64,000 nt of DNA, taken from assembly GCF_017349315.1 (NCBI RefSeq), contig NZ_JAFMPP010000005.1, positions 62,001 through 126,000 on the forward strand. The letters run 5' to 3'. This DNA comes from Jiella flava. GTDB lineage: Bacteria > Pseudomonadota > Alphaproteobacteria > Rhizobiales > Rhizobiaceae. The translations under genes were made by a program, and so were the position numbers. The notes beneath the pieces are model-generated. The model was given only the letters and a program-made list of their open reading frames with translations. It was not told the DNA's origin and ran no database searches. This document shows, one piece after another, positions 1 to 64,000 of the stretch (position 1 is the first letter of the stretch; each line of letters begins with the position of its first letter).

Positions 1-10
1 CGACGCAACA

Positions 11-1414
11 TTGGCTGAAATCCTCGGGCCCAGGGGGTGGCTTTCGGGCAGCGAAGCCGACAGCTATCGACGCGACTGGCTGGATCGCTATGGCGCGGAG
101 CCGCTTGGCGTCGCGCGGCCGGCAAGCACCGACGAGGTTTCCCGTCTTCTCGCCGCCTGTCGGGTCGCGGGCGCCGCGGTCGTTCCACAGGGCGGCAATA
201 CCGGCCTTTGTGGCGCTTCGGTCTGTGGCCGCGCCGGCGGCGTGATCCTGTCGCTCGCCCGGATGACGGCGATCGGCGACGTCGATGGTGCCGGCGGTTC
301 GGTCGAGGTCGAGGCGGGCGTGGTGCTGGACCGTCTGCACCAGACGCTGGGATCGTCTGGACTGATCTTCCCGATGCATCTCGGAGCCGAGGGCTCGGCG
401 CAGATCGGCGGGCTGATCGGCACCAATGCCGGCGGCAGTCACGCAGCGCGCTACGGTATGATGCAGGATCTCGTCCTTGGGCTCGAGGTCGTTTTGGCGG
501 ATGGCTCCGTCTGGAATGGGCTGCGCGGCGTCCAAAAAGACAATGCCGGCTATCAGCTCCGCCGGCTGTTTTGCGGCGCCGAGGGCACGCTCGGCATCGT
601 CACCAAGGCGGTCCTGCGGCTGCACCCGGCGCCGAAGGGGCGGGCGACGGCGCTGTTGTGCCTGGCCAGTGCGGACGCCCTCGTCGCCTTCGGGGCGCGG
701 CTGCGCAGCGAGGCGGGCGAATTCGTCAACGGCCTCGAATTCTTCTGCGATCTCGGGCTCGATCTCGTCCTCAAAAATCTCGACGGCATCGACTTTCCGC
801 TGGAAAGCCGCGCGCCGTTCTATCTTCTCGTCGAATTGACCGCGTCCTCGGCCAAGGTGCCGCTCGACGAAATTCTTGAAGAGGTTTTGACGGCCGGCAT
901 GGAGGAGGGGCTCGTCACCGACGGCGCGCTCGCCCAGTCCGAAGCGCAGCGCCTCGCCTTCTGGCGGTTGCGCGAAGAGCAGCCGGAGGGGCAGCGTCTG
1001 GAAGGGACGCAGCTCAAGCACGACATTTCGGTGCCACCGGGCAAGCTCGCCCGCTTCATCGCCGAGGCCGCACCGCTTTGCGAGGCGATCCTGCCGGGCG
1101 TGCGGCTCAATCCCTTCGGCCATCTCGGCGATGGCAATGTCCACTACAATTTGAGCCCGGCCGCCGGCGCCCCGGACTTCGCCGGTCACGGCCAGCGCTT
1201 TGCCGTGGAGCTCGGCCGGCTGGCGAGCGAACTGGGCGGCAGCTTTGCCGCCGAGCATGGTCTTGGCCGGGCGAAGATCGCGCTGGCAAACGCGCTGCGC
1301 GGGGCGGTCGAGCGCGATTTGATGGGGCGGATCAAGGCGGCGATCGATCCCGCCGGCATCCTCAATCCGGGCGTGATCGTCGACCCGGTCTTAGCAAGGC
1401 AAAATGTCTCGTAA
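11..1414 (+). CDS. FAD-linked D-2-hydroxyacid dehydrogenase (D-2-hydroxyglutarate dehydrogenase/GlcD-like), 5' end at window edge
   Basis: This is a cytosolic flavoprotein of the FAD_binding_4 / FAD-oxidase_C family, which oxidises D-2-hydroxyacids such as D-2-hydroxyglutarate, D-lactate or glycolate and passes electrons to the respiratory chain. Numbering from the TTG at 11, the FAD-binding half shows PQGGNTGL (about 59-66), GGLIGTNAGG (about 133-142) and FCGAEGTLGIVTKA (about 187-200). The C-terminal half carries the metal/substrate signature NPFGHLGDGNVHYN (about 367-380), AEHGLG and the closing ILNPG. At 467 residues it matches the usual family length, so little if any is missing, but no ribosome site can be seen before the TTG and the true start may lie left of the window. 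It is the only plus-strand gene before the minus-strand hisN, so its operon partners are outside. The exact substrate cannot be assigned from sequence. Confidence 0.88.
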   Translation: MAEILGPRGWLSGSEADSYRRDWLDRYGAEPLGVARPASTDEVSRLLAACRVAGAAVVPQGGNTGLCGASVCGRAGGVILSLARMTAIGDVDGAGGSVEVEAGVVLDRLHQTLGSSGLIFPMHLGAEGSAQIGGLIGTNAGGSHAARYGMMQDLVLGLEVVLADGSVWNGLRGVQKDNAGYQLRRLFCGAEGTLGIVTKAVLRLHPAPKGRATALLCLASADALVAFGARLRSEAGEFVNGLEFFCDLGLDLVLKNLDGIDFPLESRAPFYLLVELTASSAKVPLDEILEEVLTAGMEEGLVTDGALAQSEAQRLAFWRLREEQPEGQRLEGTQLKHDISVPPGKLARFIAEAAPLCEAILPGVRLNPFGHLGDGNVHYNLSPAAGAPDFAGHGQRFAVELGRLASELGGSFAAEHGLGRAKIALANALRGAVERDLMGRIKAAIDPAGILNPGVIVDPVLARQNVS

Positions 1415-1569
1415 GACGCGTTTTATCCCGATGTCAGCGGCGTTCGTCGATCGGCCGCAGACCGAAGCGCACCAAGCGGTTCTTGGCGCGGATCGTCAAA
1501 CAACCGAGCTGTGAAGGCCTGTGCGCAGCCGAGGACCGCGCAACCCCGTCATCTGAATTGACGCGTAGA

Positions 1570-2373
1570 TTAGATCCAGATGCGCAAGAAGTCGATCGCG
1601 TCGGCGTGGAGGTCTGGGGTCGCCGCCGCGATCACCCGGCCTTGCGACTCAAAGCCGAGGGGCTCGCCGCACCAATCGGTGATGACGCCGCCGGCGCCCT
1701 CGATCACCGGCACCAGCGCCATGAAGTCATAGGGCTGCAGTCCGACCTCAAGCACCAGATCGCAGTACCCGGAGGCCAGTAGACCGTAGATGTAGCAGTC
1801 GCCGCCGAAGCGCCGCATGGCAACGCGCGCGGACATCGCGGCAAGTGCCCCGGCAGTGTTGCTTGTCGTAAAGCCGTCCGGGCTCGTGGTATAGAGCCGC
1901 GCTGCGTCAAGCGCTCGGCAGTCGTTGGTGCGCTGCTTTGCACCTGCCAGCCGGGTTTCTCCCGGGGTGCCGATCCAGCGCTCGCCGGTTGCCGGAATGT
2001 CGATCACGCCAATCCGCGGGGCCCCGTCTACGGCCAGCGACACAAGGGTTCCAAACAGCGGAAAGCCGGTGATGAAGCTCTTGGTGCCGTCAATCGGATC
2101 GAGCACCCAGATGTGCTCGTCGCCGTTCTTGATGCCGAACTCTTCCCCATAGATGCCGTGGCTCGGAAAGTGGGCCTCGATCATCGCGCGCATTTCCGCT
2201 TCGATGGTTCGGTCGGCGATCGTCACCGGGCTTTCGTCGGCCTTGGAATCGACCGGCAGCGCGGTGCGGAAATAGCCAAGCGCGATTGGTCTCGCCTTGT
2301 TGCAGAGTGTTCCAGCGAAGTCAGCGAAGTCGTTCCAGTCGGTGGCGGCAATGTTGGGAGAGGCGGTGGGCAT
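1570..2373 (-). CDS. hisN: Inositol monophosphatase-family histidinol-phosphatase (HisN type)
   Basis: A Mg2+-dependent phosphatase of the inositol-monophosphatase superfamily, 267 residues. Metal-site motifs are intact: GEEFG at about 76-80, LDPIDGTKSF at 91-100 and the C-terminal GAGGVITDWCGEPL. The stretch TKSFITGFPLFGTL is typical of HisN-type histidinol-phosphate phosphatases, which remove phosphate from L-histidinol phosphate in histidine synthesis, rather than of SuhB or CysQ. The ATG at 2373 is chosen because AGGAG lies 5 bases upstream and the protein then has the family length; the open frame runs 46 codons further without a good site. It is a lone minus-strand gene, about 380 bases downstream of the aminotransferase-like gene. 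Because these phosphatases overlap in substrate, inositol phosphate or another sugar phosphate remains possible. Confidence 0.85.
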   Translation of the reverse strand: MPTASPNIAATDWNDFADFAGTLCNKARPIALGYFRTALPVDSKADESPVTIADRTIEAEMRAMIEAHFPSHGIYGEEFGIKNGDEHIWVLDPIDGTKSFITGFPLFGTLVSLAVDGAPRIGVIDIPATGERWIGTPGETRLAGAKQRTNDCRALDAARLYTTSPDGFTTSNTAGALAAMSARVAMRRFGGDCYIYGLLASGYCDLVLEVGLQPYDFMALVPVIEGAGGVITDWCGEPLGFESQGRVIAAATPDLHADAIDFLRIWI

Positions 2374-2753
2374 CAAAGCTCCTTTGGACGGCAGGCCAGC
2401 ACGGATCACAGATAGTCGATCAGACGCGCGGGAGCTTCCATGCACCATATTTGTGACAACCGAAATCGACGGGTGGAGACACGGTTCTCCACCATCGCCC
2501 AGAGGCCCCATTTGTAGTCGGCAAGACCCTTGTGGACCACATCAGCCGGGCGAAATGGCTGCGCTTCGCCGCGCCGAAATAGGCTCCTACAGCATCGGCC
2601 CGAAAATCGGAATCGATGTTCGGCAAAGCACGATGCGTCAATCCAAAGAGTGAGAGGATCCCTTCGACGTCCGATCGGACGCATCCCGCCTGCAGTTCGT
2701 GATCGGTCTTGTCGTCGAAGACCATTTCGCCCGACCCAATGGCGATATAGGTA
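2374..2753. other. Intergenic region holding a dispersed repeat and a weak ORF
   Basis: About 380 bases between hisN and the aminotransferase-like gene. The central part (2590-2682) is repeat copy 1. A minus-strand frame from a GTG at 2761 encodes about 30 residues beginning MPDTYIAIGSGEMVFDDK and then runs straight into the repeat, so it is probably not a gene or is the remains of one. The start-proximal end holds the hisN ribosome site (AGGAG at 2379-2383). No other gene seen. Confidence 0.6.
2590..2682 (+). repeat. Interspersed REP-like repeat, copy 1
   Basis: Core GCATCGGCCCGAAAATCGGA followed by ATCGATGTTCGGCAAAGCAC, GATGCGT and GAGAGGATC, ending in GTCCGATCGGAC. It matches copy 2 (3876-3972) nearly base for base for the first 70 bases and copy 3 (36942-37009) over the 5' third. 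The internal inverted halves (CCGAAAATCGG, CGATGTTCGG) make it able to fold. It sits between genes. Confidence 0.75.
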
Positions 2754-3671
2754 TCAGGCACCGATTTCCTTGACCCAATCCCAATAAACCTTGGTGATTT
2801 CTTGGGTCTTGGGCCCCGGCTTGCCGTCGCCGATCACATGGCCGTCGATCTGCGTGACGGGGGTGACGCCGCCGAGCGTCCCGGTGACGAAGGCTTCGTC
2901 GGCCGAATAGGCCTGGGTCAGGGTGAAATCCTTCTGAAAGGATGGGCCGATCTTTTCGCCAAAGAGCGCGATGACATGGCCGCGGGTGATGCCGTTGAAG
3001 CTGAAAAGCCCCGGCGAGGTCCACAATTGGCCTTTGCGCACGATGAAGAAGTTGGTCGAATTGCAGCTTGCGACATAGCCGCGCTGATCGAGCATCAAGG
3101 CTTCGTCGGCGCCGGCGGCGATCGCCTGCACCAGCGCCTGGATCAGGTTGAGCCGCGAATGCGAATTGAGCCGCAAGTCGAAGACGTCCGGGGTCGAGCA
3201 GCGGAAGGTCGAGGTAAAGAGCTTCAGCCCGCTTTCAGCAAATTCGGTGCGCGGGCGCTTGATCTCGGCGATGATCACCACGGTCGCCCCCGACGCCATG
3301 AAGCGCGGATCCTGGTTCGGCGTGGTCTTGCGGCCGCGCGAGATCATCAGCCGGATATGGGTGTCGGTGGAAAAGCCGTTCCTCTCGCAGGTCGCCAGAA
3401 GCGCGTTCGTTACCGCCTCGCGAGTCATGCCGATGTCGAGGCTGATCGCCCGGGCGCCCTCAAAGAGCCGATCGAGATGCAGGTCGAGGGACAGGAGCTT
3501 GCCGTTGACCAGACGGATGCCTTCCCAGATGCCGTCGCCGAGGACGAAACCGGCGTCGAAGACCGAGACGGTCGCCTTGTCGCGGTGGACGAAGTCGCCG
3601 TTCAGCCAGATCAGGGCATCGTCGTTTCTCGGATCGCCCTCATAGGACTGGGCGCTGGAATGCGGGGGCAT
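2754..3671 (-). CDS. Class IV (BCAT/D-amino-acid transaminase-fold) PLP aminotransferase homologue lacking the catalytic lysine
   Basis: A fold-type IV aminotransferase homologue of 305 residues, full family length, with the expected N-terminal IWLNGDFVHRDKATVSVFDA and GDGIWEGIR (about 46-53) and the C-terminal GTLGGVTPV region. The segment that normally reads K-S-L-N-Y-L-N, with the Schiff-base lysine, here reads NSHSRLN: residue 169 is Asn (codon AAT on the minus strand, 3165-3167). The glutamate that contacts the PLP pyridine nitrogen in the usual G-Y-V-A-E is Ser202 (GYVAS). The downstream AGADEALMLD block aligns without a gap, so this is a substitution and not a frameshift. The gene is intact, has a good site (AAAGGA before the ATG at 3671) and sits alone. 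It may be a PLP-independent enzyme, a binding protein, or an enzyme using another lysine; no function is assigned. Confidence 0.85.
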   Translation of the reverse strand: MPPHSSAQSYEGDPRNDDALIWLNGDFVHRDKATVSVFDAGFVLGDGIWEGIRLVNGKLLSLDLHLDRLFEGARAISLDIGMTREAVTNALLATCERNGFSTDTHIRLMISRGRKTTPNQDPRFMASGATVVIIAEIKRPRTEFAESGLKLFTSTFRCSTPDVFDLRLNSHSRLNLIQALVQAIAAGADEALMLDQRGYVASCNSTNFFIVRKGQLWTSPGLFSFNGITRGHVIALFGEKIGPSFQKDFTLTQAYSADEAFVTGTLGGVTPVTQIDGHVIGDGKPGPKTQEITKVYWDWVKEIGA

Positions 3672-3840
3672 GATGGATCCTTTCGTCTGTGATGCTGCCG
3701 CTCGAATGACATGACCGTTTGCCGTTTCCCTCTCGGCCTCGGTTCAAACGCTACGCCGGCGTGAGATGTATGGCCATCGCCTGCCGCTTGGCGTCTGGCA
3801 GGGGCTGCGCGGCAAGCCGAAGTTCAATCAGGGGCATCGC

Positions 3841-3868
3841 ACCGCCCATCGGCGCGGCGATGGGCGGT
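3841..3868. terminator. Perfect 11-bp hairpin, possible terminator of the c-di-GMP gene
   Basis: ACCGCCCATCG (3841-3851) and CGATGGGCGGT (3858-3868) are perfect complements around a 6-base loop. It lies about 300 bases downstream of the minus-strand gene ending at 4171 and has no T run, so a factor-independent terminator is only one possibility; it may equally be part of the adjoining repeat. Confidence 0.4.
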
Positions 3869-3875
3869 CCGCTGG

Positions 3876-3972
3876 CTACAGCATCGGCCCGAGCATCGGA
3901 ATCGATTTTCGGCAAAGCACGATGCGTCGATTCAAAGGGTGAGAGCATCCTTTCTGCGTCCAAAGGGACGCA
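3876..3972 (+). repeat. Interspersed REP-like repeat, copy 2
   Basis: Begins CTACAGCATCGGCCCGAGCA, continues TCGATTTTCGGCAAAGCACG and ATGCGTCGATTCAAAGGGTG, and closes with GCGTCCAAAGGGACGC, a small hairpin. It is the best-preserved of the three copies in this window. Confidence 0.8.
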
Positions 3973-4170
3973 GGGCGCTGGAGGGTGGTTCTTTCGGATG
4001 AGCATTCGACACCGCTCTCGGCGCGATCATCGCCGAGATCCGCACGCATATGGTCCCTGGTGCTTTTCAAATGGAAGCCATGCCCATCGAGCGGCAGAAA
4101 CGGATAGCGCCGGGGATTGGATCGTCGGCCGCCATGCTGCGGTCACTGCGGATCGCCCGGCGATGCGGGT

Positions 4171-7092
4171 TCAGACGGACGCGTCGGACTTAGCCTCTGA
4201 AGCCGCCAGCCATGCCCCGACCGTCTTGGCGTCGATGGGTTTGGAGAAGTAGTAGCCTTGGCAGTGGTCGCAGTGTTCGCGCTTCAAAATCTGATATTGA
4301 CTGTCGGTCTCGACACCTTCGGCTGTGATGTCGGCGTTGAAGGTTTTGCCAAGGCTGATGATCGCGCGGATGATCGAGAGGCTGTTGGTCGAGTGGTCCA
4401 GCTCGGTGATGAAGGACTTATCGATTTTGATCCTGTCGAAATGAAATTTCTGCAAATAGGACAAGCTCGAATAGCCGGTGCCGAAGTCGTCAAGGGCAAT
4501 GTGCGCGCCGAGATCCTTGAGGCGCTTCAGAACAGCGAGATTTTCTTCGGTGTCGCCGAGGAGAACCGATTCGGTGATTTCCAAAACGAGACGGTCGGCT
4601 GAGAGGCCGGAATCGGCGAGCCCCCGCTTGACCTCTGTGATGAGGTTGGGGCGAGCGAACTGACGGACAGATAAATTGACCGCGACTTTGACGTGGCGCG
4701 GCCATGTCGCGGCGGTTTCGCAGGCGCGCCGCAAAACCCAACAGCCGATTGAGCCGATCAGGTTGATACTCTCGGCAATGGGAATGAACTCGACCGGCGA
4801 GATTGGCCCGAGTTCGGGATGGTGCCAGCGCAGCAACGCTTCGCAGTCGACCGGTCGCTTGGAACGGGCATCCACGATCGGCTGATAGACGACGTCGAGC
4901 TGATGGCGCTCGAGGGCATGGATGAGATCCCGGCGCAGCCGCCGTTCGCGATCGGCCTTCTCTTCCATTTTCGGGTCGAACAGGACAAAGCCACCGACGC
5001 CGTTCGCTTTGGCGGCATAGAGTGCGAGATCGGCGTGCTTTAGCAGTGCGTCGGCTTCGCGACCGTCCTGGGGATGGAAGGCGATGCCGATGCTGCAGCC
5101 GACCGTGACCTCCTGTTCGTCGATGTCGAACGGCTTCGAGAGACTGGCGGTGACGGCGGTGGCGAAGTGTTCGATCGCGTCCCGGCTCGCGCAGCTGCGC
5201 CCGATGATCGCGAACTCATCGCCGCCGAGACGAGCGACGATGTCGTTGGGCCCCTTGATGTCCAACAGCCGATTGGCGACCTGGCGCAGCAGCGCGTCAC
5301 CCGCCAGGTGCCCGAAACTGTCGTTGATCGCCTTGAATCGATCGAGGTCGAGGAGATGCAATGAGAAGCCCGGACTTCGATCCGCGTCGATCGAAAGTTC
5401 CAGATCGAGCAGATCCTGAAAGGCGAAGCGGTTCGGCAGTTCGGTGAGAACGTCGTGGCGCGACAGATAGCGATTGCGCTCCTCGATCTCGATTCGTTCG
5501 GTGACATCTTCCGACACGCCGAGGATGTAGAGCGGATCGCCGTTGCTGTCCGGCACGGGAACCTTCTGTGTGCGCAGGATGCGGGATCCCCGCGGCAAAC
5601 TGATCTTGTGGTTTTCGACGACAACCGCGCGGGACCCGCTCTGCACCCTTCGATCGGCTTCGAGATATTTCTCGATCTCCGCAAAGGGCAACAGCTCGCT
5701 GGTCTGCTTGCCGATGACCGCGTCACGATCCTGATCGAGAAAGCGTTCGCCGGCCCTGTTGAGCAGGACGATCCGCCCGTCTTTAACGGTCTTGACCAGC
5801 AGCATGGAGGGAATGTTCTCGATGATCGCATCGAGGAAAATCTGCGTGCTTTTCAGCTCGTTGGCGGCTCGTTCGCTTTCCGTTACGTCGATGACGGCGA
5901 CGACGATCGCGAGGCGGCCCTTGTATTGAATCCGCCGCGCGAACGTCAGAACCCGGATCCGCGCACCATCGGCCTTCACATGTGTCCAGGGTGTCGTGGG
6001 TTCGTAGGATTCTTGGACGCTGGTCAAAATCCTGGCGGCCTGTTGACGTTCCTCAGGCAGCCGGACGTCAAGGACCGACCGCGCCAACATCTCTTCGCGC
6101 GAATATCCGTAGAGTTCGCAGACCGCATCGTTCGTTGCAAGAAAGCGCAGATTGCCCGTGTCGATGATCCACATCGGAACGGGGCTCTGCTCGAACAGCA
6201 TTTGAAATGAGGCTTCGCGACGCTTGCGTTCGGAAACGTCGCGAATAATGGCGCCCATATGGATCACGTCGTCGGTCGTCCAGAAGCCGGCCGAGAATTC
6301 GATGGGCACGTCTCTGCCGCAGGCGTTGCGAATACGGGTCTCAACCGTCGACAAGGCGGTATGGCGCTGCGGCCATTTCTCAAACCGCCGCGCGGCCGCA
6401 GCGATCCGCTTGACCAAGGATGCGGGCAGCAACTCCGCCAGCGGCTTGCGGAAAAGCTCGTGCTCGTTCCAGCCGATAATCCGCTTTGCCGCGGAATTGG
6501 CATAGGTGATGGTGCCGGGCAGAGCGACGTGCAGAATGGCGTCCGAGGTTGTTCGGCTCAAGGCGAGGGCGGCATTGTGTTCTTCGGTCAACCGCTTCAG
6601 TTCGAACTGGTCCATGACCAACTTGGCAAGCGTGAGCAGGCGCCGCTGGTCTTCGTCGGAAAAGTCGAGGCGGGCGCGAGTGTCCGCGATGCTGAGAGCG
6701 CCGATGACATAACCACGTGGCGTGATCAGCGGCGCTCCGGCGTAAAAACGGACGTGCGGATCTTCGACGACCTGTGGAGCGAATTTGAAACGGGGGTGCT
6801 CGTGTGTATCAAGGATGGTGGTGACACTATTGTTGTCGACAGTATAAGCGGAAAACGAGCTTTCGCGCGATGCCTCGTTATCTTCGAAGCCAAACCGCGA
6901 TCTGAACCAGATGGAGTCTTTCTCGATGAGCGAAATGAATGCGTATCGGGCGCCAAAGATGTCCGACGTCAATCCGACGATGTGATCGCTGAGGTGAGGA
7001 GGCCGCTTCTTCAGAAATTTGTACTTTGAGACTTCTTCAAGACGAAGCGATTCATAATCGCTCAACGTCGTGTCGGCGGGCGCGTGGCGCAT
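4171..7092 (-). CDS. GAF-PAS-PAS-PAS-GGDEF-EAL cyclic-di-GMP turnover protein
   Basis: A 973-residue soluble signalling protein with no membrane segment. In order: a GAF-like sensor (about 18-165), three PAS domains (about 172-290, 292-410, 412-535), GGDEF (about 545-705) and EAL (about 722-960). The diguanylate cyclase site RLGGDEF (621-627) is intact, and no RxxD inhibitory site is seen five residues before it. The phosphodiesterase site is also complete: CEALLR (750-755), NLSVRQ, EITES, DDFGTGYSS (868-876), DKSF and AEGVE. Both activities could therefore operate, with the sensor block deciding the direction. Its promoter should lie in the AT-richer stretch 7093-7210. It is transcribed alone. 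Cyclic-di-GMP commonly governs exopolysaccharide output and motility, and an exopolysaccharide locus lies 13 kb away, but a direct link is inference. Confidence 0.93.
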   Translation of the reverse strand: MRHAPADTTLSDYESLRLEEVSKYKFLKKRPPHLSDHIVGLTSDIFGARYAFISLIEKDSIWFRSRFGFEDNEASRESSFSAYTVDNNSVTTILDTHEHPRFKFAPQVVEDPHVRFYAGAPLITPRGYVIGALSIADTRARLDFSDEDQRRLLTLAKLVMDQFELKRLTEEHNAALALSRTTSDAILHVALPGTITYANSAAKRIIGWNEHELFRKPLAELLPASLVKRIAAAARRFEKWPQRHTALSTVETRIRNACGRDVPIEFSAGFWTTDDVIHMGAIIRDVSERKRREASFQMLFEQSPVPMWIIDTGNLRFLATNDAVCELYGYSREEMLARSVLDVRLPEERQQAARILTSVQESYEPTTPWTHVKADGARIRVLTFARRIQYKGRLAIVVAVIDVTESERAANELKSTQIFLDAIIENIPSMLLVKTVKDGRIVLLNRAGERFLDQDRDAVIGKQTSELLPFAEIEKYLEADRRVQSGSRAVVVENHKISLPRGSRILRTQKVPVPDSNGDPLYILGVSEDVTERIEIEERNRYLSRHDVLTELPNRFAFQDLLDLELSIDADRSPGFSLHLLDLDRFKAINDSFGHLAGDALLRQVANRLLDIKGPNDIVARLGGDEFAIIGRSCASRDAIEHFATAVTASLSKPFDIDEQEVTVGCSIGIAFHPQDGREADALLKHADLALYAAKANGVGGFVLFDPKMEEKADRERRLRRDLIHALERHQLDVVYQPIVDARSKRPVDCEALLRWHHPELGPISPVEFIPIAESINLIGSIGCWVLRRACETAATWPRHVKVAVNLSVRQFARPNLITEVKRGLADSGLSADRLVLEITESVLLGDTEENLAVLKRLKDLGAHIALDDFGTGYSSLSYLQKFHFDRIKIDKSFITELDHSTNSLSIIRAIISLGKTFNADITAEGVETDSQYQILKREHCDHCQGYYFSKPIDAKTVGAWLAASEAKSDASV

Positions 7093-7780
7093 GTCCGGAG
7101 CCTACGATTTTCGAGAAAAGGTTTTGTGAAGAGGTCTGATTGATGCAATGTCATTCTGTTGCTCATTCAACCAAAGGAATACTAAATATTCAATAAGCTC
7201 GCCTATCGAATTGGGCGGACAAACGGCCAGTCGGTCACAGCGCTTGCCGCGGCTTTGCCGCATCGGCACTGCAGCGCCAGCCGTGACGTCAACCCGGCGT
7301 GATGGTCGACGCCTGGTCGTGGATCGTTCCTCCACGCCGGAGAGTTTCGGTGTTGTCGCTTGCGCTTCGGGCCGACGATGCGACCGAATTTCAACGCACA
7401 AATATCATAATATCAAAGAGTTATGGCGTCACCTGGGATCTGTTCGGACGCAGAGAGTTTTCATTTGAATTGATAATCAAAGCGAAATGCGCTTGTGCCC
7501 GCCGTCCGCGGAGGCGAAGCATCATCCGGTCCATAGCCGGCCGGCGGGCGTCATTATTCGGGATTTTCGAGGCTGAAGCGATCGGTCTCGTCATCATCGG
7601 CAACGAGTTCCGCGGAGCGGCCCCACCGCGTAATCATATGCAACTTATGATCGAGATGATTGGCGGACAGGTGGCCGTCGCATTCGTCGCGGATGTGCCG
7701 GGCACGGATGTCCTTGATTGGCGTGTGAAACGGTGGCGCCAAGTGAACGCGTGGATGCGGTCGCTCGGACGCAGGGCGCC
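7093..7780. other. 688-base intergenic region without a convincing gene
   Basis: AT-richer at 7130-7200, consistent with the promoter of the minus-strand c-di-GMP gene. A plus-strand frame ending in TAG at 7782-7784 has coding-like third positions from about 7575 onward (ending VNAWMRSLGRRAP) but no recognisable product and no good start; it may be a gene remnant. Nothing else recognised. Confidence 0.45.
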
Positions 7781-8551
7781 TTAGTGCAGGCCGAACTCCG
7801 CCATCAATTCCTGCCGTAGCGCGACGAAGGCGCTGCTCGTGCGCTCGCGCGGCCGCGGCAGCGAAACGTCGATCAGCCGCGGTGCCTGCGTTCTGTTGCG
7901 CGAAAGAACAAGCACGCGATCGGCGAGAAACACCGCTTCTTCCAGGTCATGAGTGACGGTAACCATGGTGACGTTCTCTTCGCGCCAGATGCGCACCAAC
8001 TCTTCCTGCATCGCCAGCTTGGTCATCGCGTCGAGCGCACCGAAGGGTTCGTCGAGGAGCAGGATCTCGGGCTGCGTGGTCAAGGCCCTGGCGATGCCGA
8101 CTCTTTGAGCCATGCCGCCCGAGAGCTGCCGGGGATAAGCCTCTTCAAAGCCGGCTAACCCGACCAGGCGCAGATAGCGGCCGGCCCGCTCCCTTGCCGT
8201 TGCCGGCGCGGTCCCGCGGGCCTCGAGCCCGAAGGCGACGTTGCGCAACACCGTCAGCCAAGGCAGCAGCCGCGGCTCCTGGAAGATCACCGCGCAGGCG
8301 CTGCCGAGCCCGCCGGCCGGCTCGCCGTCGATCAGGATATCGCCGGTATCGGCGGTCTCCAGGCCGGCGAGAATACGCAGCAGCGTCGTTTTGCCGGCGC
8401 CGCTCGCGCCGACGATTGCGAGGCTTTCGCCGCCGCGGATGGTGAGATCGAAATTTGTCAGGATCGGAATGCTCCGTCCCTCGAGGGCGAAGCTCTTGTG
8501 AAGTCCGCGCAGGGCGACTTCGCCGCGCAGCGGCACCGGCAGCGTGGTCAT
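7781..8551 (-). CDS. ABC transporter ATP-binding protein, nitrate/sulfonate/taurine family (SsuB/TauB-like)
   Basis: The 256-residue ATPase of a type I importer for oxyanions such as sulfonates. Walker A is GASGAGKT (48-55), the Q-loop is Q91, the signature is LSGGM (143-147), Walker B is LLLDEP (164-169) and the switch histidine is H201. The start overlaps the end of the binding-protein gene by 4 bases (ATGA), so translation is coupled. It is the last gene of the unit hydrolase - permease - binding protein - ATPase. Family membership is firm; the substrate (sulfonate, taurine or another) is inferred from family and from the nearby Rrf2 regulator. Confidence 0.9.
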   Translation of the reverse strand: MTTLPVPLRGEVALRGLHKSFALEGRSIPILTNFDLTIRGGESLAIVGASGAGKTTLLRILAGLETADTGDILIDGEPAGGLGSACAVIFQEPRLLPWLTVLRNVAFGLEARGTAPATARERAGRYLRLVGLAGFEEAYPRQLSGGMAQRVGIARALTTQPEILLLDEPFGALDAMTKLAMQEELVRIWREENVTMVTVTHDLEEAVFLADRVLVLSRNRTQAPRLIDVSLPRPRERTSSAFVALRQELMAEFGLH

Positions 8552-9552
8552 TGTGCCGTCTCCTTCTGATTGATCGCCTGCCGTTTGTCGCCAGTCACCA
8601 GCAGCACCTGAGACGGGGTGAGTTGGCCGGGCTGTAACTGACCGCTGCGGGTCATCACATCGATCCAGAAGGCGACATCGCGATCGGTCGGTAGACCGCC
8701 GGGGCGAACGCCATAGCCGGAGAAATATTGCGCGAGGTCGGGGTTTTCGTTGCGGCTTTTCAGGACGCGGGCAAGAATGGTCTTGGTTTCGGCCGGATGC
8801 GCCCGGGCGTAGTCTAGCGCGCGGGCTGATTCCTTGACGAACAGCTGGGCGGCTTGGGGGTGCGCTTTGACGAAGTCCCGACGCAGCACGGTGAAGCCGC
8901 CGGCGATGGTGCCGAGGACGTCGGTATCCGTGAACACCGGCCGGATACCGCCATGGGATTGGGCAAGGCCAGCAAAGGTCGTCTGCCAGTAGCCGAAGGC
9001 CGCAACGTCCACTTGATGCGAGCGCAACACCTGTTCGAGCTGCGGACCCGGCACGGTAACGAGTTTTGCCGCATTGGCCGGCAACCCGGCCGAGGCGAGG
9101 GCGACCCGTGTGGTGTAGTCGAGATGGGCACCCAGCGTGTTCACGGCGATGGTCTTGCCGGCCAGATCCTGAATCGAATGGATCGGGCTGTCGTTCAAGA
9201 CGGCGAAGGTGCTGTGGACGGTCTTGTCGATGCCATTGGTCGGATAGGCCGCGACGAAGGGATTGCCGCTGGCGATCGCGTTGAGCACGGCCGGCGTCGC
9301 CGCCGTGCCGATATCGGCGGTGCCGGAGGCGAGGGCGAAGAGCGATTCCGGGCCGCCCTGGGAATAGCCGACATTTTCAAAGCGGATGCCGGTGCCTTTA
9401 AAATAGCCGAGCTGCACGGCGAGTTCGTGGGCCGAGAGCTCGCCACGTTCAGCCATATAGCGCATGGTGACGGTGTCCTGTGCGCGGGCTTCGGCGGCTA
9501 AAAGGCCGAGGAACGGTGCGGCCAGAGCGAGAATGCGAAGTGTCTTGAGCAT
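8548..9552 (-). CDS. Periplasmic substrate-binding protein of a sulfonate/nitrate-type ABC transporter (SsuA-like)
   Basis: A 334-residue NMT1/SsuA-family binding protein. The Sec signal is MLKTLRILALAAPFLGLLAA ending with cleavage near EARA-Q. The mature part begins with the family pattern of an early beta strand followed by LGYFKGTGIRFENV and GTADIGTAATPAVLNA. Start ATG 9552 is chosen because it gives a proper signal peptide and has AGGA upstream; the open frame extends 26 codons further but with a non-signal sequence. It ends overlapping the ATPase gene. Ligand-specific residues cannot be judged by eye, so aliphatic sulfonate, taurine or an aromatic sulfonate are all possible. Confidence 0.87.
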   Translation of the reverse strand: MLKTLRILALAAPFLGLLAAEARAQDTVTMRYMAERGELSAHELAVQLGYFKGTGIRFENVGYSQGGPESLFALASGTADIGTAATPAVLNAIASGNPFVAAYPTNGIDKTVHSTFAVLNDSPIHSIQDLAGKTIAVNTLGAHLDYTTRVALASAGLPANAAKLVTVPGPQLEQVLRSHQVDVAAFGYWQTTFAGLAQSHGGIRPVFTDTDVLGTIAGGFTVLRRDFVKAHPQAAQLFVKESARALDYARAHPAETKTILARVLKSRNENPDLAQYFSGYGVRPGGLPTDRDVAFWIDVMTRSGQLQPGQLTPSQVLLVTGDKRQAINQKETAQ

Positions 9553-9613
9553 GTCGATGTCCTGTGGGTTCAAGGGAGGCGGAGGAAGGTTGCGCGCGCA
9601 AGCGCCGCCCTTG

Positions 9614-10456
9614 TCAGACGATGCGCTCATTCCAGCGGCACAGCCGCCGCTGCAAACCCAGGAGGAGGGCGTTTGCGGCCAGTCCCAGCAGCGCCAAAAG
9701 GACGATCGCCGCGAACATCAGCGGGATCTGAAAATTGTACTCGGCATTCATCACCTGGAAGCCGAGGCCGCTGCGGGCGCCGATCATTTCGGCGGCGATC
9801 AGCAGCAACAGGGCGGTCGTCGCGGCCAGCCGCAAGCCGACGAAGATCGCCGGAATGCTGGCGGGCAGGATCACCCTGCGAAACACCGTCAGCTGGTTGG
9901 CGCCATAGCTGCGGGCCATTTCAACGAGCTTCGGATCGACCTCCTTTACCCCGCCGATGGTGGCAAGCAGGATCGGAAACACCGTCGCCCAGAAGATGAC
10001 GAACACCTTCGACATCTCGCCCAGCCCGAACAGCAGGATGAAGATCGGATAGAGCGCCAGCGCCGAGGTCTGGCGGAACAGCTGAAGGATCGGATCGAGC
10101 GCACGCTCGATCGGTTCAAGTTGGCCCATCAAGAGTCCGAGCGGAATGCCGAGGCCGACGGCGGCCAGAAAGGCGAGGCCCGCGCGCTGCAGGCTGATCG
10201 CCATGTCGCCGGCAAGCGTGCCCTCGAAGAGACCAGTCCAGAGCGCAGCTGCGACCTTATCGATGCCGGGGAGAATGGCGGGGCTCACCCAGCCAAGTGT
10301 GCTGGCGGTCTGCCACAGCGCCAGGAAGGCGGCGAGCGCGCCAAACCGCATGGCGAGGCGGCGCAGAATGGCCAGGGGCCTCAGCAAGATGAGAGGGCGA
10401 TCGGCACGCGGTTTCAATAAGCCGGAAAAGTCGCGTGGCAGCGCTTCATAAGTCAT
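9614..10456 (-). CDS. ABC transporter permease, sulfonate/nitrate family (SsuC-like)
   Basis: A 281-residue inner-membrane permease with about six membrane segments (first at about 37-55). The BPD_transp_1 coupling region reads VEMARSYGANQLTVFRRVIL, the EAA-like loop that contacts the ATPase. Start ATG 10456 follows GAGGAG and begins MTYEALPRD; the much longer open frame upstream overlaps the hydrolase gene and is not coding. It is separated from the binding-protein gene by 61 bases. Confidence 0.88.
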   Translation of the reverse strand: MTYEALPRDFSGLLKPRADRPLILLRPLAILRRLAMRFGALAAFLALWQTASTLGWVSPAILPGIDKVAAALWTGLFEGTLAGDMAISLQRAGLAFLAAVGLGIPLGLLMGQLEPIERALDPILQLFRQTSALALYPIFILLFGLGEMSKVFVIFWATVFPILLATIGGVKEVDPKLVEMARSYGANQLTVFRRVILPASIPAIFVGLRLAATTALLLLIAAEMIGARSGLGFQVMNAEYNFQIPLMFAAIVLLALLGLAANALLLGLQRRLCRWNERIV

Positions 10457-10472
10457 CGTTTCGTCTCCTCGT

Positions 10473-11123
10473 TCACTCGGCTGCATCGGCGAGGCCGGCC
10501 CTAAACGTCCACGGATTGGTCGGACGCGGCAGGCGTGGCTGATGCGGGTGCGAAGGGCTCGAAGCGGCGCGCGGTGCACTCGAGCATGGCCGGGTGCTCC
10601 GTACGCCGTCGGCGAGGATCGGCCCGTCGGGCCATTGGCCGAAGCCGCTGGCAACATTAATGTGGCCAGCCGGACCGAGGTCGACCAAGGCCGATCCCCA
10701 AGCTTCGGCGTGTCGCTTGGCACGGGCAAAGGTCATGAAGGGATCATTGCGGCTGGCGACCACCGTGGAACGGAACGGCAGCGGATGATCGAGAGCGCCG
10801 TCGAATTCGCCGAACAGCCGGTCGTGTTTGGCGAGAAAGTCGACATCGGCGGGGGCGACGAGCAGCGCGCCCGCCACATGCGCCGCCGCAGGGCGCTGGG
10901 CGAGATGCGCGACGAGAATGCAGCCGAGACTATGGGCGACCAGAACCACGCCAGGGGTGGCAACGAGATAAGACTCGAGGCGGTGCAGCCACTCGGACAG
11001 GTGCGGCCGGTGCCAGTCGTCCTGTTCAACGACGCCGGCTTCCGGATCGTCGATCGCCCAAAGGCGCTGCCAGTGCTCCGGCTCGGAGCCGCGATATCCA
11101 GGCACGAGGAGAGTGCGGATCAT
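10473..11123 (-). CDS. RBBP9/YdeN-like serine hydrolase
   Basis: An alpha/beta hydrolase of the small RBBP9/YdeN family. MIRTLLVPGYRGSEPEHWQ forms the oxyanion-side loop, AHSLGC carries the nucleophile serine, and GHINVASGFGQWPDG carries the catalytic histidine. The start at 11123 (MIRTLL) fits the family; an in-frame ATG 11 codons upstream is possible. The last 45 or so residues are Pro/Arg/Ser-rich and unlike the family, so a late frameshift or a non-homologous tail is possible. It is the first gene of the sulfonate-type transport unit and lies 75 bases downstream of a putative Rrf2 operator. Its substrate is unknown. Confidence 0.75.
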   Translation of the reverse strand: MIRTLLVPGYRGSEPEHWQRLWAIDDPEAGVVEQDDWHRPHLSEWLHRLESYLVATPGVVLVAHSLGCILVAHLAQRPAAAHVAGALLVAPADVDFLAKHDRLFGEFDGALDHPLPFRSTVVASRNDPFMTFARAKRHAEAWGSALVDLGPAGHINVASGFGQWPDGPILADGVRSTRPCSSAPRAASSPSHPHQPRLPRPTNPWTFRAGLADAAE

Positions 11124-11197
11124 ATGGGATCTCCCGAAAGCGTCGGTCCTCATCATGCAAAGCTTACGAATGCGATCCGGGAACAGGAAGAAACAAT

Positions 11198-11212
11198 CTA
11201 CTAATTTGATAG
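11198..11212. promoter_or_regulatory. Putative Rrf2 operator, copy 1 (CTACTAATTTGATAG)
   Basis: An imperfect palindrome, CTACTAATTTGATAG, followed by ATAATTC, in an AT-rich patch 75 bases before the hydrolase start. It matches 12 of 15 positions with the motif at 13779-13793, which lies ahead of the unit containing the Rrf2 gene. The assignment to the Rrf2 protein is inference. Confidence 0.5.
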
Positions 11213-11269
11213 ATAATTCGGGTAATGGCTTTGCGTCTTTCGGTCTCGCCGGAAACGCCGCGGGTCTGA

Positions 11270-12667
11270 TCAGCCTGCGGTGGTGTTTTGGGCTGCTGTT
11301 CGGTTATTCCCGCCGCTCAGCTGCGTGCGCAGGCGTGCGGCGAGCATAGCCGCCTGGACTCGAATGTCGGGAACGGCGGTGATTTCCCAGAAGCGCGAGC
11401 GCGTGACCGGCCCAGCGGCGTAAAGCCGTGGCACAGAACGGCCGCTGGGGTCGATCAGCGCGCAGCCGTCATCGACGTCAAGGCCGATGTTCAAGGCGTC
11501 GCGGCGAGCCAGGCCGCGGGCGATCAGTTGTGCAGACAGCCCATCGTCACAGCTTTCTTGGGGCCGCAAAATGCCGGTGCAATCGATCACCCGGACGATG
11601 TCAAGCTGCTCCTCGCGGCGGCTGTCACGGTGGCGAATGCGCGCTCGGTGGCCCATGGCGGTCGGCTCTGTCGCCAAGAGGCGCCCCGCGAGAATGCGCA
11701 GCCGACCCTCGGCGATCATCGTGCTGAGCCGGGCGTTGCTTTCGGGGGGAATGCGGTGGCGATGGACTTCCCAAAAACTCCGGGCGTGGCGCAGGAAACG
11801 CTGGCGGGCCTCCAGGGGTAGCGACTGCCAGATGCTTTGGATATGCGGGCGGATGCCGTCGATGACGTCGCGCCAGTCGGCGCCGTGCTCGATCCGCCAG
11901 CGAGCGGTCTGTCGGAACCAGTGGGTCAGATAGGACAGCTCGGTGCCGAAAGGCACGTCGGCCGCGTCGATCTTCAGCGGCTTTGTGCGCTGATGGGGGC
12001 GGGGCAAGAGGCCCCGCCGTGACAGGGCGGTAATCGGCCCGCTGTGTCCCTGTCGGGCGAGCTGGAAGACGCTGTCGACCATGGAGAGGCCGGTGCCGAG
12101 AATCAGCACCGGATCGTCGGTGCCGATCGTGTCCGACGAGCATTGCCAGGGCGAAATATAGGGGCTTTGCGGGCCGTAGGCCGGCACCGGATGACCCGTG
12201 GCAAGCACCGCCGCGTGACCGATGTGCAGCTCCCCCGTCGCCAGTTCGACGGCGACGCCGAATTCGGAGGTCTTGAGGCTGGTCACCTCGCCTTGCAGGA
12301 CTTCCAGCCGGCCATCGCCCTGTGTTGGAAGCCAGTCGGTGACGAGAGCATCGAGATAAAGGCCGAAAAGCCCGCGGCGCACGAAGCAAAACGCGTCCGG
12401 GCAGACCGCGTCGGGCAGCGACGGCGCGTTGCTCTGCAGCCAGCGCCAGAAATGCTCGGGATCGTCGGCATAGGCGCTCATGCTGCCGGCGCGGGTGTTG
12501 AGAATGTGGTCGGGCTCGTCGGTATCGTAGGCGATGCCGCGACCGATCTGGGCGCGCCGCTCGATGATGGTCACGCGAAGGCCCGCGGTGTCTTCGCGCA
12601 GCAGATGGGCCGCAAGGATCACGCCCGTCGCGCCGCCGCCGACAATGATGATCCGGCCGGCGCTCAT
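11270..12667 (-). CDS. FAD/NAD(P)-binding oxidoreductase-like protein (NAD_binding_9 family)
   Basis: A 465-residue flavoprotein. The N-terminal dinucleotide fold is IIIVGGGATGVILAAHLL (residues 6-23) with GRGIAYDTDEPDHILN, a pattern of the FAD/NAD(P)-binding family often mislabelled as hydroxyacylglutathione hydrolase (YdhS-like). A second dinucleotide motif, ILGTGLSMVDSV, lies in the middle. It follows the Rrf2 gene by 37 bases and is probably co-transcribed with it. In rhizobial genomes such proteins accompany sulfonate uptake genes, so a role as a sulfur-compound oxidoreductase is plausible but unproven. Confidence 0.8.
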   Translation of the reverse strand: MSAGRIIIVGGGATGVILAAHLLREDTAGLRVTIIERRAQIGRGIAYDTDEPDHILNTRAGSMSAYADDPEHFWRWLQSNAPSLPDAVCPDAFCFVRRGLFGLYLDALVTDWLPTQGDGRLEVLQGEVTSLKTSEFGVAVELATGELHIGHAAVLATGHPVPAYGPQSPYISPWQCSSDTIGTDDPVLILGTGLSMVDSVFQLARQGHSGPITALSRRGLLPRPHQRTKPLKIDAADVPFGTELSYLTHWFRQTARWRIEHGADWRDVIDGIRPHIQSIWQSLPLEARQRFLRHARSFWEVHRHRIPPESNARLSTMIAEGRLRILAGRLLATEPTAMGHRARIRHRDSRREEQLDIVRVIDCTGILRPQESCDDGLSAQLIARGLARRDALNIGLDVDDGCALIDPSGRSVPRLYAAGPVTRSRFWEITAVPDIRVQAAMLAARLRTQLSGGNNRTAAQNTTAG

Positions 12668-12704
12668 CGCGCGCCTCGCAGGATTGTGGATGGTCGGCCG
12701 ACAG

Positions 12705-13163
12705 TTAGCCGTTGATCGCCAGTTGCTCGGCCGTCTGATCGACGAGTTGCGGCATGGATCGCAGCTCCGAAAGCGTCTTCTCGTCGAGAATGGCGGAGAT
12801 CGCGTTGCGCACTTCGAGCATCACCAATCGAACCGAGCAGCTCTCCTCGTCCTGGCAATCGTTGCAGCGCCGATAGGCCGTCCGGCTGGCGCAGGGAATC
12901 GGCGCCAGCGGTCCGTCGAGAACGCGCAGGATATGCCCGACGCGGATCTGTGCGGCGTCGCGGGCCAGCGTGTAGCCGCCATTGCGGCCTTTGCGCGAGT
13001 GCACGAAGCCGGCCGTCCGCAGATCGCCCAGAATCGTATCCAGGAACTTCTTCGAAATATGGTTCGCCGTGGCGATCTCTTCCGACAGCGCAAAGGAACC
13101 GGAGGGTGTTCCGGCCAAATACAGCATGGCCTTCAGGCCATACTTCCCCTTCATGGTCAGCAT
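12705..13163 (-). CDS. Rrf2-family transcriptional regulator with a four-cysteine cluster region
   Basis: A 152-residue Rrf2 winged-helix regulator. The N-terminus MKGKYGLKAMLYLA, the recognition segment ISKKFLDTILGDLRTAGFV and the wing GRNGGYTLAR are textbook. Cysteines at 91, 100, 103 and 109 (PC-x8-C-x2-C-x5-C) lie where Fe-S-binding Rrf2 proteins such as IscR and NsrR hold their cluster. ATG at 13163 or the one three codons later could be the start. It lies between a small membrane protein gene and a flavoprotein gene on the same strand, beside a sulfonate-type importer, and two matching operator-like motifs flank the cluster. Control of sulfur-source uptake is the likely role, by analogy with CymR. 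Confidence 0.9.
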   Translation of the reverse strand: MLTMKGKYGLKAMLYLAGTPSGSFALSEEIATANHISKKFLDTILGDLRTAGFVHSRKGRNGGYTLARDAAQIRVGHILRVLDGPLAPIPCASRTAYRRCNDCQDEESCSVRLVMLEVRNAISAILDEKTLSELRSMPQLVDQTAEQLAING

Positions 13164-13293
13164 GCGAAATCCGGTCTTGCGGCAGTGTGGCGATTATCCC
13201 CTTTCTCCATAGACGAATGGGGCGATGGGTCGCAAGGACGAAGGAGACAAGGCTTCGAATGGTCGCATCGTGGGCCATGCGTGCGCTCCTGCC

Positions 13294-13497
13294 TCAGCCG
13301 CGTTTTCGCGGCGATGGCGTCTCTGCGGAGGGTGACCCGTCAAGGACCAGCGCGACGGTTTCCGTTGGCAGGGCGGTGCTCACGCGTCGAGCATGGTGCT
13401 GGGCGGCGCCGCTGGTCAGGCCGAAAATGATGGCGAGAACGAAGGCGAAGGCTGCGATCGTGCACAGCCAATGCCGGAGGGTGACAGAGGCGGTCAT
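13294..13497 (-). CDS. Small hypothetical membrane protein
   Basis: A possible 67-residue protein starting MTASVTLRHWLCTIAAF, with one hydrophobic segment (about residues 10-30) and a hydrophilic tail. GAAAGG precedes the ATG at 13497. The open frame continues upstream to 13773 but that part looks non-coding. It sits immediately before the Rrf2 gene on the same strand and may share its promoter. Not recognised. Confidence 0.45.
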   Translation of the reverse strand: MTASVTLRHWLCTIAAFAFVLAIIFGLTSGAAQHHARRVSTALPTETVALVLDGSPSAETPSPRKRG

Positions 13498-13778
13498 GGC
13501 GACCTTTCGACGACTCTCGGACGTTGGCGGTTGCGGTGAATAGGATGTCGGCCTCGCGATGCCTGGGAGGATCGGGCATTGGCCGCCTCGCTCGCCAGTC
13601 GCACGTCCGCTCCAAAGCATGTTGGTCGCTGGCAGAGCGTCCCCGATGACGGCCCGGCGCAAAGGCCGAATGTCGGGGGTAGGGGTCTTCGCATCCATCG
13701 GGCGTCTCCATGCTTGGAAGGCGGAACCGCGACTGGGTGGGCCGAAGTGTGAAAGGGTAGCAGCAAAAACCAAATTGT

Positions 13779-13793
13779 CTACAAAATTTATAG
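13779..13793. promoter_or_regulatory. Putative Rrf2 operator, copy 2 (CTACAAAATTTATAG)
   Basis: CTACAAAATTTATAG, near-palindromic and followed by GGATAATTC, about 280 bases upstream of the small membrane protein/Rrf2/flavoprotein unit. It shares the CTAC-N-AA-N-TT-N-ATAG pattern and a trailing ATAATTC with the motif before the transport unit, which suggests one regulator for both, including autoregulation. Confidence 0.5.
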
Positions 13794-14189
13794 GGATAAT
13801 TCTGAAGGGCCTTTGATATCAGGCCTATTCCTCGGTATCGCGTTGTCTCAAGCCCGCGACTGGGACGCTTTCGGTGGCTTGTCGTCCGATCGCAGGCATC
13901 GCTTCGCAGTTGCCAGGCCCACCGCCATCGCTCGGCAATTACCTGGCGAGGAACGGGTGGTGCGGGCGCATGCGCCAAAACCCGGTCATCGCCGCCTGAC
14001 GCCGGGCGCAAGCGAGAGGCGTTGGACGCGCCTGGTCAGCGCCATGTGGTCTGATCGCATCGGAACGACACGCTTGTGATCCGGCTAGTTTGAAGATGGG
14101 CGAGGGGCTGTTGGATCGTTCGCAGCCAAAACGTTTGTCGGTTGCCGCAAATGCTACCTCAGGATGCCGCTGCGGTGGCTTCCAAGTGT

Positions 14190-14218
14190 TGACAGAGCAA
14201 CCCGTAAAAAAACTGTCA
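14190..14218. promoter_or_regulatory. Inverted repeat TGACAG-N17-CTGTCA upstream of a binding-protein gene
   Basis: Two 6-base arms (14190-14195 and 14213-14218) separated by 17 bases, centred about 107 bases before the ATG at 14311. The left arm sits inside a TTGACA that could serve as a -35 element. Candidate operator for the ABC unit that follows. Confidence 0.35.
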
Positions 14219-14310
14219 TTCAATGTCACTATTCAGCGCCGGTCGAGCGTGTTTGGCGACCCCACGGCGGGGCCCGCGCATCGCACATCCAATTCGATCG
14301 GAGTATTCAG

Positions 14311-15408
14311 ATGAAATCGTTCCGGCGCCTCGCCCTGTTGATGAGCGCGGCAAGCTTCACCGTGTCGGCCACCGCTGCTTATGCCGAGCCGTCCCAGGCG
14401 CTTATCGACGCCGCCAAGAAGGAGGGCACGCTGACCACCATCGCGCTGCCCCATAGCTGGTGCGGCTACGGCGAGGTCATTGAGGCTTTCAAGAAGAAAT
14501 ACGGCATTCAGGTCACCGAGCTGAATCCGAATGCCGGGTCGGGCGACGAGCTCGAGGCGATCAAAGCCAACAAGGGCAATAAGGGGCCGCAGGCGCCTGA
14601 CGTCGTCGACGTCGGCTTGTCCTTTGGCCCGGCGGCCAAGAAGGATGGCCTGCTGCAGCCCTACAAGGTGTCCACCTGGGCGACGATCCCGAACGACGTG
14701 AAAGACGCCGACGGCTACTGGTATGGCGACTATTACGGCGTTCTCGGCTTCGGCGTAAACAACGACGTGTTCAAGGAGAACCCGACGAGCTTCGCCGATC
14801 TGAAGGACAAGAAATACGCCAATTCGGTTGCTCTCGAGGGTGACCCGCGCACCGGCAACAGCGTCATGATGTCGGTCTATGCCGCTGGCGTCGCCGAGGG
14901 CGGCAAGCCGGGCGCCGATGCGCTGAACAAGGGCATCGCCTTCTTCAAGGGCCTGAAGACGAGCGGCAATCTGGTGCCGGTCAACGGCAGCGCCCAGAAC
15001 CTCGCCCAGGGTGCCACGCCGATCTATTTCGACTGGGACTACAACCTGCTCGCCATGCGCGACAAGCTCGGCGGCAATCCGCCGGTGTCCGTCGTCGTCC
15101 CGTCCGATGCCGTCGTCGCCGGCGTCTATGTCCAGGCGATCTCGGCCTATGCGCCGCATCCCAACGCCGCCAAGCTGTGGATCGAATATCTCTACTCCGA
15201 CGAAGGTCAGCTCGGCTGGCTGAATGGTTACTGCCACCCGATCCGCTTCAACGACATGGTCAAGCGCGGCATCGTTCCGCAGGCGATGCTCGACAAGCTG
15301 CCGCCGGCAAAGAACTACGCCAAGGCCGTCTTCCCGACCCTCGCCCAGCAGTCGGAGGCCAAGAAGGCCGTCGCCAAGAACTGGGGCCCGGAGATGGGCG
15401 CCAAGTAA
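14311..15408 (+). CDS. Periplasmic binding protein, spermidine/putrescine-iron-aminoethylphosphonate type ABC importer
   Basis: A 365-residue class II binding protein of the PotD/AfuA group. It has a Sec signal (MKSFRRLALLMSAASFTVSA, cleavage near AYA-EP) and the internal family blocks LPHSWCGYGEVIEAFKKKYG, VVDVGLSF and FDWDYNLLAMRDKL. The start at 14311 follows GGAG and yields a good signal; the frame is open 49 codons further upstream without one. It is the first gene of a four-gene unit, followed by a hairpin and two permeases. The ligand cannot be fixed: polyamine, ferric ion, thiamine or 2-aminoethylphosphonate transporters all share this architecture. Confidence 0.87.
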   Translation: MKSFRRLALLMSAASFTVSATAAYAEPSQALIDAAKKEGTLTTIALPHSWCGYGEVIEAFKKKYGIQVTELNPNAGSGDELEAIKANKGNKGPQAPDVVDVGLSFGPAAKKDGLLQPYKVSTWATIPNDVKDADGYWYGDYYGVLGFGVNNDVFKENPTSFADLKDKKYANSVALEGDPRTGNSVMMSVYAAGVAEGGKPGADALNKGIAFFKGLKTSGNLVPVNGSAQNLAQGATPIYFDWDYNLLAMRDKLGGNPPVSVVVPSDAVVAGVYVQAISAYAPHPNAAKLWIEYLYSDEGQLGWLNGYCHPIRFNDMVKRGIVPQAMLDKLPPAKNYAKAVFPTLAQQSEAKKAVAKNWGPEMGAK

Positions 15409-15431
15409 GGCACCCGGAACCTCTCAATGGG

Positions 15432-15460
15432 GATCGGCGGCGCAACCCGCGTCGCCGATC
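15432..15460 (+). promoter_or_regulatory. Hairpin between binding-protein and permease genes
   Basis: GATCGGCG (15432-15439) pairs perfectly with CGCCGATC (15453-15460), and the stem can extend inward by CG with one mismatch. It lies 24 bases after the binding-protein stop and is followed by a short TTTT (15468-15471). Such a stem usually protects the upstream message or partially terminates it, giving more binding protein than permease. Confidence 0.6.
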
Positions 15461-15484
15461 ATCGGTATTTTGACGGAGGCGTTC

Positions 15485-16459
15485 GTGGCCGACATCGCCC
15501 GACAGCCAGATGAGACTCCCGCCGGGCTATCCGCCATGGAGCGTGCGGTGATCGATACCGCCGCCCCGGTTGCGCTTGGCCTCAGCCCAACGGCTGTTGC
15601 GGGTGCGTGTCGCGCCCGGTTAAATTGGGCCTGGCTCGGCCTTGTGCCCTTTGTCGGCTTCACCCTTCTGTTTCTGGTCGCTCCGGTCTTCTATTTATTC
15701 CATGGCGCGTTCACGAATGCGGCCGGGCAGTACACGCTCGAGAATATCGTGGCGCTCACGGGGGCGCAGATCGGCGCGGCCTATTGGCTGTCGATCCGCC
15801 TGAGCTTCGTCTCGGCGGCGATCGGCACGGTTACCGGCGGTCTGCTCGCCTATGCCCTGATCCTCGGGGGTATGCCGGCCTGGGTGCGCAAGGCCTTCAA
15901 CAGCTTTTCCGGCGTCGCCTCCAACTTCGCCGGTGTGCCGCTGGCCTTCGCCTTCATTGCCACGATCGGCCGGCTCGGTCTCGTCACGTTGCTCCTGCGC
16001 GACGCGTTTGGGATCAATCTCTACGCTTCGGGCTTCAGCCTGTTTTCCTTCTGGGGTCTGGCGCTGACCTATCTCTACTTCCAGCTGCCGCTGATGGTGT
16101 TGATGATCACGCCGTCGATGGAAGGGCTGCGCCCCGAATGGCGCGAGGCGGCCGAGATCCTCGGCGCCAGCCGTGGCCAGTATTGGCGGATGGTGGGGCT
16201 GCCGGTGCTCGCCCCCTCGGTGATCGGCTGTTTCCTGCTCCTCTTCACCAATGCCTTCGGTACGCTCGCCACGGTTTTCGCGCTGACCGGTTCCAATTTT
16301 TCGGTCGTCCCGATCGTCCTTTACAATCAGATCCGCGGCAACGTGCTCTACAACCCGAATCTCGGCTACGCGCTGGCGCTGGGCATGGTGCTGATCATGG
16401 CCTTTTCGAACACGCTTTACTTCCTGGTGCGCAGTCGCGCGGAGCGGTGGCGCAAATGA
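15485..16459 (+). CDS. ABC transporter permease 1 (PotB-like)
   Basis: A 324-residue inner-membrane permease. GTG 15485 is chosen because GGAGG lies 5 bases upstream; the open frame begins far inside the previous gene. Hydrophobic segments start at about 50 (LVPFVGFTLLFLVAPVFYLF), and the ATPase-coupling loop reads WREAAEILGASRGQYWRMVG. It ends ATGA with permease 2. About 45 N-terminal residues before the first membrane span are polar. Confidence 0.87.
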   Translation: MADIARQPDETPAGLSAMERAVIDTAAPVALGLSPTAVAGACRARLNWAWLGLVPFVGFTLLFLVAPVFYLFHGAFTNAAGQYTLENIVALTGAQIGAAYWLSIRLSFVSAAIGTVTGGLLAYALILGGMPAWVRKAFNSFSGVASNFAGVPLAFAFIATIGRLGLVTLLLRDAFGINLYASGFSLFSFWGLALTYLYFQLPLMVLMITPSMEGLRPEWREAAEILGASRGQYWRMVGLPVLAPSVIGCFLLLFTNAFGTLATVFALTGSNFSVVPIVLYNQIRGNVLYNPNLGYALALGMVLIMAFSNTLYFLVRSRAERWRK

Positions 16460-17280
16460 AGACAATCCGCCTGTTCCCGACCATCATCACAGTGCTTGCG
16501 GGGCTATATTTCCTGGTGCCGCTGATCGCGACCTTCAAATTTTCGTTGGAGATGAAGCGCGGCGAACTGTCCTTCGCCGCCTACCAGTCGGTGTTCCAGA
16601 GCGATACCTTCGTTCAGGTGATCGGCTTTTCCGTTGTCGCCTCGCTCGTCGCGATCGTGCTTGGCGCGCTGCTCGTCGTTCCGACCGCCTACTGGGTGCG
16701 GCTCAAATTGCCTAAGGTCCGCCCGTTCATCGAGTTTGTCAGCATTTTGCCGTTGGTGATTCCATCGGTGGTGTTGGTGTTCGGCTATGCGCGGATTTAT
16801 GGCACCGGATCGTTCTTGCCGCTGACCATGACCGAAACCGGGCTGAACGTGCTCCTGGTCATCGGCTATGTCGTGCTTTCGTTGCCCTATATGTATCGGG
16901 CGGTCGATAACGGCATGGCGGCGATCGACATCGCCACGTTGACCGAGGCGGCCGAAAGCCTTGGCGCTTCGCGCCTGCGCACCATCCTCGCGGTGGTGTT
17001 TCCGAATGTGCGCTCGGCGATCGTTTCAGGAGCGTTTCTCACCTTTTCGATTTCGCTCGGCGAATTCGTCATCACCAGCCTGCTCAACCGGCCGGCCTTC
17101 GGGCCGTATATGGTGCAGATCGGCCAGGATTATGCCTATCAGCCGGCAGCCCTGGCGGTAATGGCCTTCGCTGTCACCTGGGTCTTCATGGCGCTGATGG
17201 AATTCTTCGGCAGCCGCCGCCCGGGGCAAAGGATTTTCCCGAGATTGCGTGTTTCCCGTTTCCGGAGGGTCGGATCATGA
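16456..17280 (+). CDS. ABC transporter permease 2 (PotC-like)
   Basis: A 274-residue permease with six membrane spans; the first is PTIITVLAGLYFLVPLIATF (residues 9-28). The coupling loop is LTEAAESLGASRLRTILAVV. Start ATG 16456 overlaps the stop of permease 1 by 4 bases, and its own stop overlaps the ATG of the ATPase. It forms a heterodimer pore with permease 1. Confidence 0.88.
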   Translation: MKTIRLFPTIITVLAGLYFLVPLIATFKFSLEMKRGELSFAAYQSVFQSDTFVQVIGFSVVASLVAIVLGALLVVPTAYWVRLKLPKVRPFIEFVSILPLVIPSVVLVFGYARIYGTGSFLPLTMTETGLNVLLVIGYVVLSLPYMYRAVDNGMAAIDIATLTEAAESLGASRLRTILAVVFPNVRSAIVSGAFLTFSISLGEFVITSLLNRPAFGPYMVQIGQDYAYQPAALAVMAFAVTWVFMALMEFFGSRRPGQRIFPRLRVSRFRRVGS

Positions 17281-18338
17281 GCTTTCTGGCGCTGGCTGCC
17301 ATCAGCAAAAGTTTTGGACCCAATCAGGTCGTCAAGGACTTCAATCTCTCCGTCGGCAAGGGCGAATTCGTGTCCTTCCTCGGCCCGTCCGGCTGCGGCA
17401 AGACCACCGTCTTGCGCATGGTCGCCGGCTTTGAGACGCCGAGCGCCGGTACGATCCGGATCGACGGCCAGGATGTGACCCGGCTGCCCGCCAACAAGCG
17501 GCGCATCGGCATGGTGTTTCAGGCCTATGCGCTGTTTCCGAACATGAGCGTCAGCCAGAACGTCGCCTTCGGACTCAAGGTGGCGGGGGCCGATCGTGCC
17601 ACCATCAGCCGCCGGGTCGGCGAGATGCTGGAGCTGATCAAGCTCGATCATCTCGGCGAGCGCTTTCCCTATCAGCTCTCCGGCGGCCAGCAGCAGCGTG
17701 TCGCCCTGGCGCGGGCGCTCGCGCCGAAGCCGAATTTGCTGCTGCTCGACGAGCCGCTCTCGGCGCTCGACGCCCAGATCCGCGTCTCGCTGCGCGACGA
17801 CATTCGTGCCATTCAGCGCGAACTCGGCATCACCACGATCTTCGTGACCCACGATCAGGAGGAGGCGCTGTCGATCTCCGATCGCGTCGTCGTCATGCAT
17901 CAGGGTCGGGCCGACCAACTGGGGACGCCGGCGGAGATCTATAACCGACCCGCTACCCGTTTCGTCGCCAATTTCGTCGGCAAGCTCAACACCTTCGAGG
18001 CGAGGATCGCCGATGCCGATGAGGGGCAGCTGAACTTTGCCGGAAAGGATTTCACGGCACCCACCCCGCTGCGCGGGCTGCGCAGCGGCGATCCGATCAC
18101 TGTTGCTTTGCGGCCCGAAGCCTTGGCCTTGCACCGCCGCCACGACGATGAAGCCTCGCTGCAAGGCAAGGTGCTGGACTTCAATTTCCTCGGTTCGGTG
18201 ATCCGCGCCAAGGTCGAAGTCGACGGCCGGCCGATCTGTCTCGACATGTTCAACCAGTCGGGTTTTACGATGCCGCCGGTCGGAACGGCGACGGAGCTTT
18301 ACTTCTCCCGCTCCGATCTCCTGGTGCTGCCCGAATAA
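17277..18338 (+). CDS. ABC transporter ATP-binding protein (PotA/FbpC/PhnT-like)
   Basis: A 353-residue ATPase with Walker A GPSGCGKT (36-43), signature LSGGQ (133-137), Walker B LLLDEP (154-159) and a C-terminal TOBE-type domain from about residue 270. It completes the four-gene importer. Length and domain order match PotA, FbpC and PhnT, which cannot be told apart by eye. Confidence 0.9.
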   Translation: MSFLALAAISKSFGPNQVVKDFNLSVGKGEFVSFLGPSGCGKTTVLRMVAGFETPSAGTIRIDGQDVTRLPANKRRIGMVFQAYALFPNMSVSQNVAFGLKVAGADRATISRRVGEMLELIKLDHLGERFPYQLSGGQQQRVALARALAPKPNLLLLDEPLSALDAQIRVSLRDDIRAIQRELGITTIFVTHDQEEALSISDRVVVMHQGRADQLGTPAEIYNRPATRFVANFVGKLNTFEARIADADEGQLNFAGKDFTAPTPLRGLRSGDPITVALRPEALALHRRHDDEASLQGKVLDFNFLGSVIRAKVEVDGRPICLDMFNQSGFTMPPVGTATELYFSRSDLLVLPE

Positions 18339-18351
18339 GGACACGGGACCA

Positions 18352-18368
18352 GCGATCGCGACGATCGC
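18352..18368. terminator. Short hairpin between convergent genes
   Basis: GCGATCG and CGATCGC pair perfectly around CGA, 13 bases after the ATPase stop and between convergent genes. No T run follows, so factor-independent termination is uncertain. Confidence 0.3.
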
Positions 18369-18414
18369 GGGCGCTCGTGTGATCGGTCGGACCGCTCCTT
18401 GAGCCGATCTCGGG

Positions 18415-19566
18415 TCAGCGCAAGACGCCGCGCGCGGCAAGATTGCGCATCAGCGCCCGGGTGCCGAAGGTCCAGGGCGCCGCATGGTCGGCGCGCGTTA
18501 CGGTGTTGACGAGGCGGCCGAGTTTCGGCGTCGCGATTTCGACAACGTCGCCGATTTTGTGGGTGAAGCCGCTGCCCGGCGCGTCGCGATCCTGCACCGG
18601 CGCGAACATCGTGCCGAGAAACAGCATGAAGCCGTCGGGATATTGGTGACAGGCATTCATCGCGTGGCTGACGAGATCGGCCGGCGCGCGGCTGATCTCG
18701 GCCATGTTGGAATGGCCGGACAGGGTGAAGCCATCCGTGCCGATCACCGTCATCGTCAAGGTCGCCTGCTCGAGATCGGCCAGGTGGAAATTTTCGTCGA
18801 ACAGCCGGATGAACGGGCCGATGGCGCAGGAGGCGTTGTTATCCTTGGCCTTGCCGAGGAGCAGCGCCGAGCGTCCCTCGACGTCGCGCAGATTGACGTC
18901 GTTGCCGAGCGTTGCGCCGCGGATCGTGCCGGTGCTGTCGACGGCGAGGACGATCTCCGGCTCGGGATTGTTCCAGGCCGAGATCGGGTTAACGCCGACT
19001 TCGGCGCCATAGCCGACTGCGGACATCGGCTGCGACTTGGTGAACACCTCGGCGTCCGGGCCGATCCCGACCTCCAGATATTGCGACCACAGACCCTCGC
19101 GCTGCAGGATCGCGCGCACGTCCTCAGCCTGCTGCGATCCGGCGCGGATCTTGGCAAGATTGCCGCCGATCAGGCTGCCGATGCGGGTGCGGATGGCCTC
19201 GGCGCGGGCCGGATCACCGCCGGTCCGCTCGTCGATGACGCGCTCGATCATGCTCTGCGCGAAGGTCACGCCGCAGGCCTTCAGCGCCTGCAGGTCGCAA
19301 GGGGCCAGCAGGCAGGCGGCATCGGCGCCGCTGCGCATTTCCTTGGCGTCGCTGCGGACGAATTCGGTGAGCGCGCCGAGCGTTTCGCCGTCAAGGCTGG
19401 CAAAGCGACCGACGGGATCGTCGTCGAGGAAGTCCGACATGGTTGATACGCTGGCGGTGACGTCGATCAGGAAGCCGTCACGGACGATCACAACGGATGG
19501 ACCGGCAAGGTTCGGGCGCCAGACGCGGCCGACGAGCTTGGCCGTTGCGAAATCCTCGGGAAGCAT
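18415..19566 (-). CDS. Fumarylacetoacetate hydrolase (FAH)-family protein
   Basis: A 383-residue FAH-superfamily protein: a Mg2+-dependent hydrolase, decarboxylase or dehydratase of beta-dicarbonyl or 2-keto-3-deoxy acids. The metal ligands are visible as PEPEI (E202, E204) and GNDVNLRD (D223), followed by the family LLLGKAKDNNASCAIGPFI segment in two parts. ATG 19566 follows GAGGA; the frame is open 74 codons further upstream. The long N-terminal region (1-180) is like that of the sugar-acid branch (2-keto-3-deoxy-pentonate dehydratases) rather than of classical FAH. It is convergent with the ABC unit and stands alone. Confidence 0.83.
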   Translation of the reverse strand: MLPEDFATAKLVGRVWRPNLAGPSVVIVRDGFLIDVTASVSTMSDFLDDDPVGRFASLDGETLGALTEFVRSDAKEMRSGADAACLLAPCDLQALKACGVTFAQSMIERVIDERTGGDPARAEAIRTRIGSLIGGNLAKIRAGSQQAEDVRAILQREGLWSQYLEVGIGPDAEVFTKSQPMSAVGYGAEVGVNPISAWNNPEPEIVLAVDSTGTIRGATLGNDVNLRDVEGRSALLLGKAKDNNASCAIGPFIRLFDENFHLADLEQATLTMTVIGTDGFTLSGHSNMAEISRAPADLVSHAMNACHQYPDGFMLFLGTMFAPVQDRDAPGSGFTHKIGDVVEIATPKLGRLVNTVTRADHAAPWTFGTRALMRNLAARGVLR

Positions 19567-20278
19567 GGAAATCCTCGAATTTGATGGACGATCATCAGGC
19601 TGCGTTGAGCCGTCGCTCCCAGCAACAGGAATTTTGGCATGAGGGCAAGGCACATGCCTCGCCGGGCAGCGGACGGCTGCGCTCGTGACGACCGCCGGAG
19701 CGAGGCGTTTGGTCATGACGGTCCCAACTCGGGGCATCGCGATGGTCGATGGCAGGGTGCCGTTGCCCTTTGCTGGCGACTCGGCCAAGATTTTTCACAA
19801 AGGTCTTCGGTTGCCGCCGGCAAAGGTCTGTAAGGCGGGTGTGGTTGTCGACGGGGCGTGGACGCTGCGTGTGGCCGACACGCGTACGATACTCACCCAT
19901 GACCGCAACCTTTAAGCGATGATTGGCGCCAAATCTGACCGCCGCGTGTTCGTCCTGATCGCCGACGTCTTAAGTCAGCGTGAGAAGGCCGTAGCCGGCC
20001 ATTCGCGCTCCGGCCTAAAAATTGTCGATCTGATCAATGCGATGATATTCATTCCCATCGTACTAATTTTGAAATATATTTATTTCAATTTCAAATAGAG
20101 ATCATTTCAGTGTCTTTTGAGTCATAATTTTAGAGTTATGTTATAAATCAGCGTAAAATATCAAATTTTATCGTTGTCATTGTCATCTCATAAAGGGCAT
20201 TCGTGTTGATAGGCGCCCACGCCACGCTGCGGATTTGTGATTCCGCATAAGTAATCTTCATCATGAAACGAGTTTGGA
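19567..20278. other. Intergenic region before the exopolysaccharide locus
   Basis: About 710 bases. Its left part holds a plus-strand frame, GTG 19685 to TAA 19915, of 76 codons ending VADTRTILTHDRNL, with coding-like base use but no recognisable product. Its right part (20040-20180) is strikingly AT-rich for this genome and carries a perfect palindrome; it should contain the promoter of the exopolysaccharide genes. Confidence 0.5.
20069..20088. promoter_or_regulatory. Perfect palindrome TTGAAATA-TATT-TATTTCAA in AT-rich promoter region
   Basis: Arms 20069-20076 and 20081-20088 are exact complements. It lies 191 bases upstream of the first exopolysaccharide gene in the most AT-rich stretch of the window. 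Regulators of the MucR/Ros type, known to bind AT-rich DNA upstream of alphaproteobacterial exopolysaccharide genes, are a natural candidate, but this is inference. Confidence 0.4.
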
Positions 20279-21754
20279 ATGTCTCGCTTTGCGTGCTTCA
20301 TTGTTGACGTGGTCATGATCTTCATCGTTTCATTGTTGGCGGTGGCGGTCCGGGGAGCATCGTTGAGTGCCCTTGTCGAGACGTATCATCACCTCGTTTT
20401 TGGCGGCCTGGCCGCGCTGAGCGCCTTGCTGGTCTGGCCCCTGTGCGGTTTGCCGCGGCGGCCATGGCGGTATTTCGGTGTCTCGGACGCCATGCGTCTG
20501 GTCGGTGCGGCCACGATGGTCGTTCTGTTGACGCTGTTTGCGACCTTCACCATCGATCGATCCGTCGCCTTGGCGCGCTCGGTCCCGATTTTGCAGTGGT
20601 CGATGTGCCTGGCCTTCTTGGTTCTGGCCCGCCTCATCGCCCGCTACGTGCTGGCGCGTTTGCCGACCCGCTGGGGGGGCGAATTTGGCGAGCGGGAATA
20701 TGTCCTCCTCGTCGGCTTCAATCACCGCGCGGAGATTTTTTTGCGCTGCGTCGAGACGCTCTATGCGCGGCGTCTGTCCGTGGTTGGCATCCTGGAAGAG
20801 GACTCGGCGATGCGCGGCTGTGTCCTGCGTGGAAAGCCCGTCATGGGGCGGCCGTCGAACCTGCGCGCCACAGTTTTGCGGTTGCGCAATCAAGGGGTGG
20901 AGATCAGCCGGGTCGTCGTTACGGTCCCGCACGCCGACCTCTCGACCCGGTTCGAAGCCGACTGCGCCGAATTGGGTGAGGAGACCGGCCTCCGTCTCGA
21001 GCATTTCGATGGTCTCTTGGGGATCGACCATTCGCAACGGCCACGGTCACCGACTCATCCCGCAGCGGATTTGCATGTTGGCGGCGGTCTTCGCAGCGGC
21101 TTGCAGATTTTGGGCACGGCCAGGGGGCGATATCTCGCGGCCAAGCGGGCGATCGACATCACCGTCGCCTTTGGGGCGATCATGCTGCTCGCACCGCTCT
21201 ATCTGCTGGTCGCGTCGCTGACGGCGATCGACCTCGGCATGCCTGTCACTTTCTGGCAGGAGCGTCCGGGGCGCCGGCGCCGACCGTTCCGGGTCTACAA
21301 ATTCCGCACCATGCGCGATGCCTATGATCTTGATGGCAACGAGGTGCCCGAAGCGCTGCGGGTGACCCGAATTGGCAGGATGCTGCGCCGCATGCGGCTC
21401 GACGAATTGCCTCAGCTCTTCAACATTCTCGTCGGGCATATGTCCTTCGTCGGGCCCCGTCCGCTGCTTCCCGAAGATCAGCCGGACACGTCCGAAACCC
21501 GGTTGTCGATACGCCCCGGTCTGACCGGTTGGGCGCAGATCCACGGCGGGCGGTCCATCTCGGCGGGCGAAAAGGGCGTCCTCGACTGCTGGTATGTCCA
21601 CCATGCCAGCCTTTGGCTCGACGTGAAGATCATCTTGTTGACGCTGCCCTTCCTGATCGGGGGGGACCGCAGTGTGACGCGCGACGCAGACGGGGTAACC
21701 GGCCGAGCCGCCGGGTCTTTGCAGAGCCTTTCCGACGCTGCGGTCGGTCCCTGA
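20279..21754 (+). CDS. Undecaprenyl-phosphate sugar-1-phosphate transferase (WbaP/ExoY-like), initiating exopolysaccharide synthesis
   Basis: A 491-residue polyprenyl glycosylphosphotransferase: it transfers a sugar-1-phosphate from a nucleotide sugar to undecaprenyl phosphate at the inner membrane. Four N-terminal spans (about 5-25, 38-56, 72-92, 105-125), a Rossmann-like middle region (YVLLVGFNHRAEIFL from 141), a membrane re-entrant segment (292-315) and the catalytic bacterial sugar-transferase domain (about 284-465) with VYKFRTM (339-345), RLDELPQLFNI, VGPRP and RPGLTGWAQI (412-421) are all present. The ATG has only a weak site upstream. It is the first gene of the exopolysaccharide locus. 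Confidence 0.92.
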   Translation: MSRFACFIVDVVMIFIVSLLAVAVRGASLSALVETYHHLVFGGLAALSALLVWPLCGLPRRPWRYFGVSDAMRLVGAATMVVLLTLFATFTIDRSVALARSVPILQWSMCLAFLVLARLIARYVLARLPTRWGGEFGEREYVLLVGFNHRAEIFLRCVETLYARRLSVVGILEEDSAMRGCVLRGKPVMGRPSNLRATVLRLRNQGVEISRVVVTVPHADLSTRFEADCAELGEETGLRLEHFDGLLGIDHSQRPRSPTHPAADLHVGGGLRSGLQILGTARGRYLAAKRAIDITVAFGAIMLLAPLYLLVASLTAIDLGMPVTFWQERPGRRRRPFRVYKFRTMRDAYDLDGNEVPEALRVTRIGRMLRRMRLDELPQLFNILVGHMSFVGPRPLLPEDQPDTSETRLSIRPGLTGWAQIHGGRSISAGEKGVLDCWYVHHASLWLDVKIILLTLPFLIGGDRSVTRDADGVTGRAAGSLQSLSDAAVGP

Positions 21755-21856
21755 GGGCGGGGCATGAATGTTGCGATCGGCTTTTCGACCAACACATTGA
21801 ATTCAAGACGTTAATCATTTTTACGCGCCCATCGTGGGCGCGATAAAGGCCGCAAG

Positions 21857-22453
21857 ATGTCGAATGATCGGCTTGGTCACGCAAGGGACGACCAAGCAAA
21901 TGGAGATAGGCTTATGTTGACGGACCCGGATATCGACACGGCCCGAATCCGTCCCTCGTCCTATGCGGTTCATTGTCGTGCCGGGCGCGAAAGCCGTGCG
22001 GTGGCAAATCTTGAGCGGCAGGCGTTCGATGTCTTTCTGCCGCTGTTGCGATCACGTCAGATCCGCAATGGCCGTGCCAGTGATGTCCTGCGCCCGCTGT
22101 TTCCGAGCTACATCTTCGTTTCCTTCGATCCTGCGGCGACCGCTTGGCGCCGGATCAATGGCACGTTTGGCGTCAAGCGCCTGGTGACCCTCGGAGACGC
22201 GCCGCAGCCAGTCGATCCGGCCTTCATGACGATGCTCCGACACGCCTGTGACGATCAGGGTGTCTTCTCGTTTCGGAATGCCAGCGGTTTTCGGCAGGGC
22301 GAGCGTGTGATGCTCGCGTCCGGGCCGCTGGCTGAAATGGTCGGGACGATCGAGGCCATGAGCGGGACGAATCGCGCGCTTCTGCTTCTGAGTATCCTCG
22401 GACGTTCGACGCGCGTTTCGGTGACTCTCGATGATTTGCGAAAAATTGCCTGA
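21857..22453 (+). CDS. NusG/RfaH-like transcription elongation factor
   Basis: A NusG-family protein of up to 198 residues. The N-terminal NGN domain begins SSYAVHCRAGRESRAVANLE and continues RQAFDVFLPLLRSR and LFPSYIFVSFDP, matching specialised NusG paralogues such as RfaH and LoaP rather than housekeeping NusG. The C-terminal KOW part (RQGERVMLASGPLAEMVGTI) is present. Either ATG 21857 or ATG 21914 could start it; both have purine-rich sites. It lies inside the exopolysaccharide locus, upstream of a long untranslated leader containing an ops-like sequence. The likely job is antitermination or pause suppression over the long glycosyltransferase operon. Confidence 0.85.
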   Translation: MSNDRLGHARDDQANGDRLMLTDPDIDTARIRPSSYAVHCRAGRESRAVANLERQAFDVFLPLLRSRQIRNGRASDVLRPLFPSYIFVSFDPAATAWRRINGTFGVKRLVTLGDAPQPVDPAFMTMLRHACDDQGVFSFRNASGFRQGERVMLASGPLAEMVGTIEAMSGTNRALLLLSILGRSTRVSVTLDDLRKIA

Positions 22454-22865
22454 ATCTGTTTTGGAAAACGGTAACCAAGACGTCGTGAGTGGCCTGGATA
22501 CCATTGAGTTTGCAAGATCCAGTCGCTAAGGCAAGCTTGCGATTTGCGGTGATGAGTCGCGTCGCTTGGGCCGCGCACTGAAGGCGCCGGCTGAACTGAA
22601 ACCATTGATCTATAAGTCGATACTTTTGGTCCCCTGTGTGACCGGGAGTGCGGTAGCTGTGGCTGGCTGTCCTGCGGTCAGGTCGCTTGGCCGGGCGGGG
22701 CCGACGAGGGGAAAATCAAAAACGTTGGCTCTTCTGGATGGAAGAGCAGTGTGTCGCACGCCTGTGGCCGACTCGAGGCCGGGGATGCGCGCGCGAGCGA
22801 GCACGTCTCGGCGGTCGAGCGCCGTGAGCACGTGATTTGCCCGCAAGCAGAGGATTGCAACCAGT
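22454..22865 (+). promoter_or_regulatory. 412-base leader before the glycan operon, with ops-like GCGGTAGC at 22650-22657
   Basis: No gene is seen between the RfaH-like gene and the epimerase gene. At 22650-22657 the non-template strand reads GCGGTAGC (context GTGCGGTAGCTGTGG), equal to the core of the enterobacterial ops element GGCGGTAGCGTG that recruits RfaH and whose GC-GGTA-GC core can form a small DNA hairpin. That one 8-mer matches in a leader next to an RfaH-like gene is suggestive, not proof. Confidence 0.4.
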
Positions 22866-23849
22866 ATGAAACGTGTTCTTGTGTGTGGAGCCGGCGGCTT
22901 CATCGGTCACCATCTCGTCCAGCGTTTGAAAGCCGAGGGAGCCTGGGTTCGCGGAGCCGATCTCAAGTATCCGGGCTATAGCGCGAGCGGGGCAGACGAG
23001 TTCGTCCTCGGCGACTTGCGGAACCAGACATTCGTCGGCGAACTCTTCGATCAGCCGTTTGACGAGATCTATCAGTTGGCGGCGGACATGGGGGGCGCGG
23101 GCTACATCTTCACCGGCGAGCACGATGCCGATGTCATGCGCAACTCGGCACTGATCAATCTCAATGTCCTCGATACGGCGTCGCAAACCGGCTGCCGTCG
23201 GATCTTTTATTCGTCTTCGGCCTGCATCTATCCCGAATACAATCAGCTCGACCCGGATAATCCCAACTGCGCGGAAGACAGTGCTTATCCGGCGGCGCCC
23301 GATAGCGAATATGGCTGGGAAAAGCTGTTCAGTGAGCGGCTCTATCTCTCCTATGCTCGAAATTACGGGATGCAGGTGCGTATTGCGCGCTTTCATAATA
23401 TTTTCGGCCCGCAGGGCAGCTGGAACGACGGCAAGGAAAAAGCGCCGGCTGCGCTCTGCCGCAAGGTCGCCGAGGCCGAAGACGGCGCCGCGATCGAGAT
23501 CTGGGGAGACGGCCAGCAGACCCGTTCCTTCCTCTATATCGACGACTGTCTGGAGGCGGTGCTGCGCTTGATGCGGTCCGACTGGACCGGACCGGTCAAT
23601 ATCGGCTCCGAGGAAATGGTCAGCATCAACCTGTTGGCCGACATGATCGCGGCGATCGCAGGTAAAGCGCTCGGCAAGCGCCATGTTCCGGGTGCCGCGG
23701 GTGTGCGTGGCCGCAATTCCGACAACCGCCTCATCCGCGAGAAGCTGGACTGGGAGCCGACCTTGCCGCTGCACGCCGGCTTGGCAAAGACCTATGCGTG
23801 GGTCAGCCAGCAAGTGTCGGCCGCACAGTTTGGGATCGCCGCAGAATGA
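22866..23849 (+). CDS. GDP-mannose 3,5-epimerase-like NDP-sugar epimerase (SDR)
   Basis: A 327-residue extended SDR. The NAD site is GAGGFIG (8-14). Active-site features match plant and bacterial GDP-mannose 3,5-epimerases: AADMGGAGYIFTGEHD (72-87), SSSACIYPEYNQ (116-127) with Cys120, YGWEK (149-153) with Tyr149/Lys153, and FHNIFGP followed by GKEKAPAA with Lys192. These provide the Cys/Lys acid-base pair for C3 and C5 epimerisation, giving GDP-L-galactose (or GDP-L-gulose) from GDP-D-mannose. GAGG lies 10 bases upstream of the ATG. It overlaps the following gene by 4 bases. It predicts an L-sugar in the polymer. Confidence 0.85.
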   Translation: MKRVLVCGAGGFIGHHLVQRLKAEGAWVRGADLKYPGYSASGADEFVLGDLRNQTFVGELFDQPFDEIYQLAADMGGAGYIFTGEHDADVMRNSALINLNVLDTASQTGCRRIFYSSSACIYPEYNQLDPDNPNCAEDSAYPAAPDSEYGWEKLFSERLYLSYARNYGMQVRIARFHNIFGPQGSWNDGKEKAPAALCRKVAEAEDGAAIEIWGDGQQTRSFLYIDDCLEAVLRLMRSDWTGPVNIGSEEMVSINLLADMIAAIAGKALGKRHVPGAAGVRGRNSDNRLIREKLDWEPTLPLHAGLAKTYAWVSQQVSAAQFGIAAE

Positions 23850-24646
23850 GGGGCCTCGCAACCGCGAGTTTGCCGACCGCGACGATCCTTGGCAGCCGGG
23901 TTCATGGCCCGACGCTTGATGAGGCGAGCCGGATCGTTGCGCAGTGGATCGCACGCCGCGACGGCCGCTGCCGTCACCTTGCGGTGACCGGATTTCATGG
24001 TCTTTGGGTGGGACACCGCGAGCCTGATTTTCAGGAGATCCTCAACGCGGCCGACCTGTTTTGCCCGGATGGCATCGCACCGATCCTGCTGTCACGCCTG
24101 TCGGGCAGGCCGCTGCCGCAGCGTGTCCCGGGACCTGACATCATGCAGAAGATGCTCGAAATCGCCCAAGCCACAGGCTACCGAAGCTATTTCTACGGCG
24201 ACACCGAGACGACCTTGGCGGCACTGCGCGAGCGGCTCCGGACGAATTTCCCGGGCGCTCCGGTCGCGGGCTGTATCTCACCGCCCTTCCGCCCTTTGAG
24301 TGCGGCGGAGGAAGCAGCCCACATCGACGCGATCAACGCCTCAGGCGCCGACATTTTGTGGGTCGGTCTCGGTTGCCCGAAACAGGAGCGCTGGATTGCC
24401 CGCAATCGGGCACGACTGACGGTGCCGGTCGCCATCGGCGTCGGAGCTGCCTTTCGCTTCCACGCCGGCTTGGCCAGGCGCGCGCCGCGTTGGTTGGGTG
24501 AGGCCGGCTTCGAGTGGTTGTGGCGACTGGCGATGGAGCCGAAAAAGGTGGCGCGGCGAGATTTTTCCGACGGTCCGCGATTCCTCGTGGCGGCACTGAG
24601 CGAGGCGGTTCGCCTTCGCTATGGCGACAAGGACGCGGCGCGGTGA
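23846..24646 (+). CDS. WecG/TagA/CpsF-family glycosyltransferase (GT26)
   Basis: A 266-residue GT26-like transferase. Recognisable blocks are FCPDGIAPILLSRLSG with PLPQRVPGPD, the middle YRSYFYGDTE, and DILWVGLGCPKQERWIA then VAIGVGAAFRFHAG. Family members add N-acetylmannosamine(-uronate) or glucose to lipid-linked primers at the membrane surface. ATG 23846 overlaps the epimerase stop (ATGA); its own end overlaps the flippase GTG (GTGA). Confidence 0.88.
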   Translation: MRGLATASLPTATILGSRVHGPTLDEASRIVAQWIARRDGRCRHLAVTGFHGLWVGHREPDFQEILNAADLFCPDGIAPILLSRLSGRPLPQRVPGPDIMQKMLEIAQATGYRSYFYGDTETTLAALRERLRTNFPGAPVAGCISPPFRPLSAAEEAAHIDAINASGADILWVGLGCPKQERWIARNRARLTVPVAIGVGAAFRFHAGLARRAPRWLGEAGFEWLWRLAMEPKKVARRDFSDGPRFLVAALSEAVRLRYGDKDAAR

Positions 24647-26121
24647 GAACCGGTCGGCATACGCTCTACAATCTTGGCGGGGCGGGAGCCTCGCTGGCGA
24701 TCATGCTAGTGACAGTGCCGCTCTATATGCGCGCCGTCGGCGAGGCGCGTTACGGCATTCTCGCGATCGTCTGGCTGTTGCTTGGATATTTCAGCGTCTT
24801 CGATCTCGGCCTCGGTCGCGCCTGCGCCCAGGCGATTGCCGCGAGCGACCCGGATCGGGCAGACCACCGAAACGACATTGTCTGGAGCGCGCTGCTTGCC
24901 AATGCCGGGTTCGGGGGGATTGGTGGCGGCGCGCTGTTTCTGGCGGCGGGCTTGGTTCTGCCGAATGTGATGGCGCGGAACGGCGCGCTTCTCGGCGAGG
25001 TGATGGTTGTGCTGCCGTGGCTGGCGGCGGCGGTTCCGATTGCGACGACCACGGCGGTCTTCAACGGCGTCCTGCTCGGGCGGGGCCGGTTTCTGGAAAT
25101 GAATCTCCTGGTCGTCGCCGGATCGGCACTGTTCCAGATCCTGCCGGTGGTCGTCGCAGGCCGCGTTGGGCCGCAACTCGAATATGTGATTCCAGCTGCC
25201 ATCGTCGCTCGGATCCTTGGCGTGATCCCGATAGTGATCGTCAGTGCGCGGGTGTTGCCGATTGGCCGGCCGCGTCGAGCCTGTCTGGCGGAACTCCCGC
25301 GTCTGCTGCGCTTCGGCCTTTGGGTGTCCGGGGCCAGTCTCGTCGCGCCGCTTCTCGCAAGCGCGGACCGGATGATCATCGGGTTGCTGGCGGGACCGTC
25401 GGCGGTCAGCCATTACGTCGTTCCGCTCAGTATTGCCGATCGGCTGAACGTCCTGCCCCGGAGCCTCGCGCAGAGCCTGTTTCCGGAACTTGCAGCGGAT
25501 CGTGACGATGCGCAGACGAAACGGCGTGTCCGGAATATCGTCCTCGGTCTCAGCGCGCTGCTCGCCCCGGCGAGTTGTGCCGCAATCGCCCTGTTGCCGG
25601 CCTTCTTGGCGCTTTGGATCGGTCCGGCCTTTGCCGCGCAATCGTCCTTGACCGGGCAAATCCTGTTTGTCGGCGTTTGGCTCAACGTGGCGGCGATCGT
25701 GCCGCACACCATGTTGCATGCAATTGGTCGGCCGGACTTGCCGCTGAAATTCTACCTGATCGAGATCGGTCCCTATCTGCTGCTGCTCTGGCTCGGCTTG
25801 AGCTTCGGCGGGATCGCCGGAGCGGCAGGGGCCTGGAGCCTTCGCACCGGCGCGGACATGGTCTTGATGATCGTCGGAACCGGACTGGGATGGTCGACCG
25901 TGTGGCGATTGCTGCCCCATTTCGGTTTGTTGTCGCTGGCGCTTTTGGCCGGGCAGTTCGCACCCGATCCGGCTCTCAGAGCGATCGTCCAAACCGGGAT
26001 CGTCGCCGTCTCGCTCGCCTTGGCTTGGCACCGGTTCCCTCTCGACTTCTGGCGGGGTCGGCTCGGCTGGCGCGTCAAGCGCACCCAATCGCCGGATGGT
26101 CAGATCGGAGAGATCGCATGA
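24643..26121 (+). CDS. Lipid-linked oligosaccharide flippase (Wzx-like, MOP/PST superfamily)
   Basis: A 492-residue integral membrane protein, nearly all hydrophobic, with about 12-14 spans. It begins VRTGRHTLYNLGGAGASLAI; the segment YGILAIVWLLLGYFSVFDLG followed by LGRACAQAIA is typical of polysaccharide flippases. GTG 24643 is chosen because it couples to the preceding stop (GTGA) and the next gene follows by ATGA. It should move the undecaprenyl-linked repeat unit to the periplasm. Confidence 0.85.
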   Translation: MRTGRHTLYNLGGAGASLAIMLVTVPLYMRAVGEARYGILAIVWLLLGYFSVFDLGLGRACAQAIAASDPDRADHRNDIVWSALLANAGFGGIGGGALFLAAGLVLPNVMARNGALLGEVMVVLPWLAAAVPIATTTAVFNGVLLGRGRFLEMNLLVVAGSALFQILPVVVAGRVGPQLEYVIPAAIVARILGVIPIVIVSARVLPIGRPRRACLAELPRLLRFGLWVSGASLVAPLLASADRMIIGLLAGPSAVSHYVVPLSIADRLNVLPRSLAQSLFPELAADRDDAQTKRRVRNIVLGLSALLAPASCAAIALLPAFLALWIGPAFAAQSSLTGQILFVGVWLNVAAIVPHTMLHAIGRPDLPLKFYLIEIGPYLLLLWLGLSFGGIAGAAGAWSLRTGADMVLMIVGTGLGWSTVWRLLPHFGLLSLALLAGQFAPDPALRAIVQTGIVAVSLALAWHRFPLDFWRGRLGWRVKRTQSPDGQIGEIA

Positions 26122-26888
26122 TCGGAACGCTCGCGGTAACGCAGAAATACGGCGCGCTGCGCCGGATCGCTCAGCAATCGGGGACGCGCGGTGTCGTCGG
26201 CGCCTGTATGTTGCGCGCCTATCGCCTGATGCGGGGCATGCTGCCGTGCGGCACGCGCGTGCGTTATGCCGGCATCGTCATCGGTCTCGATCGCAAGGTG
26301 ACAGACCGGATGTTCCCCAGGTTCTTGGCAAGTCTCGCCGACATCCCCGATTACGAAGAGGCGCTCGTTGCCGGCTTGCGGCGGACGTTGCGTTCATCCG
26401 ACCGGGTGGTGGTGGTGGGCGGTGGATGGGGCGTGACGGCCACTGTTGCCGCTCAGCATGTCGGGCGGTGGGGCTCGGTCCGCTGTTTCGAGGGCAGCGC
26501 CGAGGGCGTGCGCCGGGTTCGCAAAACCTGTCGGCTGAACGACGTTAGCTGTCAGGTGCGCATCGAACACGCGGTCGTCGGTGAAGCGCATCAGGTCTAT
26601 GGCACCATGCCGACTGGCGCCGCGCTGGCGGGGCGCGACCTGCCGGATTGCGATTTGCTCGAACTGGATTGCGAGGGCGCAGAATTGGCGATCTTGCGGG
26701 ATCTGCAGATTCGGCCGCGGACGATCCTGGTCGAGACCCATGGCGTTCATGGCGCGGCGTCTCAGGAGGTCGCGCGGGTTCTTTCGAAGCTCGGCTATCA
26801 CGTTCGCGACTGCGGCTATGCCGAACCGCGGCTGCGCGAGATCTGCATGCCGCGGGATATCCGCGTTTTGCAGGCGACGCGGATTTGA
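26118..26888 (+). CDS. FkbM-family SAM-dependent methyltransferase
   Basis: A 256-residue cytosolic methyltransferase. The SAM-binding loop is VVVVGGGWGVTATVAA, followed by the acidic end of strand 2 (RCFEGSAEGVRRV). Later LLELDCEGAELAILRDL and ILVETHGVH are the FkbM hallmarks. It probably O-methylates a sugar of the exopolysaccharide. ATG 26118 overlaps the flippase stop. Confidence 0.85.
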   Translation: MIGTLAVTQKYGALRRIAQQSGTRGVVGACMLRAYRLMRGMLPCGTRVRYAGIVIGLDRKVTDRMFPRFLASLADIPDYEEALVAGLRRTLRSSDRVVVVGGGWGVTATVAAQHVGRWGSVRCFEGSAEGVRRVRKTCRLNDVSCQVRIEHAVVGEAHQVYGTMPTGAALAGRDLPDCDLLELDCEGAELAILRDLQIRPRTILVETHGVHGAASQEVARVLSKLGYHVRDCGYAEPRLREICMPRDIRVLQATRI

Positions 26889-27012
26889 CGCGCATGCGCC
26901 GCACGGATCCGATCATCTTGCGCGTGGCCTTGACCCGCTGCCGGCTTCGCCATGGTCGCCTGCCAGCGCAGGCCGCCGTTGCGTTCGCCGATCATCGGTT
27001 GTCGTGACCGGA

Positions 27013-28008
27013 ATGCGGATCTCCGTGGCACTGGCCACTTATAACGGCGCGCGGTATTTGGAGCCTCAGCTCGAGAGCCTTGCAGGCCAAACCCATTTGC
27101 CGGCCGAGCTGGTCGTCGGCGACGACGGCTCCAGCGATGCGACGATCGAGATTCTGGAGCGCTTTGCGCGCGTTGCACCCTTTCCGGTGCGCATCAGCCA
27201 AAACCCTACCAATCGGGGCCACGGTCAGAACTTTCTGGAGACGGCGAGCCGCTGCCGGGGCGATTGGATCGCATTTTGTGATCAGGACGACATCTGGTCC
27301 ACGGAAAAGCTCAAGCGCTTCCAACATGCCTCGATCCGCCGTCCGCAGCTCGATTGGATGGTCTGCCGCAACCGCTATGTCGATGACCGGCTTCGCACGA
27401 TGCGCCGTGCAACACTCGCGCTGAGCGAGCGCGGCAATTGGATGCCGTTGACCTCGCCGGTTCGCATTCATGACGGCCATCGAATGATCTTCCGGCGCTG
27501 GTTCGTCGATTTGCCGTGGCAGCGCCGTCCGGTTTCGACCGATGGCCGCCTGATCACCCATGATCGCTGGCTGAGCGTGATCGGCTATTTGTTCGGCCAC
27601 CGGCATTTCCTGCGCGATCGGTTGACGCTTTACCGTCAGCATCAAGGCTCGGTGACGATGCAGGCGAAAGCCGCTGAGCGGAGCGTGGCTGTCGGCCATC
27701 GCTTGGACGCGCGGCGCGATTTCTTCGCTGAGCGCGACCGATTTTGGAGTGCCATGGAACATTGGTGCCTGTCATTGCCGATGGATAGCTGCGCCAAGGA
27801 CGAGGCAAGCGCCGCAACGGCGGCGCGGCAGTGCCGGCAGATCGCCCAGTTCTATCGCGACCGCGCGCGCGTCTGCGATCGCACGCTCGATCGCCAACGC
27901 CGCGTCTCCGCCTACGGCGTGTTGGTTCAGCGCTCAGGAACTTACGCCGCCGTCTTCGGCCAGCCCCCGCTTATTCGCGATCTCTTTGCACTCATGGGGA
28001 CACCATGA
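27013..28008 (+). CDS. Family 2 glycosyltransferase (rhamnosyltransferase-like)
   Basis: A GT-A fold transferase of 331 residues. SVALATYNGARYLEPQLESL is the nucleotide-side start, VVGDDGSSDATIEIL is the first acidic motif, and DWIAFCDQDDIW carries the DxD-like metal ligand. The C-terminal half lacks membrane spans. ATG 27013 is used; a GTG at 27004 in the same frame is an alternative, and 124 bases separate it from the methyltransferase. It ends ATGA with the next gene. Confidence 0.83.
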   Translation: MRISVALATYNGARYLEPQLESLAGQTHLPAELVVGDDGSSDATIEILERFARVAPFPVRISQNPTNRGHGQNFLETASRCRGDWIAFCDQDDIWSTEKLKRFQHASIRRPQLDWMVCRNRYVDDRLRTMRRATLALSERGNWMPLTSPVRIHDGHRMIFRRWFVDLPWQRRPVSTDGRLITHDRWLSVIGYLFGHRHFLRDRLTLYRQHQGSVTMQAKAAERSVAVGHRLDARRDFFAERDRFWSAMEHWCLSLPMDSCAKDEASAATAARQCRQIAQFYRDRARVCDRTLDRQRRVSAYGVLVQRSGTYAAVFGQPPLIRDLFALMGTP

Positions 28009-29198
28009 CCCGAAAACGGCGATGCCTCATCACCCATCCCGATCTTGGTTCGGGCGGTTCGGAAGCACGGGCGATGACATTGATCGAAACGCTGCAGAGC
28101 CGATTCGACGTCGCTCTTGCCACCTGCCGTCCCTTCGAGTGCGATCGCCTCAACGATGCCTATCATTGCGCGGTCGATCCGGCGGGGGTCGAGGTCAGGA
28201 TCGTGCCGATGCCGGCGCTGCTCAGACGCAGTGCCGGGGGCGATGCCCTCAAGGGGGCGTTTCTCACCCGGTTTGTCCGCCAGATCGCGCCGGAATTCGA
28301 CGTTCTGATCAGTGCCTATAACTTTGTCGATTTCGGTCGCCCTGCGATCCAGTTCGTGGCCGATTTCTCCTTCGATGATGACATGCGACGCGCGCTCGAT
28401 CCGGCCGCGGTGGGCATGCGGGGTCTGTTGCGCAATTCGCCGCTGAGCCGGGGCGCCTATCTGGCGCTCTGTCGGCGGATCGCCGGCGGGCAAGTCAGCG
28501 TCGTGCGGCGCGACGCGGACGTCGTCATCGCCAATTCGCAATGGACGGCACGGCTTTTGAAAGCGCGATACGCGATGGACTGCGATGTCATCTATCCGCC
28601 GGTTCATGCCGAGCCGATCAAGACGCTTGCGCGCAGCTCGGACTTCGTCATGCTCGGCCGGATTACGCCGGACAAGCGCGTCCTCGAAGCGATCGACATC
28701 CTCCATCGCGTGCGCGAGCGGGGACACCGCTTTGCATTCCACATCGTCGGCAAGATCGGTGACGATTCCTACGGCCGCAGAGTCCGGCGCCACGCGGCTC
28801 ACCATGCGACCTGGGTGCGGCTGCACGGCGGGCTCTATGGCAACGCGAAATACGCGTTTTTGAGCCGCCATTCCTTCGCCATTCATGCGCATCGCCGCGA
28901 GGCTTTCGGCATCGCCGTTGCCGAGATGGTCAAAATGGGCATCGTGCCGATCGTTCCGGCCGCAAGCGCACCGGCAGAGATCGTCGGCGATGAGCGCCTG
29001 GCCTTCACCAATGCCGACCACGCGGTGGATGTGATCGATCGCCTTTTGCGCCAGCCGCGAACGGTGGGCGAGATCCGCCGTCAGCTCGCTGCCCGGGGAG
29101 CTTTGTTCTCCAAGAGCACGCTGGACACGGCGGCCCTTGAGCTTGTCGATCGCATGCTGTCGCCTTCGGCTTTTGCCCATTCGGAGGTGGCGGCGTGA
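28005..29198 (+). CDS. Family 4 glycosyltransferase
   Basis: A 397-residue GT-B fold transferase. The N-terminal HPDLGSGGSEARAMTLIETL is the acceptor-side start, DVVIANSQWTARLL closes the first half, and DFVMLGRITPDKRVLEAIDI begins the Glycos_transf_1 half. The EX7E-type region is represented by RREAFGIAVAEMVKMG. ATG 28005 overlaps the previous stop. Confidence 0.85.
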   Translation: MTRKRRCLITHPDLGSGGSEARAMTLIETLQSRFDVALATCRPFECDRLNDAYHCAVDPAGVEVRIVPMPALLRRSAGGDALKGAFLTRFVRQIAPEFDVLISAYNFVDFGRPAIQFVADFSFDDDMRRALDPAAVGMRGLLRNSPLSRGAYLALCRRIAGGQVSVVRRDADVVIANSQWTARLLKARYAMDCDVIYPPVHAEPIKTLARSSDFVMLGRITPDKRVLEAIDILHRVRERGHRFAFHIVGKIGDDSYGRRVRRHAAHHATWVRLHGGLYGNAKYAFLSRHSFAIHAHRREAFGIAVAEMVKMGIVPIVPAASAPAEIVGDERLAFTNADHAVDVIDRLLRQPRTVGEIRRQLAARGALFSKSTLDTAALELVDRMLSPSAFAHSEVAA

Positions 29199-30211
29199 AG
29201 CTCGCGGTCGTGATTCCGACCCGCAATCGGCCGAATGAGCTGCTGCGGTTGTTGGAGAACCTGTCGCTGCAGACGCGGCGTCCCGACCGGGTCATTATCA
29301 TTGACGGCTCGGACGAAGCCGAGCGCGGTGCGATCGAGACCGGGGCGAGGGCGGCCTGGTTCACTGTTGACCTGCAGCGTCACTGGCCGCCTTCGGCCGC
29401 GGCGCAGCGCAATCGCGGCCTATCCCTGGTCCCGGCAGATTTCGATCTCGTGGCGTTGATCGATGACGACGTCACGCTGGATCCGCAGGCTTTGGCAATC
29501 GTCTGTCGATGGGCGCAAACGCTCAGTTCGGAGATCATCGGCTTGGGGCTCAATCCCGAGGACGAAGCCGCGGCCGCGGCTCCAGGGCGGTGGAAATCCT
29601 CCCGCTTGGCCCGGTGGCTGGGGCTCTATTCCGATCGCGTCGCCGTCGTTACGCCGTCGGGGTGGCACACCAGGGTGCGGCGTGTCGACGAACTGACCAC
29701 GGTCGATTGGCTGAGCACCTGCGCGGTGGCCTGGCGCGTTGCGGCAATCCGCGAGCTTCGCTTCGACGAGTTCTTCCAGACCTACAGCTATCTCGAAGAT
29801 CTGGAATTCAGCCTGCAGGCGGCTCGGCGCGGCCGGTTCGTCATGTTGCCCGACGCCGATTATCTGCATCTACCGGCACCGGGCGGGCGAAATTCGCGCC
29901 TCTGGTTCGGCCAGATCGAGATCCGCAATCGGCTGTACATCGTCCACAAGCATGGGCTGTCGCTTTCCCGCTTCTGGCTTGGCGTGGGGATCCGCGCGGC
30001 ACTGACCCTGGTTTCGATGATCCACGACGCTGGCGAGGCAGCGCGCCTGTGGGGCAATCTTCAGGAAATTGCCGCGATTCTTTGGGGCAAGACCCCCGGC
30101 TTGCCTCAGGAGAGCCGGGGGCACCTGGCCGAGAGCCTCCGCGTCCTTGGCGATCGCCGCCATGACGGCCGGGGCCATCGGCGGACGCGATCCATCGAAA
30201 GGAATAAGTGA
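29195..30211 (+). CDS. Family 2 glycosyltransferase
   Basis: A 338-residue GT-A transferase beginning MKLAVVIPTRNRPNELLRLL, with IIIDGSDE, the AQRNRGL loop and VALIDDDVTLDP as the metal-binding acidic triad. The later EDLEFSLQAARRG is the ED-type catalytic-base region. It starts with GTG coupled to the preceding stop (GTGA). It resembles dTDP-rhamnosyl/galactofuranosyl transferases in layout, but its sugar is unknown. Confidence 0.83.
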   Translation: MKLAVVIPTRNRPNELLRLLENLSLQTRRPDRVIIIDGSDEAERGAIETGARAAWFTVDLQRHWPPSAAAQRNRGLSLVPADFDLVALIDDDVTLDPQALAIVCRWAQTLSSEIIGLGLNPEDEAAAAAPGRWKSSRLARWLGLYSDRVAVVTPSGWHTRVRRVDELTTVDWLSTCAVAWRVAAIRELRFDEFFQTYSYLEDLEFSLQAARRGRFVMLPDADYLHLPAPGGRNSRLWFGQIEIRNRLYIVHKHGLSLSRFWLGVGIRAALTLVSMIHDAGEAARLWGNLQEIAAILWGKTPGLPQESRGHLAESLRVLGDRRHDGRGHRRTRSIERNK

Positions 30212-31470
30212 TGGCGCGCGTGCTCGTGGCCGCCTATGCCTGCAATCCGTTGCGGGGATCGGAGGAGGCCGTCGGCTGGAATTTCGTCCGTTCGATCGCC
30301 GCCGATCACGAGACGACGGTGATCACCGCCGCCTTCCATCGCCCCGACATCGAGGCGGTCTGTGGCCGCTGCCCCAATCCGCGCTTCGTCTTCGTTGAGC
30401 ATCAGCCCTGGCATTATGCGCCGACGACGCTGTGGAAGCGGATCGAGGGCTCGATCGCCAAGCCGATCATGAACTTGGCCTACGCCGCTTGGCAGCGGGA
30501 CGCGTTTCATTTGGCCCGGACGCTTGCGCAGCGCGAGCGGTTCGATCTCGTTCATCAACTGACCTATGTCGGCTTTCGTTTTCCCGGTCATCTTTGGCGG
30601 CTCGGGCTCCCCTTCGTTTGGGGGCCGATTGGCGGCTTGGAGAACACCCCGTGGCGGCTCTTGCCGGCAATGGGCGTCGGCGGCGCGATCTACCATGCCG
30701 GCCGCAATCTGGTGAATTCGGCGCAGCGGCGCTGGTTGTCCTCGCCGCGCCGAGCGGCGGCCGTGGCCGGTCCTGGCCTGATCGCGGCGACCGGCGGCAT
30801 CGCGCGGGAACTCAAGCAGCTCTATGGCGTCGACAGCACGATTGTCAGCGAGGTCGTCGCGCCGCTCGCCCTCAGCCCCGAGCAGCCCCGGCGGCGGAAT
30901 GGCAACGAAGCTTTGAGGCTGGTCTGGAGTGGCCAGCATCTGCCTGGCAAGGCGCTCAATCTTCTCCTCGAAGCCCTGGCGCGGCTTTACAGCTCCCGGC
31001 GTTTCGAGCTGCATGTCCTCGGCGACGGCCCGCGCAACGCCGCCTGGCGGCGACGGGCCGCGGAGCTTTCGCTGGCCGATCGCTGCATCTGGCATGGCAT
31101 GGTGCCGCGGGCCAGGGCGCTGGACATCATGCGCGAAGCCCATGTCCTGGTGATCACCAGCCTCAAGGATCTGACCTCGACGGTGCTGCTCGAAGGGCTG
31201 GCGCTTGGCCTGCCGGTGGTGTGCCCGGACCATTGCGGCTTCGTGGAGGTGGTGACGCCCAACTGCGGGATCAAAGTGCCGACGGACACGCCGGCAAATT
31301 TGATCCGCGGTCTTGCCGCAGCGCTGCGTGATCTCGAATCGGATGAAGGGCTGCGCCGCAGGCTCGCAGACGGAGCCCTCGAACGCGCCCGCGCGTTTGG
31401 TCCAGAGGGCAACCGCCGCCGGCTCACATCGGTCTACGACGCCGTTCTGAATGGGCGTGAATGCGCGTGA
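30211..31470 (+). CDS. Family 4 glycosyltransferase
   Basis: A 419-residue GT-B transferase. The N-terminal ARVLVAAYACNPLRGSEEAV is characteristic of GT4 enzymes of exopolysaccharide loci. The donor half has LRLVWSGQHLPGKALNLLLE and HVLGDGPRNAAWRR, and the acidic donor motif reads TSTVLLEGLALGLPVVCPD. ATG 30211 follows AGGA and forms TGATG with the previous stop; a GTG one codon upstream is possible. The last 10 bases overlap the next gene, inside a 10-bp tandem repeat. Confidence 0.84.
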   Translation: MARVLVAAYACNPLRGSEEAVGWNFVRSIAADHETTVITAAFHRPDIEAVCGRCPNPRFVFVEHQPWHYAPTTLWKRIEGSIAKPIMNLAYAAWQRDAFHLARTLAQRERFDLVHQLTYVGFRFPGHLWRLGLPFVWGPIGGLENTPWRLLPAMGVGGAIYHAGRNLVNSAQRRWLSSPRRAAAVAGPGLIAATGGIARELKQLYGVDSTIVSEVVAPLALSPEQPRRRNGNEALRLVWSGQHLPGKALNLLLEALARLYSSRRFELHVLGDGPRNAAWRRRAAELSLADRCIWHGMVPRARALDIMREAHVLVITSLKDLTSTVLLEGLALGLPVVCPDHCGFVEVVTPNCGIKVPTDTPANLIRGLAAALRDLESDEGLRRRLADGALERARAFGPEGNRRRLTSVYDAVLNGRECA

Positions 31471-31480
31471 ATTTGCGTGA
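31451..31480 (+). repeat. Three tandem 10-bp units at a gene overlap
   Basis: ATGGGCGTGA, ATGCGCGTGA and ATTTGCGTGA follow one another, each with TGA; the first two also contain ATG. They span the end of the GT4 gene (stop 31468-31470) and the start of the polymerase gene (ATG 31461). A change of one unit would shift the reading frame of either gene at the junction. Confidence 0.7.
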
Positions 31481-32921
31481 TCCGGCCTTGGCAGCGGCCG
31501 TAAATTTCGGGCGTCCCTTGGCAATGTCGCCGCTGCGCCGCGGTGGGGCCGCTCGGTGGCTGACGATGCCGTTTGCGCTCTGGATCGCGCTTTGGCTTTC
31601 GATCAATAGCGGTCCGTGGAGTCTTGCGGGGTTTGGTGACGGCCTCAACCCCAGCGTGAATGCCGTGCGGGCGTTGTTTCCGATCGCCGCGCTCGCGCTT
31701 GCCAGCGTGATCGTGCTCGGCGCCCGCCGGCGTTGGGTGCCGCGGGGGCTGGCCGAATGGGGCTTCTGGTTCTACGGTTTGGTCATTCTGCTGGTCTGCA
31801 CGGGATCTGCGGCCTGGTTCGAGCGGGCCTATTGGGCCTTGGCGTTTCTCGCCACGCTCGCCGTCGTCGAGATCGGACTGCGACAGCCGGATCCTCTCGG
31901 CTTTGCGGTGCGCTTGAACCTGTTGTCCTGGGTGATGACGATCCTGGTGCTCGTCACGCTGCTGTTTCTTGCGCGCAACGTGCTTTTTAATTCCGATGGG
32001 TCGGCCTACGGCACCGTGGTGCGCTTCGAGCAGGCCTATGGCTATGTGATCTCCCGCGCGACAGGGCTGGCGCGGATGGCGGCGGTGCCCGCGATCATCG
32101 GGTTCGTGCTGGTGGTCTCGTTTCGCGCTTGGACGCGAGTGCTCGGCGCGGTGATGCTTTCGGCCGCGCTCTATGTCCTGTGGATCATGCAGGCCCGGGG
32201 CGCGCTCGTCGCAGCGGCCGGTGCCGTGACCTTCGTCTTCCTGTTTGGTCCGCGCAAGGGGCAAAAATTCGTCGCCGCGCTCGTCGCGTTGGTTGCATTC
32301 GCGGGCTTTTTGATCCTGCGCGGCGAGAGTTTCGGCGAGTTTTGGATGCATGTCACCCGCAACCAGGGAGCGGAAGGTTTCGCGTCCATGAGCGGTCGCA
32401 CCCTTCTCTTCGTCAATGGTTTCGACCATTGGATGCATGCTCCGGTCTTTGGCTATGGTCCCCAGGCCGATCGCTCGTTTCTCGATGTCATCAACGCCCA
32501 GAATGCGTTGCTCTATGCGTTGCTCTGCGGTGGGCTGGTGGGCGCTGGTGGTTTCGTCGCCGCGATGGTGGTGGCGTGGGTAGCAATGCTGCGCGTCAAT
32601 GTCGGATATCAGCGGATTGCGCCTCGCGATCGGCCGATGCTGATGATCACCAGCGGGATCCTGGTGTTCTCAACCTTCCGCAGCATCGTTGAAAATCAGG
32701 CTGCCGTCTTCAGCATCGACCTTTTACTGCAATATCCGGCGATGATCTATCTGGTGCTGCTCCACGCCGCCAGTCGCTGCCCGCGCCCGGTTATCCCGCC
32801 GGCGAGAGGGCATCATTCGTCTGCGTATCGAGATTCGGCGCTCCCCAAAACCGGTATCGCGAACGATGCCCTTGCCAGAAAGCGTGCCGGCGTGACCTTG
32901 CTGCCGATGCGAAATCTCTGA
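31461..32921 (+). CDS. O-antigen polymerase/ligase-like membrane protein (Wzy/WaaL family)
   Basis: A 486-residue membrane protein with about 10-12 hydrophobic segments (first strong one at about 36-50, FALWIALWLSI) and a large periplasmic loop. The loop contains RNQGAEGFASMSGRTLLFVN then FGYGPQADRSFLDVINAQNA, the GR-and-N-H/Q-N pattern typical of Wzy_C/ligase proteins. It would polymerise flipped repeat units in the periplasm. The C-terminal 45 residues after about 440 are hydrophilic and unlike the family. The ATG lies in the overlap with the GT4 gene. Confidence 0.8.
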   Translation: MRVNLRDPALAAAVNFGRPLAMSPLRRGGAARWLTMPFALWIALWLSINSGPWSLAGFGDGLNPSVNAVRALFPIAALALASVIVLGARRRWVPRGLAEWGFWFYGLVILLVCTGSAAWFERAYWALAFLATLAVVEIGLRQPDPLGFAVRLNLLSWVMTILVLVTLLFLARNVLFNSDGSAYGTVVRFEQAYGYVISRATGLARMAAVPAIIGFVLVVSFRAWTRVLGAVMLSAALYVLWIMQARGALVAAAGAVTFVFLFGPRKGQKFVAALVALVAFAGFLILRGESFGEFWMHVTRNQGAEGFASMSGRTLLFVNGFDHWMHAPVFGYGPQADRSFLDVINAQNALLYALLCGGLVGAGGFVAAMVVAWVAMLRVNVGYQRIAPRDRPMLMITSGILVFSTFRSIVENQAAVFSIDLLLQYPAMIYLVLLHAASRCPRPVIPPARGHHSSAYRDSALPKTGIANDALARKRAGVTLLPMRNL

Positions 32922-33004
32922 CGTAAATCTATTTGAGCGCCCGCATTGCCGTGTTGCGATGATGGCGAATCAAGTATGTCTCCATCAATTTAAGGCCACT
33001 TTTG

Positions 33005-35305
33005 ATGTTGAATGATTATCGATTGCCTACGACAAACAATTATGAGCCCTATCTCGCCGAAGAAAGCTTCAATCTCGATGATGTTTTCGCCATTATTCGC
33101 CGGCAGTTTTGGTTGGTGGGACTGTTTACGCTTCTCGGTGCCTTTGCTGGGGCCGGATATCTGGCAATTGCAACGCCGTTCTACACCGCCTCGGCGCAAG
33201 TTTTGATCGACGGGAAGGAAGCGCAAAGCACCCGCGAGGAAATGGCGCTCGCCGATGTTGCCTTCGACGACACGATGGTGAACAGCGAGTTGGAGGTTCT
33301 CCAGTCGCGCAAGCTGGCCGAGACGGTTCTCGATCAGCTCGATTTGCTTGACGACCCGCGTTTCAACGATGCCCCAGCTGGGTTGGCGGCGTGGATCAAG
33401 AGCGCTGTCATGGCCCTTGTCGGAGAGGTCGAAGCGCGCGCGGGGCTTCAGGTGAGCGCTTTAGCCGTGGCCGAGCCGAACAGCCGTGGCATCCGGATCC
33501 GGCGCACTGCAGTCGAGCGGCTGCTGCGAAATCTGACGGTGACGCGGGTCAGCCAGACACATGTCATCAACATCGCCTATCGATCGCCGAATGCGCACCT
33601 GTCCGCTGACATCGCCAATGCCTATGCGAAGGTCTACATTGAGGATCGGTTGGAATCCGACGCCCGGGCAATGCAGCGGGTTGGCCATTGGCTTCAGCGG
33701 CGGATTGCGGACGCCGAAAACTCTGTCAGCAGGGCCGAAGCCGCCATCCAGACGTTTCGTCAGGCGCATGATCGAATGTCATCCAATGGCGAGCTCCTGT
33801 CCGACCAGCAGCTGACCACTGTGAATGGGCAGCTCGTCGCGGCGCAGGCGGATGCCAACCAAGCCGCTGCCCATTACCTGCGGATCAAGGACATCATCGA
33901 CAAGAAGGAAATGGATGCCGCCGTATCGGAAACTCTGGACAGCCCGGTCATTTCGGACTTGCGCAATCGTTATCTCGAAGCGGCCAAGCAGTATCAAGAC
34001 ATCGTCACGCGGCTCGGCCCGAAGCATATGCGGGCGGTTCAGCTGGAAACTGACATGCAGCAATATCGAGAGTTGATCTTCGACGAGCTGAAGCGCATCG
34101 CCGAGGTTTCTCGCAGCGATCTGGCCGTAGCTCAAAGTCGGGTGGTGCAATTGCAAGCCGAGATGCAAAAGCTGGCGGGTGCGACGGCTGCGGCGACTGA
34201 CACCCAAATGCGACTGCGTGAATTGGAGCGAAACGCCACCAATCTGCGCAGCATGCGCGACACTCTAATCGCGCATTATGACGAAATGAGCGCGCGTGAC
34301 TCCTTTCCGATCCCCACAGCCCGGGTGCTGACCGAAGCGGTCCCAGGGAGCGAGAGCTCACCGAAGGCAGCGATGGTGCTCTCTCTGGGCTTGTTTCTCG
34401 GCGCCCTTTCCGGTGGTGGCCTTGGGGCGCTTACCGAATATCGCGACCGGGTGTTCCGAACCGGCGATCAGGTTCGAGACGAACTCAGCGTAAACTTTCT
34501 CGGTATGCTGCATCTCTTGCGGCCGGCCGATGTTATGGGACAGATGAAGGATAAGAGCGTGGTCGCGGTGCCGCCGGGCGAAGAGGGGCTGCCGATTGTT
34601 CATGCTCATGATCCGATGCTGCGGCAAAGCTTCGAGGCACCCTTCACCGGTTTTGCCGAGACCTTGCGCGCGACAAAGATCGCCTGCGATCTTGCCGTCG
34701 GCGGCAAGGCGCCGAAGGTGATCGGCGTTGCCTCGATGCTGCCAAACGAGGGTAAGACGACGGTGTCGAAGAATCTCGCCTCTCTGATTGCAAGGGGGGG
34801 CACCCGCGTTCTGTTGATCGATGCCGATCTGCGCAATCCCGGGCTGACGGCCGGCGCTCTGAGCGGTGTGCACCAAGGGCTCATCGAGGTGTTACTGGAG
34901 CAATTGAACTGGCGGGACCTTCTGTGCCGCGAGGCCGAGACCGGTTTGCATATCCTGCCGACGCTGCGGTCGCGGGCCATCCACAACACCGGTGATCTGC
35001 TGGCGTCGCCCGCTATGCAGCAGGTCGTCGCTGACGCTGTGAAAGAATACGACTACGTCTTGCTTGATCTTCCTCCGCTTGGTGCCGTGGTTGACGCACG
35101 AGCCGCCGCCCATCTCTTCGACACGTTGGTTTTTGTCGCCGAGTGGGGCAAGACCGATCGCAAGCTGATGCGCGATGCGTTCGACGCTGATCCTCGCTTG
35201 CCAGAGATGTGCGCCGGCGTTCTATTCAACAAGGTCGATGCCAAGCAGCTGCGGCGCTACAAAGGGCAATATTATTCAAATTACTATTATGAGTATAATC
35301 AGTGA
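33005..35305 (+). CDS. Polysaccharide co-polymerase with BY-kinase domain (Wzc/ExoP-like)
   Basis: A 766-residue inner-membrane chain-length regulator fused to a bacterial tyrosine kinase. The Wzz domain spans about 20-470, with membrane spans at about 36-57 and 455-475 and a long coiled-coil periplasmic part between. The cytoplasmic kinase has Walker A MLPNEGKTT (about 578-586), Walker A' LLIDADLRNPG (about 604-614) and Walker B YVLLDLPPLG (about 684). The C-terminus RRYKGQYYSNYYYEYNQ carries seven tyrosines, the autophosphorylation cluster. ATG 33005 is used; a TTG one codon earlier is possible. It is the last gene of the locus; no cognate outer-membrane exporter (Wza) or phosphatase (Wzb) is found nearby. 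Confidence 0.93.
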   Translation: MLNDYRLPTTNNYEPYLAEESFNLDDVFAIIRRQFWLVGLFTLLGAFAGAGYLAIATPFYTASAQVLIDGKEAQSTREEMALADVAFDDTMVNSELEVLQSRKLAETVLDQLDLLDDPRFNDAPAGLAAWIKSAVMALVGEVEARAGLQVSALAVAEPNSRGIRIRRTAVERLLRNLTVTRVSQTHVINIAYRSPNAHLSADIANAYAKVYIEDRLESDARAMQRVGHWLQRRIADAENSVSRAEAAIQTFRQAHDRMSSNGELLSDQQLTTVNGQLVAAQADANQAAAHYLRIKDIIDKKEMDAAVSETLDSPVISDLRNRYLEAAKQYQDIVTRLGPKHMRAVQLETDMQQYRELIFDELKRIAEVSRSDLAVAQSRVVQLQAEMQKLAGATAAATDTQMRLRELERNATNLRSMRDTLIAHYDEMSARDSFPIPTARVLTEAVPGSESSPKAAMVLSLGLFLGALSGGGLGALTEYRDRVFRTGDQVRDELSVNFLGMLHLLRPADVMGQMKDKSVVAVPPGEEGLPIVHAHDPMLRQSFEAPFTGFAETLRATKIACDLAVGGKAPKVIGVASMLPNEGKTTVSKNLASLIARGGTRVLLIDADLRNPGLTAGALSGVHQGLIEVLLEQLNWRDLLCREAETGLHILPTLRSRAIHNTGDLLASPAMQQVVADAVKEYDYVLLDLPPLGAVVDARAAAHLFDTLVFVAEWGKTDRKLMRDAFDADPRLPEMCAGVLFNKVDAKQLRRYKGQYYSNYYYEYNQ

Positions 35306-35454
35306 GTTGTTCGGGCGCTTCCGCGCTGCTGGCGGCGCTGCCTTGATCGGTTGGCAAGGGGTGCACGCAGGTCGCGCCTCGGGCGCATGGATTTTTACCC
35401 GTTTGGCTTGATATAAGACTCCGTTTGAAGACGACCGAACAGGAGTCGAGACAA

Positions 35455-36912
35455 ATGGACGTCATCGAAGACATGCCGCTTTTGCGGCAGAAGGCGCTGA
35501 TCGGCGGCGAATGGGTGAGCGCGGACAACGGCGAAACGGTCGCCGTCAGCAACCCGGCGAACGGCGCTTCTCTCGGCACCGTTCCGGCCATGGGGGCGGC
35601 GGAAACCAAGCGCGCCATCGCTGCCGCCGAAGAGGCTTTTCGCAGCTGGAGCAAGCGCACCCATGCCGAGCGGGCGTCGCTGCTGATGGCGTGGTTCGAT
35701 CTGATGGTGAAGCACGAGGATGAACTCGCCACCATCCTGACCCTGGAGCAGGGCAAGCCTTTTGCCGAGGCCGTCGGCGAAATCCGCTACGGCGCCTCCT
35801 TCGTCAAATGGTTCGGCGAGGAAGCCCGCCGCATCAATGGCGGGATCATCCCGTCGCCGACGCCGGATCGCCGGATCGTCGTCCTCAAGCAACCGGTTGG
35901 TGTCTGCGGCATCATCACCCCGTGGAATTTCCCCAATGCGATGATTACCCGCAAGGTGGCGCCGGGCCTCGCCGCTGGTTGCACCATGGTGATCAAGCCT
36001 TCGGAGATGACCCCCTATTCGGCGCTCGCGCTGGGCTTGCTCGCCGAGAAGGCCGGCATCCCGGCCGGTGTCATCAATATCGTCACCGGCATGCCGACCG
36101 GCATCGGCAGCGCGATCACGGCCAGCGAGACCGTGCGCAAGCTGAGCTTCACCGGCTCGACCAAGGTCGGATCGCTGCTGATGGCGCAGTGCGCTCCGAC
36201 CGTTAAGCGCCTCAGCCTGGAGCTTGGGGGCAACGCGCCCTTCATCGTCTTCGACGATGCCGATCTCGACAAGGCGGTCGAAGGCGCGCTGATCTCGAAA
36301 TTCCGCAACGGCGGCCAGACCTGCGTCTGCGCCAATCGGATCCTCGTCCAGTCCGGCATCCACGACGCCTTCGTCGCCAAGCTGTCGGCCAGGGTTATGG
36401 CGATGCAGGTCGGCCCGGGGATGGCCGAGGGGACGGTCATCGGTCCGATGATAAACCGTGCGGCGGTGGAGAAGATCAATCGCCATGTCGACGATGCGCT
36501 GTCTAACGGCGCCAAAGTCGCCCATGAGCCGGTGAAGCTGCCGGACGGGCCGCAATATGCGGCGCCGATGGTCCTGACCGGTGCTACGACCGACATGCAG
36601 CTGGCTTCGGAAGAAACCTTCGGTCCGGTGGCGCCGATCTTCCGCTTCGAAAAAGAAGAGGAAGCCATCGCGATCGCCAATGGCACGCCGTTCGGTCTAG
36701 CTTCCTATTTCTATACGCAGGATCTCGCCCGCAGCTGGCGGGTCGGCGAGGCGCTGGAATTCGGCATGGTCGGTCTGAACACCGGCCTGATCGCTACCGA
36801 AGTCGCGCCGTTCGGCGGCGTGAAGCTCTCGGGGCTTGGCCGCGAGGGCGCCGAAATCGGCATTGAGGAATATTTGGAGACCAAGGCGTTCCACATCGCC
36901 GGCCTGAACTGA
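35455..36912 (+). CDS. gabD: Succinate-semialdehyde dehydrogenase (NADP+), GabD-type
   Basis: A 485-residue aldehyde dehydrogenase oxidising succinate semialdehyde to succinate, the second step of GABA catabolism. The family sequence is near-complete: ITPWNFPNAMITRK (154-167), SFTGSTKVG (231-239), LELGGNAP with E256, and GGQTCVCANR with catalytic C290. C292 next to it gives the Cys-X-Cys pair that acts as a redox switch in SSADH. ATG 35455 has AGGAG 10-11 bases upstream; a TTG at 35425 is less likely. It stands alone, followed by a repeat and a good terminator. Confidence 0.92.
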   Translation: MDVIEDMPLLRQKALIGGEWVSADNGETVAVSNPANGASLGTVPAMGAAETKRAIAAAEEAFRSWSKRTHAERASLLMAWFDLMVKHEDELATILTLEQGKPFAEAVGEIRYGASFVKWFGEEARRINGGIIPSPTPDRRIVVLKQPVGVCGIITPWNFPNAMITRKVAPGLAAGCTMVIKPSEMTPYSALALGLLAEKAGIPAGVINIVTGMPTGIGSAITASETVRKLSFTGSTKVGSLLMAQCAPTVKRLSLELGGNAPFIVFDDADLDKAVEGALISKFRNGGQTCVCANRILVQSGIHDAFVAKLSARVMAMQVGPGMAEGTVIGPMINRAAVEKINRHVDDALSNGAKVAHEPVKLPDGPQYAAPMVLTGATTDMQLASEETFGPVAPIFRFEKEEEAIAIANGTPFGLASYFYTQDLARSWRVGEALEFGMVGLNTGLIATEVAPFGGVKLSGLGREGAEIGIEEYLETKAFHIAGLN

Positions 36913-36941
36913 GCCGGCCTGAACTGACCGCATGCCGATCC

Positions 36942-37009
36942 AACGCATCGGCCCGAACATCGGAATCGGTTTCCGGGGTGGCGCGTTGTTTCCATGAGTG
37001 AGAGCGTGC
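36942..37009 (+). repeat. Interspersed REP-like repeat, copy 3 (diverged)
   Basis: AACGCATCGGCCCGAACATC then GGAATCGGTTTCCGG matches the 5' third of copies 1 and 2; the rest has diverged but keeps ATGAGTGAGAGCGTG at the place of the conserved GAGTGAGAG. It lies between gabD and its terminator. Confidence 0.6.
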
Positions 37010-37010
37010 C

Positions 37011-37045
37011 AAGGCCGGCGCCCATCTTGGGGGCGTCGGCCTTTT
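37011..37045 (+). terminator. Intrinsic terminator after gabD
   Basis: AAGGCCGGCGCCC pairs with GGGCGTCGGCCTT (one G-T) and is followed by TTTTGTG. It is downstream of gabD (plus strand) and about 120 bases from the end of the convergent ugpQ gene. Confidence 0.75.
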
Positions 37046-37165
37046 GTGTTTGGGCGCAGCCGCCTTGCGCGATCGGCACGTGCGGCGGAACTCGTTGCAG
37101 GGGCGGCGGCACGCCGCGACGAGAATGAAAACCCGCAGCGCCGTTTCAAATGGCGCTTCCGGCGA

Positions 37166-38029
37166 TCAGCCGGCGGCCGCACCGCGCTCCGTGAGCCAGC
37201 GCCTGAACGCCGCCGACAGATCGGTCTGGATCGCCCCGACGCCGCAATCGATCAGTGTGCCCCAGACGTCATCTGGGCTTTGTGCCGCACGGCTGTCGCA
37301 AAAGTCGACGTTGTAGGACACGTCGAGCGTGTTGACCCACAGCCGAATGTCCTGGCGTTCCAGTTCGGCGCGGGCGGTCTGCAAATCCGCGAGCCGCTCG
37401 AACTTGACCTCGACCATGCTCGCCCCGAGCGGCTCGATGCGGCGCAGATCTTCGGCGAATTGGCCCGGCCGGGCGTTCATCAACGGCATATGGTTGACTT
37501 TGCCGATGAGCTCCAGCCGTTCGGCGAGGTGATATTTTTCGTCCGGATTGACCTCGGTCTTCATGATCACGTCTTCGGTCATGCCGAGATCGACGACGAG
37601 ATCGGCAACGGCGACGAGATCGCGGCCATATTTCGTGTCGATATTGACGGTGATCCGACCGCGCGCCGCTTCCAGGGCTTCGGCAAGAAGCGGGATGGTT
37701 TCGTTGCTGGGGGTGGCATCCGGACCGCCGGCCCCCGTCAAAAGCGCTTTATTCTGGATAGCGGCATAGGGGAGTTTCGCCACGATGCCGTTGCCGGTCG
37801 TCGTCCGATCGATGGCGTCGTCATGCATGACGACGAGGACGTCGTCGGCGGTTGACTGGGCGTCGATCTCGACAATGTCAACCCCCAGGGCGATCGCGGC
37901 CTCGATCGCGGCGAGCGAATTTTCCGGTGCGCGGGTCCAGACGCCGCGATGCGCGACAGTGAGAACGTTCGGATTTCTGCGGGAGATGAGGGCGTCGAGA
38001 CGGCCGCCGGCGTTCTTGGGAGGCAGCAT
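37166..38029 (-). CDS. ugpQ: Glycerophosphodiester phosphodiesterase
   Basis: A 287-residue GDPD enzyme that hydrolyses glycerophosphodiesters to glycerol-3-phosphate and an alcohol. The catalytic pattern is complete: AHRG (26-29), APENSLAA, VEIDAQ (E54, D56) and MHDD (68-71). No signal peptide is present, so it acts in the cytosol, like UgpQ of enteric bacteria. It is the last gene of the ugp cluster, 147 bases after ugpC, and convergent with gabD. Confidence 0.88.
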   Translation of the reverse strand: MLPPKNAGGRLDALISRRNPNVLTVAHRGVWTRAPENSLAAIEAAIALGVDIVEIDAQSTADDVLVVMHDDAIDRTTTGNGIVAKLPYAAIQNKALLTGAGGPDATPSNETIPLLAEALEAARGRITVNIDTKYGRDLVAVADLVVDLGMTEDVIMKTEVNPDEKYHLAERLELIGKVNHMPLMNARPGQFAEDLRRIEPLGASMVEVKFERLADLQTARAELERQDIRLWVNTLDVSYNVDFCDSRAAQSPDDVWGTLIDCGVGAIQTDLSAAFRRWLTERGAAAG

Positions 38030-38176
38030 GGGGATGGTCTTTCATTGCGGATTGTGCTCGGCGCGTCATCCTGTTCTTTTGCGGGAGAGATCGATGACGC
38101 GCAGCTTCGGTGGACAGGCGGTGAAGGCTCGGACGGGATCTCGGTTTGTCTCGTCAGCGAGGCCGGGTTGGCAATG

Positions 38177-39253
38177 TCAGGTGGGGGGAAATGCGATGCG
38201 CTGGCCGCTCGGATCGAACAATGCCAGTGATTCGGTGTTGATGTCGAAGCGGATGGCATCGCCCGGATTCCATCCGGCTTTCGCCTCCGGTGCCACCGCC
38301 GAGATCCGCCCATGTTCGGTCTCAAGATGATAGACAACCTCGCGGCCAAGCCGTTCGATGCCACTGACGGCTCCCGTGTGAGAGCCCGAGCCCAGCCGCA
38401 AGGCAGTCGGTTGAACGCCGAGGGTGATACTGCCGTTCGGGCAGGGCGCTTCCAAGAGAGACGCCTCGCCAAGGCAGACCACGCCATTTGACACATTCGC
38501 CTCCAGAAGGTTCATTGGCGGCGATCCGATGAATTTGGCGACGAAGGTCGTCTGCGGGTTGTGGTAGATCTCTTCGGGTGTCCCGGACTGTTCGATCCGG
38601 CCCTGATTCATCACCACGATCCGGTCCGCAAGGGTCATCGCCTCCACCTGGTCGTGGGTGACGAAGACCGAAGTCGCGCCGATCGCCCGATGTAGGCGGC
38701 TGATCTCCAGCCGCATGTCGGTGCGCAATTGGGCGTCAAGATTGCTCAGCGGTTCGTCGAATAAGAGCACGCGCGGTTTGCGCACGATCGCCCGGCCGAT
38801 CGCCACCCGTTGGCGCTGGCCACCGGAAAGTTCGGCCGGCTTGCGGGCAAGCAGATCGGCAAGGCCAAGCGAAGCGGCGGTTTCGCGCACCATGGTTTCG
38901 CGTTCGGGGCGCGGCACCCCCTTCAGCTTCAACCCGTAACCGATGTTCTGCAGCACCGTCATATGCGGGTAGAGCGCATAGTTCTGGAACACCATCGCCA
39001 CGCCGCGATCTTTCGGCGGCAGCTTTTCGACCGGGGTGCCGCCGATCGATACCGATCCGGAGCCGAGAGACTCCAGGCCGGCAATCATGCGCAGCAGCGT
39101 GGACTTCCCGCAGCCTGACGGGCCGAGTACGACGGTGAACGCGCCAGCGGCGAAGTCGAGCGAGAGGTCACGGATCACCTCGCTCGAACCGTAACTTTTT
39201 GAGACGCCTTTGAGCGAGATCGCGCTCGCGGCGGCGTGTTCGTGCGTCGACAT
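38177..39253 (-). CDS. ugpC: sn-Glycerol-3-phosphate ABC importer ATPase
   Basis: A 358-residue CUT1-type ATPase with Walker A GPSGCGKS, Q-loop in MVFQNYALYPHM, signature LSGGQRQR, Walker B LLFDEPLSNLD and a regulatory MalK-like C-terminal domain. ATG 39253 is preferred because AGAAGG lies 10 bases before it; an ATG three codons earlier sits almost on that site. It energises UgpA/UgpE. Sugar-family CUT1 ATPases are interchangeable by sequence; the assignment rests on the neighbouring ugpQ and permeases. Confidence 0.88.
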   Translation of the reverse strand: MSTHEHAAASAISLKGVSKSYGSSEVIRDLSLDFAAGAFTVVLGPSGCGKSTLLRMIAGLESLGSGSVSIGGTPVEKLPPKDRGVAMVFQNYALYPHMTVLQNIGYGLKLKGVPRPERETMVRETAASLGLADLLARKPAELSGGQRQRVAIGRAIVRKPRVLLFDEPLSNLDAQLRTDMRLEISRLHRAIGATSVFVTHDQVEAMTLADRIVVMNQGRIEQSGTPEEIYHNPQTTFVAKFIGSPPMNLLEANVSNGVVCLGEASLLEAPCPNGSITLGVQPTALRLGSGSHTGAVSGIERLGREVVYHLETEHGRISAVAPEAKAGWNPGDAIRFDINTESLALFDPSGQRIAFPPT

Positions 39254-39290
39254 CAATGACATTCCTTCTGACCGCTTCGACGAAGGGCGA

Positions 39291-40217
39291 TTATTTTTCG
39301 CCGATGACCAGGCCGCGGACGATCAGACGTTGCAGCAAGGCGATGACGATCAAGGGAGGGATGATGACCAAAAGGGCGGCGGCCATCATGTACTGATATT
39401 CCGGGCTCTGGCCCGAGTTGAAGGCCGTCTGGAATTCGGTGAGGCCGACGACGGCCGGCTCCATCCGCGGATCTGTCGCGATCATCAGCGGCCAGATCAG
39501 CTGGTTCCACGCACTTTCGAACATGATCACCGTCAGCGCGCCGAGCGGCGCCTTGGAGAGCGGCAAAAGGATGTCGATCAAAAACCGGACCGGGCCGGCG
39601 CCATCCATCCGCGCCGCCTGGCTGAGTTCGCGCGGGATGCTTTGGAAGAACTGGCGGAACAGGAACGTTCCGGTTGCCGTGGCGATCAGCGGCAGCGCCA
39701 TCCCGACATAGGTGTTGAGGAGATTGACCTCGAGGCTGAGCCGCATGCCGGTCAGCATCTCGATGAGGTCATTGACGCCGGTGATATCGATCAGGTCCTG
39801 GAATGGCGTGAAGACGTTCGAGGCGACGGCATAGGTCGAAACGATGCGCACCTCGATCGGCATCATCATCGTGGCCAGGATCATGCCGAAGATCACCGTT
39901 TTGCCCTTGAGGTCGAAATAGACGATGGCGAAGGCGCTGAGCACCGAGACGATCGCCTTGCCGCTGGTGACCAACACCGCGATGATCATGCTGTTGATGA
40001 CCTGCTGAGGGATGTCGGTCTGGAACAGTACGTGGTGAAGATTGGCGAACAGCGCGGTCCCAGGACGCAGCGGCATGCCTTGGACAACCGTCGCAAAGGT
40101 CGACGTCGCCGTGGTGACGACCAGATAGAAAGGGCCGAGGGCGAAGAGAATGCCGATCGCGAGAACAATTGTCGCTGCTCGGTCGATCGAACGGGTGGTC
40201 TCGATCATGGCCGTCAC
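39291..40217 (-). CDS. ugpE: sn-Glycerol-3-phosphate ABC importer permease UgpE
   Basis: A 308-residue CUT1 permease with six membrane segments. The coupling loop is SQAARMDGAGPVRFLIDILL. The start overlaps the ugpA stop by 4 bases (ATGA). It pairs with UgpA to form the channel. Confidence 0.87.
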   Translation of the reverse strand: MTAMIETTRSIDRAATIVLAIGILFALGPFYLVVTTATSTFATVVQGMPLRPGTALFANLHHVLFQTDIPQQVINSMIIAVLVTSGKAIVSVLSAFAIVYFDLKGKTVIFGMILATMMMPIEVRIVSTYAVASNVFTPFQDLIDITGVNDLIEMLTGMRLSLEVNLLNTYVGMALPLIATATGTFLFRQFFQSIPRELSQAARMDGAGPVRFLIDILLPLSKAPLGALTVIMFESAWNQLIWPLMIATDPRMEPAVVGLTEFQTAFNSGQSPEYQYMMAAALLVIIPPLIVIALLQRLIVRGLVIGEK

Positions 40218-41101
40218 CGTGCGTAGTTGACGCGCCGCTCGAGCAGGGCAAACTGCGCGACGACGATGAAAATGAACAGAAGCATCAAGATCAGCGACTG
40301 CGTCGAACTGCCGGAGAGGTCGTAGCCGCGGAAGCCGTCGACGAAGATCTTATAGACGAGCTGGTTGGTGGAATTGCCGGGGCCGCCATGGGTCATCGAT
40401 TCGATCAGCTTGAAGGCCTGGTTGAAGCTTTCGTTGAACTCGATGACGATGCACAGGAAGATTTGCGGCGTGAGCAGCGGAAGCTGCAGGTCGAGGAGTC
40501 GGCGCCAGGGGCCGGCGCCGTCGACGGCTGCGGCTTGGTGGTAGCTCTCCGGGATGGCTTGCAGGCCGGCCAGCAGGATCGCGAAGTCGATCGGTATCCG
40601 GCCCCACATATAGGCGATGTTCAGCAGAATATTCGCGTCGAAGCCGTCGAGCACCGGATTCCACAGACCCGGTGACAGGGTGTTCAGCCAGGAGAAGACG
40701 CCGGTGGCCGGATTGAACAGATAGCTCAACACCACGCCCGCCGAGGCACCGGCCAGCGCCTGGGGCCAGAACAGCACATTGCGGGCAAAGCCGGACAGTC
40801 GCAGCTTGCGATCAGCCGCGACCGCCAGGACAAAGGAGAACAGGACCGTCGCGGCCGATGCAGTCAGCATGAAGACCAGCGAGCGGCCCGCAGCGGCGTA
40901 GAACTCGGTATCCTGGAACAGCCGCTGGAAATTGGCGAGGCCGACGAATTCCGCACTTCCACCAAATGGACGCTCCAGGAAGAAACTCCATTTGAGACCG
41001 ATCACCACCGGCCAATAGAAGAACAGGAAGATGAGAAGGAGCTGGGGCAGCGATAAAAGGATCGGCCACCATCGCCCTTGAAACTGTCCGTCGCGCGCCA
41101 T
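40214..41101 (-). CDS. ugpA: sn-Glycerol-3-phosphate ABC importer permease UgpA
   Basis: A 295-residue CUT1 permease. ATG 41101 follows AAAGGG and gives a proper start (MARDGQFQGRWWPILLSLPQ); the open frame runs 34 codons further into the hairpin region. The coupling loop reads YHQAAAVDGAGPWRRLLDLQ. It follows ugpB after an 80-base gap that holds a long hairpin. Confidence 0.87.
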   Translation of the reverse strand: MARDGQFQGRWWPILLSLPQLLLIFLFFYWPVVIGLKWSFFLERPFGGSAEFVGLANFQRLFQDTEFYAAAGRSLVFMLTASAATVLFSFVLAVAADRKLRLSGFARNVLFWPQALAGASAGVVLSYLFNPATGVFSWLNTLSPGLWNPVLDGFDANILLNIAYMWGRIPIDFAILLAGLQAIPESYHQAAAVDGAGPWRRLLDLQLPLLTPQIFLCIVIEFNESFNQAFKLIESMTHGGPGNSTNQLVYKIFVDGFRGYDLSGSSTQSLILMLLFIFIVVAQFALLERRVNYAR

Positions 41102-41134
41102 GTCTGAAGCCCTTTCGTCGTCTCGCTTACGAGA

Positions 41135-41165
41135 GGATCGGACGCGGCAGCGCCGCGTCCGATCC
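41135..41165 (-). promoter_or_regulatory. Perfect 14-bp stem hairpin between ugpB and ugpA
   Basis: GGATCGGACGCGGC (41135-41148) and GCCGCGTCCGATCC (41152-41165) pair without mismatch around a 3-base loop, 15 bases after the ugpB stop on the minus strand. No T run follows. A stem of this strength should protect the ugpB message from 3' decay and reduce transcription into ugpA. Confidence 0.8.
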
Positions 41166-41180
41166 GGTCTCGGCGATGGT

Positions 41181-42503
41181 TCAGGGCATCTTGGCGCCGG
41201 CATAGGTGGCGGCGAAGCGCTTCAACATTTCGTCGCCACGGGCCGCAGCCGCGTCGAGGGCCTGCTGCGGGGTGCTTTCGCCGGAGAAGACCTTGGTGAT
41301 CTCTGCGCGGAAGACTTCACGGAACTGAACGAAGAAGCCGAGGCGGATGCCGCGGGTGTCGGCGTTACCCGGAAAGTTCAGCGACTCGACGCCGAGTTCC
41401 GCGGCCTTCTTGCGCTCCGGATAATTGGCGAGGCCGCCATTTTCCATGAGCTTCACGCCGGATTTCGTCACCGGCAGATAGCCGGTATTGATCACCATCT
41501 GCATCTGCTGCTCGGGCGAACGCAGGAACGCCAGGAAGGCCGCGACGGCCTTGTAGGTCTTGGCATCGAAGCCTTTCATCGCGTAGAGCGCGGCGCCGCC
41601 GACGAAGGTGTTATAGCGCTTGGTGCCGGCGAAGATCGGCAGGAGGTGAACCGAGAAGGCTGCCTTGCCCTTGAGGGCGAGAGCCGTGTCGGTGTAGCCG
41701 CCGGTCGAGTTCAGGATCATCGCGCATTCTTGCGAGTTGAATGCGTTCCGGTAGTCGCCGGCCTTGGTCTCGCGGCTGAGGGTGAACATACCCTGCTTGT
41801 GCCAGTCGGCGAGGTCGGTGATCAACTGGACTTCGAGGCCCTTGTTGAAGACGTATTTCGCGTCGAGGCCGTCATAGCCATTGTGCTCGCTGGCGATCGG
41901 AATGCCCTCGGCGGCGGAGAACTCCTCCATCACCCGCCACGGGTGGAGGTCACTGGTCAGCGCGCAGGCGACGCCGCTGGCCTTCAGCTTTTTGGCCGCC
42001 TCGCCGACTTCTTCCCACGTCTCAGGCGCTTTGGTGATGCCGGCCTTCTTCAGCATGTCGTCGTTGGTATAGAAAACCAGCGTCGAGGAATTGTAGGGCT
42101 GGCCGTAAAGCTCGCCGGACCGGGTGGCGTAATAGGATTTGGCGCCGCTGATATAGTCGTTCCAATCGACCTTCTGGCCCGCATCGGCGGCGATCTTGGT
42201 CACCGGAATTACGGCATTCGACAACAAAAGATCGAGGGTGCCGCCGTCGAAGAACTGAACCAGCGCTGGCTGGCGATTGGCACGATAGGCTGCGATCGCC
42301 TTCTGGAACAGGCTCTCATAGCTGTCCTGGTAGACGCAGTTGACGTGATATTGGCTTTGCGAGGCGTTGAAGTCATTGCACTGCGCCTCGACGGCGCGCT
42401 GGCCGGCGGCGTACCAGAAGTCAAAGTTGGTGGCAGCTTGGGCGGGTGCGCCGAGCGCCAAGGTGCCGGCGAATGCGGCGGCGGCAGCAAACATCGTTCT
42501 CAT
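41181..42503 (-). CDS. ugpB: sn-Glycerol-3-phosphate/glycerophosphodiester-binding protein
   Basis: A 440-residue periplasmic CUT1 binding protein with a Sec signal (MRTMFAAAAAFAGTLALGAP, cleavage near AQA-ATNF). The mature N-terminus FDFWYAAGQRAVEAQCNDFN and later GQPYNSSTLVFYTND, MLKKAGITKAPETWEE and GYLPVTKSG are those of UgpB. It heads the unit ugpB-ugpA-ugpE-ugpC-ugpQ and diverges from the ROK regulator. No Pho-box-like sequence is visible upstream. Confidence 0.9.
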   Translation of the reverse strand: MRTMFAAAAAFAGTLALGAPAQAATNFDFWYAAGQRAVEAQCNDFNASQSQYHVNCVYQDSYESLFQKAIAAYRANRQPALVQFFDGGTLDLLLSNAVIPVTKIAADAGQKVDWNDYISGAKSYYATRSGELYGQPYNSSTLVFYTNDDMLKKAGITKAPETWEEVGEAAKKLKASGVACALTSDLHPWRVMEEFSAAEGIPIASEHNGYDGLDAKYVFNKGLEVQLITDLADWHKQGMFTLSRETKAGDYRNAFNSQECAMILNSTGGYTDTALALKGKAAFSVHLLPIFAGTKRYNTFVGGAALYAMKGFDAKTYKAVAAFLAFLRSPEQQMQMVINTGYLPVTKSGVKLMENGGLANYPERKKAAELGVESLNFPGNADTRGIRLGFFVQFREVFRAEITKVFSGESTPQQALDAAAARGDEMLKRFAATYAGAKMP

Positions 42504-42577
42504 CGGGAGGTTCTCCAGTCAGGGACCGATCGGCTCGGCCATCGCCGCGTTAATACAGACTAGGTGTAGTTTTTGTG

Positions 42578-42627
42578 ACGACGCGGCAATTCGCCGTCGT
42601 GCGGAGACCTGATATCGGCTTGATATC
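42578..42627. promoter_or_regulatory. Operator candidates in the ugpB-ROK divergent promoter
   Basis: Two copies of TGATATC start at 42610 and 42621, 11 bases (one helical turn) apart. Just beside them, ACGACGCGGCAATTCGCC with GTCGT is an imperfect palindrome (42578-42600, outer 6-bp arms exact). They lie about 75-125 bases upstream of ugpB and are good places for the divergent ROK protein to bind. Confidence 0.4.
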
Positions 42628-42752
42628 AACGGTTTCATGATGAATTTCGAAGATTTTTTGCTATTTCTCGACAACGCCGCATGTTGAACTGCATGCCAAT
42701 TGATTATAACGCGATAGTTGTGGAAAATGGCTCGCTTCGTTGATGGAGCAGG

Positions 42753-43886
42753 ATGGGAATGGGCGGTCCCGCACCTCTCAAAAGCACGGCACGCAGCCGC
42801 AATGAGCGCATGATCCTGGAGGTCGTGCGGCGTAACGAAGCCATTGCGCGGGCTGCGATCACCGGCCATACCAATCTCACGCAGCAATCGGTCCATCGCA
42901 TTGTCGAAGAATTGATTCGCGACGATCTCCTGTTGCCTGGCGATCCGGTGCGCGGCATGCGCGGCCAGCCGAGCCCGCAGATCATGCTCGATAGCGATGC
43001 GCGATTTTCCCTCGGCATTTCCGTCAATACCGACTCGGCGACCATTTCTCTTTGCGACCTGAGTTGCCGGATCCGCGAGGAGGTCCGGCTGCGGGTGCGT
43101 CCGATGAGCCGGACACAAACCCTCAAGGAACTGCGCGCCATCGCCGACCGGTTGCTGGCGCGAAATGGGGTGTCCTTCGATCGCATCGTCGGTCTGGGAG
43201 CGGCCGTCGCCGGCTATTTTATCGCCGATCGTCGTCAGGTGAATGCACCCGAACCGCTGCGCGACTGGTCGCTGGTCGATCTCGAGCCGATGTTGGAAGA
43301 CGCGTTCGATCTCCCCGTGCGGCTTCAGAACAACGCGACCACGGCTGCGATAGCCGAGGCGTTGCGGGGGGTCGGCCTGCGCTGCCCGACCTTTGCCTAT
43401 CTGTCGTTCAATTACGGCTTTGGCGGTGGCGTGGTGGTCGAGGGACGTCCGCTTCTCGGCGCGAATGGCAATGCTGGCGAGATGAGTAGCATTCTCAGCC
43501 CCGACGAGTCGGAGAGCCGCCCGGCGCTACGTTATCTTCTCGACGCGGTGCGAGAAAATGGTGTCAGTGTCGATTCGGTGGAAGACCTCCATCTGCGTTT
43601 CGACCCCGCATGGCCGGGCGTCGACGCCTGGATTGCGCAAACGCTGCCGAGCTTGAACCGGGTGATCAATGCGCTGGCTGCCGTCGTCGATCCGCAGGCG
43701 ATCGTTTTTGGCGGGCAAATCCCGCCCGAACTCGGCCGCACGCTGATCGCGCGCGCCGGCTTCTGGGCGCGTCATCGCTACGGCGCCGGGCCGAAGCGGC
43801 CGGAGCTGTTGTTATCGCAGGTGACGGGCGATGCCGCAGCGGCGGGAGCGGCAATGCTGCCGCTTCGCGAGGCGTTCTTTGCGTGA
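42753..43886 (+). CDS. ROK-family transcriptional regulator
   Basis: A 377-residue ROK protein with an N-terminal winged helix (about 15-70: RMILEVVRRNEAIARAAITG, TQQSVHRIVEELIRDDLL) and a C-terminal actin-like fold (LQNNATTAAIAEALRG, FNYGFGGGVVVEGRPLLGAN). The phosphate loop DxGGT of sugar kinases is replaced (FSLGISVNTDSATI) and the Cys-rich zinc motif is absent, so it is a regulator and not a kinase. It is divergent from ugpB, 249 bases away, and is the obvious regulator of the ugp unit. Effector unknown; ROK regulators normally sense sugars or sugar phosphates. Confidence 0.86.
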   Translation: MGMGGPAPLKSTARSRNERMILEVVRRNEAIARAAITGHTNLTQQSVHRIVEELIRDDLLLPGDPVRGMRGQPSPQIMLDSDARFSLGISVNTDSATISLCDLSCRIREEVRLRVRPMSRTQTLKELRAIADRLLARNGVSFDRIVGLGAAVAGYFIADRRQVNAPEPLRDWSLVDLEPMLEDAFDLPVRLQNNATTAAIAEALRGVGLRCPTFAYLSFNYGFGGGVVVEGRPLLGANGNAGEMSSILSPDESESRPALRYLLDAVRENGVSVDSVEDLHLRFDPAWPGVDAWIAQTLPSLNRVINALAAVVDPQAIVFGGQIPPELGRTLIARAGFWARHRYGAGPKRPELLLSQVTGDAAAAGAAMLPLREAFFA

Positions 43887-43894
43887 GACCCTTT

Positions 43895-43933
43895 GGCCTG
43901 CGCGCCGTGCGTCCGACAAGGCGCGCAAAGGCC
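43895..43933. terminator. Strong hairpin between convergent genes
   Basis: GGCCT-GCGCGCC (43895-43906) pairs with GGCGCGC-AA-AGGCC (43920-43933) leaving a 2-base bulge. It lies 8 bases after the ROK stop and about 95 bases from the end of the convergent ATPase gene. It probably serves as a shared terminator, although no T run is present. Confidence 0.5.
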
Positions 43934-44027
43934 GCGCGATGTTATTGATTCGACTCATCAGCCTGAAAATCGGTTCCGGTTGCCGGGACGATGTCGTCGT
44001 GCGGTTGTCTTCGGCCAAACGGTTCGA

Positions 44028-44810
44028 TCAGCCCCAGGTCGCCGGCCGGGACGGCGCGGTAAAGCGGATGAAGCCTCGGCCGGTTTCGGTCGGCTCGATC
44101 GTCGCTTGAACCTTGAACACCGCGCTGATCCGCTCGGCGGTGAGGACGTCGGCCGGGCGGCCGATCGCGACCAGCCGGCCACGTTCCATCACCGCCACGC
44201 GGTCGGCGAACATCGCGGCATGGTTGAGATCGTGAAGCGCGACGATGATCGTCGCATCCAGGGCTGTCACCAACGCCAGAATGGCGAGCTGATGCTCGAT
44301 GTCGAGATGGTTGGTCGGCTCGTCGAGGATCAAAATTTGCGGCTCTTGGGCGAGCGCCCGGGCGATATGGGCGCGCTGGCGTTCGCCGCCCGAGAGCGAA
44401 TGCCAGGATCGACCGGCCATGTCGGCCATGCCGACGGCGACGAGCGCCCGGTCGACGACCGCTTCATCGCGGGCGCCGCGGGGCGAGAGCGGCCCCAGAT
44501 GCGGGATGCGGCCGAGGTCCACCACCTCGCGAACGCTCAGCCGTTCGCCGGTTTCGGCGTGCTGTTCGACGAGGGCGATCTGGCGGGCGACGCTGCGCCG
44601 ATCGAGCCGGTGCAGCGGTGTCCCGTTCAGGGTGACGCGGCCGGCATGGGGCAGGCGCAGCCCGGCGAACATTGAAATCAGCGTCGTCTTGCCGGAGCCG
44701 TTCGGCCCGACGATGGCGAGGCATTCGCCCGGCTCGGCGGTGAGGGATACGCCGTCGACCAACGGGCGCCCATTCGCTCGCCGGACGAGGTTGGCGGCGG
44801 TCAGCGTCAT
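44028..44810 (-). CDS. btuD: Cobalamin/siderophore-type ABC importer ATPase (BtuD/FecE-like)
   Basis: A 260-residue FecE/BtuD ATPase: Walker A GPNGSGKT, signature LSGGERQR, Walker B LILDEPTNHLD and the switch H of VALHDLNHA. ATG 44810 overlaps the permease stop (ATGA); the open frame upstream lies inside the permease gene. The substrate is inferred as cobalamin or a corrinoid because a cobalamin riboswitch precedes the unit. Confidence 0.85.
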   Translation of the reverse strand: MTLTAANLVRRANGRPLVDGVSLTAEPGECLAIVGPNGSGKTTLISMFAGLRLPHAGRVTLNGTPLHRLDRRSVARQIALVEQHAETGERLSVREVVDLGRIPHLGPLSPRGARDEAVVDRALVAVGMADMAGRSWHSLSGGERQRAHIARALAQEPQILILDEPTNHLDIEHQLAILALVTALDATIIVALHDLNHAAMFADRVAVMERGRLVAIGRPADVLTAERISAVFKVQATIEPTETGRGFIRFTAPSRPATWG

Positions 44811-45862
44811 CGTGCCGTTCCTCCGGCGCCGCTTGGTCGGTGGACGAGGATGAGGGCGAAGGCCGGCGCGCCGACCAGCGCGGTAATCACGCCGATCGGC
44901 AGCACCTGACCGGCGATGATGGTGCGCGAGACGACGTCGGCGCCGATCAGGAACACTGCGCCAACGAGGGCCGCGGCTGGCAGTAAGACGACATGTCGGA
45001 CGCCGACGATCAGCTTGGCGGCGTGCGGAATGACCAGTCCGACAAAGCCGATCGATCCGACGATCGACACCATCACCGCGGTCATCAGCGCGGTGATGGC
45101 GATCAGTGTGGCCTGCACCCGGCGAACCGGCACGCCAAGAGCGGCCGCGGCATCGGTGCCGAAGGCGAACGCGTCGAGCGAGCGGGCATGGAGCAAGCAG
45201 ACGGCGAGGCCGAGCCCGACGATCGGCATCGCCATCCATGCGTCCGGCCAACGCACGCCAGACAGATTGCCGAGCAGCCAGAACATGATGCCGCGTGCTT
45301 CGTCCGCCGATGCCGACTTGGTCACGACGAAGGAGGTGAGGGCGTTGAAGAGCTGGGATCCGGCGATGCCGGCCAGGATGATCGCCGTCGGGCCACGTCC
45401 GGCAAGGACCGCGAGCAGCGCGACCAGCGAGAAGGCGAGCAGGGCCCCGCAAAGTGCCCCCGCCGAAAGCGTCAGGAGGCCGCCGCCAAGGCCGAGGATT
45501 GCCACCGATACCGCGCCGGACGAGGCGCCGGCGGAGATGCCGAGGAGATAGGGGTCGGCAAGGGCATTGCGCAGCAGCGACTGCAGGACGACACCCGACA
45601 CGGCGAGGGCCGCGCCGCAGGCGGCCGCGACTACAGCCCGTGCCAGACGATAGTTCCAGACAATGCCGGCATCAATCGTGTCGACGGGGTATCCGGCGCC
45701 GAAGAGATGATTGGTGATGGTCGCCGCGACGGTGTGAAACGGGATCTGCGTTTCGCCGATCGTTGCCCCGAAGATGACGGTGGCGCCAAGCAGCGCCACC
45801 GATAATGCCACGACGCCGAGCAGGCGGGCACCCGCCATCGCCCGGCTGCGGGCAAGGTTCAT
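44807..45862 (-). CDS. btuC: Cobalamin/siderophore-type ABC importer permease (BtuC/FecD-like)
   Basis: A 351-residue FecCD permease with about ten spans. The family marks SGVVLQSLLRNALADPYLLG followed by ISAGASSGA, and GFVGLVIPHAAKLIVG with ADVVSRTI, are present. It overlaps both neighbours by 4 bases. Confidence 0.88.
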   Translation of the reverse strand: MNLARSRAMAGARLLGVVALSVALLGATVIFGATIGETQIPFHTVAATITNHLFGAGYPVDTIDAGIVWNYRLARAVVAAACGAALAVSGVVLQSLLRNALADPYLLGISAGASSGAVSVAILGLGGGLLTLSAGALCGALLAFSLVALLAVLAGRGPTAIILAGIAGSQLFNALTSFVVTKSASADEARGIMFWLLGNLSGVRWPDAWMAMPIVGLGLAVCLLHARSLDAFAFGTDAAAALGVPVRRVQATLIAITALMTAVMVSIVGSIGFVGLVIPHAAKLIVGVRHVVLLPAAALVGAVFLIGADVVSRTIIAGQVLPIGVITALVGAPAFALILVHRPSGAGGTAR

Positions 45863-46893
45863 TTGGCGTATCCTGCGTCTTTGAGCGCTTTGGCCAAGAT
45901 TTCGATGCCGTCGATGGTTCGGATCGTCGGGTTCATCGCCTGGGCGTCAATTTCGATGATGTGCCCCTGCTTTACAGCGCTCATCTGGCTGGCGACCGGG
46001 TCGTCGTGCAGGAACCGCTCCTTGACCGCAACGTCGTCGGCCGGAAAGCGCCGGCGGCTCATCTTGGCAAGGACGATAAAGGTCGGGTTGGCGCGGGCGA
46101 TGGTCTCCCAGCCGACCGTCGGCCACTCGTCATTGGTCGTGATGACATTCTTCACGCCGAGGGTCGACATGATGTAGCCCGGTGCTCCGAGCTGGCCTGC
46201 GACATACGGATCGCCGGCACCGGCGGGGCTGGAGAACCAGAAGACCGCGGACACCGGCTTTTTCACGCCGGCGATCATCGCCTTGGCAGCCGCTTCGCGG
46301 GCCTTCAGTTTGGCGATAAGGGCCTGGCCGCGATCCTGGACATTGAAGATCTCGGCGAGATCGGCGATCTCGCGATCGATCAGCGCCGTGGTGAAGGGCT
46401 CGCTGCGGGTGCCGTCGCCGCCCGCTGCATTGTTCTTGCCGACGCAGTCCGACGGCGAGGTGTAGACGGGAATGCCGAGATCGGCGAACTGCTTGCGCGT
46501 TCCAACGACGCCGTTGGGTCCCACTTGCCACTGGAACTGGTTGGTCACCAGATCGGGGTGCTGCCCGACCACGCTTTCGAAGCTCGGATCGTTATCGGCC
46601 AAGCGCTTGACCTTGGCATTTGCGGCCGCGAACTGCGGCAGCACCGGCCCGACCCAGAGCGCAGTGCCGGCGACCTTTTCGGCAAGGCCGAGGGAATAGA
46701 GGATTTCCGTCGAACTCTGGCCGATCGAGACGATGTGCGAGGGGGCTTGTTTGAAGGTCAGGGTGACGCCGCAATTTTTCAGCGTCAGCGGATATTTCGT
46801 GGCGTCGGCTTTTGCCATTCCAGCGGACAAGGCCAGTGGCAGGGCAATGAGGGCGGAGGCGACAAGGCCTGCGAGCGAGCGTTTACGCGACAT
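45859..46893 (-). CDS. btuF: Periplasmic cobalamin/iron-complex binding protein (BtuF-like)
   Basis: A 344-residue class III binding protein with a Sec signal (RKRSLAGLVASALIALPLAL, cleavage near AKA-DA). The family patterns are HIVSIGQSSTEILYSLGLAE in the N-lobe and the long bridging helix about 185-215. The C-lobe contains GYIMSTLGVKNVITT and WETIARANPTFIVL. It follows the riboswitch by about 235 bases and is first in the unit. Ferric-siderophore specificity cannot be excluded by the protein alone. Confidence 0.85.
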   Translation of the reverse strand: MSRKRSLAGLVASALIALPLALSAGMAKADATKYPLTLKNCGVTLTFKQAPSHIVSIGQSSTEILYSLGLAEKVAGTALWVGPVLPQFAAANAKVKRLADNDPSFESVVGQHPDLVTNQFQWQVGPNGVVGTRKQFADLGIPVYTSPSDCVGKNNAAGGDGTRSEPFTTALIDREIADLAEIFNVQDRGQALIAKLKAREAAAKAMIAGVKKPVSAVFWFSSPAGAGDPYVAGQLGAPGYIMSTLGVKNVITTNDEWPTVGWETIARANPTFIVLAKMSRRRFPADDVAVKERFLHDDPVASQMSAVKQGHIIEIDAQAMNPTIRTIDGIEILAKALKDAGYAK

Positions 46894-47129
46894 GAAATGA
46901 TATCCTCTCAGGGATCATGGAGACAGCCGTCATCGGTCGGAGCGATCAGCCCCGTTGCGGACGAACGGAAAAAAAACAGCGAGGAGCCGTCAGGAGAGAT
47001 GGCGCACGACACCAGGATCCGGCACGAGCCAGACTGAGCGTCGAGACGAGGAGGGAGGGCAAATGCGCTAAGTGAGCGCCGTCACGGCAGATCCTTTCCG
47101 AGCATCCCCGCTCGAGAGTGGATTGAAGG
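46894..47129 (-). promoter_or_regulatory. Untranslated region between riboswitch and btuF
   Basis: Expression-platform region. It contains an 8-base T run on the minus strand at 46969-46976. No ORF or perfect stem before the T run is evident by eye. Confidence 0.4.
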
Positions 47130-47375
47130 TCAGACGGCAGGTCTCCTGGCTCGCGGACGAAGGCACCTCTCATCAGCCTTCCCGTGGCGATGGTCACCAC
47201 AGTGGCGCGGCTTCGATCGTCTCGAAGCCCACCGCGCCGCTATCGGGAGCGTCGCGGGGATGATCGGCATCCGCTTACAGTTGCGGGGGCAGCCACGGTT
47301 TCGGCCCCGATTTGGGTCGTCCTCACCGTGTTCCCTTTTAATCCCCGTCGTGTCGATGACCGGGGAACCGTCGTT
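47130..47375 (-). ncRNA. Cobalamin (AdoCbl) riboswitch upstream of btuFCD
   Basis: Read on the minus strand, the conserved pieces occur in order: GGTTCCCCGG...GGGGATTAAAAGGGAA, then GCTGCCCCCGCAACTGTAAG, CCACTG, GGGAAGG, GATGA and finally GCGAGCCAGGAGACCTGCC. This is the full AdoCbl riboswitch consensus, including the B12 box (47136-47154). It lies about 235 bases upstream of btuF; an 8-base T run on the minus strand (46969-46976) lies between, but I see no clear terminator stem before it, so control could be by termination or by translation. Binding of cobalamin should switch the importer off. Confidence 0.93.
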
Positions 47376-47422
47376 AGCTGCCTAAGCGATCTTCCGGACA
47401 GGGTCAAGCGGTTTGGCGCGGC

Positions 47423-49147
47423 TTACACCACCAGCGGCGCATAGTGATGCGGCAGCCGCATCAGAACGAGATCCTTGCGGCGCACGACATGGGTCGGATA
47501 GGCGCCGCCGAGGCTGCCGGTCTCGATTTCGGCGACAGCGAGGCTGGCATTGTCGGCGACCAGAGCCTCTGTGCGGGGGAACAGGAAGGTGTCGGGGCCG
47601 AAGACACCGGACAGGCCAGGATAGCCGTCCATCGGTGCGAACACATTGGCGAAGGCGAAGTAGCAGTTGTTCTCGCCGCCGCGCACCCGGAACTGATGCC
47701 AGTGCAGCGGATCGGCACCGGTTGGAATCGGCGTCGGCTGGGCGATCGTGGTACCGTCATGGGCAAGATGAAAGCTGCCCTTCACCGCGGCCGGGCAGGC
47801 GATGACGTCGCAGCCGCGAAGAGCGAGAACCCGCCCGGCCTCGGGGAAATCGGCGTCATGGCCGATGAGCAGCCCGAGCCGGCCGAAGGGCAGATCGAAC
47901 ACCGCCCAGTCATCGCCGGCGCTCGCCCAGCCGCGATCGCGTTCGCTGAGATGGGTCTGGCGATAATGGCCGACAAGGCCGTCTGGGCCGACCAGAACGG
48001 CGCTGTTGTAGCGCGTCTCACCCTCCGCTTCGGCAAGGCCCACGACGATGAACAGGCCGGTCTTCGTGGCAATCTCGATAAGGCTGGCAACGGCCGGATG
48101 ATCAAGCGCGATGGCGCTTGCGGCTGGATCGGCCAAGCCGGTCAAGGCCCGTTCGGGCAGCACCAGGAGTTCGGCGTCGTCGCCGGATGCTGTCTCGGCC
48201 AGCGTTTCGATCTGGCGCAGATTGGTGGCGCTGTCGCCTTCCGGGGCGAACTGACCGACGGCGATTTTGGCGCCGCGCCCGGCGGGCAGCGGCCGGTGGC
48301 CGTAAAGTTTGAAGAAGTCGCTGGGGTTCCAGGCGAAGGTGTTGGTCATCAGCTCCTTGTAGAGTTCCGGCCGGCGCTGGGCGATCACCGGCTCGCCACG
48401 CATCCGGCCTTGGCGGGCCCGATCGGGGTCAATCGTCGCGGTAATCACCCCATCGCCGCCGTCGATCACCGCCATGATCTCGGCCTCGGGGCCGATGATG
48501 CAGCTCCCGCCGGAGAACTGGACGCCACGCTCGAGCCCCCAGCGATTGCTTTCGATCAGATAGCAGCCATTCTCATAGGCTCGGTTGATCCAGTAGGGCG
48601 CCGGCGTGCGCTCGGCGAGCCAGTTGGAAATGTGACAGATGACATCGGCTCCACCCACGGCCGTCAGCCGGGCGGTTTCGATGAAATGGATGTCCATGCA
48701 GATCAACAGGGCGATCTTGCCGAGCCGGGTGTCGAACACCTGGTGGCCGCAATCGCCGCTGGCGGCCCATTTCGGCTCGGAAATGTAAGGGTGGGTCTTG
48801 CGATGGGTCCCGACGACGCCGTCCGGGCCGATCAGCACCGCCGCGTTGTAGTAAAGGTCGGTGGTCGGATCGACCTCGGGCATGCCGATGACGATGAAGA
48901 CGTTGCGCCGCTTGGCGATCTCGGCGAAGCGCGCCGTCGTCTCGCCCGGCACCGGCTCGACCATCGATGCGACTTCCGCCCGATCGTACCAGCAATAGCC
49001 GGTGGTGCCCATTTCCGGTGTCACGATCAGTTCGGCGCCGGCATCGGCGGCCGCCTCGACCAGCCGGGCGAGCGCTTCGATGTTGCCGGCCTTGTCGCCC
49101 ATCGTGGGCTCAAACTGCACGGCGGCGGCTTGGAAGGGCGTGGTCAT
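47423..49147 (-). CDS. Tandem nitrilase-superfamily protein: active first domain, degenerate second domain
   Basis: A 574-residue protein with two carbon-nitrogen hydrolase domains. Domain 1 (about 6-245) has the complete Glu-Lys-Cys triad: E45 in VTPEMG, K117 in THRKTHP and C150 in LLICMDIHF. Domain 2 (about 292-545) keeps E332 (VLPERALTG) but has Q397 (YRQTHLS) in place of Lys and G429 (LLIGHDADFPEAG) in place of Cys; both codons were read directly (47957-47959 and 47861-47863). Domain 1 probably hydrolyses an amide, nitrile or carbamoyl compound; domain 2 may bind or serve assembly. ATG 49147 has GGAG upstream. It is the last gene of the amide unit. Confidence 0.87.
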   Translation of the reverse strand: MTTPFQAAAVQFEPTMGDKAGNIEALARLVEAAADAGAELIVTPEMGTTGYCWYDRAEVASMVEPVPGETTARFAEIAKRRNVFIVIGMPEVDPTTDLYYNAAVLIGPDGVVGTHRKTHPYISEPKWAASGDCGHQVFDTRLGKIALLICMDIHFIETARLTAVGGADVICHISNWLAERTPAPYWINRAYENGCYLIESNRWGLERGVQFSGGSCIIGPEAEIMAVIDGGDGVITATIDPDRARQGRMRGEPVIAQRRPELYKELMTNTFAWNPSDFFKLYGHRPLPAGRGAKIAVGQFAPEGDSATNLRQIETLAETASGDDAELLVLPERALTGLADPAASAIALDHPAVASLIEIATKTGLFIVVGLAEAEGETRYNSAVLVGPDGLVGHYRQTHLSERDRGWASAGDDWAVFDLPFGRLGLLIGHDADFPEAGRVLALRGCDVIACPAAVKGSFHLAHDGTTIAQPTPIPTGADPLHWHQFRVRGGENNCYFAFANVFAPMDGYPGLSGVFGPDTFLFPRTEALVADNASLAVAEIETGSLGGAYPTHVVRRKDLVLMRLPHHYAPLVV

Positions 49148-49227
49148 CGCAGGATCTCCGGGATCATTGAGCGTCTTATGGCCATCTCTGCCCCGGTGCT
49201 CACCGGCCGGGGCAGAAGACGGTTGGG

Positions 49228-50226
49228 TCAGGCGGCGAGGCCGGCGATCGACTTCAGCACCGAGGCGCCGACCGTGTATTTCGGATCGACCATGTTGCCG
49301 AGGCGGACGCGGCCGCATTGGGTGAGCAGCATGTAGGCGTCAATCTCGTCGAAGCCGAAATCGGCCGCCATCCAACGGATCAGCTCGCGATAGGCGCCGC
49401 GGGCGGCGTCCTCCATCGGCCGGGACGAGCCGATGGTCATGTAGAAGGACTCGTTCTCCAGCCGCGGCGTCTTGATCGTCCAGCCCTTGATGAGATCGAT
49501 GCGCAAGGTGGTGACCGTCGGATGCTCGATGGCGACGCCGCAGAGTTCGCCGTCACCTTGGGCCGCGTGGCAGTCGCCGACATAGAGATAGGCGCCGTCG
49601 GTGTTGACCGGCAGATAGATCACCGCGCCCGGCGCGACGTCCGGCAGATCCATGTTGCCGCCGTAATAGTCCGGGACGAGCGAGGAGATCGCTTCGATCT
49701 CCGGCGCCGTGCCGATGGTGCCGATGAACGGCTCGTAGGGCAGCGAGATCGTGTCGTTCCACTTGACGCCGGTGGCCTCGTCGACCTCGAGCTTTTTGAC
49801 CCGCTCCGGCAGCGCCGGGTTCAGCATCGCCGTATCCGCGGTCGGCACCAGGCCGCCGAATTCCGGCATGATCACCGTGGTGCCGCGTGGCTGCGGACCC
49901 CTCGGCACGATGCTCTCGATGTAGACGGCGAGGCAGTCGCCCTTTTCCGCACCATTGACGTAGATCGGACCGTTCTGCGGGTTGAGATAAGGGAAGTTGA
50001 GGATCTCGCTCGGCTTGTCGGTTTCCTTCTGGATCTTGCCCTCGAAAGCATCGTGGGTCTCGGCCGAGACCACCGCGCCGGGATCGACGGTGAGGATCGG
50101 ATCGGCATAGGCGCCGTAGACGTAGTGATAGCGGCCCTGGCTCGCTTCGGTGATGGAATGGCTCGTCAGGGCCTGGCCCTTGGCGACGGCCTTGCGGGCC
50201 ATGATGGATTGGTCGAACCAGCTCAT
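49228..50226 (-). CDS. fmdA: Acetamidase/formamidase (FmdA/AmdA family)
   Basis: A 332-residue member of the FmdA_AmdA family, which hydrolyses formamide or short aliphatic amides to ammonia and acid in the cytosol. Recognisable segments are the early ADPILTVDPGAVV with ETHDAF, GPIYVNGAEKGDCLAVYI, DAYLYVGDCHAAQGDGE-like positions (YLYVGDCHAAQGDGELCG) and FDEIDAYMLLTQCG. ATG 50226 follows GAGGA. It lies between the transporter ATPase and the tandem nitrilase, so amides brought in by the transporter are the likely substrates. Confidence 0.9.
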   Translation of the reverse strand: MSWFDQSIMARKAVAKGQALTSHSITEASQGRYHYVYGAYADPILTVDPGAVVSAETHDAFEGKIQKETDKPSEILNFPYLNPQNGPIYVNGAEKGDCLAVYIESIVPRGPQPRGTTVIMPEFGGLVPTADTAMLNPALPERVKKLEVDEATGVKWNDTISLPYEPFIGTIGTAPEIEAISSLVPDYYGGNMDLPDVAPGAVIYLPVNTDGAYLYVGDCHAAQGDGELCGVAIEHPTVTTLRIDLIKGWTIKTPRLENESFYMTIGSSRPMEDAARGAYRELIRWMAADFGFDEIDAYMLLTQCGRVRLGNMVDPKYTVGASVLKSIAGLAA

Positions 50227-50269
50227 TGTCGTGTCCTCTTTCGATTGTCGTTCCAAGGGGGGCTGGCCG

Positions 50270-50992
50270 TCAGACCGCGAGATAGCGGCGGACAGTATCG
50301 CGATCGTCCAAAGCGGCCTTGTCGATTTCGGCTGTGACGGTCCCCTTGTCCATGACGTAGCAACGCTCCGCCATTGCTCGGATCATGTCCAGATTCTGCT
50401 CGACGAAGACCACGGTGATGCCGGTCTTGGCGTTGAGCTCGACAATAATGCGGGCAATGTCCTGGACGATGTTAGGCTGGATGCCTTCCGACGGCTCGTC
50501 GAGCAGGATCAGATCGGGATCGCCCATCAGCACCCGGCCGATGGCGAGCTGCTGCTGCTGGCCGCCGGACAGCGTACCGGCGCGCTGATGGCGCCGTTCC
50601 TTGAGGATCGGGAAGAAGCTGTAGATCTGCTCCAGCCGGACCTTCGCCTCGCGCTCGCCGGACTGGTCGATCGACTGGCCGACGAGGAGATTTTCGATCA
50701 CGCTCATGCGGGGAAAGACGTCGCGCCCCTGCGGGACGTAACCGATGCCGAGCCGCGCCCGCTTGTGGGCGGAGAGGCCGTGAACCTCGGCGCCTGCGAA
50801 CAGGATCGCGCCCTTTTGCGGCGGTATCAGGCCGATCAGGCTCTTCATCAGCGTCGACTTGCCGACCCCGTTGCGGCCGATCACCGCGACGATCTCGCCC
50901 TCGCGCACGCTGATATCGACGCCTTGCAGCACCGGTTTGCCGCCATAGCCGGACCGCAGGCCCATGGTTTCGAGAAGGACCTCCCTACGCAT
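50270..50992 (-). CDS. urtE: Amide/urea-type ABC importer ATPase, UrtE/LivF-like
   Basis: A 240-residue LivF-type ATPase. It begins RREVLLETMGLRSGYGGKPV; Walker A is GRNGVGKS, the signature is LSGGQQQQ and Walker B is LILLDEPSEGIQPN, which is the UrtE form. ATG 50992 overlaps the urtD end by 8 bases. With UrtD it drives the UrtBC-like channel. Confidence 0.88.
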   Translation of the reverse strand: MRREVLLETMGLRSGYGGKPVLQGVDISVREGEIVAVIGRNGVGKSTLMKSLIGLIPPQKGAILFAGAEVHGLSAHKRARLGIGYVPQGRDVFPRMSVIENLLVGQSIDQSGEREAKVRLEQIYSFFPILKERRHQRAGTLSGGQQQQLAIGRVLMGDPDLILLDEPSEGIQPNIVQDIARIIVELNAKTGITVVFVEQNLDMIRAMAERCYVMDKGTVTAEIDKAALDDRDTVRRYLAV

Positions 50993-51701
50993 GGACCTCT
51001 CCGAGATAAATCGCGGCGACGCGCTCGTCGGCGACGATCTCGTCGATCGAGCCCTGCGCGAAGACCTTGCCAAAATGCAGCACGGTGACCTTGTGGGCGA
51101 TCTGGCGCACGAAGGCCATGTCGTGCTCGACGGCGAGCACGCTGACGCCCTCGGCATTCAGCGCCTGGACCATCTCGCCGGTGGCGAAGGTCTCGTCCGG
51201 CGTCATGCCGGCGGTCGGCTCGTCGAGCAGCAACAGCTTCGGCTTCAGCGCGATCGCCATGCCGATTTCGAGCCATTGCTTCTGACCGTGGCTGAGCGCG
51301 CCGGCGAGCTGCTTTTCCGCGTCTTTGAGCTTCAAAAACTCCAAGAGCCGATCGATCTCTTCGTCGAGCGAGGCACCGACGAGATGATGCTGCAGCGCGA
51401 TCTGCAGATTCTGCCGGACCCGCAAGGCCTGGAAGATGCCGGGCACCTGGAACTTGACCGAAATGCCCCGGCGGATCCGCTCGAACGGCTTTTCCTTGGT
51501 GATGTCGGCGCCGTCATAGAGGATGGCGCCGGCAGACGACGTGTGTTCGCCAAGCACGAGCCGGAAGAAGGTGCTCTTGCCGGCACCGTTCGGGCCGATC
51601 AGGCAATGCACTTCGCCGGTTTCGACGGTGAAGTCGACATTGTCGGTGACGTGCAGGCCGCCAAACCATTTGTCGAGCTTTTGGGTTTGAAGGATCGCCA
51701 T
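50985..51701 (-). CDS. urtD: Amide/urea-type ABC importer ATPase, UrtD/LivG-like
   Basis: A 238-residue LivG-type ATPase with Walker A GPNGAGKS, signature LSHGQKQWLEIG, and Walker B LLLDEPTAGMTPDET. The AGMTPDET ending is close to the UrtD form rather than LivG. ATG 51701 forms TGATG with the urtC stop. Confidence 0.88.
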   Translation of the reverse strand: MAILQTQKLDKWFGGLHVTDNVDFTVETGEVHCLIGPNGAGKSTFFRLVLGEHTSSAGAILYDGADITKEKPFERIRRGISVKFQVPGIFQALRVRQNLQIALQHHLVGASLDEEIDRLLEFLKLKDAEKQLAGALSHGQKQWLEIGMAIALKPKLLLLDEPTAGMTPDETFATGEMVQALNAEGVSVLAVEHDMAFVRQIAHKVTVLHFGKVFAQGSIDEIVADERVAAIYLGEVHA

Positions 51702-52777
51702 CACGCCGTCTCCCGAGCCAGCCGACGCCGCAAGCCCTTGGAGACAAATGAGCCGACGGTGATGATGATGCCGCTCGGTGCGGCGAGAATGGTGACGACC
51801 AGGAGCAAGCCCATGACGACCAGGGCGTATTGGCTGCCGTAGATCGTCAGGGCCTGGAAGCCGGCAAGGACCAGCAGGGTGCCGACCAGCGTCGTCGTCA
51901 GATCGCTGCGGCCGCCGACGGCGACCCAGACCACCGGCAGCGCTGCGGCCGACATGCCCATCGAGGACGGGGTGATGTAGTTGCCCCAGGCGGTGTAGAG
52001 GACGCCCGAGAGACCGGCGAGGGCCGAACCGATGACAAAGCCGATCAGCTGATACTTGCGCACGTCGTAGCCGAGCATTTCGGCCCGCTGCGGATTTTCC
52101 CGAATCGCCACCAGAACGTTGCCGAAGCGCGAATTCACCAGCATGCGCAGGGCGAGATAGGCGATCACCAGCAGGGCGAGCGTGACGTAATAGAGCGGCA
52201 CGTCGGGAAAGAGCACCACGTCGCCGCCCGGCCAGGGAATGGTCAGCGACGGCATGTTGCCCATGCCGTTGAAGCCGTTGAGGCGGGCTGAGCCGATCAC
52301 CCATTGCGGGCCGGCGGTCTGCGACATGAAGCGTTCGAGCACCAACGTCACCGACAAGGTGACGATGCCGAGGAACACGCCGCTGATCCGGCCGAAGAAC
52401 AGGAAATAGCCGAGAACCGCGGCAAACAGCGCCGAGAGACCGACGGCGGCAAGAAGCGAGACCAGCGTCAGGCCGTAGGCGTCGCCGAGATTGATGGTGA
52501 GGACGCCATAGGCGTAGCCGGCGACACCGAAGAACGCCGTCTGACCGAAGGAGAGGGCACCGCCATAGCCCCAGATCAGGCTGAGCCCGAGCGCCATGAA
52601 GGCCCAGTTGAAGAAGTAGACGTTGTTGCCGACGTCATAGCCGTCCGCAAACAGCGGATAAATGCAGGCGAGCGCCAGAACGACGACGAAGCCGGACCAG
52701 AAGCCGATCCCCTTGCCGAGGGTCTGTGGGCCTTCGAGAAGACGGAAGGCAGACGTGAAGGCGTTGGGTGAAGACAC
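51701..52777 (-). CDS. urtC: Amide/urea-type ABC importer permease, UrtC/LivM-like
   Basis: A 358-residue LivM-family permease with about ten spans; the family blocks GLSLIWGYGGALSFGQTAFF and RENPQRAEMLGYDVRKYQLI are present. It follows urtB with one base between coding regions. Confidence 0.88.
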   Translation of the reverse strand: MSSPNAFTSAFRLLEGPQTLGKGIGFWSGFVVVLALACIYPLFADGYDVGNNVYFFNWAFMALGLSLIWGYGGALSFGQTAFFGVAGYAYGVLTINLGDAYGLTLVSLLAAVGLSALFAAVLGYFLFFGRISGVFLGIVTLSVTLVLERFMSQTAGPQWVIGSARLNGFNGMGNMPSLTIPWPGGDVVLFPDVPLYYVTLALLVIAYLALRMLVNSRFGNVLVAIRENPQRAEMLGYDVRKYQLIGFVIGSALAGLSGVLYTAWGNYITPSSMGMSAAALPVVWVAVGGRSDLTTTLVGTLLVLAGFQALTIYGSQYALVVMGLLLVVTILAAPSGIIITVGSFVSKGLRRRLARETA

Positions 52778-52778
52778 G

Positions 52779-53651
52779 TCAGGCCCTTTCCCGCAAGATG
52801 AAGCCTGTGAGGCCGCGTGGCAGCACGCGGATGACGAGAACGACGGCGACGAGCAGGCCGATCTGGCCGGCGAGCTGACCTTGCCAGGAGGTCAGTCCCG
52901 CCTTGACCACGGCGAGGATCGCGGCGGCCGGCGCGGTGCCGAGGAAGATGTCCGCGCCGCCGACGACGACGGTGACGAAGGCCTCGATGACGAAGGTCGC
53001 GCCCATCGTCGGCACCAGCGTCATCGTCGGGGCGTAGAGACCGCCGGCAAGGCCCGCGAGCGCCGCGCCGAGGCCGAAGGTGAGCATGTAGATGAGGGAG
53101 GTGTCGACGCCGAGCGCCTCGGCGATGTGCGGCACCTGGATGGTGGCGCGGGCCAGAACACCGAAGCGGGTGCGGGTGAAGATCACCCAGAGCAAGGCGA
53201 GGGTGGCGACGGCGGCGGCCATCAGCACGAGCCGGTAGATCGAATAGCCGTAGCCGCCGACCATGAAGCTGCCGAAGGGCGTGCCGGTGCTCTGCATCGA
53301 CGGTCCGAGCAGGATCAGCGTGCCCTGGGTCGCGATCATCGAGATGCCCCAGGTGACGACGATCGTATCGAGTGGCCGGGCATAGAGCCGGCGGATGACG
53401 ACGCGCTCGAGCAGCATGCCGACAAGGCCGGCGACGAGCCCGCCGAGGAGAATGGAAAAAGGCAGCGGCAAGCCGAGATGGGCAGCGGTCGTCGAGACAT
53501 AGGCGCCGCACAGGATGAATTCGCCATGGGCAAGGTTGATCACCCCCATCATGCCGAAGATCACCGCAAGGCCACAGGCGGAAAGGACCAGAAAGGCGAA
53601 GGCGTCTCCGGTCTGGTAGAGAAAGGCAAAGAGGCCGGACAGAAAATCCAT
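52779..53651 (-). CDS. urtB: Amide/urea-type ABC importer permease, UrtB/LivH-like
   Basis: A 290-residue LivH-family permease: FGMMGVINLAHGEFILCGAY in the N-terminal part and GVLARATIQVPHIAEALGVD in the coupling region. ATG 53651 is used; the open frame upstream (to 53777) overlaps the hairpin region and is not coding. It is separated from the binding-protein gene by 168 bases. Confidence 0.87.
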   Translation of the reverse strand: MDFLSGLFAFLYQTGDAFAFLVLSACGLAVIFGMMGVINLAHGEFILCGAYVSTTAAHLGLPLPFSILLGGLVAGLVGMLLERVVIRRLYARPLDTIVVTWGISMIATQGTLILLGPSMQSTGTPFGSFMVGGYGYSIYRLVLMAAAVATLALLWVIFTRTRFGVLARATIQVPHIAEALGVDTSLIYMLTFGLGAALAGLAGGLYAPTMTLVPTMGATFVIEAFVTVVVGGADIFLGTAPAAAILAVVKAGLTSWQGQLAGQIGLLVAVVLVIRVLPRGLTGFILRERA

Positions 53652-53753
53652 GGACGCATCCCGTGGCGTTTGGCCGAGGTGCCGGGCAAGACGCAGGCTC
53701 TTGCCCAAAGAAGCGGGGAGGGCCCGGGCGGCGCCGGAGCTGTGGCTCAGGCC

Positions 53754-53776
53754 TGCCGCCGCCATACGGGGCGGCA
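53754..53776 (-). promoter_or_regulatory. Hairpin between the amide-binding protein and urtB genes
   Basis: TGCCGCC (53754-53760) pairs exactly with GGCGGCA (53770-53776), 43 bases after the binding-protein stop on the minus strand. As in two other ABC units of this window, a stem follows the binding-protein gene. Confidence 0.5.
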
Positions 53777-53819
53777 AGCTGGCGTGGCCGTGATCTCTGG
53801 CGGGCGACCCGGCCTTCGA

Positions 53820-55061
53820 TTACTTGCCGTCCTTCTTGGGGTTCTGAGACGGCGTATACTGGGCTTCCGGATTGCTCTTGGTCAGATCGCAGCCGACCTG
53901 GCCGAGCCAGTAGGGCTTCACGTCCTGCCAGATCTTCGGGAAGGAGATCGAGTGATCCTCGTTGACCTTCGCCAGATAGATCGTGTGTGACATGTGCTGG
54001 CTCTTCGGGTCGATACAGACCTTGCCCTCCGGCGCATCGAGGCAGACGTCGCCCTTGGCGATGACCTTGCGGATCGCGTCGTGGTTGGTGCTGCCGGCGC
54101 GCTCGACCATCTCCTTGTAGAGATAGACGGCGTCATAAGAGTTCTCGGCCTCCTGGTTGATATAGGGCTCGTCCGGGAACATCGCGTGCCAGCGCTTCAC
54201 CAAGTCCTTGCTTTTCGGATTGTCGACTTCCTCGATCCAGTTCGTGGTGACATACATGTTGGCCAGCGAGGGCGCCTTGAAGCGCTTGTGCTCGTAGCCC
54301 TGGCCGACATTGACCGACGAGGCCATCGGTAGCTTCAGATTGGCCGAGAGCGCCTGTTCGTAATAGGACGACTGGGCGGTGCCGACGAGCAGGGTGACGA
54401 CGAAGTCCGGTTTGGCCTTCTGGATGTTCTGGATGGTCTGCGAGAACTGCGAGACGCCGAGCGGGATGAACTCCTCGCCGACCATCTGGCCGCCATTTTC
54501 CTTGACGATGTCGCGGACCCATTCGGCCGAGATCTGACCGAAATTGTAGTCGGCGGCGATCGTGTAGACCTTCTTGCCGAACTTTTTCATCATATAGGGA
54601 AGCAGCGTCGAAAACTGCTGTTCGGGCACCGCGCCGGTGACGATCATATTGGCGTCGCAGACGCCGCCTTCGTATTGGTTGTTGTAGAAGGCGAGGCCCT
54701 TAAACTGGTCGACGATCGGCCGATAGGCCTCGCGCGAGGCCGAGGAAAAGCCGGCGAAGACGACGTCGACCTTGTCGCGCTGCAGGACCCGGCGCATGAA
54801 TTCCTGATAGCGGCGGTTGTCGGACTGGGTATCGTAGATCACCAGCTTGATCGGGCGGCCGTCGATGCCCCCCTTGGCGTTGATTTCCTTCGTTGCCAGC
54901 TGGATGCCATGCACCTTGCCGATGGTGGCGAGGGCGAAATCACCGGACTGATCTTCGAGGACGCCGATTTTGATCGGGGTCTTGTCCTCGGCCAGGGTCG
55001 CCGTCGACAAGGCAAAAAGGGTCCCCAGCGCCGCGAGGGCGCTTGCTGCGTGCTTGTCCAT
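53820..55061 (-). CDS. Periplasmic amide/urea-binding protein (FmdD/UrtA-like)
   Basis: A 413-residue type I binding protein of the Peripla_BP_6 family, with a Sec signal (MDKHAASALAALGTLFALST, cleavage near LAE-DK). It begins PIKIGVLEDQSGDFALATIG and has KEINAKGGIDGRPIKLVIYD and the middle YTIAADYNFGQISAEWVRD. It is a paralogue of the cytosolic AmiC encoded upstream; both would recognise short amides or urea. It lies 21 bases after amiR. Confidence 0.88.
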   Translation of the reverse strand: MDKHAASALAALGTLFALSTATLAEDKTPIKIGVLEDQSGDFALATIGKVHGIQLATKEINAKGGIDGRPIKLVIYDTQSDNRRYQEFMRRVLQRDKVDVVFAGFSSASREAYRPIVDQFKGLAFYNNQYEGGVCDANMIVTGAVPEQQFSTLLPYMMKKFGKKVYTIAADYNFGQISAEWVRDIVKENGGQMVGEEFIPLGVSQFSQTIQNIQKAKPDFVVTLLVGTAQSSYYEQALSANLKLPMASSVNVGQGYEHKRFKAPSLANMYVTTNWIEEVDNPKSKDLVKRWHAMFPDEPYINQEAENSYDAVYLYKEMVERAGSTNHDAIRKVIAKGDVCLDAPEGKVCIDPKSQHMSHTIYLAKVNEDHSISFPKIWQDVKPYWLGQVGCDLTKSNPEAQYTPSQNPKKDGK

Positions 55062-55082
55062 CGTTGTCTCCGTGTCGGGGAA

Positions 55083-55739
55083 TTAGTCGGCGGATCGGAG
55101 CTGTTGGGGCGGCTCGGATCCGCATTCGGGTCTCGCCGCACTCCGTTGGACGACGAATTGGCAGTAGGTTTCAATGCTGACGCGGGCGTGCATGCTCTGG
55201 TTGCGCAGATGCGCGAAGGCGGCTTCATCGTCGCAGCCGCGTTCGCGCATGACCTCAAGCACCGCCTTGATGACGAAGCGGCGCTGGTGCCGGCGTTGTT
55301 CCTGCGCCTTGATCACCTCGGCCTGAGCGGCCTTGCGGGCATGCTCGTTGATGGCGAGATAGAGCGCCGAATAGACCGCGCCGGAATGGATCGGCTTCGG
55401 TATAAAGGCGGTCGCGCCGAGTTGCATCAGGGTCTTCAGCCGGCTCGGCGCCTGCATGCCGACGAGGCCGATCACCGGCACCAGCGGGGTTAGTCCATCG
55501 CTCTTCAGCCGCGGGATGAAGGGCATGCGCAACAGATCGCCGTCGATGAGCACGACGTCGCGGCTGGCGTCGAGATCCTCCGCCGACCATTCCAGCGGCG
55601 CTTCGGCCATGCTGTTTTCGTTGACGATCAGGCCAAGCCGCCCCAGCACCGGCGAAAGCGTCGCTCCGAGCCTTGTATCGTCGCTGATGAGGATTGCGTT
55701 TCGGTGGCTGAAATTCTGGATGTAGCGGTGCACGGCCAT
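55083..55739 (-). CDS. amiR: AmiR-like ANTAR-domain transcription antiterminator
   Basis: A 218-residue RNA-binding antiterminator. Residues about 13-130 form a receiver-like domain (AILISDDTRLG, VVLIDGDLL with D66 and D68, FIPKP) followed by a coiled-coil linker and the ANTAR domain (about 137-198: RRFVIKAVLEVMRERGCDDE, AFAHLRNQSM). AmiR of Pseudomonas is held inactive by AmiC and released when AmiC binds amide; it then disrupts a terminator in leader RNA. The gene forms TGATG with amiC. A leader with two hexaloop hairpins and a terminator lies before amiC. Confidence 0.9.
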   Translation of the reverse strand: MAVHRYIQNFSHRNAILISDDTRLGATLSPVLGRLGLIVNENSMAEAPLEWSAEDLDASRDVVLIDGDLLRMPFIPRLKSDGLTPLVPVIGLVGMQAPSRLKTLMQLGATAFIPKPIHSGAVYSALYLAINEHARKAAQAEVIKAQEQRRHQRRFVIKAVLEVMRERGCDDEAAFAHLRNQSMHARVSIETYCQFVVQRSAARPECGSEPPQQLRSAD

Positions 55740-56896
55740 CAGATCACCCTCAGCTTCGGACGGGTGGAAACGATTTCGAGAGGCGGTGTCGTTCTGACGA
55801 GATAGGGATCGGGTTGCACCGGTCGTGCGGCTTCGACCAGGATGTCGAACTGGCAGTCGGAGCGCGAGCGGCCGATCCGTGGCGTCAGATAGGTGTGCAT
55901 GGTTTCGGGGTCGAGCGTGACTCGGCCCTGGGGGGCTTGGAAGCTTTCGCCCCGCGCGGCCGACCGGACGTGGCTCGCATCGTCGCTGCCGGCCTTGGCG
56001 AGCGCGGCGGCGAGGAAGCGGAGGGCAATATAGGCCGCCTCGGCTTCCACCGATGCCGGCGGGCCATCCGGGAACATGGCGTTGTAGGTTGCCACGAAGC
56101 GCTGGTTCGCGGGGCTGTCGATCGAGGTGAAATAGACCGAAGAGCTGAGATGGCCGTCGACCGCTTCCGGCCCGATTTCTAGGAGTTCCGGTTCGGAGAG
56201 GTTGCAGCTGGCGATCGGAAAGCGCGTCTTCTGGTCGATGCCGCGGGCCGCGCAGGCGGCGCGGAACTGGCGGAAGAAGTCATAGGCCGATTGACCGATC
56301 AGGGCGTTGAAGACAAAATCCGGCTTCGCCTTGATGATCGACGCGATGATCGTCTCGAAATCGGTCTCGCCGACGGCGACGTAGCGCTCGAAGAGCACCC
56401 GGCCGCCGCGCTCGGTGAGATCCTCGCGCAGCACGCGGCTGCTCTCCCAGCCCCAGATGTAGTTCGAGCCAACGCAGCAGGCCTTCTTGCCGTGGTTCTC
56501 GACGAGATGATCGACCAGGGGCGACATGTGATGGTTGGGCGCGGTGCCGGTATAAACGACGTTTTCCGAGCTTTCGAAGCCCTCGTAGTGGGCCGGATAC
56601 CAGAGCAGCGCGTCGCGCTTTTCGAACAGCGGGATGACCTCTTTGCGGCTCGACGAGGTGTAGCAACCGACAACCTGGCGGATGCCACGCTCGAGCATCG
56701 CCTCGGCGGCGGGCGCATAGGCGGTGAGTTGGCTGCCCGGATCGATGATTTCCGGCACGAGCTGGATCGCGCCAGCCGGGTCTTCATTGGTCTCGCGGCA
56801 GGCCATCAGCGCCCCCTGCAGCATCGTCCTGCCGACGGCGCCATAGCTGCCGCTGGTCGAGAACAAGATGCCGATTGGATAGCGCGTCGTTGTCAC
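55739..56896 (-). CDS. amiC: AmiC-like amide sensor, negative regulator of AmiR
   Basis: A 385-residue Peripla_BP_6 protein without a signal peptide (MTTTRYPIGILFSTSGSYGA), so it is cytosolic. It contains the AmiC-family blocks GRTMLQGALMACRETNEDPA, VGCYTSSSRKEVIPLFEK, LLWYPAHYEGFESSENVVYT and GSNYIWGWESSRVLREDL. By analogy it binds amides and releases AmiR. It is the first gene after the antitermination leader, with its ATG 17 bases from the terminator T run. Confidence 0.92.
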   Translation of the reverse strand: MTTTRYPIGILFSTSGSYGAVGRTMLQGALMACRETNEDPAGAIQLVPEIIDPGSQLTAYAPAAEAMLERGIRQVVGCYTSSSRKEVIPLFEKRDALLWYPAHYEGFESSENVVYTGTAPNHHMSPLVDHLVENHGKKACCVGSNYIWGWESSRVLREDLTERGGRVLFERYVAVGETDFETIIASIIKAKPDFVFNALIGQSAYDFFRQFRAACAARGIDQKTRFPIASCNLSEPELLEIGPEAVDGHLSSSVYFTSIDSPANQRFVATYNAMFPDGPPASVEAEAAYIALRFLAAALAKAGSDDASHVRSAARGESFQAPQGRVTLDPETMHTYLTPRIGRSRSDCQFDILVEAARPVQPDPYLVRTTPPLEIVSTRPKLRVI

Positions 56897-56912
56897 ATCA
56901 AGGCCTCAACAC

Positions 56913-56946
56913 AAAAAAACCCGTCAGCACGAAAGTGCTGTCCGGG
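56913..56946 (-). terminator. Intrinsic terminator in the amiC leader
   Basis: On the minus strand CCCG-GA-CAGCAC-TTTC-GTGCTG-A-CGGG is followed by TTTTTTT (complement at 56913-56919). It is a complete Rho-independent terminator placed 17 bases before the amiC start codon, so the whole unit must be read through it. Confidence 0.88.
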
Positions 56947-57007
56947 CGACACTGCCGATATTCCATGAAGGTGTCATTGTCCGGCGCATTATTGAGCAAC
57001 GTTGCTC
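56945..57007 (-). promoter_or_regulatory. Putative ANTAR target: two hexaloop hairpins
   Basis: Hairpin 1 (56994-57007) reads GAGC-AACGTT-GCTC on the minus strand: a 4-bp stem with hexaloop AACGTT. Hairpin 2 (56945-56956) reads GGC-AGTGTC-GCC: a 3-bp stem with hexaloop AGTGTC. Both loops have A at position 1 and G at position 4, as described for ANTAR target RNAs. Hairpin 2 overlaps the 5' arm of the terminator by 2 bases, so the two cannot form together. The 37-base gap between the hairpins is longer than usual. Confidence 0.55.
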
Positions 57008-57017
57008 TGCGCACAGG

Positions 57018-57050
57018 ATTTAAGCTGGCGCGTTTCCGAAGGCTTGTCAA
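57018..57050 (-). promoter_or_regulatory. Possible promoter of the amiC unit
   Basis: On the minus strand TTGACA (57045-57050) is followed 21 bases later by TTAAAT (57018-57023). The -35 is perfect, but the spacing is long for a sigma-70-type promoter, so the -10 assignment is uncertain. Confidence 0.35.
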
Positions 57051-57296
57051 GCGCTGGTGTTTGCGTTTTCAAACTTTCCTCGATCGGCTTGCCAGACGCC
57101 GAAAAATCTGTCCCGCTAGGGCATTGGCCCGAACAGTTGAACGCCGGCGGGCGGGGACGATGTCCGGAGGATCTGTCCAAGAGATCAGGGATTGGGGGCG
57201 TTTTCGCGCGTCGGCTTGTCGGCTCGGCGTGTGATCGAAACGGGTGGCGAGGGGCCGCCTGCGGCGCAATGCAATCGAACCGCGAAAGATCGATCC

Positions 57297-58058
57297 ATGG
57301 ATCTGAAGTTGCAAGGATTGAGGGCCGTCGTGACCGGCGGGACCAAAGGCATCGGGCGCGCCATTGTGCAGGGCCTGGTCGGCGAAGGAGTGGCGGTGGC
57401 GTTTTGCGCCCGCAGCCAGGATGGCGTCGATGTCGCCTTGAAGGAGCTGCGCCATGGCGGCGCGAGCGTTCACGGCGAAGCCGTTGACGTTGCCGACAAG
57501 GCCGGTCTGCCGAAATTCGTCGGCCGGGCCGCCTCGGCGCTCGGCGGGATCGACATCGTGGTCGCCAATGTCAGCGCCCTGGCGATCGGCGGCGACGAGG
57601 CGAGCTGGCAGGCCGGCTTCGACACCGACATGATGGGCACGGTGCGGCTGGTCGAGGCGGCGATGCCCTATTTGGAGGCGAGCGATGCGGCCGCGATCGT
57701 CACCATCGCCAGCGTGTCGGGTCGGGAGATCGATTTCGCCGCCGGGCCCTATGGCGCCTTCAAAGCCGCGATCATCCATTACACGCAAGGATTGGCCTTC
57801 CGGCTGGCGCCGAAGACGATCCGCGCCAACACCGTTTCACCCGGCAATACCTATTTCGAAGGCGGCTTCTGGCACCAGATCGAGACCGGCAATCCGACGC
57901 TCTATGCCGATGCCCTGGCGCTGAATCCGACAGGGCGGATGGCGACGCCGGAGGAAATCGCCAATGGCGTTCTCTTTCTCGCAAGCCCTGCGGCGAGCTT
58001 CGTCACCGGCACCAACCTGGTCGTTGACGGCGCCTTGACCCGCGGGGTGCAGCTCTGA
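57297..58058 (+). CDS. Short-chain dehydrogenase/reductase (SDR)
   Basis: A 253-residue classical SDR. The cofactor loop is TGGTKGIGRA (13-22), the catalytic serine is in TIASVSG, and the YxxxK pair is YGAFK. The C-terminal GTNLVVDGALTRG is standard. ATG 57297 is used; the frame is open 35 codons upstream. It is transcribed away from the amide unit. The substrate is unknown; 3-oxoacyl-ACP or sugar/alcohol reductases share this architecture. Confidence 0.87.
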   Translation: MDLKLQGLRAVVTGGTKGIGRAIVQGLVGEGVAVAFCARSQDGVDVALKELRHGGASVHGEAVDVADKAGLPKFVGRAASALGGIDIVVANVSALAIGGDEASWQAGFDTDMMGTVRLVEAAMPYLEASDAAAIVTIASVSGREIDFAAGPYGAFKAAIIHYTQGLAFRLAPKTIRANTVSPGNTYFEGGFWHQIETGNPTLYADALALNPTGRMATPEEIANGVLFLASPAASFVTGTNLVVDGALTRGVQL

Positions 58059-58192
58059 TGAGCGATCCGTCACTGCAATCTGTGGCCGTGACCGGCAGGA
58101 CGCCGCGGCTTCGTGCGGATGATCTTGGTCACCGTGTTCCGCCGGAGCCTGACTCTTTTTTGTTTTTTCCGGACGGTCGGCCGCACAGTGCC

Positions 58193-58465
58193 TTATGGTG
58201 TCGAGGACATGATGACCCCGCCGGGGTGCTCCGACAGGGCGATTTTCAGCTTGGAGCGCAGCAGCACGATCAACAGTTCCTCGTCGCCGAGCGGTTCCTC
58301 ACGGCTGCGGCCTTCCCACTCCATCGCCACTTCCAGGAGGCAGAGGTCGAGCAGTCGGACGGCGAAAGGCAAATTGAACTCGTCCGCCAGCGTTTTGCAG
58401 CGTGCGATTTCATGGATAAGCGTTGCCATTTGGAGATCCATGTCGCTGCTGTCGCTCAAAGCCAT
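58193..58465 (-). CDS. Small hypothetical protein following a GNAT gene
   Basis: A 90-residue, Leu- and Glu-rich, probably helical protein beginning MALSDSSDMDLQMATLIHEI. ATG 58465 overlaps the GNAT stop by 10 bases and has AGGGA about 9 bases upstream, so the two are coupled. A longer frame from 58507 is less likely. Not recognised; the coupling suggests a partner of the acetyltransferase-like protein. Confidence 0.6.
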   Translation of the reverse strand: MALSDSSDMDLQMATLIHEIARCKTLADEFNLPFAVRLLDLCLLEVAMEWEGRSREEPLGDEELLIVLLRSKLKIALSEHPGGVIMSSTP

Positions 58466-59598
58466 GGAGACCGTCCCTGCGGGTCGAGCACACCGGGATA
58501 GGCCCATTGGCCCTCGGGGCGGATCAGTCTGTACGGGTCGTCATCGATCGAAATCGCATGGGGCGGCGGCTCGATGTCGTCGACCATCTCGACGAAACTG
58601 TGCCCGGAAAAGCCGAAGGGCGTGCCGTTGTGCTTCACCTTGAAGCCGAAACGCTGCCAGAAGGGCAGGTAATCCTCACGGGCGTGGCCATAGAGCTTGC
58701 GAAAACCCTTGTCCCGGCACAGCTGCACGCTCGCGCGCACGAGTTCGAATGCGATCGTCGACTGGCGAAACTCCTTGCGCACCGCCAGGCGCTCCATTTT
58801 GGCGAAGTCACCGAAGAAGCGGATGCGCATGCAGCCGGCCGGCTCGCCCTCGACCGAATAGAGAAGATGGGTCGCGGCGAAGTCGTTGCCGTCAAACTCC
58901 TCGTCGAAAGGGCAGGACTGTTCGCCGATATAGACGGCGCTGCGGATCGCGGCGACCTTGAACAGTTGGTCGATGCCGTGCACCACGGTGATGCCGGTGT
59001 CGCGGGCCGGTGCGATCTGTCGATCGTAGCGCGGGCGCGGCCTGAGCAGCGAGGTCTTCGACCGGTGCTTGACGAACAGGTGTGGTTTGAACTTGCCCCG
59101 CCATTCAACACCTTCCTCGAAGCCGAGCCGCAGCATCGCGCGGCGGCCGCGTTCGGTGGTGACATTGGCGATCATGTCGGCACCGGCATAACGCGGCGAA
59201 GAGAAGTGATCGACGACCATCGGAATGGCGTTGGCGAGAAGGCCCGGCGTGTAGGACGCCCAGCTATAGACCGCGGCTGGGGTCTCTGCCTGGCGCACCA
59301 GATAGCGCTCTTCGGGATCGAACAGATTCATCCGCCCGTCGAGCAGTGCTTCGTAGCCGTCCCGGTTCAAGAGCAGCACCGTGACGAAGCCTTCGGGCTG
59401 ACGTCCGCGCCGGGAGACGAGCCAGATGGTGTCCGGATTGCTGCGGGTCAGACGCTCGATGGTTTCGGGGCTGGCGAGGCGTCCGATGGCTTTCTCGGCC
59501 TTCGGCAACAGGGCGTCGATGGCCCCGCGGGAGACCGAATTTCGCACCTCGATCAGACGTGCGGCCTTGGCAATGCCGTCCTCTGTCTGATTTACCAT
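58456..59598 (-). CDS. GNAT-fold acyltransferase-like protein with a large N-terminal extension
   Basis: A 380-residue protein. The C-terminal half (about 220-345) is GNAT-like: LLYSVEGEPAGCMRIRFFGD, KMERLAVRKEFRQSTIAFEL and KLYGHAREDYLPFWQRFGF. The N-terminal half (about 1-200) also shows a degenerate GNAT-like pattern (VSRRGRQPEGFVTVLLLNRD, NVTTERGRRAMLRLGFEEG), so it may be a two-domain acyltransferase, in the direction of N-acyl amino-acid synthases. ATG 59598 follows GGGGA. It diverges from a LysR gene 91 bases away. Product unknown. Confidence 0.75.
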   Translation of the reverse strand: MVNQTEDGIAKAARLIEVRNSVSRGAIDALLPKAEKAIGRLASPETIERLTRSNPDTIWLVSRRGRQPEGFVTVLLLNRDGYEALLDGRMNLFDPEERYLVRQAETPAAVYSWASYTPGLLANAIPMVVDHFSSPRYAGADMIANVTTERGRRAMLRLGFEEGVEWRGKFKPHLFVKHRSKTSLLRPRPRYDRQIAPARDTGITVVHGIDQLFKVAAIRSAVYIGEQSCPFDEEFDGNDFAATHLLYSVEGEPAGCMRIRFFGDFAKMERLAVRKEFRQSTIAFELVRASVQLCRDKGFRKLYGHAREDYLPFWQRFGFKVKHNGTPFGFSGHSFVEMVDDIEPPPHAISIDDDPYRLIRPEGQWAYPGVLDPQGRSPWL

Positions 59599-59626
59599 CT
59601 TTATCCCCACGGGTAGTATCGGTTGT

Positions 59627-59655
59627 CATGATCCTAAGTGAAATCTCCATGATCC
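59627..59655. promoter_or_regulatory. Direct repeats CATGATCC in the GNAT-LysR divergent promoter
   Basis: CATGATCC at 59627-59634 and 59648-59655, 21 bases apart (two helical turns), flanked by ATCGG and CCGAT as inverted ends. They lie in the 91 bases between divergent genes and are a good candidate for binding by the LysR protein. Confidence 0.45.
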
Positions 59656-59689
59656 GATTGTTCGGTTTTGAAAGGGGGGCGTTGCGCTG

Positions 59690-60703
59690 ATGGAACATCC
59701 CTGGCGCGGCGTCGATTGGGATTCGGTCCGCATCTTTCTTCTGGTCGATCGACATCGCAGTTTCCGCGCGGCATCGGACGCCTTGGGAATCGGCGTCAAC
59801 ACCGTGCGCAATGCGATCGGACGGCTGGAGGATCAGCTTGGCTACAAGCTGTTCTATCGCGATGTCGGCGGCGTTCGGCTGACGGCGGAGGGGCGGCGTG
59901 TCATCAGCTCGGCGCGCGAGGTCGAGCAGTCGATGTCGGATATGTGGCGGGTCGCCCAGACCTCGGCCACCACCCGTGCCGGTCCGATCTATCTCGCCAT
60001 CACCGAAGGGCTGGGCAGTTTCTGGCTGACCCCGCGGCTGACCGAATTCATGGAGAGCGACGACGGCCGGGATGTGCAGATCAATCTGCAATGTGCCATG
60101 CGCTCGGTCGACGTCCTTCGGCTCGAAGCCGATATCTCGGTGCAGCTCACCGAGCCTTCGGCGCCGGAACTGATCAAGCGGCGCCTCGGCTACCTGCACA
60201 CCATCCCCTTCGCCAGCCGCTCCTATCTCGAAAAATACGGCACGCCGCGCACCATCGCCGACCTCATCAACCACCGCCTCGTCGTCCAGCAGACCGAGCA
60301 GCTTCAGCACATCGACTTTTCGGCCGTCTTCGGGATCGATCTCGGCGAGCGAATCGTCAAACTGAACACCAACTTTGCCAGTGCGCATTATTGGGCGATC
60401 GCAAAAGGCGCCGGCATCGGTCTTCTGCCAAATTACGCTATCGCGATCGGTGCCGACGTCGTGCCAGTGGATATCGATCTTGTCTTTCGCGTCGATATTT
60501 GGATGTCACTGCATCCGGAGGTGCGCAAGACCGCGCGCCATCGCGCCTTTATCGATTGGCTAGCGGACTCGTTTTCAGACCGGCGTTTTCCTTGGTTCGG
60601 CGAAAGCTTTATGCCGCCAAGTGCAATCACCGAGCATTTCTCTCAGTCTGATCTCGCCACTTATTTTCGTGGACTAACTCCCATTTACAACTATTCCACT
60701 TGA
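59690..60703 (+). CDS. LysR-family transcriptional regulator
   Basis: A 337-residue LTTR. The winged helix occupies about 8-68 (DSVRIFLLVDRHRSFRAASD, NTVRNAIGRLEDQLGYKLF, then RLTAEGRR), and the effector domain about 95-300. It is longer than usual by a C-terminal tail of about 25 residues (PPSAITEHFSQSDLATYF). ATG 59690 follows a run of G. Divergent from the GNAT gene, which it probably controls. Confidence 0.9.
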   Translation: MEHPWRGVDWDSVRIFLLVDRHRSFRAASDALGIGVNTVRNAIGRLEDQLGYKLFYRDVGGVRLTAEGRRVISSAREVEQSMSDMWRVAQTSATTRAGPIYLAITEGLGSFWLTPRLTEFMESDDGRDVQINLQCAMRSVDVLRLEADISVQLTEPSAPELIKRRLGYLHTIPFASRSYLEKYGTPRTIADLINHRLVVQQTEQLQHIDFSAVFGIDLGERIVKLNTNFASAHYWAIAKGAGIGLLPNYAIAIGADVVPVDIDLVFRVDIWMSLHPEVRKTARHRAFIDWLADSFSDRRFPWFGESFMPPSAITEHFSQSDLATYFRGLTPIYNYST

Positions 60704-60755
60704 TTACTTTTGCAACAAACGCAAAGAGTGTGCGATGCAGCGGAGGCAGTGGAAA

Positions 60756-61133
60756 ATGCCAGCACCAATTGACGTTTTTGTTGGCAAGCGGCTGCGCGAA
60801 GCCCGCAGAGCCGCGGGCGTGAGCGCGGAAGAGTTGGCCGTCGCCCTGGATGTGTCGCCGGATCGGTTGTTGCGATTCGAATGCGGCGAAGAGCGGATTG
60901 GCGCGAGTCTGTTGCATCAGGTTTGCGAACGGTTGAAGATTTCGCCGCTCTTTTTTTTCGACGGGTTCGAAGCACCGTTGACGCACGAGCACGAGTTAGT
61001 GCGCAACGAGATAGAACCGCATACCACCAGCCTGCACGACATTGAGGCGAGGCGTGCGGTTGATCGGTTGATCGAAAAGATCGTGGCGCGTCGGAAGGAC
61101 CGTAATCCAGATACGGGCTCGTCCGATCGCTAA
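60756..61133 (+). CDS. XRE-family helix-turn-helix regulator
   Basis: A 125-residue protein with an N-terminal Cro/CI-type HTH (about 10-65: VGKRLREARRAAGVSAEELA, VALDVSPDRLLRFECGEERI) and a charged C-terminal tail (ARRAVDRLIEKIVARRKDRN). ATG 60756 follows GGAGG 10 bases away; an ATG seven codons upstream is possible. It follows the LysR gene and ends before a strong hairpin terminator. Target unknown. Confidence 0.83.
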   Translation: MPAPIDVFVGKRLREARRAAGVSAEELAVALDVSPDRLLRFECGEERIGASLLHQVCERLKISPLFFFDGFEAPLTHEHELVRNEIEPHTTSLHDIEARRAVDRLIEKIVARRKDRNPDTGSSDR

Positions 61134-61151
61134 ATTCGCGACTCTGCATTC

Positions 61152-61201
61152 TGTACCGCCACATCCAAAACGTTGCTTTCGCAATGTAGGCGGTACAATT
61201 T
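61152..61201 (+). terminator. Terminator after the XRE gene
   Basis: TGTACCGCC-ACAT (61152-61164) pairs with ATGT-A-GGCGGTACA (to 61197) with a one-base bulge. An inner TTGC-TTTC-GCAA adds a stem. ATTTT follows. It lies 18 bases after the XRE stop. Confidence 0.7.
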
Positions 61202-61531
61202 TCACTATAATCTGGAAGAAATTTCACCTTAAGCGTTTATTCTGCCGGTTGCTTGAGGGTGGCCGCAAAACATTACGAAAAATTCATTTTGCCACCTACA
61301 GGCTGTTGCCGACTGCGCTCAACCTATTGAATTACAAACTTCCTTTTGGTGACGCATGACATTTGCCTTTCAATTATATGGCCTTCACTAGAATCAATCA
61401 AAATTATGATCGTTGATGTCAGGTATCTGCGGCGTTAGACGCGGAAGATCCGTCGATGAGTGTGGTGTTCAACTCGTGCATTGAACTGCTCCGCTTACGA
61501 CGACCACCGACCACGATCATGAAGGGATGGC
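61202..61531. other. AT-rich region upstream of efeU
   Basis: About 330 bases, AT-rich to about 61420. An inverted repeat GTTCAA-N8-TTGAAC (61467-61486) lies 45 bases before the efeU ATG and could be an operator. I looked for Fur, Irr (TTTAGAA-type) and RirA (TGA-N9-TCA) boxes and found no clear match. Confidence 0.45.
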
Positions 61532-63160
61532 ATGCTCGCCACGCTCGTCATCGGCTTGCGCGAGGGCCTCGAAGCGGCTCTCATCGTTGGCATCATCGCC
61601 GCGTTCCTCAGGAAGAACGGCCATAGTCTCGTCGCCATGTGGGTCGGCGTGGTGCTCGCCGTCATTTTATCGTTGGCGGTCGGCGTCGGCCTCGCTTGGG
61701 TGGAGCAGGCGTTGCCGCAGGCGGCGCAGGAGGGGCTGGAGACGGTGATCGGGGCGCTCGCCGTCGTCTTCGTCACCGGCATGATCTTCTGGATGAATCA
61801 GCACGCCCGCGACATGAAGCGGCAGATTGAGGCCGATGCGGCCGAAGCGCTGAGCCGAGCCAGCGGCTTGGCGCTGGCGGTCATGGCCTTTCTCGCGGTT
61901 CTCAAGGAAGGCTTCGAGACGAGCGTTTTCCTGCTCGCAACCTTTTCGGCAGCGCAGTCTGCCGGATTGGCGGCGGCCGGGGCGATCGTTGGCTTGCTGA
62001 TGGCCGTCGTCATCGGCTGGGGCATCTATGTCGGCGGGGTGCGGATCAATCTATCGCGCTTCTTTCGCGCCACGGGCGTTTTTCTCATTCTCGTCGCCGC
62101 GGGACTGGTCGTTTCGTCGTTGCGAACGGCGCATGAGGCCGGCTGGCTGAATGTGGGGCAGGGCGTCGCCTTGCATCTCGCCTGGTTGGTGGCGCCCGGC
62201 ACCATTCAATCCGCGTTGGTGACCGGCGTGCTCGGCATCCCGGCCGATCCCCGCCAGATCGAAGTGATCGGCTGGCTCGCCTATCTCGTGCCGACCGCGC
62301 TGCTGGTCTACTGGCCGCAGAGCCGACGGCCGAGTGCGGCGACAGCCGTGAAGCTGCGGTTTCTCGGGGCCGGGGCACTCGCGGGTCTCGCCGCGGCGCT
62401 TGCGCTTTTCTACCCGGAGCCGGCGACTGTTTTGCCGGGCGCTGTCCCGATCGTGACAGCCAAGGCGGAGGCGATGACGTCGGCCGGCACGATTTCGCTT
62501 GAACGGGCGGTGGATGGAACGCCTTCGCTGCTCGATCTCGATCGCGAAGGCGTGCCGCAAGGCAGCATCGATCTTGCCGGCGCGGAGAGCCAGCCCACCC
62601 ACCACGCGGGCATGGCCGCTCGGCTCTGGACCGTCAGCGCGCGCGCACGGCCCGAAGACATGCCCGAAGAGCTTAGTTTGGACGACGTCGTTCGGCTGGC
62701 CGGTGGTCGATTGCCGCGCGGGCTCAGCCCTTCGTCCCATCCGGGGCCTTTTACCGCGGACTGGACGCTCGACCGTTCGCTCGACCTCTGGACAGTCAAG
62801 GGGCAGCTTCTCGATGCCCAGGAGACCGACAAGGTGCTCGTGAAGCTGTCGGGAAGTGGCTTGATGGGCGCGCGCTTCCTGCGTGTCGCCGATCTCGATC
62901 AGATGCCCTTCGCCGCCGGCTGGCAGGTGTCCGACGCCTACCGCGAAAAGGCGGCTCGAACGTTCTCCGCCCTCGAATTGGCTGAGGCTGGCCGAGCGTT
63001 CTGGGTGCGGGATCTGCCGATCGGCCTGTTGGCGATCGCGCTCTTTTTCACGGTGACGGGCTGGCGCTTGCTGCAGCGCGAACGCCGCTCCTCCCGAGCC
63101 ACCAACGCAATCCCATTACCGCATCATGATCTTAAAGGAGAACCGCATGCCTCGCATTAA
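61532..63160 (+). CDS. efeU: EfeU/FTR1-type iron permease with C-terminal periplasmic extension
   Basis: An inner-membrane iron permease of the OFeT family. Two REXXE-type motifs are present: REGLE (10-14) and KEGFE (125-129; Arg replaced by Lys). Seven membrane spans lie in the first 290 residues. Unlike E. coli EfeU (about 276 residues), the 542-residue product continues with about 210 residues of polar sequence (300-510) and a final membrane span (DLPIGLLAIALFFTVTGWRL). The ATG has AAGGGA upstream. Its end overlaps efeO by 14 bases. It transports Fe2+/Fe3+ with EfeO. Confidence 0.88.
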   Translation: MLATLVIGLREGLEAALIVGIIAAFLRKNGHSLVAMWVGVVLAVILSLAVGVGLAWVEQALPQAAQEGLETVIGALAVVFVTGMIFWMNQHARDMKRQIEADAAEALSRASGLALAVMAFLAVLKEGFETSVFLLATFSAAQSAGLAAAGAIVGLLMAVVIGWGIYVGGVRINLSRFFRATGVFLILVAAGLVVSSLRTAHEAGWLNVGQGVALHLAWLVAPGTIQSALVTGVLGIPADPRQIEVIGWLAYLVPTALLVYWPQSRRPSAATAVKLRFLGAGALAGLAAALALFYPEPATVLPGAVPIVTAKAEAMTSAGTISLERAVDGTPSLLDLDREGVPQGSIDLAGAESQPTHHAGMAARLWTVSARARPEDMPEELSLDDVVRLAGGRLPRGLSPSSHPGPFTADWTLDRSLDLWTVKGQLLDAQETDKVLVKLSGSGLMGARFLRVADLDQMPFAAGWQVSDAYREKAARTFSALELAEAGRAFWVRDLPIGLLAIALFFTVTGWRLLQRERRSSRATNAIPLPHHDLKGEPHASH

Positions 63161-64000
63161 GTCGCTCGTTCATTCCCTGCGTTTCGGTGGAATTACGGGC
63201 CTTGCCGCCCTGATGCCCCTGCTACCGGGTTCCGCGCTTGCGAGCGAAGCGCCGATCCATAACGGCGCCTCGCAGGTTGCGATCACGCTCACCGGCGACA
63301 AGGGCGGCTCCTGCAAGCTGGATCATGATGCGGCGAAAGCAGGTCCGGTCACCTTTAAGGTCACCAACAAGACCGCGACTTCGATCAATGAGGTCGAGCT
63401 TTTGAGCAACGACCGGATCCTCGGCGAGAAGGAAAATCTGGCGCCGGGTCTGCCGACGGTCGGCTTTACCGTTACCCTCGGCGGCGGCAAGTATCAGATC
63501 TACTGCCCCGGCGCGGCGAAGGAAACCGTCGCCTTCACCGTCAAGGGCAAGGCCGTGAAGAAGTCCGGCACCGTCGCAAATCTCTTCGCCGACGGCACCA
63601 AGGGTTACGCCCATTATGTCGACGGTGTCGTTGACGCCATGGTGACGGCGGTCGGTCAGTTGAATGCCGCCATTCAGGCGGGCGACATTGACAAGGCGAA
63701 GGCTGTCTATCCGGGTTCGCGGGCCTTCTACGAACGCATCGAGTCCGACGTCGACGGTTTCGTGCTGCCCGGCTTCAAAGCCACTGACAATGCCGGTAAT
63801 CTCGACTATCTGATCGATATGCGGGCTTCCAATCTCGATCCGGCTGTCGGTTGGCACGGCTTCCATGCAATCGAGCGCGATCTTTACCAGAACAACGCGA
63901 TCACCGATGGGACCAAAAAGCTGGCGGCCGAGCTCTATGCCAATGTCAAGAAGCTTGACGAGTTGGCCGGCAAGTTGAAATATCAGCCCGAGGATCTGGC
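63147..64000 (+). CDS. efeO: EfeO, iron-binding periplasmic component (3' end cut by window)
   Basis: At least 284 residues, open to the window end. It has an N-terminal signal (HSLRFGGITGLAALMPLLPG, cleavage near ALA-SE), a cupredoxin-like domain (about 40-125: GPVTFKVTNKTATSINEVEL, KYQIYCPG) and the start of the M75/imelysin domain with HxxE (H240-E243, HAIE). AAAGGAG lies before the ATG 63147. It captures ferrous/ferric iron for EfeU; the usual third gene, efeB, would lie beyond the window. Confidence 0.92.
   Translation, partial: MPRIKSLVHSLRFGGITGLAALMPLLPGSALASEAPIHNGASQVAITLTGDKGGSCKLDHDAAKAGPVTFKVTNKTATSINEVELLSNDRILGEKENLAPGLPTVGFTVTLGGGKYQIYCPGAAKETVAFTVKGKAVKKSGTVANLFADGTKGYAHYVDGVVDAMVTAVGQLNAAIQAGDIDKAKAVYPGSRAFYERIESDVDGFVLPGFKATDNAGNLDYLIDMRASNLDPAVGWHGFHAIERDLYQNNAITDGTKKLAAELYANVKKLDELAGKLKYQPEDL

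Follow-up and report, generated by a model that had tools for sequence, protein, structure and literature searches.

A predicted ANTAR-type transcription attenuator in the leader of the amiC-amiR genes of Jiella flava

The amiC-amiR locus

The window considered here is a 64,000-nt stretch of Jiella flava contig NZ_JAFMPP010000005.1 (positions 62,001 to 126,000), which contains nine consecutive genes on the same strand. They are listed with the matches that guided their annotation.

55739-56896, minus strand: amiC, amide-sensor homologue, GTG start (Pfam PF13433, 1.5e-123; P. aeruginosa AmiC 1PEA, 7.3e-62)
55083-55739, minus strand: amiR, receiver-like domain, coiled coil and ANTAR domain (PF03861, 3.4e-9); one base in common with amiC
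53820-55061, minus strand: urtA-like substrate-binding protein (TIGR03669, 1.2e-184)
52779-53651, minus strand: urtB-like permease, putative start (TIGR03622, 2.7e-96 on a longer ORF, under the cut-off)
51701-52777, minus strand: urtC-like permease (TIGR03727, 8.1e-108, under the cut-off)
50985-51701, minus strand: urtD-like ATPase, putative start (TIGR03411, 5e-74 on a longer ORF, under the cut-off)
50270-50992, minus strand: urtE-like ATPase, putative start (TIGR03410, 2.7e-83 on a longer ORF, just under the cut-off)
49228-50226, minus strand: fmdA, acetamidase/formamidase family (PF03069, 5.2e-36)
47423-49147, minus strand: nitrilase-family protein with two CN_hydrolase stretches (PF00795, 2.1e-80; NCBIfam)

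The original prediction described a nine-gene unit with AmiR encoded second. The gene row and the position of amiR directly behind amiC are as it stated, whereas a single transcript can only be proposed from the close spacing of the genes, the largest gap being about 168 nt (urtA-urtB). AmiC has the Peripla_BP_5 fold according to Pfam, with no signal peptide evident by eye at the N-terminus. The AmiR_N match of AmiR falls below the Pfam cut-off; its AlphaFold model (pLDDT 89.4) has its best PDB matches in the chains of 1QO0 (AmiR; TM 0.60-0.64 by query length), followed by 6WW6 (EutV-RNA). Among 78 AmiR frames, a set that includes one wrong frame (L070), the equivalents of EutV Arg168 and Met172 are kept in 76 and 77, respectively, and an aromatic residue is found at the position of Tyr164 in 70. 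In the receiver the Asp (77) and the Lys (76) are conserved and the acidic pair is not. The AmiR of the window has all four true-receiver residues (acidic pair, Asp and Lys), so that control by phosphorylation is possible. Of the 81 AmiR rows, 67 entered the structure alignment, after removal of near-duplicates, L070 and any frame outside 185-232 aa.

The leader

The following elements precede amiC, all on the minus strand.

57045-57050, minus strand: -35 element TTGACA (direct reading, position kept in relatives)
57022-57027, minus strand: probable -10 element CAGCTT after a 17-nt spacer (comparison with relatives; weak with respect to the consensus)
56984-57012, minus strand: outer stem P0, in which 57012-57009 (GCGC) pairs with 56987-56984 (GCGC), enclosing P1
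56994-57007, minus strand: P1 hairpin GAGC-AACGTT-GCTC, hexaloop with A1 and G4 (direct reading and relatives)
56945-56956, minus strand: P2, putative antiterminator hairpin, GGC-AGTGTC-GCC, hexaloop with A1 and G4 (direct reading and relatives)
56920-56946, minus strand: intrinsic terminator CCCG-ga-CAGCAC-TTTC-GTGCTG-a-CGGG (direct reading, terminator scan, covariation)
56913-56919, minus strand: T7 run of the terminator (direct reading)
56904-56907, minus strand: GAGG, probable ribosome-binding site (direct reading)

Thus, the terminator with its T7 run and the two hexaloop hairpins, each with A1 and G4, are read directly where they had been predicted, and so is the overlap of the second hairpin with the 5' arm of the terminator by two bases (56946-56945), which makes the two pairings mutually exclusive. 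The weaknesses acknowledged at the outset are also real, P2 having 3 bp and the gap between P1 and P2 being 37 nt (27-37 nt across 29 class I leaders, defined below). The start of amiC had to be corrected: instead of an ATG with the terminator 17 bases before it, the gene starts with GTG at 56896, 16 bases from the T run, while the ATG at 56898 runs directly into TGA. The outer stem P0 around P1 was absent from the original prediction. Transcription probably starts near 57014, in which case the leader of approximately 100 nt would be almost wholly devoted to the switch.

When P2 is forced to form, the window leader folds 5.8 kcal/mol less favourably than in its minimum-energy structure, so that P2 would need help to form. 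The folding energy of this leader is not better than that of shuffled sequences (z -1.10; 32 of 200 shuffles as good), one terminator-like site was found where 0.4 are expected in a stretch of the size of the window, and a generic promoter scan called no sigma-70 site, missing the weak -10 box; for these reasons, the sequence of the window taken alone would not show an excess over chance. A search of positions 56850-57150 with 4227 Rfam covariance models gave no match at E<=10.

Conservation of the leader in relatives

The interpretation of the leader as an ANTAR switch is supported as a whole by comparison with the leaders of relatives. The AmiC clade of the window has 33 rows, 29 of which make up the alignment of class I leaders; the other four (L029, L031, L032 and L033) gave no clear leader of this layout. 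In the nearest clade (the window, L003-L009 and L034) none of the nine leaders has lost A1 or G4 from either loop, or the overlap with the terminator, the features whose loss in orthologous leaders had been named as decisive against the switch. Over the wider class I, the A1 and overlap part of that expectation stands, but G4 is lost in some lineages: in both loops in Rhodobacterales, and in P2 only in Phyllobacterium, L021 and L030, always with A1 and the overlap kept. Of the class I leaders, 28 have a P2 whose register is clear, and 16 of these have A1 and G4 in both loops; the P1 loop has A1 in 29/29 and G4 in 22/29. All 29 leaders have TTGACA or TTGACG in almost the same position (for L003, where the script chose a later TTGATA, TTGACA was read from the sequence by hand).

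The pairs of P0, P1 and the terminator covary. P0, also predicted by RNAalifold, is paired in 92.9% of cells and P1 in 99.1%, with two of the four pairs changed on both sides in each. The P2 stem is near-invariant (97.6% of cells paired) and shows no covariation in the 29 leaders, and six of the 10 pairs of the terminator stem are changed on both sides. When the 3' partners are slid, no more than 49.0% of cells remain paired, compared with 96.4% in place; for the terminator the corresponding values are 50.7% and 93.5%. On one covariation measure, the count of additional pair types, the terminator does not exceed shuffles (15 versus 13.8; 138 of 500).

A strict scan for GGC-N6-GCC with a terminator recovers P2 in 67 of 81 amiC leaders, with 0.0077 matches expected per 342-nt segment, and the loose rule of the same scan in 75 of 81 (0.109 expected), the expectations being derived from both strands of the flanks of 80 loci. 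The first loop position is A in 65 of the 67 strict matches, as compared with six of 45 control sites. In a hand-corrected set of 74 P2 hairpins A1 is present in 72 and G4 in 25. This set corresponds to the 75 of the script minus L012 (P1 mistaken for P2, its own P2 having a 7-nt loop, or a 5-nt loop on 4 bp) and L071 (P2 register unsure), plus L032, recognized by eye. The script found no P2 in L029, L032, L033, L042, L067 and L077 among the 81 leaders, nor in L097; the leaders of L042, L067 and L097 end at a contig edge. By eye, L029 carries AGC-AAATGC-GCT on its terminator, a two-sided change of P2 that is outside every count given here.

A model of the class I leaders (R1) identifies a single site in the genome (E 1.7e-22, against 1.25 for the runner-up), with no second target of this layout in the genome and none elsewhere in the window; a wider regulon is not proposed, although targets of other layouts, which are outside the reach of the model, could be missed. 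Matches at E<=0.01 occur in six of 101 genomes of the family, and amiC lies directly behind in five of them, two of which (the window and L087) were already in the model and three are fresh; the sixth (L091) has a leader match with no amiC behind it. Aureimonas glaciei and A. pseudogalii have two such systems each.

Alternative explanations

The terminator is sound by itself and might simply end an upstream transcript, or act as a constitutive attenuator with no protein control. However, this would make the conserved P0, P1 and P2 and the A1 preference of the P2 loops superfluous, and it is at odds with the -35 element found just upstream, on the same strand, in every class I leader, so that we regard it as highly improbable. 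In the window P1 also reads as a perfect 14-bp palindrome, GAGCAACGTTGCTC, as would befit a repressor-binding DNA operator located downstream of the promoter, with the terminator as a plain boundary element. Relatives, however, keep the stem pairs of P1 with loops that break the palindrome (AGCGTT, AAGGCT, AACGAT, AAATGT); moreover, P1 lies inside a covarying RNA stem, and the overlap of P2 with the terminator is left unexplained. This reading, largely refuted by the comparison, was rejected, and the probability that we still assign to it is very slight.

The leader could also be an ANTAR target on which the acting protein is the other ANTAR protein of the genome, which is NasT-like, or both proteins, with nitrate as the signal instead of, or besides, an amide. 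The genome contains two ANTAR matches, the second of which adjoins a NasS/NrtA-like frame (the likeness was judged by eye), and both leader loops conform to the general A1/G4 rule of NasR-type proteins, as given in the part of the literature considered. On the other hand, the leader is linked to amiC-amiR across families, and the ANTAR residues of AmiR and the loops both vary from clade to clade, as expected of a cognate pair, which makes the involvement of the second protein improbable.

Proposed mechanism

With high confidence, although from sequence comparison, we propose that this leader acts as a transcription attenuator of the ANTAR type under the control of AmiC and AmiR from the same operon, for which we infer RNA binding, the inducer, the direction of control and the order of binding to P1 and P2. 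By default, the terminator (56946-56920) with its T7 run would form, and most transcription would halt before amiC. On binding an amide (probably formamide, a short amide or urea) AmiC would release AmiR, the dimer of which would contact the loop of P1, held out by P0, and then capture that of P2. With P2 occupying the foot of the 5' arm, the terminator would lose the pairs beside the U run, and the polymerase would read into amiC-amiR-urtABCDE-fmdA-nit, read-through leading in turn to more AmiC and AmiR. The prediction is that of an amide-induced, self-amplifying operon, with one switch placed before the sensor, the regulator, the transporter and two amide-type hydrolases.

Variation of P1 and a possible single-hexaloop clade

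P1 is a far hexaloop in the clade of the window, while in 49 of 61 other leaders a hairpin lies near P2, its loop mostly 5-8 nt long. The rule for a close hairpin (stem pairs plus GC pairs >=7, loop of 4-8 nt, 0-6 nt before P2) was fixed after the leaders had been inspected. A close P1 is found in none of the leaders (0/14) of a 14-row AmiC clade comprising Brucellaceae and two Rhizobiales isolates, Mesorhizobium, Nitratireductor, Ensifer, Gellertiella and two further genomes, four of the rows being near-identical. This lack is not unique to the clade since 12 of the 61 other leaders are also without a close P1 (L031, L047, L061, L071, L079, L080, L082, L093, L102, L109, L114 and L119). In all 14 AmiR proteins of the clade Ala or Ser occupies residue 160, the counterpart of the acidic G4-contacting residue of EutV, but the link with P1-less leaders is explicable by ancestry alone because a single clade is involved.

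On balance, we lean slightly towards the view that the alphaproteobacterial amiC-amiR leaders are one family with a fixed core, a single P2 (GGC-A-N5-GCC on the terminator), and a P1 that is far, close or missing, and that in the 14-row clade the AmiR dimer antiterminates from one hexaloop that lacks G4. Natural ANTAR attenuators with a single hexaloop may exist in this clade, contrary to the EutV model; if so, the requirement for two hexaloops with A1 and G4 would be a lineage trait rather than a rule of ANTAR antitermination. A co-variation of the loop G4 with ANTAR residue 160 is not claimed, as just three independent pairs lie on starred branches. Class I leaders combine G4 in P2 with Asp160 (17) and its absence with Glu (11) or Asp (2); against such a co-variation, Glu160 occurs together with G4 in seven other rows, and L128 has Asp160 with no G4 in P2.

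The family supplies natural variants (37-nt spacing, loops lacking G4, different P1 loops, absence of P1), each beside its own AmiR, and these ready-made leader/AmiR pairs make the requirements of the ANTAR dimer testable. The paired systems of the two Aureimonas species allow a test of specificity.

Comparison with known systems

ANTAR attenuators are described, in the part of the literature considered, as paired hexaloops with A1 and G4. The window has a pair of hexaloop hairpins, each with 3 bp or more and each with A1 and G4, the overlap with a terminator and an ANTAR protein encoded in the genome; the short linker of the eut leaders (5-12 nt) is not found, P1 and P2 being 37 nt apart. The EutV work, in the part considered, indicates that the two hairpins must both be present, and closely spaced, while transcription proceeds, a 14-nt spacing having failed in vivo and an additional 20 nt in vitro. 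The short linker is not treated here as defining because it is a trait of the eut leaders and the published search model for ANTAR targets allowed a variable one. The Enterococcus faecalis eut leaders, as partly described, likewise have two small A1/G4 hexaloop hairpins, the second on the terminator, and some ANTAR contact residues of EutV are kept in AmiR. Besides the linker, the present system differs in that P1 is clamped by P0 and in having an AmiC-type sensor instead of the EutW kinase.

In the alphaproteobacterial NasS-NasT system, too, a binding protein holds the ANTAR protein and frees it on ligand binding, and binding of NasT to leader RNA has been shown (part of PMC3795266); there, however, the signal is nitrate or nitrite and the genes are those of nitrate metabolism. 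The Klebsiella plasmid acetamidase operon, published as an AmiC-AmiR antitermination operon, similarly combines amiC and amiR with an ABC transporter and an acetamidase (part of PMC13209695). The regulators are the first genes of the operon on plasmid CP008789, where a P2-like GGT-AATGAA-GCC is seen by eye on a terminator before amiC. The transporter of this operon is instead of the peptide type, and a clear A1/G4 P1 is not seen by eye. A tblastn search of plasmids with P. aeruginosa AmiC found nothing that reached 60% identity.

The P. aeruginosa amiE system likewise combines a ligand-binding AmiC homologue and an ANTAR AmiR with a leader containing P1, P2 and a terminator (parts of PMC3369931 and PMC3369936). 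The original prediction emphasized that here the leader precedes amiC-amiR rather than amiE. The gene order does differ, the regulators being first and a urea-type ABC transporter, FmdA and a nitrilase taking the place of the AmiE amidase, but regulators behind their own leader are not new since, in amiEBCRS as described in part of the literature, amiC and amiR are also downstream of the amiE leader. The two AmiC proteins are only distantly alike, and the comparison of the leaders, by description, covers P1, P2 and the terminator. Some of the leaders discussed here may already be among the predicted targets in the supplementary tables of PMC3369931. The leader of J. flava amiC is very likely a further case of this known type of ANTAR attenuator.

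Organization of the leader and of the operon

The leader that precedes amiC on the minus strand is made up of the elements listed below; the -35 element, the stems, the terminator and the start codon were read from the sequence.

Elements of the amiC leader in the window
57050-57045, minus strand: TTGACA, -35 element
57027-57022, minus strand: CAGCTT, probable -10 element 17 nt after TTGACA, a poor match
57012-57009, minus strand: GCGC, 5' strand of the outer stem P0
57007-56994, minus strand: GAGC-AACGTT-GCTC, upstream hexaloop hairpin P1
56987-56984, minus strand: GCGC, 3' strand of P0, followed by the gap and P2
56956-56945, minus strand: GGC-AGTGTC-GCC, hexaloop hairpin P2
56946-56920, minus strand: CCCG..CAGCAC-TTTC-GTGCTG..CGGG, terminator
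56919-56913, minus strand: T7 run, followed by GAGG and the start codon
56896, minus strand: GTG, amiC start codon

The original prediction of two hairpins with these loops, of a 2-base overlap between P2 and the terminator, and of a long gap was confirmed by this reading. It had not described P0, and it had placed the amiC start at an ATG, which has to be corrected to the GTG at 56896 because the ATG at 56898 runs at once into TGA. A generic scan detected the terminator (1 found versus 0.4 expected in shuffles), no sigma-70 site was called by a generic scan of the leader because the -10 is poor, and the leader on its own folds with an unremarkable energy (z -1.10).

The nine genes proposed for the unit were recovered by Pfam and NCBIfam gene calls: amiC (Peripla_BP_5), amiR (ANTAR), five genes of urea-transporter type (several scoring below the NCBIfam cut-offs), an amidase of the FmdA family and a nitrilase-family protein with two domains. 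They would lie on one transcript. The nitrilase-family protein (47423-49147, minus strand) is a single chain of 574 aa with two CN_hydrolase stretches; downstream of its gene, and ahead of the next same-strand genes, a cobalamin riboswitch is found (47119-47387, minus strand; Rfam RF00174, 99.5 bits). The second ANTAR gene of the window's genome (L001, G000:C13) looks NasT-like and adjoins a NasS/NrtA-like frame.

AmiC matches Pseudomonas aeruginosa AmiC (1PEA) at 7.3e-62. By sequence AmiR is weak (1QO0 chain D at 0.0041, AmiR_N below the Pfam cut-off); AlphaFold gives it a model of good quality (mean pLDDT 89.4), with which Foldseek ranks both 1QO0 AmiR chains first and RNA-bound EutV (6WW6) third. 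Control of AmiR by AmiC appears likelier than control by phosphorylation because amiC adjoins amiR. The receiver Asp and Lys are kept in 77/78 and 76/78 AmiR frames, respectively, and the acidic pair is not, with the window's own AmiR carrying all four residues, so that phosphorylation is still a tenable, if less probable, means of controlling AmiR.

Conservation of the class I leaders

The best 80 of 441 loci from an AmiC scan were taken, and 29 leaders, window included, aligned as one layout (class I). Their AmiC clade has 33 rows; the four outside the alignment include L032, with only distant urt genes, and L033, with only fmdA. The antiterminator helices are paired in 96.4% of cells (at most 49.0% when the 3' partners are slid), and changes on both sides occur in 13 cells versus 2.6 in shuffles. 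Covariation is seen in P0 and P1, and P2 hardly varies. Of the terminator cells, 93.5% are paired (at most 50.7% when slid) and 34 show changes on both sides, versus 11.1 in shuffles; one covariation measure for the terminator, further pair types, did not exceed shuffles (138 of 500). RNAalifold recovers P0, P1 and the terminator unaided, and the -35 element is present in all 29 leaders. Upstream of amiC in L029, a row of the clade outside the alignment, P2 reads by eye AGC-AAATGC-GCT, in which both sides of the otherwise constant GGC/GCC stem have changed.

In most class I loci on a long enough contig, urtA, urtB, urtC, urtE and fmdA follow amiR; urtD was left unscored, its query having been wrongly cut, and the nitrilase gave no match there, most of the loci ending within fmdA.

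The P1 loop has A1 in 29/29 leaders and G4 in 22/29, and the P2 loop has G4 in 16 of the 28 with a clear P2 register. These same 16 carry A1 and G4 in both loops. G4 is absent from both loops in seven Rhodobacterales and from P2 only in three Phyllobacterium, L021 and L030. The expectation that orthologous leaders would conserve the loops and the terminator overlap therefore stands near the window, all nine leaders of the nearest clade having A1 and G4 in both loops; further out, A1 and the overlap hold better than G4.

A covariance model built from the 29 leaders matched a single site in the window and, across the 4,158,665-base genome, likewise a single site (1.7e-22, the next at 1.25). Matches at E<=0.01 were obtained in 6/101 genomes of the family, with amiC directly behind in five (L091 has none there); the window and L087 (apparently L013) were already in the model, leaving three fresh matches. 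One family match, L090, is apparently L069, a leader of another layout.

The wider family and the P1-less clade

By script, P2 lies on the terminator in 75/81 amiC leaders (two of these calls are doubtful), 72 having A1 and 25 having G4. Under strict rules it does so in 67/81, versus 0.0077 expected per window, with A1 in 65/67 sites versus 6/45 control sites in flanking DNA. When 347 genomes of the order were searched with a distant AmiC, 65 gave a match at E<=1e-70; the 30 best loci have P2 in 29, A1 in 28 and G4 in 1. Three leader layouts follow the AmiC tree, obtained by a quick method with SH-aLRT support only: class I, with P0, P1 and a 27-37 nt gap; a mixed group, mostly with a hairpin within 6 nt of P2; and a P1-less clade.

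In nine leaders (L035, L064, L066, L072, L104, L107, L112, L113 and L116), a CCGGC-7 nt-GCCGG hairpin stands 2 nt ahead of P2, the middle of its loop often being G. Two Aureimonas genomes, A. glaciei (L123/L128) and A. pseudogalii (L124/L129), each hold two AmiC-AmiR systems with different leader layouts, and thus offer a natural specificity test. A conjugative Klebsiella plasmid (L084, around 5830-5990) has a GGT-AATGAA-GCC hairpin on a terminator ahead of amiC, with amiC-amiR, a peptide-type ABC transporter and acetamidase; AmiC-like matches occur in 1496 plasmid records, 848 of them Klebsiella, some of the matches listed being urtA.

P1 was not seen in an AmiC clade of 12 rows (support 99). 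In a second tree with 30 added loci, the clade grows to 13 rows (99) with L092 inside it and to 14 rows (95) with L094 at the base; no other row groups there.

Rows lacking P1 and keeping P2 and the terminator
L044-L046, L048-L052, L060, L065, L073, L074, L092, L094

By a set rule, a close hairpin is found in 0/14 of these rows versus 49/61 other leaders outside class I; 12/61 others likewise have none, so P1 may be lacking outside the clade as well. For the 12 P1-less rows checked, 10-20 nt separate the start, predicted from -35 elements and with several weak -10 boxes, from P2, with no fold better than -0.9 kcal/mol.

ANTAR contact positions were assigned by counting from the EutV residue Met172. 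Of 78 frames, 76 keep the residue matching Arg168 and 77 the one matching Met172, and 70 have Tyr, Phe or Trp at position 164. Glu160, which hydrogen-bonds G4 in 6WW6, is replaced by Ala or Ser across the 12 rows, L092 and L094. The substitution may bear on the G4 contact, as a lead rather than proof because all rows belong to one clade. A G4-Asp160 link in class I, with 3 independent pairs too few to test, was broken by L128 (A. glaciei) and set aside.

Proposed mechanism and comparison with known systems

Forcing P2 costs 5.8 kcal/mol and the terminator is the stable state, so that P2 would form only with the help of a protein. By analogy with EutV, NasR and AmiR (PMC3369931, PMC8934654 and PMC3369936), ligand-bound AmiC would release AmiR, which would stabilize P2 and open the base of the terminator. 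P0 may keep P1 at the 5' end, the transcript probably starting almost at P0. The inducer is suggested by gene content only; a 2026 paper (PMC13209695) makes a similar guess, formamide uptake, for an urt transporter adjoining formamidase. The whole account, from predicted starts to RNA binding, read-through and inducer, is a computed one.

The leader has the defining features of ANTAR leaders and belongs among them. Literature topics covered were single-hairpin ANTAR attenuators and ANTAR with formamidase, acetamidase, urea transporter or rhizobia; among the matches listed in open-licence PMC, no prior account of this amiC family was found, the target tables of PMC3369931 lying outside the search. 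Positive autoregulation had been presented as a contrast to P. aeruginosa, which does not hold: the amiEBCRS regulators also lie behind the leader, as in the window. The 37-nt P1-P2 gap departs from eut spacing, where a 14 nt gap already failed in vivo and +20 nt failed in vitro. According to PMC8164766, the known targets in firmicutes and proteobacteria, approximately 400, are dual stem loops in which A1 and G4 are conserved. Walshe et al. find that EutV binds a single hexaloop, yet they hold both necessary for antitermination. They expect single-hexaloop targets in settings free of the polymerase's time limit, point to EutX and some M. tuberculosis targets as existing departures from the dual motif, and call for further bioinformatics. 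The P1-less clade offers a candidate of this kind.
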